In this document: positions 1-25,789 of the stretch, one piece after another
How the letters are laid out: each line of letters starts with the position of its first letter
Numbering within the stretch: the stretch's first letter is position 1
Origin: a virus
Virus record (IMG/VR): IMGVR_UViG_3300027754_000384
Location: 1 to 25,789 of that record
Reading direction: 5' to 3' (one strand)
DNA length: 25,789 nt
Position numbers and translations under genes: made by a program
The notes under the pieces: model-generated
Database searches by the model: none
Told to the model about the DNA's origin: nothing
What the model saw: only the letters and a program-made list of their open reading frames with translations

Positions 1-132
1 TTCCGATTTATAACCATAAAAGTTTTGCTTTGCAATTTCCCGGATGTAAGTTTTTGCCCCTTCCGATAATGCTTCGGTTTTATTCCTTGGCGATGCCATT
101 AAATTTCCGATTGAAGATGGATGCCATTTCAT
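1..132 (-). CDS. YqaJ-like phage exonuclease, N-terminal part (cut by window edge)
   Basis: The ATG at 132-130 overlaps the stop of the ERF gene as ATGA, and the frame stays open for 44 codons to the window edge. The visible N terminus begins MKWHPSSIGNLMASPRNK and continues with LSEGAKTYIREIAKQ. This start (SSIG.LM..PR.K...LS..AKTYI) is one I know from YqaJ-type viral recombinases, PD-(D/E)XK 5'-3' exonucleases that resect double-strand ends for a phage annealing protein. The catalytic part lies outside the window, so the assignment rests on the N terminus and on the ERF neighbour. The pair would form a Red-like recombination module. Confidence 0.72.
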   Translation of the reverse strand, partial: MKWHPSSIGNLMASPRNKTEALSEGAKTYIREIAKQNFYGYKSE

Positions 133-662
133 AACACGATTGCTTTAAGTTGTAAATCAGTCAATGAATAAGTTGCATGTAATTGTTCAATTGTAAATTT
201 TTTATCCGCAATTGCTTTCAATGCTTTCTCAAATCTTTCATTGTCAATCGATGGCTTTGCTTTTGGAGCTGCGCTTGCGGTGTTCCCATCATCATCAACG
301 GCTTGCAAAGATAAAAGCGATTGTAATGTTCCCCTTCGGAAATAAGTAACCGCGGAAAGTATCTTTTGGGGATCTGTAATCAATGGCAATCTCATAAAAG
401 ATTCAATCATTTCCCCGGAATCAATATCAATAATTTGAGTTGTCACAACATCATCTTTAATTGGTTGTAATAACACAAGGCCATTTTCCCAAAGTAATGG
501 CTCAACTGTTTCAAGCAATGCATTGATATCGGCATAACTCTTTTTAAAGTGTGGATTGGTTGCGTTCTTTTGAACTTTACCGATTAATTGTTTCGCGGCA
601 TGTAACTTCGCGTAAATTCCTTTTGGAGCGGTTGGCTCCGGTGTTTGTGTTGTTGTTTTCAT
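129..662 (-). CDS. erf: ERF-family single-strand annealing protein
   Basis: The 177-residue protein has the ERF (essential recombination function) pattern. A helical start KLHAAKQLIGKV is followed by YADINALLETVEPLL near residues 43-57, SAVTYFRRGTLQSLLSL near 103-119, and the acidic DDDGN near 123-127. ERF proteins anneal complementary single strands during phage recombination and genome circularisation. A variable A/K/P linker leads to a small helical C-terminal tail. The next gene downstream is an exonuclease candidate, which fits a paired exonuclease-annealase operon. The ATG follows an A-rich leader and a promoter-like octamer, with no Shine-Dalgarno sequence. I am confident of the family; the in vivo role is inferred. 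Confidence 0.85.
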   Translation of the reverse strand: MKTTTQTPEPTAPKGIYAKLHAAKQLIGKVQKNATNPHFKKSYADINALLETVEPLLWENGLVLLQPIKDDVVTTQIIDIDSGEMIESFMRLPLITDPQKILSAVTYFRRGTLQSLLSLQAVDDDGNTASAAPKAKPSIDNERFEKALKAIADKKFTIEQLHATYSLTDLQLKAIVL

Positions 663-688
663 CTTGTTGTTTTTAGTTGTTTATTTTG

Positions 689-696
689 TAAAGTTA
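689..696 (-). promoter_or_regulatory. Promoter-like -7 element before the ERF gene
   Basis: On the minus strand this octamer reads TAACTTTA, 7 of 8 positions of the Bacteroidetes -7 consensus TAnnTTTG (final G replaced by A). It ends 26 nt before the ERF ATG and sits in the only non-coding gap of this part of the operon (663-701). The extended string TAACTTTACAAAA also occurs before the gene that starts at 7847. I see no convincing -33 TTG. It could let the recombination genes be transcribed separately from the replication genes. Confidence 0.4.
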
Positions 697-701
697 ATCA
701 T

Positions 702-1166
702 TTATTTTAAATATGCAAGTAAATTGTTGTAAAAAAGTATAAAAGAATCAAAATCTTTTGCGATATAATAAATCCCCCCGGCGCTTTCAACCGATTCTTG
801 ATATTGTTTTTGAACTTCGGATTGTTTATCCTTGCCGAATTTTACTTCAATCTTTACGGAACGCCCCTGGATGATTGCGGAAATATCCGCGGATCCCTTG
901 GTTCCGGTGCTTGGTGTAAACATCCCCTTTAATTGGCGGGTATTTTCCCCGACTTTTATCTTTTTACCTTCGCGATAAATTCCCATTGTATTAATTCGTT
1001 CCGCTTGACAATTAGAATAATTCAAGAACTTAATAATACATTTGGTCAATGCATTGGTTGAATTATCATTGTAATCTTCAGGAACAATGTACGGATTGCT
1101 TGGATATTTCTTTTGAAGATATTCAAACTCCAGGGCTTTAAGTAATGCTTTGTTTTCTTTATTCAT
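702..1166 (-). CDS. VRR-NUC-type PD-(D/E)XK nuclease
   Basis: The 154-residue protein carries the compact VRR-NUC nuclease core in its second half: GSADISAII near residues 91-99 (Asp94), KIEVKFGKDKQS near 105-116 (Glu107 and Lys109 as the E-x-K pair), then QKQYQESVESAGGIYYI near 119-135. These are the metal-binding and catalytic positions of the fold. Stand-alone VRR-NUC proteins are common in phage replication regions and are thought to act on branched or structured DNA; the exact substrate here is unknown. The start overlaps the end of the preceding nuclease-fold gene by 8 nt, so the two are probably co-translated. A Holliday-junction-type role is inference only. Confidence 0.75.
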   Translation of the reverse strand: MNKENKALLKALEFEYLQKKYPSNPYIVPEDYNDNSTNALTKCIIKFLNYSNCQAERINTMGIYREGKKIKVGENTRQLKGMFTPSTGTKGSADISAIIQGRSVKIEVKFGKDKQSEVQKQYQESVESAGGIYYIAKDFDSFILFYNNLLAYLK

Positions 1167-1644
1167 GATTCAATTGTTTTAATTCCGCAAGCGTTACGGT
1201 TTTTGTATCGCATCGGAAAGTAAAGTTATTATCCATTTCGCCTGCCAGGTGCAAAATAGCATTATTAAAAAAATCTATTTTTGAAATATAGCCATTAATA
1301 AAAACCTTTGAAAAATCATTCATAACATAAATGCAGCAATAAAAATCGCATTGTTGATTATATTGATCGCATGGCAATTTAAATTGGTGCGCTAATCTTG
1401 GGGGATTATTTACGCGAGTTGCTTTAATTTCAATCTTTTTATTGTTCATTAAAAAATCATAATCAAATTGCTGCGCATGAATTATATCTTTTCCAATTGA
1501 CGAAAAGTAATCAAGGAAACATATTTCGGCAATTGCCCCGGCAGCATTGCCATCGCCTTCAGTAAAGGATTTATTTAAAATTCCAAAATCGTAAAGAGTT
1601 TTTGCTCTTTTTAATTGGTTTAAACTTGGAGTTATTGTTATCAT
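1159..1644 (-). CDS. Putative PD-(D/E)XK endonuclease-like protein
   Basis: The 161-residue protein shows a restriction-endonuclease-like layout: GAIAEICFLDYF near residues 36-47 (Glu40 as the helix glutamate), DYDFL near 61-65 (Asp61/Asp63), and KKIEIKA near 69-75 (Glu72 and Lys74). This E...D...ExK pattern is that of PD-(D/E)XK nucleases. I do not recognise a named family. The ATG overlaps the aminotransferase stop as ATGA (1641-1644) and the 3' end overlaps the VRR-NUC gene. It may cut host or branched DNA. Conservation of all three acidic and lysine positions argues that it is active, but its specificity cannot be read from the sequence. Confidence 0.6.
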   Translation of the reverse strand: MITITPSLNQLKRAKTLYDFGILNKSFTEGDGNAAGAIAEICFLDYFSSIGKDIIHAQQFDYDFLMNNKKIEIKATRVNNPPRLAHQFKLPCDQYNQQCDFYCCIYVMNDFSKVFINGYISKIDFFNNAILHLAGEMDNNFTFRCDTKTVTLAELKQLNHE

Positions 1645-2852
1645 GTTGTTTGTTTTTTAATTGAAAAAATTATTACTTGTATTATTGTTTGAATTTGCGC
1701 ATCTGTTAAATCAAAATAAACTGGCAAAGAAATTTCATTTTGATATTTATTCCAGGTTTCCGGATAATTTATTATTTTATAACCGCGCTTTTTATATGCT
1801 GTTAAAATTGGAAGCGGTAAAAAATGAACATTAACCGAAACATTTTGATTGAAGATTTCATCAATTATTTTATCTCTCATTGATTCATCTATTCCTTTTA
1901 TCCTTAATTGATAAAGATGAAAGCTGCTAATTTTATTTTGAGTTGTATGCAATGGAAGCATTGCCCAATCATATTTTGAAAATGCTTTATCATATAAATC
2001 AAATATTTCTTTACGGCGTGTTAAATTTTCTTCGTAGCGTTCCAATTCAACCAAGCCAATTGATGCTTGTAAATCAGTCATATTGCATTTAAAACCGGGA
2101 TGAACAACATCATAACGCCAATTTCCTTTTTGGCTTTTGGATAATGCATCTTTATTTTGGCCATGCAAAATCATTTCGCAAAACTCTTTATAAATTTTAT
2201 CATGATCAAATCTCTTTGGTAAATCAAAACAAAGCGCCCCACCTTCGGCGGTTGTTAAATTTTTAACGGCATGAAATGAAAAGGATGTTATATCGGTTAA
2301 ACTTCCGGCGCGTTTATTATTAGACAAAGCTCCAAAAGAATGAGCGGCATCGCTTATTATTAAAATACGGCCAAGTTGTTTTTGCAAAGATGAACTTGGA
2401 TTGAATTGTTGCTTTATTAATTTCTCTTTAACTAATTTATTTACTGCAATATAATCGCAAGGAAATCCGGCAATATCAACCAGGATAATTGCTTTTGTTC
2501 TTGGCGTTATTGCTTTACGAATTTCATCAATTGAAATATTAAAATCTTCTTGATTAATATCAACCATTATTGGCTTCGCTCCAGAATGAATAATAACATT
2601 TGCGGTTGCGCAATAAGTATATGCCGGCAATATAATCTCATCCCCTTCTTTGATTCCCCAGTAATTCAAAAGAACTTGAACGCCATTAGTCCAGGAATTT
2701 ACGGCAACGGTTGTTTTGCATCCGGTGTATTCCGTTATTTTCTTTTCAAAAAGTTTTGTTTTATGGCCGGTTGTAATCCATTTGCTTTGCAAAGTTTTTA
2801 CAACCTCATCAATAATTTTATCATCAATTCTTGGAATAAAAAAAGGAATCAT
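1641..2852 (-). CDS. DegT/DnrJ/EryC1/StrS-family PLP-dependent sugar aminotransferase
   Basis: The 403-residue protein has the full DegT/DnrJ/EryC1/StrS layout. The N-terminal IPFFIPRIDDKI...SKWITTGHKT is followed by NSWTNG (phosphate contact, near 52-57), LPAYTYCATANVI (75-87), ISDAAHSFGA (Asp168 for the PLP ring nitrogen) and SFHAVKNLTTAEGG (Lys197 as Schiff-base lysine). These enzymes transfer an amino group from glutamate to a nucleotide-linked keto-sugar. A stretch of about 20 residues before ISDAAHS appears to be an insertion relative to the minimal fold. ATGA overlaps on both sides tie the gene to the primase-helicase and nuclease genes. Length and catalytic residues suggest a working enzyme. 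Its sugar substrate, and why a phage carries it among replication genes, are unknown. Confidence 0.88.
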   Translation of the reverse strand: MIPFFIPRIDDKIIDEVVKTLQSKWITTGHKTKLFEKKITEYTGCKTTVAVNSWTNGVQVLLNYWGIKEGDEIILPAYTYCATANVIIHSGAKPIMVDINQEDFNISIDEIRKAITPRTKAIILVDIAGFPCDYIAVNKLVKEKLIKQQFNPSSSLQKQLGRILIISDAAHSFGALSNNKRAGSLTDITSFSFHAVKNLTTAEGGALCFDLPKRFDHDKIYKEFCEMILHGQNKDALSKSQKGNWRYDVVHPGFKCNMTDLQASIGLVELERYEENLTRRKEIFDLYDKAFSKYDWAMLPLHTTQNKISSFHLYQLRIKGIDESMRDKIIDEIFNQNVSVNVHFLPLPILTAYKKRGYKIINYPETWNKYQNEISLPVYFDLTDAQIQTIIQVIIFSIKKQTT

Positions 2853-5251
2853 AAGTTCATTGCTTTAATGGTTAATTCATCCCAAACATCCCCGGCTTTC
2901 GGAGCGTTGAAATTTTCAATTCTAAAATAGCGCCCGGAGCTGTTCCGGCCTTTTGTTAATTTTAATTTATTAAACTTGGCATATTCTCCAACCCACTTCA
3001 AAAATCTTCGCGCTTCAAGATCCTTCCATCCTGCGGTTTCATTCTTAAATAATTCTAAATAAGTATTATTAAATATAAATTCATCAATTTTAATCGGATT
3101 ATCATTCACAAAATCATAAAAATCTTTTGATGTTGCTTGGATGAATCTCTTTGCTTCGGCATTTATTGAAACCGATTTAAGCAATCCATTCTTTAAGAAG
3201 CTTTGCAAGTTGTGAATCATATAATTGTCAAATTTTGACCAGTCAATTTCCGACCATGAATCAAATAATAACCGGCCATAAATATCAAGGGGGCTTCTTT
3301 GCGCGTTAAAGTATTGAAAGAACTCCAGTTCGTGCCTTCTTCGATCATGAGAAGAACCGGCGCCGGCAATAACATAATTGGTTGTTAAAACTATTTTTGG
3401 GGAACGCTCAAATGGAATAAAGATTTCATCCTTATTTTTTCTGTTTACTGTTATGCCTTCGGAAATCAAAGAGAATAAATCTTCAAATACAAAATTTTTC
3501 TTAACATCATCCAGGGCTAAAATTTGAGAATCCAAATTAACTCTTTGATAAACAAAATCGCCTTTCAAGTTGAAAGCTTTGCCATCAATCTTTACAATTT
3601 TTCGAAGGTATCCGAGCGCGGTTAACATCAAGGATTTACCGGAACCGCCGTTTGCATTATCATCAATTTCTTGATCATTAAAGATAATTGCCTTTTGATC
3701 TGTTTTATCTTTAAATGTATGCAATAAATATCCAAGTGTTGTTTCAAGCGAAGCGGTACGGTTCTCATCTTCATTGCTTACTTTATAAACAAGATCCTTG
3801 AAATCATTATCGAAGGAATCAAGCTTCGTAAAATCCCGGCCAATTATTTGATTTTCCCAAATGTATCCATTAACATCAATGTAACTTTGTAAAACAACTT
3901 CTTTCTTTGTTATTTTAGCAACTCCATTTTTAAAGGGGATGAAAGAACAATCAATTGTATCTTGAAGCATCTTCAATGCAATTGAATCAATCATGTTTAA
4001 ATGATTCTCATTGAATAAATAAGTTGATTTTGAACAATAGTTCCAAACCTTGCATTCCCCTTTGCTCAAAAGAAAGGTTAACACAAAATCTTTTATTTGA
4101 TCCGTTGATGATAATCTAACTTTATTTTCTTGAACGCGTACAAAAGTTGGCTTTTCGGCATTTTCCGGGTAATACTTATTGAATCCATTCTTAACCAAAA
4201 ATTCCGAATATTTCATCGGTTCAACGGTTATTGTTTCAACTCCTTTTTTTATTTCTATTTCCCAAAATACATCTTCGGTTGTTGCAAGTTCATCTTTAAC
4301 ATCATTAATTATCGAATCATCAACATTCAATTGTTTCTTTATATCTCTCGGGTTGATTCCTTGCTTTAATTTATTCTTTACTTTAACAACAAGCTCCGTA
4401 TTCTCAAAGTATTTAATTCCTTGGCTTGCTTTTTTGTAAGCGGATTTAACTGTTTGAATTAATTCGCCTTGAGTAAAGCCAGGGGAAACAAATTGATTTT
4501 GCAAATAGTATTCGGCAGCATCTTTGGAAATATTGTATTCACAAAAACAAGCTGCAACCTTAAAAACATATTGGTTCCGGGAACCTTCGGAAAAAGTACA
4601 TCCAAAATCAAACTTCATTATCCGTTCAATTATTTTATTTTCATCATTTAAGATGCAAACCGGGGCTTTATCATAAAAATCAAATCCCTTTTCTTGGTCG
4701 ATTTGAGTAAACTCATCGCAAAATTCATTGATGTAAGCATCTGGATCATAAGATTCAAAGCAAACCCGGGAAACATTGCAACTCGTTGGATCAAAATAAT
4801 CCGAATTAAAGAACTTTTGAAATGCTTGGAACCTTCTTTTGTGTTCATCCTTGGTTGATTTGGGGATTTTAATAACCACTTTCAAACCTTTGCCCCCTGG
4901 CGATGTAAATAATAAATAAACAAAGGGGCAATTTTGTAATTTTTGCCTTTCTTCATTCATTGTTTGTTCATCTGGATAATCATCGAAATCCAAAACACAA
5001 AGCCCGGAATGTTGTATCAATCCATTATCATTGCGCTCATTAAATTGGCCGTTGAACATTATCGCAAGCAACGAATTTTTCAAGTTTCGATGTTGCTCGG
5101 ATGTTTCATCCAATTTTCTCAACCTTTCAATCTTTTTATTTAAATCGGAATACCCATTTTTAATGCGCTCAAACACTTCAAGCACTGTTAATGAATAAGG
5201 AGTTTCTTTTGCGTTAAATAAGCTCTTAAATACGCTAACTTTTGGAATCAT
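2849..5251 (-). CDS. BT4734-like primase fused to SF3/D5-type replicative helicase
   Basis: The 800-residue protein joins several modules. The N terminus has the BT4734/VirE-N-like signature: GLCVLDFDDY near residues 83-92 and TSPGGKGLKVVIKIP near 116-130. Next comes a PriCT-like helical segment, EGSRNQYVFKVAACF (222-236) to TVKSAYKKA (267-275). The C-terminal half is an SF3 helicase with Walker A GGSGKS (535-540), Walker B ILALDDV (577-583), motif C IVLTTNY (620-626) and an Arg-rich SSHDRRRHELEFF (633-645). Such proteins start and unwind DNA in Bacteroidetes phages. The gene starts just after the ATGACGAT array and overlaps the aminotransferase gene as ATGA. This is the main replication enzyme visible in the window. 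Confidence 0.85.
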   Translation of the reverse strand: MIPKVSVFKSLFNAKETPYSLTVLEVFERIKNGYSDLNKKIERLRKLDETSEQHRNLKNSLLAIMFNGQFNERNDNGLIQHSGLCVLDFDDYPDEQTMNEERQKLQNCPFVYLLFTSPGGKGLKVVIKIPKSTKDEHKRRFQAFQKFFNSDYFDPTSCNVSRVCFESYDPDAYINEFCDEFTQIDQEKGFDFYDKAPVCILNDENKIIERIMKFDFGCTFSEGSRNQYVFKVAACFCEYNISKDAAEYYLQNQFVSPGFTQGELIQTVKSAYKKASQGIKYFENTELVVKVKNKLKQGINPRDIKKQLNVDDSIINDVKDELATTEDVFWEIEIKKGVETITVEPMKYSEFLVKNGFNKYYPENAEKPTFVRVQENKVRLSSTDQIKDFVLTFLLSKGECKVWNYCSKSTYLFNENHLNMIDSIALKMLQDTIDCSFIPFKNGVAKITKKEVVLQSYIDVNGYIWENQIIGRDFTKLDSFDNDFKDLVYKVSNEDENRTASLETTLGYLLHTFKDKTDQKAIIFNDQEIDDNANGGSGKSLMLTALGYLRKIVKIDGKAFNLKGDFVYQRVNLDSQILALDDVKKNFVFEDLFSLISEGITVNRKNKDEIFIPFERSPKIVLTTNYVIAGAGSSHDRRRHELEFFQYFNAQRSPLDIYGRLLFDSWSEIDWSKFDNYMIHNLQSFLKNGLLKSVSINAEAKRFIQATSKDFYDFVNDNPIKIDEFIFNNTYLELFKNETAGWKDLEARRFLKWVGEYAKFNKLKLTKGRNSSGRYFRIENFNAPKAGDVWDELTIKAMNL

Positions 5252-5295
5252 AAGTTGTCTGTTTTTTGTATATATGTAAAAAAGGGGCTAAAATC

Positions 5296-5561
5296 ATGAC
5301 AATACATGACGATAATCGGGAAATATTCCACATAAAAAAATTTATCGTCATGGCTGTATCGTAATGCTGTTATGCGATTGCTGAAAGTCATGACGATATG
5401 ACGATAAAATTTCAAAAATTTTGAGTCAATTCCGCACTTTTTAAAAATAAGGGTAACTCTCATATAAATTTTATCGTCATCGTCATGGAATCGGCTACTT
5501 TGCAACAAGCATATGGCTTTAAGGCCATGACGCTATTTTTTTTATCGTCATTCATCGTCAT
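5296..5561 (-). repeat. Array of ATGACGAT repeats: candidate replication origin or operator
   Basis: The 310-bp gap between the primase-helicase start and the stop of the DnaA-like gene holds eight exact copies of ATGACGAT in either orientation (starts 5306, 5344, 5390, 5398, 5473, 5479, 5544, 5554) and two near copies (5296 with ATGACAATA, 5527 with ATGACGCTA). They form three facing groups: forward 5296/5306 with reverse 5344; forward 5390/5398 with reverse 5473/5479; forward 5527 with reverse 5544/5554. Five copies extend to TTATCGTCAT. ATGACGATAAAATTT at 5398-5412 and its exact complement at 5466-5480 make a 15-bp inverted repeat around an AT-rich stretch. An iteron-type origin or a cooperative operator fits; the choice is inference. 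Confidence 0.7.
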
Positions 5562-5921
5562 TCAATAAATGTTTTTATTAATCAAAGTCTTAAGTTTATT
5601 AAGTTCCTTCATATTTTTGCAATCAATTACTCTTTTTTGCAATGGCTTATAATATTTCTCAAAGGGAAATTGTTCGCGAAGCTTCAAAGTGCAATATAAA
5701 TAAAGTTCATCTTGTTGTTTCATCCAATTATTATGGCAAGCAATTCCATGCAATACGCTTGCATGATGCTTGTTAAACATTAATCCAATATGTTGGAACG
5801 GCATCCCCTGGGTACGCAACAAAGCGTAAAGATAATATCTTTGATAAGTTATTGCAAAGTTTCTGTTCGGTAAATCAAGTTCATGTTCTTGAATATACTC
5901 TTTGATTGTATCTAAATTCAT
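5562..5921 (-). CDS. Solitary DnaA domain IV-like DNA-binding protein
   Basis: The 119-residue protein matches the C-terminal DNA-binding domain of DnaA over residues 20-60: an arginine-rich helix NRNFAITYQRYYLYALLRTQG, then a helix-turn-helix MPFQHIGLMFNKHHASVLHGI. The KHHASVLHG segment aligns with the DnaA signature RDHTTVxHA that contacts the DnaA box. There is no AAA+ domain. The rest of the protein is helical and basic, ending KLKTLINKNIY. The gene ends exactly where the ATGACGAT array begins and precedes the primase-helicase, so an origin-binding or autoregulatory role is likely. A one-base gap separates it from the 81-residue upstream gene. The family is well supported; the target site is inferred. 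Confidence 0.68.
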   Translation of the reverse strand: MNLDTIKEYIQEHELDLPNRNFAITYQRYYLYALLRTQGMPFQHIGLMFNKHHASVLHGIACHNNWMKQQDELYLYCTLKLREQFPFEKYYKPLQKRVIDCKNMKELNKLKTLINKNIY

Positions 5922-5922
5922 A

Positions 5923-6168
5923 TTAACTAATTTGTCTTTGTGAAATTATTGTTTTAAATAATTCGGATTCCGCTTCAATCATTCCGGTTGCCTTAATATA
6001 ATCAACTTCAACTTTCGCCGAATTAATTATAACAGAACCAACCATTGCGATGGATTTTGCTTTATCGATTTCATTCTTCAATTGTTCTGGTGTTAATTGA
6101 TCATCATCAATTCTTTCCAATGCTGCGAACATATGATCGCGCAAATCACTTAATTTGTTTCTTGCCAT
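5923..6168 (-). CDS. Small conserved phage protein, unknown function
   Basis: The 81-residue, mostly helical protein begins MARNKLSDLRDHMFAALERI and continues DDDQLTPEQLKNEIDKAKSI. This N terminus resembles a small family I have seen in replication regions of many phages, which has no assigned function. No catalytic motif or membrane segment is visible. Its start lies inside the end of the HNH gene (19-nt overlap), and the DnaA-like gene follows after one base, so the three are probably translated from one message. Confidence 0.7.
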   Translation of the reverse strand: MARNKLSDLRDHMFAALERIDDDQLTPEQLKNEIDKAKSIAMVGSVIINSAKVEVDYIKATGMIEAESELFKTIISQRQIS

Positions 6169-6761
6169 TTTGTTGTTTTTTTAATTAGTTTGTTTTTTAA
6201 AATTATTATTTGTTTTATTTCAAGCGGATATTGATGCATCGAGTTCCGATTCATGTTCTCCTTTTTGCTTATTAATTCAAGATTTGAAATCTCAAAATTA
6301 TCTTCATTGTTATCTTTAAAAATAACAATCATTCCAGGGGGAATCTTTCCGAAATTTTGTTCCCAAAGATAGCGATTTAATAATTGCCAATTTGAATGCG
6401 CTATTTTAATATAAGAATAAAATTTGCCATTTGTATCCAATCGCTTGTTTATGGTTCCGGTTGGTTGCGTATTGAATGGAAGCATCCCCTTTTTAAACAT
6501 TGTTGGCTTTGCTTTCTCATAAACTTCTTTGGACATTTTTTGTCCTTTGTTTGCCGGAACATGGCCGCGTTGAAATTGTGTTGCTTTACCGCCAAGATAT
6601 CCGGCAGGGAATTGTGTTGATCTCAAATAAACTGGATCCTTTTTAATTCCCATTGCAAAGGCGCGGTTATAAACTTGGCTTTCAGTTAAATTCAAATCAT
6701 GCGCTATCTTCTTTGTTGGTTCAAATGGATAGCGCTGTTTAATTATATCATTTATCTTCAT
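6150..6761 (-). CDS. HNH-family endonuclease-like protein with helix-turn-helix N terminus
   Basis: The 203-residue protein starts with a homeodomain-like helix-turn-helix (KKIAHDLNLTESQVYNRAFAMG, residues 17-38). It then has the RGHVPANKGQKMS and FKKGMLPFNTQPTG segments typical of phage HNH proteins, and an HNH_3-like core: NWQLLNRYLWEQNFGKIPPG near 124-143, VIFKDNNEDNFEISNLELIS near 146-165, and the closing NRNS. In this family the first motif usually reads LLHR; here it is LLNR, so the first His is Asn129. The closing Asn positions remain. The protein may bind DNA with weak or no cleavage, or may use another residue. It could act as a homing-type or packaging-related nuclease. Confidence 0.75.
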   Translation of the reverse strand: MKINDIIKQRYPFEPTKKIAHDLNLTESQVYNRAFAMGIKKDPVYLRSTQFPAGYLGGKATQFQRGHVPANKGQKMSKEVYEKAKPTMFKKGMLPFNTQPTGTINKRLDTNGKFYSYIKIAHSNWQLLNRYLWEQNFGKIPPGMIVIFKDNNEDNFEISNLELISKKENMNRNSMHQYPLEIKQIIILKNKLIKKTTKWQETN

Positions 6762-6891
6762 TGATTGCTTTTAAATATTTAAGATATAAATCAAGGTTAA
6801 AATTCGTTGAAATTTCATGATGCCATCTTCGGCGGCTCCAAAACTGGAGTATTGCTGCAAAGGTTGGTTGTTGTTTATTGGTTGTTTTCAT
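6748..6891 (-). CDS. Small hypothetical protein (47 residues)
   Basis: An ATG at 6891 opens a 47-codon frame beginning MKTTNKQQPTFAAILQFWS and ending YLKAINEDK. It starts inside the last codons of the preceding gene and ends 14 nt inside the HNH gene. This fills what would otherwise be the only gap in this run of genes. The composition (W, R, H and hydrophobic residues) looks protein-like, but I recognise no family. The tight coupling on both sides is the main support. Confidence 0.5.
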   Translation of the reverse strand: MKTTNKQQPTFAAILQFWSRRRWHHEISTNFNLDLYLKYLKAINEDK

Positions 6892-7189
6892 GATAAAATT
6901 CTTTTTCCATTAATAATTGTTGTTGGTAACCGTATTCATTTGGCCAATTTTCAACTCTTTCAATAACCATTTCGGCAAGTTCTTTGGAAAGCTCGCGATC
7001 TGGGAATATTTGCCTTTCAACTCCTTTAAATTTTTGAGTTAAATAGATATGTTCAATTTCGCAAATTACTTGATCATCATCATCTTCATTAAAATGAAAA
7101 TAAACTTGTGCTTTAAATTCAATTTCATCATCCATGCAAAGCCATGTAATGGTTCCGCAATAATCTTCGATTTCTATTTCTTTATTCAT
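6875..7189 (-). CDS. Acidic hypothetical protein
   Basis: The 104-residue protein is strongly acidic (FNEDDDDQ near residues 33-40) and has alternating beta-strand-like segments (GTITWLCM, EIEFKAQVYFHF, QVICEIEHIYLTQKF) followed by a helical C terminus. No motif identifies a function. It overlaps the 72-residue upstream gene as ATGA (7186-7189), placing it in the early operon. A DNA-mimic or host-takeover role is possible for such a small acidic early protein, but nothing in the sequence proves it. Confidence 0.65.
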   Translation of the reverse strand: MNKEIEIEDYCGTITWLCMDDEIEFKAQVYFHFNEDDDDQVICEIEHIYLTQKFKGVERQIFPDRELSKELAEMVIERVENWPNEYGYQQQLLMEKEFYHENNQ

Positions 7190-7404
7190 GACACAAATTT
7201 TTCATCGTAGAATTTTTTTGCCAATTCCCTTGAATTTACATCTTGATCTTCAATTAAACGGCCATCATAAAAACCCATTTGATAAGCATAATAAATAGAT
7301 TGTTTTTGATAAGCTTGTAAGCTTGCGATTTGTACTGCATCCAGTTTAATTCCATTTTCTTCAAATAGATCGATGCATAATTGTAATGTTGTTTCTTGTT
7401 TCAT
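7186..7404 (-). CDS. Small hypothetical protein
   Basis: The 72-residue helical protein begins MKQETTLQLCIDLFEENGI and contains AYQMGFYDGRLIEDQDVNS. The YQMGFYDGR segment resembles a short motif seen in several uncharacterised phage early proteins. ATGA-type overlaps with both neighbours support translation. No function can be assigned. Confidence 0.65.
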   Translation of the reverse strand: MKQETTLQLCIDLFEENGIKLDAVQIASLQAYQKQSIYYAYQMGFYDGRLIEDQDVNSRELAKKFYDEKFVS

Positions 7405-7556
7405 TGTTTTTCGATTTTGATTATTAAATTATCATTCTTTTGAATTAGTATTTTTACATGATCTTCATCATATGCTTCAACAATCCTTGTTTGGATTACA
7501 AGCGGGGAACCTGGTCGCAACCAAGTTTTGAATGTTGCTTTATATTTAAACAACAT
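7401..7556 (-). CDS. Small hypothetical protein (51 residues)
   Basis: I place the start at the ATG at 7556 (MLFKYKATFKTWLRPGSPLV), giving 51 residues. A longer in-frame start at 7643 would run out of frame through most of the convincing 54-residue gene at 7546-7710, so it is less likely. With the shorter start the two genes overlap by 11 nt, like their neighbours. The protein is beta-strand-rich (PLVIQTRIVEAYD, HVKILIQK, NLIIKIEKQ), perhaps a small barrel, with no recognised family. Confidence 0.6.
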   Translation of the reverse strand: MLFKYKATFKTWLRPGSPLVIQTRIVEAYDEDHVKILIQKNDNLIIKIEKQ

Positions 7557-7710
7557 TTTCGGGGAAATAATTTGGAACTTCGCAAAGTTCAATAATACTG
7601 TTTGTAATTTGTACGGCTTTATCAAGTTTGGCTTCGTAAGCAAAAACTTTCATTTCACCGGAATTAATCATTGCGCAAATTACTTGCGTTAAAATTTCAT
7701 CTTTGTTCAT
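7546..7710 (-). CDS. Small hypothetical protein (54 residues)
   Basis: This 54-codon frame starts at the ATG at 7710, which overlaps the stop of the membrane-protein gene as ATGA (7707-7710). It begins MNKDEILTQVICAMINSGEM and continues with EAKLDKAVQITNSIIELCE. The helix-forming, balanced composition and the coupling on both sides make it credible. It resembles small two-helix phage proteins of unknown role. No known motif is visible. Confidence 0.65.
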   Translation of the reverse strand: MNKDEILTQVICAMINSGEMKVFAYEAKLDKAVQITNSIIELCEVPNYFPENVV

Positions 7711-7847
7711 AAAGTGTTTTTTAAAAAAGTTAATATTGGAAATAAATTTGTAATAAGAGCAGCAATCAAAATGGCCGCAATAAAGATTTTGGAAAAGTAG
7801 ATTTCATCTTCTCCAATTGGTTTAAAATAGTTAAATAGTTTTTTCAT
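7707..7847 (-). CDS. Small single-pass membrane protein, first gene of the early operon
   Basis: I choose the ATG at 7847 (MKKLFNYFKPIGEDEIY), giving 46 residues. An upstream in-frame ATG at 7889 lies inside the palindrome and before the promoter-like octamer, so it is unlikely to be transcribed. After a polar start, residues 19-41 (KIFIAAILIAALITNLFPILTFL, in part) form a membrane helix. It is the first gene after the control region. Small membrane proteins in this position often alter the host envelope, but the role here is unknown. Confidence 0.6.
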   Translation of the reverse strand: MKKLFNYFKPIGEDEIYFSKIFIAAILIAALITNLFPILTFLKNTL

Positions 7848-7867
7848 GGTGTTTGTTTTATTTTTTG

Positions 7868-7875
7868 TAAAGTTA
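7868..7875 (-). promoter_or_regulatory. Promoter-like -7 element before the early operon
   Basis: The minus-strand octamer TAACTTTA is followed by CAAAAAATAAAACAAACACC and then the ATG at 7847. It fits 7 of 8 positions of TAnnTTTG and matches the element before the ERF gene, including the flanking CAAAA. The spacing to the ATG (20 nt) suits a short leader. No clear TTG lies at the usual -33 distance; the palindrome at 7883-7898 occupies that side. Confidence 0.45.
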
Positions 7876-7882
7876 CAAATAC

Positions 7883-7898
7883 TTTTCATATATGAAAA
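7883..7898. promoter_or_regulatory. Perfect 16-bp palindrome, candidate operator
   Basis: TTTTCATATATGAAAA is its own reverse complement over all 16 positions. It ends 8 bp upstream of the promoter-like octamer at 7868-7875 in the direction of transcription, where a dimeric repressor or activator could control the early operon. No repressor gene is visible in the window. AT-rich palindromes arise by chance more easily than GC-rich ones, but the position makes this one notable. Confidence 0.5.
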
Positions 7899-8160
7899 TA
7901 ATAATTAACATTTTTTGCTAATTTATAATCATTCTAAATAAGGGGGGGGGTACATTTTGTACCCATCCCCAGGTTGAAAGTAAAACATATAATCAAGGTT
8001 AATTTTACTTAATAATGTAATAAAGTAAAGTAAAACAATTAATTTGTGGCCGCAATTTGCGACTGCAACCAACTTGGCGGAAATAACGCCAGGTTAAAAC
8101 CTTAAAACCTTTTAAGTTATTACGGTTACGCCCTTAAAAAGTCCAGTTTATTAATTAATA
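7899..8160 (-). other. Non-coding leader/control region with hairpins
   Basis: I find no credible reading frame here on either strand. Besides the G-run hairpin, it contains CGCAATTTGCG (8051-8061, 5-bp arms) and a strong hairpin at 8071-8095: AACTTGGCG, seven-base loop GAAATAA, CGCCAGGTT, with 9 pairs including one G-T wobble. Around 7998-8035 TTTTACTT and AAGTAAA strings face each other, and AACCTTAAAACCTTTTAAG lies near 8098-8116. If transcription starts near 8161, all this would be a structured 5' leader of about 300 nt. A small RNA, an antitermination site or an attachment site are alternatives. Confidence 0.45.
7942..7964. other. Nine-G run merging into a GGGTAC/GTACCC hairpin
   Basis: A run of nine G (7942-7950) leads into GGGTAC-ATTTT-GTACCC (7948-7964), a perfect 6-bp stem with a 5-base loop; CCCC follows at 7967-7970 and could extend pairing in other registers. 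No T-run follows on either strand, so it does not look like a simple terminator. It lies in the probable leader of the early operon. Long homopolymer G runs are rare in AT-rich DNA and prone to slippage. Confidence 0.5.
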
Positions 8161-8167
8161 AACAAGC

Positions 8168-8175
8168 CAAATTTA
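8168..8175 (-). promoter_or_regulatory. Exact TAnnTTTG promoter element in the control region
   Basis: On the minus strand these bases read TAAATTTG, an exact match to the Bacteroidetes -7 consensus. It lies downstream of the terminator at 8261-8296 and directly after two tandem 22-bp repeats in the direction of transcription. No TTG is present at the normal -33 distance; the repeats occupy that place, suggesting an activator-dependent promoter. It would drive the early block through the long leader. Confidence 0.5.
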
Positions 8176-8182
8176 AAGTATT

Positions 8183-8226
8183 ACTTTGAAATTACATGAT
8201 AATCACTTTATAATTACATGATAATC
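8183..8226. repeat. Two contiguous 22-bp direct repeats
   Basis: 8183-8204 and 8205-8226 are copies of one 22-bp unit in direct contact, differing at two adjacent bases (GA versus AT at unit positions 6-7). The shared 15-bp core is AATTACATGATAATC. A 22-bp period is close to two DNA turns, so two proteins would bind on the same face. The adjacent AAAGTATTACTTT (8175-8187) is an inverted repeat with 6-bp arms. The position next to TAAATTTG suggests an operator or activator site. Confidence 0.65.
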
Positions 8227-8260
8227 GGAATTTAACCGATAATGCAAAGCATATTAGTCA

Positions 8261-8296
8261 TAAAAAGGGCGGTTGCTTCTAACTCCCGCCCCTTAA
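8261..8296 (-). terminator. Rho-independent terminator of the late block
   Basis: On the minus strand a GC-rich stem forms between AAGGGGCGG (8294-8286) and CCGCCCTT (8272-8265), with one bulged base and a loop of about 13 nt. A run of T follows at once (TTTTTA on that strand, 8266-8261). It lies 27 nt after the stop of the phosphoesterase gene. It separates late genes (structure, lysis) from the early/replication block, which therefore needs its own promoter. Confidence 0.75.
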
Positions 8297-8322
8297 AACA
8301 ACACTATGAACGCCAAATATAA

Positions 8323-9360
8323 TTAAAAGATATGAGTTAACCGCGCAATTTGGCCAAATTCTTTATGATGGATGAATCCTTCGACCGCTTTTGGAACTCC
8401 AGTATATCCATTTTTGTGATGCCATGCATCGGTTCCGGAAGGGGAACGCAATGTTTCAAAGGTGCAACCAATCATATCGCGGGATTGTTTATGATGAACA
8501 TGATGGCTGTAAATGTAACGGTGCTTTGTTTCACTCCAAAGGATTGGAAATTCGGTTGCCAATAACATTGGAAGATTTTCAACCTTGGCGCCATCGCCAT
8601 GAGTTGTTCCAATTAAATTTTTTCCATACTTAAATGCTTTTCGATGAAGCAAATTAACGTTGAATTTGATTGAACTATTATGAAAATGCGCTTCAATTAA
8701 TTGCATCAAGAAAAATCCATGAGTTAAATCATGGTTCGAAGGATTATAAACAACTTCAACTTCCGCAAAACTCATCAATTGTTCCAACAAATCAATGTAA
8801 AGATTCTTTGCCATTATAAAATTTTGATGCCATTGGCCATCCGTATCTTGTGGCGTTCCGGCATTTGTGCTTCGCTTGTTATTATCGGTGTGTAAAATAT
8901 CATTCCCCGCAACAAATAAAACTTTATCAATGGTAAATCCTTTGGCTTTGTCTAAAATGCCTTGCATCCCTTCTTTTGCGCGTTTAACGGCAATCTGGCA
9001 ATTGTAATCTTCGCCGGTTTCAAAGGCCGTTGATAGTTTACCAATATGCAAATCGGCAATATCAATAATTAATAAATGATCATCCGGGCTTTTATTAGTT
9101 TTTATGTCTGTATATTTTGGCGCATATGCTTTTACTTCGGCAATGGCTTGATCCTTGATTTTTTGAATCTCATTTAACTCTTCGGCTTTGAAATTTGGAT
9201 TCTTAAAGAACAATGAAGCTTCTTTTGTTTTTAACCAACCATGTTTAACATCTTTATCATCAACCCCGGCTTCATCGGTTGCATTCTTGATGCCGCGATA
9301 TTGCATGAGTATTTCGATCTCATCCTTTTTCAGGCGAAATCGTGCGCTTGTATTTTTCAT
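8323..9360 (-). CDS. Calcineurin-like metallophosphoesterase
   Basis: The 345-residue protein has the ordered metal-binding motifs of calcineurin-type phosphoesterases: DLHIGK (Asp103, His105), AGNDIL (Asn153, Asp154), NPSNHD (Asn209, His210), TTHGD (His254) and SHHVHH (His287/His289). The first 90 residues are a helical, charged extension. Members of the superfamily cut phosphodiesters and include Mre11/SbcD-type nucleases, which fits a phage DNA-processing role, but the substrate is not evident. It is the last gene before the terminator at 8261-8296, following the lysis genes with a 5-bp gap. An unusual place for a replication protein; late expression suggests a role in maturation or repair. 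Confidence 0.82.
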   Translation of the reverse strand: MKNTSARFRLKKDEIEILMQYRGIKNATDEAGVDDKDVKHGWLKTKEASLFFKNPNFKAEELNEIQKIKDQAIAEVKAYAPKYTDIKTNKSPDDHLLIIDIADLHIGKLSTAFETGEDYNCQIAVKRAKEGMQGILDKAKGFTIDKVLFVAGNDILHTDNNKRSTNAGTPQDTDGQWHQNFIMAKNLYIDLLEQLMSFAEVEVVYNPSNHDLTHGFFLMQLIEAHFHNSSIKFNVNLLHRKAFKYGKNLIGTTHGDGAKVENLPMLLATEFPILWSETKHRYIYSHHVHHKQSRDMIGCTFETLRSPSGTDAWHHKNGYTGVPKAVEGFIHHKEFGQIARLTHIF

Positions 9361-9365
9361 AAAAT

Positions 9366-9824
9366 TTAAATTATGGATTTAATTGCGTATTTCCAAAGCC
9401 AGGAAAGAAGCAATCCAATTGCAACCCCGACAAATAATAAATTTAAATTGCCATTTGGCCGCTTGCTCTTTGCTTCCGATTTTGCCTTTTGCCCTTCGCT
9501 TTTTGCCTTGGCTTTCTCAACAACTCGATCCTTGTAAATAGTTTTTAATTGAATTTTATATTTGTATTTGATTTCGGTTCTAACTTGCCATTTGGTTTTT
9601 GGAATATAAACATTCTTGTAAATTATAACGGTGTCTTTGGTAGTGAAAAATTTTTCCCAAACAATTGTATCATTTACAATGTAAGGAATAGAATCCAAAG
9701 TTGTTATTCTTATTGTATCCGATGTTTCGGCGCATTTAAATCCCTTCTTTGTCGCTTTATTAATATGATAATTAACGGAGCAGCTGCAAAGCATTGCTAT
9801 TAAAATAAATAATATATATTTCAT
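9366..9824 (-). CDS. Probable unimolecular spanin (lipoprotein with C-terminal membrane anchor)
   Basis: The 152-residue protein starts with a lipoprotein signal, MKYILFILIAMLCSCSV, with lipobox L-C-S-C giving Cys15 as the likely lipidated residue. The middle (about residues 32-100) is beta-strand-rich (DTVIIYKNVYIP, VRTEIKYKYKIQLKTIY). It is followed by a Lys/Ala/Ser-rich repeat (KAKSEGQKAKSEAKSK) and a C-terminal membrane helix (NLLFVGVAIGLLLSWLW, about 128-144). A lipid anchor in the outer membrane plus an inner-membrane helix in one chain is the u-spanin plan, which fuses the two membranes at the end of lysis. Neighbours are lysis genes. Another envelope lipoprotein is the alternative. 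Confidence 0.65.
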   Translation of the reverse strand: MKYILFILIAMLCSCSVNYHINKATKKGFKCAETSDTIRITTLDSIPYIVNDTIVWEKFFTTKDTVIIYKNVYIPKTKWQVRTEIKYKYKIQLKTIYKDRVVEKAKAKSEGQKAKSEAKSKRPNGNLNLLFVGVAIGLLLSWLWKYAIKSII

Positions 9825-9955
9825 CCTTGTTGTGTATAAAGTTTTCTATAATTTTTACTTGATTTTAGCTTGCTTGTTTTTGATTTTGCATGAACGCCAG
9901 GCCGTTTAACTTTCGGCTTGATTCTTTTGGTTGTATCTTGTTTGATTTTAGCCAT
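9821..9955 (-). CDS. Small Lys-rich conserved phage protein
   Basis: A 44-codon frame from the ATG at 9955, overlapping the endolysin stop by 8 nt and the spanin start as ATGA. The sequence is highly basic: MAKIKQDTTKRIKPKVKRPG, then VHAKSKTSKLKSSKNYRKLY. The core KRPGVHAKxKxSKLKxSKNY is a pattern I know from many short proteins in Bacteroidetes phages. Function unknown; a nucleic-acid or lipopolysaccharide contact could fit its charge. Its conserved look and tight coupling make it a real gene. Confidence 0.75.
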   Translation of the reverse strand: MAKIKQDTTKRIKPKVKRPGVHAKSKTSKLKSSKNYRKLYTQQG

Positions 9956-10541
9956 TAATATCGCTTGATATTATTAAAGTGTATGTAAAATGATTGCCAT
10001 GGATCTCTTTTGCCCGGTTAATTAAAACCATAAAATCATTGAAATCTTTTGTTCGTTTAAATACTTGGCAACCTTCGCTCCAATTCTCAACAAAATTCGA
10101 AACCGTTCCGGCTTTGTGGATGTTAATTCCAAACATTCCAGTATCTCGAATTATTTCATCAAAATCCATATCGCGGTTTTTATCCCTCCAAACCGTTACA
10201 TCCCCCAACCTTTGGCAAAGCGCTTGATATTTACCTTGATGCATTGAAACAGCGTAAACGCCGCGGTATTGATCCGGAACCAATCGAGCAACGCCCCCGG
10301 AATTATGGAATTGCATAACTCCTTTTTTCCCCGGTTCCGTAGTTGCTTCCCATTCATGATAAAACCATTCGCCGTTAATCTTATAAGACAAAGTTAATTT
10401 ATCATCAAACAGATTTGTAACTTTTTGCCCTGGTGTTGCATTGCGTACTCCAACAATATTAACATCATAATCTTTTGCACCATTAAACCAAACATATCCT
10501 TGCGATTTTACGGCCTTTTCAATTTGTTCTTTTGAATACAT
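9948..10541 (-). CDS. Putative endolysin with L,D-transpeptidase-like H..SxGC motif
   Basis: The 197-residue protein has a C-terminal motif GINIHKAG (His142) followed by NWSEGCQVF (Ser155, Gly157, Cys158). This resembles the catalytic His...S-x-G-C of YkuD-type L,D-transpeptidases, as found in phage peptidoglycan-processing proteins. Upstream segments (YKINGEWFYHEWEATTEPG, YRGVYAVSMHQGKYQAL) are beta-rich and match a compact barrel. There is no signal peptide, so release would depend on the holin encoded one base upstream. Spanin and holin neighbours support lysis. The bond it cuts is not known, and a non-lytic cell-wall role remains possible. Confidence 0.6.
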   Translation of the reverse strand: MYSKEQIEKAVKSQGYVWFNGAKDYDVNIVGVRNATPGQKVTNLFDDKLTLSYKINGEWFYHEWEATTEPGKKGVMQFHNSGGVARLVPDQYRGVYAVSMHQGKYQALCQRLGDVTVWRDKNRDMDFDEIIRDTGMFGINIHKAGTVSNFVENWSEGCQVFKRTKDFNDFMVLINRAKEIHGNHFTYTLIISSDING

Positions 10542-10542
10542 C

Positions 10543-11007
10543 TTATTTTTTTATTTTATCAACATCATCTTTTAATTCCGCGCCGCGCTTAAGCAATAGC
10601 TTCAAGCTTTCCCAAATGTTCAATCCGTAGATTACTTTATAATTCTCCGAAATGGAAATCAACTCGATGCTGCAAAGCGTTAATGCTGTTATTTTGGTAA
10701 CCATTAAAGGAACGGAAAAGAATTTTAAAACAATTGCATCCAGGATCCAGTAATCAATCAAATACAACATGATTACGGCAACTTCGTAAAGAGCCAACTT
10801 ACTTATAATAGCGGAAAGCTTCCGCGATGTAATTGGTTGCTTTAATTTTTTAGCTTTCCAAACTCCAGTAATTGTATCGATAAGGATTAAAAACCCAACA
10901 AGAAAAATAATGCCGGATATTGGCATAAAAAACGCGGTTATAATGCTTATCAAGGTTAATAAATTGGATTGTATGCTTAATAATAATATTGCTAATTGTG
11001 CTTTCAT
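10543..11007 (-). CDS. Phage holin (holin 4/TcdE-like)
   Basis: The 154-residue protein has several membrane helices: about residues 6-28, 30-47, 72-89 and 92-115. After the second is LIDTITGVWKAKK (about 42-54) and then SRKLSAIISK, the D-x-x-T-G pattern and following basic turn typical of phage holin family 4. The C terminus is charged (KRGAELKDDVDKIKK). Holins form lesions in the inner membrane at a set time and release the endolysin, encoded one base downstream. The start overlaps a second small membrane protein gene as ATGA. Well supported by topology and neighbours. Confidence 0.78.
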   Translation of the reverse strand: MKAQLAILLLSIQSNLLTLISIITAFFMPISGIIFLVGFLILIDTITGVWKAKKLKQPITSRKLSAIISKLALYEVAVIMLYLIDYWILDAIVLKFFSVPLMVTKITALTLCSIELISISENYKVIYGLNIWESLKLLLKRGAELKDDVDKIKK

Positions 11008-11162
11008 TCTTCAATCAATTGTTCAATTAATATAAAATTTAAATATGCATTGAACGTTAATCCAATCATTTTTAAATATAATGCATCTTCAAAAAATAAA
11101 ACGCCGGTTGTAAGGTAACCAAAAACAAAAAATAAAACGCTCCAAATTTTTAAATGAATCAT
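11004..11162 (-). CDS. Small membrane protein before the holin
   Basis: A 52-codon frame from the ATG at 11162 ends with TGA overlapping the holin ATG. It reads MIHLKIWSVLFFVFGYLTTG, then VLFFEDALYLKMIGLT, then NFILIEQLIEE: one clear membrane helix (about residues 5-23) and a second weaker hydrophobic segment. The site before the holin suggests an antiholin, second holin or pinholin partner, but no motif proves this. Confidence 0.65.
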   Translation of the reverse strand: MIHLKIWSVLFFVFGYLTTGVLFFEDALYLKMIGLTFNAYLNFILIEQLIEE

Positions 11163-11173
11163 ATATAATATGT

Positions 11174-11638
11174 TTAATTGTTCTTAAAATCATAATTATC
11201 AAACGGAATGTTGCACCAATTCTCCGTATCGTATATGTTTACGGCGAGTTCCATCGTCCATCCGGCCGTCATATCTTGTGAACGGTTGATGAATGGAGTT
11301 GTTCCGATTGTTCCTTCAATATCAAGGAATTCATCAAAGCGCCATTGTTTAAATGTTGTATGAATATCCTTGCAAATGGATATGCAATCCGAATGAATTT
11401 CATTTATTTGATCATAATCGGATTGGTTATATTTATCGCATATTGTAATTATTGCATTTATGCCAACATTGAAATCGCCAATTTGCGAAGGTTGTAAAGA
11501 AACAACCATCATTGGATAAGTTACGGCATCCCGGGAAACAGCATCAAAAAATTCTCCAAAGAAAAAGGAGTTAATTTGCCGGTGTTCGGTTGCGATCAAC
11601 TCGAACTCCTTCCGTAGTTGGTTTAATGTTTTTTCCAT
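11174..11638 (-). CDS. Putative neck or tail-terminator-like structural protein
   Basis: The 154-residue protein mixes helices and strands: MEKTLNQLRKEFELIATEHR, then YPMMVVSLQPSQIGDFNVG, INAIITICDKYN, SDCISICKDIHTTF, and a closing TAGWTMELAVNIYDTENWCN. The pattern of a strand with ICD, a helix with SDC..I..DI and a final strand ending in C-x-I-P resembles small neck/terminator proteins encoded after connectors in phages of this kind. It follows portal and connector genes and precedes lysis genes, a fitting place. I do not have a firm family match. Confidence 0.5.
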   Translation of the reverse strand: MEKTLNQLRKEFELIATEHRQINSFFFGEFFDAVSRDAVTYPMMVVSLQPSQIGDFNVGINAIITICDKYNQSDYDQINEIHSDCISICKDIHTTFKQWRFDEFLDIEGTIGTTPFINRSQDMTAGWTMELAVNIYDTENWCNIPFDNYDFKNN

Positions 11639-11696
11639 AATTATTTAAGTATTTTTTAAGCTGTTCAATTTGTTTCTTTGATGCTTTAAACTTCAT
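11571..11696 (-). CDS. Small hypothetical protein overlapping the next gene
   Basis: The ATG at 11696 overlaps the connector stop as ATGA and opens a 41-codon frame, MKFKASKKQIEQLKKYLNNYG to VRVDRNRTPAN. Its last 68 nt overlap the neck-like gene in another frame. A longer version starting at 11753 lacks such coupling and runs over the connector gene. The Lys-rich helical start looks protein-like, but the long overlap lowers certainty. Confidence 0.45.
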   Translation of the reverse strand: MKFKASKKQIEQLKKYLNNYGKNIKPTTEGVRVDRNRTPAN

Positions 11697-12211
11697 ATAA
11701 TAAAATTTATTGGAGTATATCCGGAACGATCCGCAAGCATATCTTCGGAACAAGCTCCAGGGGATGTTGTTGAAAGATTATATTCCGGATATAAAGTTTG
11801 ATTATCCGCTCTTAAATGAACGATTAACCTTTCTTTGTAGAAATATGCATCTTTTCGCAATTGATCCCGCAAAGCGCTTGTTTCGGCATCTGTATTCGGT
11901 GTTTGATTCTCATCTTGAATCCTTCCAACGGATTTATTGGTTAATTTCTCATTCAATAAAAGCGCGCATCTGTAATCAACAAACGCAACCAAGCAAGGCG
12001 TTACAAAATCATTCATTAAATCCAAGTACGGTTGGGTCCAGGTGTTTGTATTTACGCGTAATAATAACGCTTTAAACAATGGAGTTGTTAATGCCGGTTG
12101 TAATTGTATATCCTGGCTTCTTTTGATAGCAACCGCCAATAATTTAGTATCCGTATTCATATGAATAAGACCAAGCTTCTTTAAATTGTCAACCGATAAT
12201 AGATAATCCAT
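11693..12211 (-). CDS. Head-tail connector protein (DUF6712-like)
   Basis: The 172-residue, mainly helical protein begins MDYLLSVDNLKKLGLIHMNT and has KLLAVAIKRSQDIQLQPALTTPLFKAL near residues 23-50 and NDFVTPCLVAFVDYRCALLL near 67-86. The pattern (I)xxAQDIxLQPxLGTxLF is that of connector proteins I know from Bacteroidetes phages. They sit below the portal and form the head-tail joining ring. The gene follows the portal gene after 4 bp, the expected place. Family assignment is from pattern memory. Confidence 0.68.
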   Translation of the reverse strand: MDYLLSVDNLKKLGLIHMNTDTKLLAVAIKRSQDIQLQPALTTPLFKALLLRVNTNTWTQPYLDLMNDFVTPCLVAFVDYRCALLLNEKLTNKSVGRIQDENQTPNTDAETSALRDQLRKDAYFYKERLIVHLRADNQTLYPEYNLSTTSPGACSEDMLADRSGYTPINFII

Positions 12212-12215
12212 AATT

Positions 12216-14021
12216 TTATTTTTGTTTAATTACTAATTGTTGCATCCATTCATGCCGGCACCATGGAGTTGTTGCCCCGGTATCCGGATTTGAATACCAA
12301 CCGCCGCGATAAGTCCAAACATTGCGATCAACTCGCGTTGAAATTGAATTTATATCATCCCTTGTAAAACTTCGATTTAATTCAAGTAACTTTTTACAAA
12401 ATTCCCTTGATTCGGTTTTAACCGCCGGAACATCGGTTCGCGTTTTATAAGTATATCGAACTTCAAACTCGGTTGTTTCAATTTCCAAATCACTAATTAA
12501 TTTATCGCCGAAATCTGTAATGCTTCCCTTGGTATATAATTCCCAGGTTGATAATTGATTTATTGAAATTGCAACGGTTTTAATATCGGATTTCAATGCC
12601 TTCGCAATTGATGCTGCATCTTCGCCATTATTCAACAAACTCAAAACATTCTTATCAAAATCCTTAATTTTTAATTTGATTTCTCCAATTGTTTCAAATA
12701 ACATATCTTGGCGCGAAAAAATCTCTTCGCTTGGTGTATCCCAAGCAATTGGCATTGATTTAACCACAATAAAATTATCTTGGCTTTCTCCAAACTCTTC
12801 AAATATCTTTAATTCTTTATCGGAAAATGAATTATGCTTGCATTTTGAAACATTAACCGCAGCAACATCCACAACGCCTGGATTTGTTGAATCAAGAACT
12901 GCATTTGCATCGGTTTCTTTAATAAGTAATGGCATAACATCGGTTAATTTTACGCTTCCAACATAACCGCCAAGCTTTGCCATGTAATTAATCATCCATT
13001 CAATGCGCTTTTGCCTTGCGGAAACGTAAGTTGTTTTAAATATTTCAAATAAATCCGCACTTTCCGCAGCATTAAACGAACCGGTTTGAATAACTCCAAA
13101 CAATGTCGGGGCGGTTACACTATGCGCAACTAAAATATTTTGTTGAACGGATGCCGCGGTTACTGAATAACGCTTATCAAGATCATTGCCGTTTAATTGT
13201 TGAACGCTTGGGGCTAAATCCGCGCCATCGGAAAAGGTTATAATTATTTCGCCGGCATCTTCAACGGATTGCGTGCGGCCTTTGATTGAATCTGTAATCC
13301 TTCGCAGCTCTTCGCTTGATTCCGGGAATCCGCTTGGCATGTTGATCAAGGTACCGGATTTAAATCCGTTTTGTAGTTCGTACATATGAAATTTGGCAAT
13401 ATCAACATCAGTTTGAATTGCTGTTAATCCCCCTTGATAAGTTGGCTTCGGATAAATTCCCTTTTCTTTACGAGATTTCTTTGCCGGTTCCTTGTAATAA
13501 AGAACAAATTGGCCAACCCGGTTATTTTCATCCAGGGCGGGAAACATTCTTAAGTTAGTTTTTTCCGAAGATTGTTGCATTGCGCTCCAATCATCCGAGA
13601 TGTAATACATCTTTTCATCTTCGCTCATTCGAATGCGATCAACATCCAAATATTCCCACAAAGCAACGCGAGTTCCTTCCCGGTTCCAAGTACCTTTAAC
13701 ACAAAAACCCCCGAACATCTCAAAATCAAAAGCCATTTGTTCGGCAATTTCATTCATATCAAATGCCGAATATTGGTTGCGGATAAATTCATCCATGTTC
13801 CCAGTTACAACTTCAATACCATTCCCAGCAATATAAAAAGTTTTTGTTTTTATAATTCCTTGATGCCAAGCGCTTCCATTATATAAATCAATCAAGAAAT
13901 AAGGATAATCATTTTTCTTTCCCCACTTTACAAATCCAAGTTGGCGATCTTTTTCTTCTTCTGGTAGCATGAAATCTTTTCTAAAACTTAAAGATGTCAT
14001 TTTGATTTTGTCGTTATTCAT
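12216..14021 (-). CDS. Portal protein with MuF-like C-terminal segment
   Basis: I take the ATG at 14021 (MNNDKIKMTSLSFRKDFMLP, 601 residues); a TTG at 14030 would add three codons. The N-terminal part has WGKKNDYPYFLIDLYNGSAWHQGII, typical of portal proteins of Bacteroidetes phages. Further on are the helical clip/stem-like region and SVTAPTLFGVIQTGSFNAAESADLF with the following long helix. The portal is the dodecameric DNA channel at one capsid vertex. The last 60 residues (SFTRDDINSISTRVDRNVW, then YRGGWYSNP and WCRHEWMQ) resemble the end of MuF/minor-head proteins, so a fusion is possible. It follows two small genes after the capsid block and overlaps the previous stop by 8 nt. Confidence 0.8.
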   Translation of the reverse strand: MNNDKIKMTSLSFRKDFMLPEEEKDRQLGFVKWGKKNDYPYFLIDLYNGSAWHQGIIKTKTFYIAGNGIEVVTGNMDEFIRNQYSAFDMNEIAEQMAFDFEMFGGFCVKGTWNREGTRVALWEYLDVDRIRMSEDEKMYYISDDWSAMQQSSEKTNLRMFPALDENNRVGQFVLYYKEPAKKSRKEKGIYPKPTYQGGLTAIQTDVDIAKFHMYELQNGFKSGTLINMPSGFPESSEELRRITDSIKGRTQSVEDAGEIIITFSDGADLAPSVQQLNGNDLDKRYSVTAASVQQNILVAHSVTAPTLFGVIQTGSFNAAESADLFEIFKTTYVSARQKRIEWMINYMAKLGGYVGSVKLTDVMPLLIKETDANAVLDSTNPGVVDVAAVNVSKCKHNSFSDKELKIFEEFGESQDNFIVVKSMPIAWDTPSEEIFSRQDMLFETIGEIKLKIKDFDKNVLSLLNNGEDAASIAKALKSDIKTVAISINQLSTWELYTKGSITDFGDKLISDLEIETTEFEVRYTYKTRTDVPAVKTESREFCKKLLELNRSFTRDDINSISTRVDRNVWTYRGGWYSNPDTGATTPWCRHEWMQQLVIKQK

Positions 14022-14382
14022 ATATTTCAAAAGTTATTGGCGATTCATAAAAATTATTTGTTGTCGGTGCTTCAACCACTTCGGCGCGCCCGGTTTCAAC
14101 AATTCCTTGCGATAATGTTGGATCCAAATTTACCGCGCTTGTTTGTTGGTAAATATTATAAACATAAGAACCGTTATAATCAAAAGTCAAATCAACGCCA
14201 TCAATCAAAACAAATTCATCAAAGCGCAAAGTTGCTTGGCTTACATTTGTTAAAATGCAAAAATAAGATTTGAAGCTTTGTTCATGGATGAACTCAAATA
14301 GATAGTTCGGCGCCGGGATTGTTGTCAATTCCGTTACTGTTACCACTATCGGAGTGCTTCCGCTTCTTTGTATTATCAACAT
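14014..14382 (-). CDS. Small virion-associated protein (head/connector region), unknown role
   Basis: The 122-residue protein is rich in beta strands and Tyr/Phe: MLIIQRSGSTPIVVTVTELT, NYLFEFIHEQSFKSYFCIL, LTFDYNGSYVYNIYQQTS and a closing VETGRAEVVE...FEIYE. The strand pattern with Y-x-Y-x-I-Y-x-Q and V-E-x-G recurs in small proteins between tail-tube and portal genes in phages of this group; I know no biochemical role. It shares 89 nt in another frame with the preceding small gene and overlaps the portal start by 8 nt. Confidence 0.6.
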   Translation of the reverse strand: MLIIQRSGSTPIVVTVTELTTIPAPNYLFEFIHEQSFKSYFCILTNVSQATLRFDEFVLIDGVDLTFDYNGSYVYNIYQQTSAVNLDPTLSQGIVETGRAEVVEAPTTNNFYESPITFEIYE

Positions 14383-14530
14383 ATTTAATTAATTTTGGTT
14401 GATCTGTTTCATAAATGTAAAATATGCCCAAACTCATATATAATTCGCCTTGGCTTTCTTCAATTTTGTAAAATCTTGATGTTAATTTACTCCAACATTT
14501 TGCTCCAATATACTCTTTTTTTATTTTCAT
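14294..14530 (-). CDS. Small hypothetical protein
   Basis: The 78-residue protein begins MKIKKEYIGAKCWSKLTSRF and continues YKIEESQGELYMSLGIFYIY. The first 50 residues resemble a small family I know from phages (YIGkxxWSxxTxRFYxI...LYxxLGxxYI). The last 30 residues (KKRKHSDSGNSNGIDNNPG) are low in complexity and lie over the start of the next gene, so this tail could have arisen by loss of an earlier stop. It starts 16 nt after the terminator at 14546-14583. Confidence 0.6.
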   Translation of the reverse strand: MKIKKEYIGAKCWSKLTSRFYKIEESQGELYMSLGIFYIYETDQPKLIKYVDNTKKRKHSDSGNSNGIDNNPGAELSI

Positions 14531-14545
14531 ATCGTAAATATAAAC

Positions 14546-14583
14546 AAAAAAAAAGGAAAGGAATTTATTTTCCCTTCCCTTTT
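14546..14583 (-). terminator. Strong rho-independent terminator within the head operon
   Basis: On the minus strand AAAGGGAAGGGA pairs with TCCTTTCCTTT over about 12 bp (two G-T wobbles), loop about 7 nt, followed by a nine-base T run ending at 14546. It comes 23 nt after the stop of the probable tail-tube gene. It would end or reduce transcription after the abundant capsid and tube proteins, leaving portal and connectors to read-through or to a weak promoter (TATATTTA lies just before the next ATG). Confidence 0.75.
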
Positions 14584-14605
14584 ATGATAAATTAAACTAA
14601 ACTAA

Positions 14606-15139
14606 TTAAATTGATGGCGATTGTTGTGCTAATAATGCCGCGTAAACTGCCGGGCTAACATCTGGAACTTCATCATTTTCCATACCATTCAAAACAATTA
14701 CATGGCCTTTTCTATCTCCTTTAAGAACGCCACTTGTGTACTCATTCGCATCCGCAACTTGTAATCCTTCGCCGAAACCAAGGGCAACAATTGTTCCATC
14801 CGCGTTCTCAACCAAAGCAACAACCAAATTTTGAGCTAATAAGTGAATCTCACTTCTTAATTCTTTTGAATCGGATGCAATGATCATTGATAAAGATTGC
14901 TCATAAAATAGCGTTCCGTTATCTTTGTTAACTTTAATCGGAGCTGTAAAACTCGATAAGTTTGATTTCAATTTATATCGAAATGTTTCGCCAGTTACGG
15001 TTAATGTTGTTATTTCATTCGCCGTTATTGCGCTGTTTGCTAAATTGTCAAGCGGAAAAAGTAGAACGGATTTAATCCCGCCTTTTCCATTTGTACAAGT
15101 GCGGTCATTATATCCCGCTGTCATATCACATGCACTCAT
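14606..15139 (-). CDS. Probable major tail-tube protein
   Basis: The 177-residue protein begins MSACDMTAGYNDRTCTNGKG and has YEQSLSMIIASDSKELRSE near residues 79-97, then LLAQNLVVALVENADGTIVA and FGEGLQVAD...VLKGDRKGHVIVLNGMENDEVP. The layout (strand, helix KELRSEI..LA, strand LVVALVE..DG, G-rich turn, strand) fits tail-tube proteins, which stack as hexamers around the tape measure. It comes right after the capsid gene and before the terminator, as expected for an abundant structural protein. A capsid decoration protein is the main alternative. Confidence 0.52.
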   Translation of the reverse strand: MSACDMTAGYNDRTCTNGKGGIKSVLLFPLDNLANSAITANEITTLTVTGETFRYKLKSNLSSFTAPIKVNKDNGTLFYEQSLSMIIASDSKELRSEIHLLAQNLVVALVENADGTIVALGFGEGLQVADANEYTSGVLKGDRKGHVIVLNGMENDEVPDVSPAVYAALLAQQSPSI

Positions 15140-15158
15140 TTTCTTTTCTTTTTTTTTA

Positions 15159-15179
15159 AAGGGGAATTTTCATCCCCTT
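15159..15179 (-). other. Small hairpin between capsid and tail-tube genes
   Basis: AAGGGG and CCCCTT form a 6-bp stem with a 9-base loop in the 54-bp gap after the capsid gene. On the transcribed (minus) strand an A-run, not a T-run, follows, so it is not a standard terminator. It could protect the abundant capsid message from 3'-5' decay, or help the ribosome re-start at the A-rich leader that follows. Confidence 0.4.
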
Positions 15180-15193
15180 AATTATTAATTAAA

Positions 15194-16165
15194 TTATATT
15201 GGCGAAGATGTTCCGTTCCATACTCCAACGTTATTCAAGAAAGGAACTTGAACTCCAGCTCTGAATTTTGAACGAAGATAAATTAAATCATCATCAAAAG
15301 AATACCAAAGATCGTAAGATTCGAAATCGCTTGATAAGTCAGTTCCAAATACAAAGTGAGATGAACGGCCAGTATAGATATTATCTTTACCATTTAATCC
15401 GTTTACTTTAACAACTCGCATGTTTGTTCCTGGTAGTAAAATCTCATCCATTGTAGCGATTGCCGTTGGATCGTAATTGAACAAGTTCAAAGTTACAAGA
15501 TTCTTTAACAAAAAGTTAAATGATTCACGTCCACAAAAACAAATGAAATCTTGAGATTCCGCAACGTTTGCCGGTGTATTTGAGAAACATGCATAAAATA
15601 CATCATATGCATTTGAAGCTGTTAATGATGCAACCGCTGTTGGATTTAAATCAACACATCCCGCAGCTGTTGTAAGCAACTTACAAAAACCATTCATAAA
15701 AGCAAGGTTACCAGAACCCGAAACTTTGTTTCCTTTCCAAATTAATTTGTCAAGTTCAAAAGCATGAAGCTTTAATAAGTAATCTGTAATTTGTGCCTCA
15801 AATGGAAGGTTTTTATCTTCGGCCATTGCGCCTGGAGTCAATGCAATTTGCGCCCAAAATCCCGCAAGATCTTTTTGGCAAAATGATTTCATATATCCAA
15901 GAGTTTCAACCGCGATATCTCTTTGCGTAAAAACCGTATTACCGGAATTTGTCATTGTGCAATCGCCAGCTTGGTAAACAATTGAATCGTTCATTAAGTT
16001 TAATGCTTCCGATCCTTTTATTCCTTGTTGGATTGCGATATATTTAAGTGTTTGCGCTTCCGTTACGGAACGAACAATTAAATCTTGTCTTGTTTCATCT
16101 GTATATGCTGTAAGTCCACTTACATCATATGAGAAATTATTGCTAATATACTTTTTTAAGCTCAT
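15194..16165 (-). CDS. Major capsid protein
   Basis: The 323-residue protein has the layout I know from major capsid proteins of Bacteroidetes siphoviruses: N-terminal MSLKKYISNNFSYDVSGLTA, an early strand-rich region with VFTQRDIAVETLGYMKSFCQ, FEAQITDYLLKLHAFELDKL (spine-helix-like, about residues 122-141), DFICFCGRESFNFLL, and a closing DDLIYLRSKFRAGVQVPFLNN. Scaffold and protease genes directly precede it, the usual order. At least seven cysteines are present (in DCTM, FCQK, FCKL, GCVD, ACFS, CFCG), rather many for this protein type. Well supported by neighbours and pattern. Confidence 0.8.
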   Translation of the reverse strand: MSLKKYISNNFSYDVSGLTAYTDETRQDLIVRSVTEAQTLKYIAIQQGIKGSEALNLMNDSIVYQAGDCTMTNSGNTVFTQRDIAVETLGYMKSFCQKDLAGFWAQIALTPGAMAEDKNLPFEAQITDYLLKLHAFELDKLIWKGNKVSGSGNLAFMNGFCKLLTTAAGCVDLNPTAVASLTASNAYDVFYACFSNTPANVAESQDFICFCGRESFNFLLKNLVTLNLFNYDPTAIATMDEILLPGTNMRVVKVNGLNGKDNIYTGRSSHFVFGTDLSSDFESYDLWYSFDDDLIYLRSKFRAGVQVPFLNNVGVWNGTSSPI

Positions 16166-16184
16166 TTTATTTATTTTTTAGAAT

Positions 16185-16754
16185 TTATAATTTATTATAT
16201 TTTTTTAACCATTCTTGGCGCGCTGTTAAGCTCCCAACTTTTGCGAATTTTTCGCTTTCATTTGTTGCATTTATTGGAGCGGATTTGAATGTTTCAAAAT
16301 CGCTTTTCAATGTTGCAAACTCATTTACTAAATTTGTGTTTTGATCCGCAATAACTTTCATCATTTCGGCAACCGCTTCAAAGCTTGTTGCGAATGAATT
16401 TAATTTCGCGTCAATAATCAATTCCACTTTTTCCGCACTCATTTGCTCTTCAACTGGAGCTTCTTCGGATGCTTTTTCTTGAACAACTCTTTCATCAATT
16501 ATTTCCGTAATGATTCCTTGAGCATCAACAACAATTGAAAGCCCTTCGTAATCGCCGCTCAAAGCATGCGTTCCTTCAGGTGCCGGGATTGTTTCGGTTT
16601 CGGTAACTATAAAAACCGGTTGGCCAACTTCAAGCGAATCAAATTCAACAATTGTTCCATCCATTAAAGATGCTTGTTCAAACTTTTGTTTCTTGGCAAA
16701 TGACAATTTCATTTCCGAAATTAAGTCAAGAACCGCTTTAAAATTTTTATTCAT
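16185..16754 (-). CDS. Capsid scaffold-like protein
   Basis: The 189-residue, acidic protein begins MNKNFKAVLDLISEMKLSFA. It contains an embedded beta-rich segment (LMDGTIVEFDSLEVGQPVFI, then IPAPEGTHALSGDYEGLSIV) of a type seen in phage scaffolds. An acidic linker (EKASEEAPVEEQMSAEKV, near residues 93-110) leads to a long helix of coiled-coil type (about 111-160). It lies between the protease and capsid genes, where scaffold genes sit. It would shape the procapsid and be cut or released before DNA packaging. Confidence 0.68.
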   Translation of the reverse strand: MNKNFKAVLDLISEMKLSFAKKQKFEQASLMDGTIVEFDSLEVGQPVFIVTETETIPAPEGTHALSGDYEGLSIVVDAQGIITEIIDERVVQEKASEEAPVEEQMSAEKVELIIDAKLNSFATSFEAVAEMMKVIADQNTNLVNEFATLKSDFETFKSAPINATNESEKFAKVGSLTARQEWLKKYNKL

Positions 16755-16765
16755 TTTATTTCTGT

Positions 16766-17377
16766 TTAAGTATTATGTTTTCTTGTTCGTAAATTTTGTT
16801 TCAAATCAAGCAACGCTTGAAATATCGATGCCATTTGTTCATCTTCTTTTGCATCCATTAAATTGAATACTCCTTCAATTGAAAAGCCATTGAACTTCCC
16901 TTCTTTTGCTTGGTTGAATATTTCTTTGTCGGTTACTTTGTAGCTAACAATCCAAGAACCATCATTCGCATCTTTGAAACGTTCTGGCGCTGTAAATCCT
17001 TTTTCATTATCTATTTGATAAGAATGAATCATATAAATTCCCTTAACAACTTTGGAAGGATCATGATCCAGGTTAACATTGTTAAAATTTTCTTTTCGCG
17101 CATAATCAAATATTATATCCTTAACCGCTTGTTTGGTAAAAACAACATAATATTCTTCGGCGGTTGCTTGTTCATATCGATATATTGGAGTATCCGCGGA
17201 AATGGCTATCCCGGTTATAACTTGTTCTTCTTCATTAAATTCAAAAGCCATTTGCTTGGCAAAAGTCATAAAGTTTTTTTCGTGCGCCGGTTCCCCAACA
17301 AGTGAATTAAAAGAAACGGTTGTTTCGGAATCCAACAAGTCGATTGATATTTCGTAAATTGGTAAATCTTTTATCAT
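16766..17377 (-). CDS. XkdF-like prohead serine protease
   Basis: The 203-residue protein matches the XkdF-type phage protease pattern: VITGIAISADTPIYRYEQ near residues 53-70, EYYVVFTKQAVKDIIFDYA near 75-93, NVNLDHDP near 101-107 (His105 as catalytic candidate), and GSWIVSYKVTD...GKFNGFSIEGVF near 130-171 (Ser166). It would mature the procapsid by cutting scaffold and capsid precursors. The gene is followed by scaffold-like and capsid genes, as expected. Upstream the divergent plus-strand gene begins only 22 bp away, so any promoter for the capsid genes must overlap that gene or lie in the tail genes. Confidence 0.8.
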   Translation of the reverse strand: MIKDLPIYEISIDLLDSETTVSFNSLVGEPAHEKNFMTFAKQMAFEFNEEEQVITGIAISADTPIYRYEQATAEEYYVVFTKQAVKDIIFDYARKENFNNVNLDHDPSKVVKGIYMIHSYQIDNEKGFTAPERFKDANDGSWIVSYKVTDKEIFNQAKEGKFNGFSIEGVFNLMDAKEDEQMASIFQALLDLKQNLRTRKHNT

Positions 17378-17387
17378 ATATATTATG

Positions 17388-17395
17388 TATTTTTG
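17388..17395 (+). promoter_or_regulatory. TAnnTTTG element driving the plus-strand gene
   Basis: TATTTTTG matches the Bacteroidetes -7 consensus TAnnTTTG at every fixed position. It ends 4 bp before the ATG at 17400, so a start site 4-7 bp further on would give a leaderless or almost leaderless message. The nearest TTG upstream (17359-17361) is 26 bp away, longer than the usual -33/-7 spacing. Confidence 0.5.
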
Positions 17396-17399
17396 TTCG

Positions 17400-18062
17400 A
17401 TGAATTTTGTTTATCCATATAAAAAGCGTTCCGAAGAATTTGAACTCATCCATTCAATCCGTTGGATTCGAATGAGTTTTCCCCTGGCGAATGTTTATGT
17501 TGTTGGCGATTATTTCCCGGATGTTATTCACATCCCTTGCAAACAATTCAACAACATCCGCGGTTGCGATGTTACAAATAAGATGCTAACTTTTGCAAAT
17601 CAAATTGGCGGGAAATTTATTTACATGAATGATGATTTCTTTTGCACTCCAAATTTGAAACCCGAAAATCCAATTTATAAGGGAAATTTAATCGTTAATG
17701 AATCTCATCCCCCGCATTATCAAGTTGCTGCAATGAATACCCTTGAATTTTTAAAGTATTATAACCGACCAACTTTGAACTATGAAACTCATTCGCCGGT
17801 TTTAATGGATTCTAAACGCTTAATTAAAACATTTGAACAAGTTAATTGGAAGGATGATAATCATTTCATTAAATCAATCTATTTAAATTCTAATGTTCCA
17901 AAGAAATCCATTGAAGGATTCAACTGTAAAATCAATTCATCCAACATTCCAACGGCTTTGCAATATTTGGATGTTCATGGATGCTTTTCAACCGGCAAAG
18001 CGTTCCTTGATGATGCCGGGGCAACCTGGATTAAAACTTTGATTTTTGTTCCGCAACCATAA
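17400..18062 (+). CDS. Stealth-like sugar-phosphate transferase or glycosyltransferase (moron)
   Basis: This is the only clear gene on the plus strand. I choose the ATG at 17400 (MNFVYPYKKRSEEFELIHSI, 220 residues), after the promoter-like octamer; an ATG at 17385 lies before it. Pattern: EEFELIHSIRWIRMSFPLANVYVVGD near residues 12-36, KFIYMNDDFF near 72-81, and NYETHSPVLMD near 128-138. The spacing of ELxxSLR, the strand VYVVGD, the acidic NDDFF and a later H-x-P recall regions CR2-CR3 of Stealth hexose-1-phosphate transferases. Those enzymes act in capsule and wall-polymer synthesis. The protein is shorter than cellular members. It could modify host surface sugars or the virion. Another GT-A-like transferase is the alternative. 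Confidence 0.6.
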   Translation: MNFVYPYKKRSEEFELIHSIRWIRMSFPLANVYVVGDYFPDVIHIPCKQFNNIRGCDVTNKMLTFANQIGGKFIYMNDDFFCTPNLKPENPIYKGNLIVNESHPPHYQVAAMNTLEFLKYYNRPTLNYETHSPVLMDSKRLIKTFEQVNWKDDNHFIKSIYLNSNVPKKSIEGFNCKINSSNIPTALQYLDVHGCFSTGKAFLDDAGATWIKTLIFVPQP

Positions 18063-20949
18063 CATTGTTTTGCACTTGAGAAATATCCGATTCCAAAACA
18101 AATACTTGGCCGGTTGTTGGTGTATTGGAACCGTTAAGCAATCCCGCTGTTTCTGTTTGTACATTCGTTGGGGTTGTTGGTGCAAATTGTTCCCCGCTTG
18201 CTCCAGTAGAACCGCCGCCACTTGAAAAGCTTGGCATTGATGGCGCGGTACCGCCTTGATATTTTGAAGCTGCAACAACGGCTAATTGCGCAGCTCCAAG
18301 CGCGCCGGTTGCAATTGCAAAAGGTATTCCGGCCGGGGCGCCGCCATTTTCCGCAAGCGATTTAACAACGGCTTCGGCGGTTGAAATAACAATTGATGTC
18401 ATTTTCATTGCTTTATCGCGGTTGAATTTTGCGCGGTTTAATTTATCTTCAATATCAAAAGCTTTCTTTTGAACGTTATATTTTGCAATTGCAAACTTTT
18501 CTTCAATGGCTGTTTTTTGTTCGGCTGTTAATCCGGCTTGGCTTAATTCTTTTGCTTGTTGCGCATCCAAGCTCGCAAGTTCCGCATCCCGGCGGTTGTT
18601 TGTTTCTTGAATCTTTTGTTCCGCAGCTTGATTGATTACGGCATTTATTTCATTGGCAAATGCTTGGGCTTTTTGCGCTCCTTCAATAATACCAATTAAT
18701 TGCTTATTATCTTCTTCAAATTGTTGCTTTGCGATTGCCTTTGCGGATTCCGTTCCTTTTTCTTTTATGCCTTTAATCTTCTTTTGCTTTTCTTCTTCAA
18801 GTTTAATTAATGCGTCATCATGTTGTTTTTGAGTTATTTTTTCATTTGCATTCGTGCTGTTTAACAATTCCAATAACCTGGCCTTTGCATCTTTATCTTC
18901 AAATTCAATATTGGCAAGCGCATTTTCTTGTTCATTCAACATTATATCATTCAAGAATTTTGCGGTGTTTCTTTTTTCTGTTTCATTTTTGGCCGCCTTA
19001 TCTTTGTCAATCTTTGAATATTTATCATTTATTTCTTGAATCTTTTCTAACCTTTGAGCTTCCGTAATATCTTTTTGATCAAAGGATTTATTAATATCAT
19101 CGATTTCAAGTTCTTGAGCGGATAATAACAACCTTCTTTTATCTTCATTTAATTTGGTTGTTGTTAAAGTCATTAACGAATTTTCCGCATCATTAAAATT
19201 CTTTGTTCCGGTTTCCATTATAACCTTTAACTCATCGCGATATTGTTGCTCGGTTAATGTTCCAAGTTTTAATTTCTCATCAATGGCATCGATTTCATTC
19301 TTGTTTGCTTTCTTAATTAAATCATCTCTAAAATCGCCATAAGTTTCATCCAATATTGCAAGCTGTTTGGATTTGCCTTCATTCATCATGGAAATCTTTA
19401 AATCTTCGGCGCTTTCAATGGCGCTTGTTTCCCTGGATAATTTATCTTGAACTACATCCGCAGCTTTTGCAAGCGCTTCATTTTGCGCATCAATTGCTTC
19501 TTTTGTTTTATCAATAGCATCTTTTTTTGATTTTTCGGCGGGAACAAATTTTTTGCCTTCATTTGTTAATCCGGCAATTTCAGCTCCAGCATCATTGGCC
19601 GCGCCGCCGTAACTTTCAAATCTTTTTTCGGCTTCGGCTTTTGCTTTGGTTAAACTTTTAATATTTTCTCTTTCATTTTCCGCAATTTTTGTTGCTTCTT
19701 CATTAACTAAAATATCTTGAAGGAATTTATCTTCAACATCCATTTTGCCCTTTCTTGTTTTTCCGGCGCCTTCTTCAACGGCTTTATTTAAATTGTTTTG
19801 GCTTTCCTTTAATTTTCTATTTATCTCATCTTGTTTCTCAAGATTTGCAATAATTAATTTTTCATTCTTTTGCAATTCATATTTTGCCCTTTGATATGAC
19901 AAATAATTTTTTAATTCTTGATTTAATGCAAATTGGAATTTTGCTTCATCCTTTAAATTTGTGAATGTTGTTCCATATGTTGCATTAACTTCTTTGATTA
20001 ATTTTTTTCTTTCAACGCTTCCATTGTTGGTATCTTTTAATCTTGAAATCAATAATGTAAATGATCCGCTTTCTTGAGCAATTGATTTGCTTTGTTCCTT
20101 TGCTGCATCCGATGCCGCCTTTTGAGCTTTACTTAATTTATTTGCGTTTTCGCTTGCATCCATTAATTTAGTAACTAAATAACCAACCCCAACAACAAGC
20201 GCTCCAATACCAGTTGATATCATTGCAATCTTTAAAGTTTTCATTGCCCCGGATGCAAAGATTGCGGAACCCCCAACGGCGGTATTTGCCCCGGACAAAA
20301 CTCCTTCGCTTATGGCGGCTTCCCTTGCGATGCTTGCCGAATCGCCCATTACAAAATTCTTAACCTTTTCAATGGCAATTCTTAATTGAATACCAAGAAC
20401 GGCATCGCTATTTAAGGCCAATGCAACCTGGTTAACAGCATTCGCAATACCTTGAGCGGCTTGCAACTTAACCATTGTTTTGGTTAATTCTTCATTTTCA
20501 ATTCCAGTTAATGCAATCGCGCCGGTTAATCCTTGAAATACTGCGGCGCCGGTTCCAATGCCGGCAATAGCCAAATCTAAATTTTTGAAATCCGATGATG
20601 CTACTTTTGTTTGCGCTTGTAAATCGCCAATCCGGTCTTTTAATTTACCCGCTTGGTTAATGGCTTCCCGGCCAACAACGGATTCTTCGCCGGCTGCAAT
20701 AGCAACGGATTGATATTCCCGAATTACTCTGGAAAGCTCGCGGATACCAAGCCCCCCGGCTTTAACTTTTTGGTCAATGGCTGCAAGCTTCGCGGCGAAA
20801 TTATCCGAACCCTTTGAATCCGATTGGATTGTTTTTGTTTGTTGCAAATCCTTGTTGAATCCTTGGATTGCTTTATCCGCTGCATTGATATCCGCAACCG
20901 AGTTTCCGGTGTCAACCCTTAATTTAAATACCGCTTCTTTTGTTGCCAT
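18031..20949 (-). CDS. Tail tape measure protein
   Basis: The 972-residue protein is long and helical, with heptad-like charged stretches, an early hydrophobic helix pair (about 128-150 and 236-260, IAMISTGIGALVVGVGYLVT) and a later Ala/Gly-rich hydrophobic region (about 860-915, GIPFAIATGALGAAQLAVVA). Between them lie long coiled-coil segments rich in K, E, A and N. This is the layout of tape measure proteins, which set tail length and pass through the host membrane. Using about 0.15 nm per residue, the tail would be near 145 nm. Its 3' end overlaps the convergent plus-strand gene by 32 bp. It follows three tail-tip genes, the reverse of the usual order. Confidence 0.85.
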   Translation of the reverse strand: MATKEAVFKLRVDTGNSVADINAADKAIQGFNKDLQQTKTIQSDSKGSDNFAAKLAAIDQKVKAGGLGIRELSRVIREYQSVAIAAGEESVVGREAINQAGKLKDRIGDLQAQTKVASSDFKNLDLAIAGIGTGAAVFQGLTGAIALTGIENEELTKTMVKLQAAQGIANAVNQVALALNSDAVLGIQLRIAIEKVKNFVMGDSASIAREAAISEGVLSGANTAVGGSAIFASGAMKTLKIAMISTGIGALVVGVGYLVTKLMDASENANKLSKAQKAASDAAKEQSKSIAQESGSFTLLISRLKDTNNGSVERKKLIKEVNATYGTTFTNLKDEAKFQFALNQELKNYLSYQRAKYELQKNEKLIIANLEKQDEINRKLKESQNNLNKAVEEGAGKTRKGKMDVEDKFLQDILVNEEATKIAENERENIKSLTKAKAEAEKRFESYGGAANDAGAEIAGLTNEGKKFVPAEKSKKDAIDKTKEAIDAQNEALAKAADVVQDKLSRETSAIESAEDLKISMMNEGKSKQLAILDETYGDFRDDLIKKANKNEIDAIDEKLKLGTLTEQQYRDELKVIMETGTKNFNDAENSLMTLTTTKLNEDKRRLLLSAQELEIDDINKSFDQKDITEAQRLEKIQEINDKYSKIDKDKAAKNETEKRNTAKFLNDIMLNEQENALANIEFEDKDAKARLLELLNSTNANEKITQKQHDDALIKLEEEKQKKIKGIKEKGTESAKAIAKQQFEEDNKQLIGIIEGAQKAQAFANEINAVINQAAEQKIQETNNRRDAELASLDAQQAKELSQAGLTAEQKTAIEEKFAIAKYNVQKKAFDIEDKLNRAKFNRDKAMKMTSIVISTAEAVVKSLAENGGAPAGIPFAIATGALGAAQLAVVAASKYQGGTAPSMPSFSSGGGSTGASGEQFAPTTPTNVQTETAGLLNGSNTPTTGQVFVLESDISQVQNNVMVAEQKSKF

Positions 20950-20952
20950 AAT

Positions 20953-21552
20953 TTATCCGATTCTTGACATTATTACTGATGAACTTGGTGTTAATACTCC
21001 GGTTTGCGCGGATTCTGTTAAAAGTTTAAAATTTGTTTTGTCCATTACGCAATAAATTTCTATATATTCGCCCGCTTTCAATTGAACAAGCCAACTTGTT
21101 GAATAAGATTCAACATGGTTATTTTCGGGCGGCATCATAAATTTTGAACTTTTTGGAATATTTGTTGTTCCATTTTTTTTTAAAAAAAATCCAACATGGT
21201 AACCAGTTGCCGAACCGCCGCCATCATTCCAAATTGTTGCCGTAAAATCAACTTTATAAATACCACTTTTATCAACGACTAATGTTGTTGGCGCCGGAAC
21301 ATCAATATAATTTTGTAATTCAATTTGTCTAAAATCTAATGCCTTTGCTGTTGCTGCAAGGAATGTTTGATTTGAATCATAATAAGCGGATAAATAAGGG
21401 CTTGCAGCCATCATCCCCTCGTAAAGTTGATCGCCGCTTATGGCTTCGCTTGCGTAACCGCCGGAATAATCATCCCTGGATAATTCCATTAAATCCGTTG
21501 GAAGGATTACATCGACTGCAAGTGTTAATTGTGATATTTTTTTATTTGCCAT
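20953..21552 (-). CDS. Putative receptor-binding or fibre protein with jelly-roll-like C-terminal domain
   Basis: The 199-residue protein begins MANKKISQLTLAVDVILPTD, an N terminus of a kind seen on phage fibre or head-fibre proteins (KISxLxxA...LxPTDLxxLSR). The C-terminal part (about 85-199) alternates strands: IYKVDFTATIWNDGGGSATG, VGFFLKKNGTTNIPKSS, SYSTSWLVQLKAGEYIEIYC. This resembles a C1q/TNF-like jelly roll, common in phage adhesins. The gene lies between a large tail protein and the tape measure. Its role in host binding is an inference from fold and place. Confidence 0.58.
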   Translation of the reverse strand: MANKKISQLTLAVDVILPTDLMELSRDDYSGGYASEAISGDQLYEGMMAASPYLSAYYDSNQTFLAATAKALDFRQIELQNYIDVPAPTTLVVDKSGIYKVDFTATIWNDGGGSATGYHVGFFLKKNGTTNIPKSSKFMMPPENNHVESYSTSWLVQLKAGEYIEIYCVMDKTNFKLLTESAQTGVLTPSSSVIMSRIG

Positions 21553-21554
21553 AA

Positions 21555-23876
21555 TTAATCTATTATTCTTAAGTTAGTATTTTCTTCTATTTCTCTAATT
21601 TCATCCGCTTCGGTTATTCGATAAAATGTTTCAACGCTATCCCCTTGTAATATGCGAATCAGTTCGATTTCGGTTGATTGTTGTTTACCAGGATCAAAAT
21701 CTTTTATACTTTGTAAGCGATAAACAACATCATCAATTAAAATTAAATTCTTGAAATCCAATTGATTGATGATGGATGAATTAAGCATTACGCTCAAAGT
21801 TACAAGCTTGCCATATCTCGAAACAATTTCTTTGATGAATGTTTCATGATAAGCGTAAAGATTATTATTTGTATAAACATACGCCGAATAAAACACAACA
21901 TCCGGAACGCCGAAATTCAAATCAAATGTTGGATTATCAATATTATCCAAATGGCCAACATATGGATAAGAATTTAATAATGTTGTTCCATGGTGCCATT
22001 TAACATCATTTCTCATTTCTCCAAGTTGAACAATAAATGGTTTGCCTTTCATTGGAACAACTTGGCCGGTTGCGGATTCATCAAAATTAACTTGATAAGC
22101 TCGCGGAATAATTAAATCGGTTGTTGGAATTACAACCAAAGGTTTTTGAGAAAATGGAAGCTTTAAATCGGTGTTGTTGGTTGCATATTGATTTTGTGTA
22201 TCGAATAAAAAAGAACCGTATTGTTCGGCATATTCATTTAAATATTTTGAGTTCCAATAATCATTATCGCTATCAAATTGAAAACTATAATTCTTGGCGG
22301 CCAAATTTGTGGTTGGCGTTACTTTTATTTCTTTTGAGCGATCAAGCAAATAAGTCCAATCAAGCGCAGCATTGGAACCATTATAAAAATCATTTAATGG
22401 TTCGATTTCAATGATTGTTGGATCGGTATTTTTTGGCCTCAAATATAAATTGAACATTGTAATCAATCCCTTGAAAAATACATCGCCAGTCATATCCGAC
22501 AAAAATTGATTTAACCTTATCGTATCCCCAACATTTAATTGTTGAATTTGTTTGTTAATATTTAAATCAACCCCGCTTGATGTTGCGGTAAATTGAATCG
22601 TGCTGTTTGTGCTGTTTGCATAAGTATCATTATATAATAAAAGCGTTGTTTTGATTTCAAAAGTTAGTTCATCATTAACCAATAAATTAATTGTTGAAAA
22701 ATAATTAAATGCTTTGGTTATTGTATGGGAATTTGCAACTGATGATTGCCCGGTAAAAATTTGATTTGTACTTATTACAACATTATTTTTTTTAACTATT
22801 AAATAAGTTCTATAAATAAATTGAACGGAATCCCCCCCAACAACTGGAGTTTTTGTAATATTAATAACATGATCGCCAAGATATTCAATATTAAAAAGCC
22901 CGGTTGTTAATGCTTTAAATTTAAACGGCAATGTTGTAACTGTTTGCGAAGATGGATCCGTTACAATAGTTACATCAACAAGATCAACAATTGTTGTTGG
23001 ATTTGCAAAAATTTGTTCTGGATATGAATTGAAATCATTCCCGGTTGTACTTGTAACGCTTTGATTCATTATAAAACCCCCGGCGTTATTATTTTCGGTT
23101 GCCGTAACGCTTGAATCCGCAGCTTGCCCCGCTGTTATTTCCGGAAGGTTACCGCCAAAATATGCCACCAATAATCTTTTAAATAATTGTGTTTCAAAGA
23201 ATGTTGATTCCCAGGTTAATCCAACGGCTTTAAATAATTTTTGTAAAACTTCGTAAACAAAAACTTGCGGGGCTAATTGATTGAAATCAAATGTATCCGG
23301 TGCAACCCTTGGATATCCGTAATCAATAAGGCCGTAATAATAACCAATACCAAGCCAATCCGCGCCGGATTTAATTGTTGTTGAAACTCCGTTGATTTGA
23401 TTAAATCCCGCCCATGTATCCGATTGAATTGTTTCATCGCATAAATGATCATATTCGCTAAAATCAAGTTCGTTAATTTTAATCTTTTTCATCAAAGCAA
23501 TGTAATCAATCTGGTTGCTTACCATTGAAATCTCGAAGCTCCAAGTTCCATTGTTTAATTTGCATTGTAATAATTGAGCAATTCCATTAAATACAAGCAA
23601 GCCATTCTCATAATATTGGCAAAGAGATTTTACGCTTGGATCAAAATCCAAAAACTGCGATTCAACGGATGTTATTATTTTTTCCCGGGATGTTGTCAAA
23701 TATACGCTTGCCATCAACGCGCAATTGTTCGCGGTTCCGGGCAATGTAATTGTTTTGGATTTGTTTCCCTTGCGAGATGATAAATCCTTTACATCCGAGA
23801 TGTTGTAAGTAAATGGAAACGGCAAAGCTTCATTGATATCAATTAACCGGCCGTTAATATATAATTCGCCGTTCAT
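21555..23876 (-). CDS. Large tail-tip/baseplate protein
   Basis: The 773-residue protein starts MNGELYINGRLIDINEALPF, then FTYNISDVKDLSSRKGNKSK and TITLPGTANN. This start (N..I.D...SRK...SKTI.LP.T..N) is one I know from large tail proteins of Bacteroidetes phages. The rest is strand-rich, with many Asn/Thr stretches and SDMTGDVFFKGLITMFNLYL (about residues 455-475). It probably forms the tail tip or baseplate hub. It overlaps the 398-residue tail gene by one base (TAATG) and is followed by the fibre-like gene. No peptidoglycan-hydrolase motif is evident. Confidence 0.62.
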   Translation of the reverse strand: MNGELYINGRLIDINEALPFPFTYNISDVKDLSSRKGNKSKTITLPGTANNCALMASVYLTTSREKIITSVESQFLDFDPSVKSLCQYYENGLLVFNGIAQLLQCKLNNGTWSFEISMVSNQIDYIALMKKIKINELDFSEYDHLCDETIQSDTWAGFNQINGVSTTIKSGADWLGIGYYYGLIDYGYPRVAPDTFDFNQLAPQVFVYEVLQKLFKAVGLTWESTFFETQLFKRLLVAYFGGNLPEITAGQAADSSVTATENNNAGGFIMNQSVTSTTGNDFNSYPEQIFANPTTIVDLVDVTIVTDPSSQTVTTLPFKFKALTTGLFNIEYLGDHVINITKTPVVGGDSVQFIYRTYLIVKKNNVVISTNQIFTGQSSVANSHTITKAFNYFSTINLLVNDELTFEIKTTLLLYNDTYANSTNSTIQFTATSSGVDLNINKQIQQLNVGDTIRLNQFLSDMTGDVFFKGLITMFNLYLRPKNTDPTIIEIEPLNDFYNGSNAALDWTYLLDRSKEIKVTPTTNLAAKNYSFQFDSDNDYWNSKYLNEYAEQYGSFLFDTQNQYATNNTDLKLPFSQKPLVVIPTTDLIIPRAYQVNFDESATGQVVPMKGKPFIVQLGEMRNDVKWHHGTTLLNSYPYVGHLDNIDNPTFDLNFGVPDVVFYSAYVYTNNNLYAYHETFIKEIVSRYGKLVTLSVMLNSSIINQLDFKNLILIDDVVYRLQSIKDFDPGKQQSTEIELIRILQGDSVETFYRITEADEIREIEENTNLRIID

Positions 23877-25072
23877 TAATTAAGTTGTGAATTAAATGAA
23901 TATGTTCTTTGTATCTCAACAAGTTCCTGAATCAATCCATCCCTTCGGCTAACCTTCAATTTATAAGTTGCATTCGTTACATTAACCGGTTCAAAGTTGC
24001 CATCCGATTCAAGATAAACTTTCGGCGATTCATATAATTCACGAACCAACCATTGTTGAACATCTTCTTTGATCCAATCGGAATTTAGAGTTAATGTATC
24101 TTCGGCGCGCTTGGAGAATGTTGTTGCTTCGCCTTGATATAATGGATAAACATAATCTTCATTATTCCAAACTCCTTTTTCTTTTTCATAACGGTTCCCT
24201 TCAACTTTGGTTGAATCGGTTGAAACCAAATCAAAAGTAAATGAATCCCAAACTCCAAACTTATTCAACCAATGCAAACGCTTTGATGGATACCTTTGGC
24301 ATTCCGTATCGATGTAAATTTTAAAAACTTCGCTTCGCCCTGGATATCCAAAGCCGCCGGTTCCATTACTTCGAACGGTGTAATATGCGCATGTTGAAAA
24401 ATTGCCGGATGTTATGGCGGTATTGTTAATAATTGTTTGCGGGCTTGCATCAAGAACCGTTAATCTTTGATAAGTAATTGCATTTCCCAAACTTGAAACA
24501 ATCAAAGTATTCGCAGCATTATATAAACGGATATCAACTTGTAATCCGGAATCGCTGCTTATAAATCCAAGGAATACTTTCTCATTTAATCCGCAAAAAT
24601 ATTTATAAGTTCTTGGCCAAGATGTTAAATAATCACTTCCGTCATATGGATTTGATGTTGAAACATCATAATCCAAATAATTCCAGTTAACAAAATCCGG
24701 GTGCCTCAAAGCTGCATTAAAAACATACTTTGATTGCGATGAATCGCTTGCTTCAATTGCCGGTGGTGTTCCATATTGTTCATAAACAGTAATATCAATT
24801 ATATCAAAAGCGGTATCATATAAAGTTACAAGCGATCCATCCAACAACAATGGCGAAGATAATAATCCCCTTGCGATTTCCGAAGCATTGAACTTGGCAT
24901 ATATTCCATTTTGTGGGAATACTTGGTGCGTTGAATGAAGGATTGCATTAACATAAACCTCAACAATATATGAGAAATTTGGTTGCGCTGTTTCATCGCT
25001 TGAAAAAGTCCAAACTACCGGATTGCTTCCAGGTGTAAAAACTTGCGGTTGTGTGTGAAATGTTATTGCCAT
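23876..25072 (-). CDS. Minor tail protein
   Basis: The 398-residue protein begins MAITFHTQPQVFTPGSNPVV and is strand-rich throughout: YIVEVYVNAILHSTHQVFPQ near residues 35-54, then a segment with CQRYPSKRLHWLNKFGVWDS near 256-275. The RLHWLNKfGxxDSF pattern is one I know from tail proteins in Bacteroidetes phages, next to the large tail-tip protein as here. It may be the distal-tail-like ring or another part of the tail tip. The gene follows the gp10-like gene directly, without a gap. Confidence 0.62.
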   Translation of the reverse strand: MAITFHTQPQVFTPGSNPVVWTFSSDETAQPNFSYIVEVYVNAILHSTHQVFPQNGIYAKFNASEIARGLLSSPLLLDGSLVTLYDTAFDIIDITVYEQYGTPPAIEASDSSQSKYVFNAALRHPDFVNWNYLDYDVSTSNPYDGSDYLTSWPRTYKYFCGLNEKVFLGFISSDSGLQVDIRLYNAANTLIVSSLGNAITYQRLTVLDASPQTIINNTAITSGNFSTCAYYTVRSNGTGGFGYPGRSEVFKIYIDTECQRYPSKRLHWLNKFGVWDSFTFDLVSTDSTKVEGNRYEKEKGVWNNEDYVYPLYQGEATTFSKRAEDTLTLNSDWIKEDVQQWLVRELYESPKVYLESDGNFEPVNVTNATYKLKVSRRDGLIQELVEIQRTYSFNSQLN

Positions 25073-25597
25073 TTATATTTGTTTTGTAGCTTTATCAAAT
25101 TTAATACTGAATATTATTCCGGTTACTGCGGATAAATCTTTTGCAATCTTTTCAAGAACCTTATCGGTTATAACATTATCGATTATTTCCTTGGGCTTGA
25201 TTCCATGTTGCTTGATGTTATATGCAACGGCATAAGCATGACTCATATCCATTCCCTTCCATTGGCTTATTGCCTTGGCCATGTTTGCCGAAACTCCAGG
25301 ATAATTGAAAGAGAATCGACTTCCATAATTATTGGAGTTAACGGAATTTACTCCTTCATCTTGATAAGCGAAATAATCATCCGCTTTAATCTCAAAGGAT
25401 AGCGCGCCGGTTGGAAAGTAAACAACGGATGATGCAAGGCCTCCAGTATTGTTCGCATTCTTCTTAATGTAATCGCTTAAATCTTTGGTTACTTTATTAC
25501 CAACATCCAAAAGAAACTTTTGATATGCTTTCTCCGGTTGCTTTACCGAACTTTCGGCAATGCCGAACCCTTCCAAGAAATCAAAATCTCCGGCCAT
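25073..25597 (-). CDS. Putative HK97 gp10-like neck/tail-completion protein
   Basis: The 174-residue protein begins MAGDFDFLEGFGIAESSVKQ. It has a central helix (DVGNKVTKDLSDYIKKNANN) and then SSVVYFPTGALSFEIKADDYFAYQDEGVN (cut here into residues about 56-84), with YFAYQDEGV resembling the 'Y..y.E.Gt' segment of gp10-type neck proteins. SHAYAVAYNIKQHGIKPKEI near residues 120-139 matches a helix near the end of that family. The gene starts one base inside the previous stop (TAATG). It precedes the tail-tip genes. The family match is moderate. Confidence 0.52.
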   Translation of the reverse strand: MAGDFDFLEGFGIAESSVKQPEKAYQKFLLDVGNKVTKDLSDYIKKNANNTGGLASSVVYFPTGALSFEIKADDYFAYQDEGVNSVNSNNYGSRFSFNYPGVSANMAKAISQWKGMDMSHAYAVAYNIKQHGIKPKEIIDNVITDKVLEKIAKDLSAVTGIIFSIKFDKATKQI

Positions 25598-25789
25598 TAC
25601 TTTAATATGTTTTCTTGTTCGGCAATTATTTTAAAATAGTTAATCCAAAATAATGTTTTTATATATGGTTGGCTTGTAATCGCATCCAAACTGCATCCCA
25701 GTTCTTTTGATAATCGATGAAGGATTCCCGTCCAAATGAACCATTCGCTATCTTTAATTCTTGAATCATTTTCTTGTTCATCATCTCCG
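25597..25789 (-). CDS. C-terminal end of a small tail-region protein (cut by window edge)
   Basis: An open frame runs in from the window edge for 63 codons to the TAA at 25599-25597, overlapping the next ATG by one base. The visible part reads GDDEQENDSRIKDSEWFIWT, then LHRLSKELGCSLDAIT and a helical end YFKIIAEQENILK. It is compact and helical. Position and pattern would fit a tail-assembly chaperone or a similar small tail protein, but the N terminus is missing and I recognise no family. Confidence 0.5.
   Translation of the reverse strand, partial: GDDEQENDSRIKDSEWFIWTGILHRLSKELGCSLDAITSQPYIKTLFWINYFKIIAEQENILK

Follow-up and report, generated by a model that had tools for sequence, protein, structure and literature searches.

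A candidate iteron origin exchanged together with its primase-helicase gene beneath a conserved DnaA domain IV-like gene in uncultured phages

The locus and its repeat array

The window analysed here is the whole 25,789-bp contig of IMG/VR record IMGVR_UViG_3300027754_000384. Genes near its repeat array (5296-5561, boxes on both strands) are all encoded on the minus strand, and the array is flanked by two of them. On one side lies rep (2849-5251), coding for an 800-aa primase-helicase fusion, the proposed initiator, which comprises a BT4734-like_N primase, a PriCT_1 domain, SF3-type helicase motifs recognized by eye and a predicted C-terminal winged helix. The latter (residues ~703-784, encoded at 2900-3145 on the minus strand) is the putative reader of the repeats. 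In structure prediction, the C-terminal domain was modelled as a winged helix over protein residues ~704-780 (residues ~265-341 of the fragment) with pLDDT values of mostly 81-91, and its structural matches to winged helices are of medium quality, with a best Z of 6.7. Modelling of the helicase core was poor, which explains why Foldseek returned only weak matches for the helicase-C-terminal model; Pfam gave no helicase match on the C-terminal fragment of Rep. Two scans of GTDB genomes, using the primase-helicases of the window and of plasmid pSR14, revealed no relative.

On the other side, a gene at 5562-5921 (minus strand) encodes a 119-aa protein with the fold of DnaA domain IV and a helix-turn-helix motif, but without an AAA+ domain. 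Bac_DnaA_C (PF08299) is detected by Pfam in 34 of 36 members of this family at E<=0.01, and the protein of the window itself matches it with 8.1e-5, which falls below the curated cut-off. Its model (mean pLDDT 91) matches the DNA-binding domains of DnaA from E. coli and M. tuberculosis with Z 9.9 (1j1v) and 9.7, while the next unrelated fold scores Z 6.0, and a profile search likewise matched it to DnaA in the PDB. As deduced from known DnaA structures, the invariant histidine and a basic-loop R/K of the family appear to fall at the box-reading positions of DnaA.

Directly after rep, a gene for a DegT/DnrJ/EryC1-family sugar aminotransferase is found (1641-2852, minus strand), an unexpected member of a replication module. 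Among the few sizeable plus-strand ORFs, the one at 17385-18062 has a weak Stealth_CR2 match (E 0.0036, below the curated cut-off). The record also encodes a portal protein and has further genes that look like head and tail genes, so that a satellite element in need of a helper phage seems less likely.

The array contains eight exact copies of the 8-mer ATGACGAT/ATCGTCAT within 256 bp, between 5306 and 5561, three of them reading ATGACGAT on the plus strand (5306, 5390 and 5398) and five on the minus strand (5344, 5473, 5479, 5544 and 5554). Further exact copies are absent from the remainder of the record. A preliminary description of this DNA had given the same number of exact copies, likewise confined to the gap before the primase-helicase gene, together with two near copies; our count of one-mismatch copies is three (5296, 5358 and 5527). 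Order-3 Markov replicas of the window (n = 60) contained at most four copies of any 8-mer with at least two G/C in 266 bp.

The boxes form facing groups, in which boxes on the same strand start 6, 8 or 10 bp apart, again as described before. Nearest to the primase gene, the near copy at 5296 and the exact copy at 5306 form a plus-strand pair with 10-bp spacing (5296-5313). It is followed by an inverted box on the minus strand (5344-5351), a 38-bp spacer (5352-5389) and two tandem boxes on the plus strand, 8 bp apart (5390-5405), which together make up the core of the array. Beyond a stretch with 78% A+T (5406-5472), a candidate melting site between facing box groups, two minus-strand boxes overlap at 6-bp spacing (5473-5480 and 5479-5486; pair 5473-5486), and another minus-strand pair, 10 bp apart, lies nearest to the DnaA-like gene (5544-5551 and 5554-5561; pair 5544-5561). 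The perfect 15-bp inverted repeat 5398-5412/5466-5480 was recovered on rechecking. The DNA inside it had been called AT-rich, and it is indeed richer than its surroundings, though only moderately so, with 72% A+T between the arms versus 65% in the window. An 86-aa ORF across the array (5248-5508) was treated as a chance reading frame, and searches of the array and of the leaders downstream of it against Rfam produced no credible match.

Conservation of the array in relatives

Scans of IMG/VR yielded 135 loci with a DnaA-domain-IV-like gene (L numbers below), 92 of which are distinct and contain an identifiable Rep and enough sequence. Of the 120 loci in which the rep start is intact and preceded by 1.5 kb or more of sequence, 119 have a DnaA-like gene just upstream of rep. 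Behind this one DnaA-like family, three types of Rep occur: P1, the type of the window; P2, which is ~35% identical to P1; and P3, which is of the DUF3987 type and has no BLAST match to P1. All 64 distinct relatives with a P1 Rep have the array at the corresponding position upstream of rep. Thus, related phages keep the array, and with it its spacing, which is what the preliminary description had proposed to look for. The box itself varies by clade, being ATCGTCAT in the clade of the window, ATCGTCAC in two clades, TTTGTCGC/TTTGTAAC in another and GTTGTCAC in L080 (collectively, M1 boxes). The core of P1 arrays, by contrast, keeps its layout, in which two tandem boxes with starts 8 bp apart are separated by a spacer from an inverted box, while the box sequence drifts: gaps of 38 and 46 bp, counted from one and the other tandem box, are found in 57/64 and 58/64 distinct P1 arrays, respectively, in a tally for which the spacing was not fixed beforehand. 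P2 and P3 cores, each with its own box definition, are arranged alike, their spacers being 39-40 and 35 bp long. Additionally, the overlapping 6-bp box pair recurs in L032 and L034. Relatives of clade D possess 4-6 boxes only and lack most of the left-hand group, so that not all box groups seem to be essential. In the closest clade, variation affects 4 of 62 positions inside boxes and 20 of 248 other positions, which does not discriminate between the two.

In a related contig of 31,992 bp, all six exact box copies (6/6) lie inside the array, and a second dense box cluster was not found in any of the contigs scanned. Equally dense copies elsewhere had been named as evidence against the earlier proposal, and their absence favours an origin, although it says nothing either way about an operator. 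In six near-complete relatives whose arrays were located, the cumulative GC skew, also suggested as a check, runs mostly monotonically along the coding strand and shows no inflection at the array. It thus gave no support, in a test that is weak because nearly all genes lie on one strand.

Several further elements accompany the arrays. A CTGAAAG-like element is present in the core spacer (the place of 5352-5389 in the window) of many P1, most P2 and all P3 loci, and is thus kept across unrelated initiators and different iterons; CTGAAAGG also occurs in arrays of Salinibacter ruber. In L081, L064, L057, L176, L178 and L160, an inserted ORF parts the array from rep by 640-900 bp, and several of these ORFs are HNH-endonuclease-like by eye. 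Between the array and the rep start of L012, L015, L034, L039, L048, L066, L144 and others, we noted a candidate leader RNA with no Rfam match. It would fold into a pseudoknot with a covarying inner helix (GCG/CGC, CCG/CGG, AAC/GTT, AGC/GCT, GTG/CAC) and covarying pseudoknot arms (ATGGCGC/GCGCCAT, GATGCAG/CTGCATC, GTTGCAG/CTGCAAC), with near-constant GAGTA and GAAA followed by a T run. This leader was not seen in the clade of the window. A different conserved leader, likewise without a match in Rfam, precedes rep in the P2 loci L158, L175, L184 and L188 and contains GGGGTTGTCGGAGGCATCCACTTAAAAGG...CCTTTCCCC in most of them.

Natural exchanges of array and rep

The comparison of repeats across the three Rep types adds an observation that was absent from the preliminary description: changes in the repeat go with changes in the primase-helicase, not with those in its DnaA-like neighbour. 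M1 boxes are found in 64/64 P1 loci, GGTACA boxes in 22/23 P2 loci and GTGTGAA boxes in 5/5 P3 loci; hence, repeat and Rep type go together in 91 of the 92 distinct loci. These counts use motif definitions fitted to the very loci that were counted and take loci as independent, uncorrected for relatedness. The single exception, L188 (P2; rep 2852-5236), uses a box of its own, GGGGCAGAT. The Reps of L188 and L158 share 81% identity, with the lowest values in the last 80 residues, and L188 may represent a second natural change of specificity.

The switch of repeat with Rep can be followed in several separate pairs of loci. In L070/L199, L071/L172, L064/L158 and L068/L180, the DnaA-like proteins are 97.7-99.3% identical, while the Reps differ and the repeats differ with them. 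Conversely, DnaA-like proteins which are only 23-25% identical stand beside the same repeat if the Rep type is the same. The exchange boundaries are sharp. Nucleotide identity between L080 and L119 ends at the stop codon of the DnaA-like gene, and between L064 and L158 it ends six bases before the end of this gene and resumes ~45 bp before the rep stop codon. These breaks indicate that the array and rep behave as one exchangeable cassette. On the sequences compared, it is therefore the primase-helicase, and not the 119-aa protein, that the repeat follows, and the putative origin and its proposed initiator are exchanged as a unit beneath a conserved DnaA-domain-IV gene.

Arrays are also encountered without the DnaA-like gene. 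The record of L197 (33 kb, perhaps incomplete) lacks this gene and has six copies of AGTACACAT within 290 bp upstream of a P2-type rep, the product of which is 50% identical. In the circular S. ruber plasmids pSR14 and pSR31, PF08299 finds no match. The primase-helicases of these plasmids are homologous to the phage protein over the helicase and C-terminal half (~30% identity) but have a TOPRIM-type front, as judged from weak Pfam matches, and eight copies of GTGGTCCA (pSR14) or ten copies of GTGTCACA (pSR31) are located immediately 3' of the gene. All nine GGTCCA-type cores of pSR14 (9/9) align with GTCAC-type cores of pSR31, while the two Reps differ at only 45 of 773 positions, ten of which fall into the last 23 residues, ten into the first 40 and four between residues 320 and 750. 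This distribution points to the C-terminal wing of Rep as the site of iteron specificity, although the N terminus differs as well and may contribute. In the reverse direction, a 9-mer scan found no convincing array beside the DnaA domain-IV genes of Muminvirus, Pelagibacter phages (pelagiphages), Cellulophaga phi46:1 and ctfjg026 (L094, L112-L116).

As for the constant DnaA domain-IV-only protein, it might serve as a general adaptor above exchanged cassettes of array and initiator, of which at least three kinds exist, for instance by binding the CTGAAAG-like element or host factors; we consider this role rather unlikely.

A probable iteron origin and its alternatives

SaPI/PICI and SCCmec elements already provide examples of iterons beside primase-helicase initiators (PMC6092414, PMC7581432), so the earlier statement that the array is of a type not seen described was too strong. 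In PICI origins, two sets of iterons flank an A+T-rich region (PMC6092414), and the C-terminal domains of the SaPI Rep and SCCmec Cch2 helicases bind the iterons (PMC7581432). The phage locus resembles these elements in its short iterons, arranged as two sets around an A+T-rich region (here 5406-5472) beside a primase/helicase initiator. In SaPI/PICI, the C-terminal domain of Rep reads element-specific iterons (PMC6092414, PMC7581432), and the phage Rep presumably does likewise. Differences concern the position of the array, which is found 5' of rep in the phage but immediately 3' in PICIs, as well as the phage's own structural genes, 38-bp core and conserved upstream DnaA domain-IV gene. With Cch2, the phage protein shares a D5-type helicase, and the isolated C-terminal domain of Cch2 binds direct repeats beside its gene (PMC7581432); Cch2, however, has no fused primase and only three 5-nt iterons, compared to eight exact 8-mers and a fused primase here. 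Initiators of the pRN1 type combine primase, SF3 helicase and winged helix (PMC4234260), which is the same three-domain architecture as proposed for Rep, and their origin likewise lies beside the gene, but consists of a large stem-loop, whereas direct repeats and their spacing are conserved in the phages. Plasmids pSR14 and pSR31 are alike in the homologous helicase and C-terminal half and in 8-10 iterons beside the gene, and differ in the TOPRIM-type primase half, the 3' position of the array, the unrelated iterons and the lack of a DnaA-like gene. Finally, bacterial oriC also combines clustered 8-9-bp sites with a gene of DnaA domain-IV fold; in the phages, though, no AAA+ domain is present in the protein, and the repeat varies independently of this protein.

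Taking together the co-variation of the repeat with Rep, the conserved spacing, the arrays without a DnaA-like gene, iteron reading by the C-terminal domains of SaPI Rep and Cch2, the layout of PICI origins and the domain set of pRN1-type initiators, the array is probably an iteron origin, and its reader would be the winged helix at the C terminus of Rep. In this model, the winged helix would bind the ATCGTCAT boxes, and the geometry of Rep assembly on both sides of 5406-5472 would be set by the tandem pair together with the inverted box beyond the fixed 38-bp spacer. The DNA would then melt at this A+T-rich stretch, where the SF3-type helicase could load itself, followed by the start of synthesis by the fused primase. 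Binding of Rep to the array may also autoregulate rep. Autoregulation through iteron binding is common to many iteron systems.

Of the two functions named in the preliminary description, a replication origin or a cooperative operator, the origin is thus the best-supported one, though not proven, while a function as operator only is its main rival. In the latter case, Rep or a co-exchanged regulator would bind the array cooperatively and repress or activate rep, with replication starting elsewhere. The position of the array just upstream of rep would suit such an operator, as would a Bacteroidota-type promoter motif (TAnnTTTG, recognized by eye) between array and rep in many relatives, and the co-variation with Rep would arise just as well if binding of Rep to the array served solely to control rep. 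A simple rep operator is impossible, however, in the S. ruber plasmids, where the array lies 3' of the homologous helicase gene, and it sits poorly with the ORFs which part the array from rep by 640-900 bp in the relatives listed above. Moreover, the extent and symmetry of the array exceed those of a usual operator. On balance, we regard a purely regulatory array as unlikely.

Our first hypothesis was that the 119-aa protein reads the repeats in the manner of DnaA boxes, acting as origin-binding protein or repressor. Its DnaA domain-IV fold (Z 9.9 to 1j1v, Bac_DnaA_C in 34/36 members), the adjacency of its gene and the array in 119/120 testable loci and the likeness, judged by eye, of TTATCGTCA to the DnaA box TTATCCACA, with 7 of 9 positions shared, all speak for this idea. 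Nevertheless, nearly identical proteins beside entirely different repeats, proteins of 23% identity beside the same repeat, the arrays of L197, pSR14 and pSR31 without such a gene, and the other phages whose DnaA domain-IV genes have no array in the same scan make it highly improbable; judged from sequence, the swaps and the arrays without the gene speak strongly against the protein as repeat reader, and it is best seen as a conserved neighbour rather than the specificity determinant of the array. Least probable is a pRN1-like element, in which a single strand would fold into a large hairpin recognized by the initiator, since the good folding of the array as nested hairpins (z -6.8 relative to shuffles), reminiscent of the large stem-loops beside similar initiators in pRN1 origins (PMC4234260), is expected from any facing repeats, and the perfect 15-bp arms are missing from clade D, whereas boxes and 38-bp spacing are kept.

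To our knowledge, only few origins of Bacteroidota phages are known. If the array is indeed an iteron origin read by Rep, the matched pairs of initiator and iteron, one of them swapped by nature, make origin recognition by primase-helicase fusions directly testable. For the prediction of origins in uncultured phages, repeats at the spacing of this array could be sought beside primase-helicase genes. At the same time, these loci call for caution, as a DnaA-like gene next to a repeat array need not encode the reader of that array.

Follow-up and report, generated by a model that had tools for sequence, protein, structure and literature searches.

Introduction

In the account given in PMC4234260, the α protein of P4 combines in a single polypeptide a primase, a helicase, and a winged helix that binds the repeats of the origin, the primase being of the Toprim type. 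SaPI Rep and SCCmec Cch2 are described as self-loading initiator helicases that recognize adjacent iterons, Rep by means of its C-terminal domain and Cch2 in a manner that requires direct repeats (PMC7581432). For PolpTN2 and PrimQH, AEP primases of mobile elements, a succession of primase, PriCT-1, and C-terminal winged helix has been reported, with origin recognition as the proposed role of the winged helix; most PrimQH proteins also have an ATPase, and the BT4734-like primases are listed in the same source as a family unassigned to any clade, apparently with no origin described for it (PMC5862659). In E. coli DnaA, recognition of the 3' part of the DnaA box falls to the helix starting at residue 434 and that of its 5' part to Arg399; the T435M and R399A proteins are reported to be defective, T435M in its binding to the box (PMC5742627). 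A DnaA-like replication initiator, with no mention of an array, is named in the announcement of the genome of Bacillus phage Pony (PMC3853050). A module comprising a solitary DnaA domain IV, a repeat array, and a primase-helicase was not found in a search of open PMC papers, subscription literature lying outside its scope.

The window analyzed here is the entire record of a virus of bacteria, which is 25,789 bases long and perhaps represents only a fragment of the genome. Its repeat array (positions 5252–5561) resembles the system described for P4 α in that array and primase travel together in the phage family and in that the model of the primase-helicase C-terminus is a winged helix, for which the P4 domain ranked second by Z score, tied with other structures. 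It differs from that system in having a BT4734-like primase domain of the archaeo-eukaryotic type followed by PriCT_1 instead of a Toprim primase, and in the location of the array directly upstream from the primase gene, with the gene of a DnaA domain IV-like protein preceding. In the SaPI Rep and Cch2 systems, as described, the helicase gene precedes the origin and a separate protein serves as primase, whereas in the record a single protein combines primase with helicase and its gene follows the array. The order of primase, PriCT-1, and modeled C-terminal winged helix is the one described for PolpTN2 and PrimQH. By analogy, the best reading is that the array-primase unit would work in the manner of P4 α or SaPI Rep, the difference being its BT4734-like primase domain.

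Results

Repeat array

The sequence TTATCGTCA occurs five times in the record, at positions 5307–5315 (minus strand), 5342–5350 (plus), 5399–5407 (minus), 5471–5479 (plus), and 5542–5550 (plus), and nowhere else. Direct comparison with the DnaA box, TTATCCACA, revealed identity at 7 of 9 positions. The DnaA box itself is absent from the record, and the 13 copies of it with one mismatch all lie outside the array.

The fuller repeat unit is ATCGTCAT. Eight exact copies are present, all of them inside a 310-base intergenic gap (5252–5561) and none elsewhere in the whole record, together with three further copies in the gap that have one mismatch. When the gap was shuffled 1,000 times (first order), the most frequent 8-mer was counted at most four times, versus eight for ATCGTCAT. 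The exact copies are located at 5306–5313 (minus strand) and 5344–5351 (plus), at 5390–5397 and 5398–5405 (both minus, forming a head-to-tail pair), at 5473–5480 and 5479–5486 (both plus, with a 2-base overlap), and at 5544–5551 and 5554–5561 (both plus), the last one abutting the stop codon of the DnaA-like gene. Positions 5352–5389 (minus strand) form a spacer between boxes, which by eye and without a statistic occupies the same place as a spacer recurring in relatives. The gap separates the genes of the DnaA-like protein (5562–5921) and of the primase-helicase (2849–5251), both on the minus strand. GC skew did not switch at the array and was uninformative.

The solitary DnaA domain IV-like protein

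The gene at 5562–5921 (minus strand) encodes a 119-residue protein that matches only the C-terminal domain of DnaA, the AAA+ part being absent. The match to Pfam Bac_DnaA_C (PF08299; E-value of 8.1e-5, 23 bits) was under the curated cut-off of 31.5, as was that of a relative, L064 (31.3 bits). A match to the same profile with an E-value of at most 0.01 was present in 33 of 35 aligned relatives, and a profile of the family retrieved chains of DnaA domain IV from the PDB, the best of which was 3pvp (E-value of 3.9e-4). The AlphaFold2 model of the protein (pLDDT of 89.8) aligned with DnaA domain IV 1j1v over 86 residues (Z score of 9.9, 3.0 Å) and with 3pvp (Z score of 9.8). Foldseek returned no match to the model at an E-value of at most 0.001, 3pvp being a weak match (E-value of 1.8, probability of 0.82). 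A phmmer search of the protein against the PDB gave nothing useful, and tblastn against named phages gave no match.

With E. coli numbering placed by hand on the alignment, the equivalents of R407 and H434 are invariant (35/35), the R399 position holds R or K in 32 of the 35 sequences, and T435 is T in one sequence and A or S in the other 34. The protein is thus a divergent relative of DnaA domain IV lacking AAA+, which by the curated rule is not a Pfam member. Its likeness to DnaA lies in the fold and in the conserved R407 and H434 equivalents; it differs by the missing AAA+, by the replacement of T435, and by the fact that the repeats nearby do not follow the protein, as detailed below. The initial annotation had described a gene encoding a DnaA-IV-like domain alone, next to five boxes agreeing with the DnaA box at 7 of 9 positions. 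These claims were upheld, including by structure prediction of the protein, and the boxes proved to be confined to the array.

Two observations concern neighboring or related coding sequences. In L217 (positions 1267–1833, minus strand), a DnaA-IV domain is fused to a DUF4406/nucleoside deoxyribosyltransferase-like domain in a protein of 188 residues. In the record, positions 5923–6168 (minus strand) encode an 81-residue protein assigned to phrog_2044, which is found near the DnaA-IV gene in several relatives; the label of this group, RNA polymerase beta subunit, looks doubtful given the small size of the protein.

The primase-helicase

The gene at 2849–5251 (minus strand) encodes an 800-residue primase-helicase (phrog_28855, E-value of 5e-150). 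No Toprim-type primase domain was found in the protein. Instead, Pfam identified a BT4734-like N-terminal primase domain at residues 57–173 (4733–5083, minus strand; E-value of 3.2e-19, 69.8 bits for a curated cut-off of 22.4) and a PriCT_1 domain at residues 222–274 (4430–4588, minus strand; E-value of 1.1e-6, above the Pfam cut-off). The N-terminus also matched the NCBIfam CRISPR-associated primase-polymerase type B family (E-value of 1.3e-19), far under the cut-off of that family.

Residues 655–800 (146 residues) were modeled with a pLDDT of 82.2, revealing a winged helix at residues ~691–780 (2912–3181, minus strand), the proposed origin-binding domain. Among 1,000 re-aligned chains, the P4 origin-binding domain 1ka8 ranked second (Z score of 6.2, 2.5 Å, 70 residues), a score tied with those of unrelated winged helices (7rmw, Z score of 6.6; 1p4a, Z score of 6.1). 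The likeness of this model to 1ka8 is suggestive only. Foldseek gave no match to the C-terminal model at an E-value of at most 0.001, and phmmer of the protein against the PDB gave nothing useful.

Comparison of three clades separated the two ends of the protein. Over the 200 N-terminal residues, the group of the record was closer to a clade with different boxes than to a clade with the same box (66.6 versus 61.3%), whereas over residues 740–776, which comprise the C-terminal helix, it was closer to the same-box clade (61.2 versus 41.9%). Identity between clades at the C-terminus of the primase appears to track the box better than identity at the N-terminus.

The extreme C-terminus varies in the family. 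Eight of the 22 aligned primase-helicases (for example those of L044, L174, L191, and L209) end in -PF, after a tail that is often acidic, an ending reminiscent of the C-terminal tip of SSB. The protein of the record has a tail of the DxWDEL type and not -PF.

Arrays and neighboring genes in relatives

A search of IMG/VR with the primase yielded 141 relatives, 80 of which were retrieved. Upstream genes could be counted for 61 of these 80 loci and for the record, the others having no primase start or no upstream sequence. A DnaA-IV-like gene was located upstream in 57 of the 62 loci, the remaining five having less than 500 bases of upstream sequence. This frequency suggests some link of the DnaA-IV gene to the array-primase module. 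The majority of the 62 loci also have a repeat array before the primase, the array sequence varying between clades (ATCGTCAT, ATCGTCAC, GTTACAAA with GTCGCG-type boxes, or GTTGTCAC). A scan with a second primase type identified 79 loci, of which 67 were taken to upstream inspection (two of these being too short), and added the boxes GGTACACA, GGGGCAGA, AGGGCACA, AGTACACA, and CGCAACAC. Box registers are uncertain between clades, and the three locus searches, performed with the primase, the DnaA-IV protein of L064 (see below), and the second primase type, overlap in contigs. The DnaA-IV gene and the array are neighbors in most relatives.

By eye, a recurring layout was detected in the arrays: a pair of head-to-tail boxes follows an AT-rich stretch, and a spacer of about 40 bases separates this pair from inverted and further boxes. 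The spacer often contains AATACCA and TATAG (AATACCA..TA.AG). In 31 gaps from two array groups (16 and 15 loci), the only 7- and 8-mers common to at least 85% of both groups were A-tracts; 6-mers such as CTTATA were also common to both. The gaps contained no TTWTNCACA site, and in the 31 loci this motif was not enriched (45 occurrences versus 30 to 46 in five shuffles).

The association of the three elements is not universal. L209, L210, and L211 have an array and a primase and no adjacent upstream DnaA-IV gene, a weak DnaA-IV-like gene being located downstream in L209 (E-value of 5.6e-5). In ten loci of the wider family (L174, L176–L178, L180–L183, L185, and L197), no clear array was detected in the 450 bases upstream from the primase, and the 3 kb upstream contained no DnaA-IV gene; among six of these searched over their whole records, only that of L181 has a DnaA-IV domain, farther off. 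Array and primase are thus not inseparable. In the named phages matched by the primase (L091–L094, at most 37% identical), no comparable array was seen at the places inspected, the 8-mers counted at least three times being mostly A-rich (GCCGAAAA and ACGCCCGA each occurred three times in 1.5 kb of L093). A scan of genome contigs identified four relatives, the best being 53% identical, in Pedobacter sp. L105 (locus L219). No DnaA-IV gene was found in the 12.3-kb locus, and the long frames of the whole genome gave weak matches only. The L219 primase lies inside a bacterial contig of 365 kb, probably in a prophage, and points to hosts of the Sphingobacteriaceae type.

Other elements were found between array and primase in certain relatives. 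Seven loci (L017, L023, L037, L038, L044, L052, and L085) harbor, between the array and the primase start, a conserved pseudoknot-like element that is absent from the record; by eye, CCGAGTA-like and GAAAGG-like strands form two stems that interleave, and the element ends in a T-run. This element is a candidate cis-acting RNA or attenuator. No Rfam match with an E-value of at most 1 was obtained for the record, L017, L044, or L085. In L105, L117, L136, L100, and L086, genes that appear by eye to be of the HNH type are inserted between array and primase, the array staying beside the DnaA-IV gene.

The array follows the primase-helicase and not the DnaA-IV protein

A search with the DnaA-IV protein of a single relative, L064, identified 43 loci, 42 of which were compared following exclusion of L137 (partial). 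Primase sequence was present in 38 of the 42 loci. In 18 of these, the primase is 56–64% identical to that of the record and the boxes are of the CGTCAC type; in the other 20, the primase is 31–35% identical and the boxes are AGGTACACA. Array type and primase type agreed in all 38 loci in which both could be read, the typing words CGTCA and TGTAC having been picked after the arrays had been read. The DnaA-IV proteins of the two array groups are intermixed, with a best cross-group identity of 89–98% for each of the 20 proteins of the second group, and the only alignment column that distinguishes the groups is the last residue, located at the array start. DnaA-IV proteins that are identical over residues 1–120 were found beside unrelated arrays in two instances (L136 versus L133 and L134; L120 versus L124). 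On a DnaA-IV tree built from residues 1–120 with 41 typed loci (L123, which is short, was skipped), array type changed 12 times, six of the changes being forced by starred branches; shuffling gave a mean of 13.6 changes, and 112 of 500 shuffles were as low.

The reverse case was observed in a clade with primases 78% identical to that of the record. Here, pairs of loci with primases 95–98% identical have DnaA-IV proteins that are only 38–39% identical and differ in the residues of the helix (KHHAT or VHHSS versus LSHST). The boxes were ATCGTCAC in all ten loci compared, which are those with a complete primase among 11 named. The boxes do not follow the DnaA-type protein in evolution, since identical proteins occur with different arrays and diverged proteins with the same array. 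With swaps in both directions and full agreement of array and primase, the assertion of the initial annotation that the DnaA-IV protein reads these boxes is not supported. As the array follows the primase, the 7/9 agreement of its box with the DnaA box is best taken as a coincidence.

The limits of the exchanged segment were determined by blastn of 11 genome pairs with different arrays, which were chosen for the closeness of their DnaA-IV proteins, some genomes belonging to more than one pair. In all 11 pairs, homology spans the upstream genes and nearly all of the DnaA-IV gene, breaks off within the last few to 20 bases of the latter, and is absent over the array. What is left inside the primase amounts to patches of 64–67% identity and matches of 38–45 nucleotides. 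In the nine pairs with sequence beyond, homology restarts at the last 42–49 nucleotides of the primase gene and continues at 88–94% identity. The cassette thus starts at the extreme 3' limit of the DnaA-IV gene, which remains outside, and consists of the array and the primase-helicase gene. HNH-type genes inserted in some loci aside, the primase-helicase is the only protein encoded in the cassette, which makes it the prime candidate for the array reader. Together, these comparisons indicate that the array sequence and the primase-helicase gene are inherited and exchanged as one unit, with the DnaA-IV gene outside.

Discussion

The repeats are likely the recognition array of the adjacent primase-helicase, and as such most likely the iteron-type replication origin of the phage, the DnaA-IV protein being a separately evolving accessory neighbor. 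According to the mechanism that we propose, the primase-helicase would bind the boxes, probably through its C-terminal winged helix. It would assemble on the head-to-tail and inverted boxes, melt the adjoining AT-rich stretch, and then load itself, following which its BT4734-like domain would prime DNA synthesis. Since the array is just upstream from the primase gene, binding of the primase-helicase may control that gene as well. The solitary DnaA-IV protein would function alongside any array-primase cassette that it is found with, its probable place of action being a different site or the host. Its target could possibly be the host or a common feature of the origins such as the spacer.

One form of this last possibility is that both proteins bind the origin, the primase-helicase reading the variable boxes and the DnaA-IV protein serving as a loading or architectural factor on a feature common to the origins, such as an A-tract or the spacer. 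The position of the DnaA-IV gene upstream from the array in 57 of 62 loci and the recurrence, by eye, of the spacer between loci with different boxes are consistent with such co-binding. We consider it rather unlikely, as the two array groups have no 7- or 8-mer in common at the 85% level besides A-tracts, TTWTNCACA sites are absent from their 31 gaps, and the arrays of L209–L211 lack an upstream DnaA-IV gene. Alternatively, the DnaA-IV protein might be a phage weapon or switch directed against host initiation, cut loose from DnaA and selected to bind the host oriC or DnaA-regulated sites, with initiation of phage replication depending on a separate, exchangeable array-primase cassette. Such a role, which is speculative and on balance improbable, would explain the constancy of the protein when the phage origin is replaced wholesale.

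The array could also be an operator through which transcription of the primase gene is controlled by the primase-helicase itself or by a regulator from host or phage, the origin being located elsewhere. The array is indeed directly upstream from the primase gene on the same strand, and in relatives a sequence like TAnnTTTG, a Bacteroidetes promoter element, adjoins its downstream end. An operator is nonetheless quite unlikely: the eight boxes, with pairs that are head to tail or inverted, the spacer that recurs, and the AT-rich stretches are closer to an iteron origin, and the sole gene common to all exchanged cassettes encodes a replication protein. Finally, an initiator role of altered specificity for the solitary DnaA-IV protein, with TTATCGTCA as its box, would fit the fold, the conserved R407, H434, and R399 positions, the adjoining gene in most relatives, and the 7/9 agreement, but is very improbable in view of the proteins identical over residues 1–120 beside unrelated arrays, the diverged proteins beside the same array, and the omission of the DnaA-IV gene from the exchanged cassette.

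The reading of the repeats as the recognition array of the primase-helicase retains one part of the self-contained initiation system put forward in the initial annotation: array and primase-helicase, being co-exchanged, look like such a module, but the DnaA-IV protein, which is outside the cassette, does not look like its initiator. The locus also carries a caution, as the nearest DNA-binding protein need not be the reader of an array. Matched and swapped origin-initiator pairs occur naturally in this virus family, in which each box (ATCGTCAT, ATCGTCAC, GTTACAAA/GTCGCG, GTTGTCAC, GGTACACA, GGGGCAGA, AGGGCACA, AGTACACA, and CGCAACAC) comes with its own primase-helicase C-terminus. Such pairs would allow one to work out how an initiator primase recognizes its origin by means of a winged helix, and they offer candidate orthogonal phage origins.
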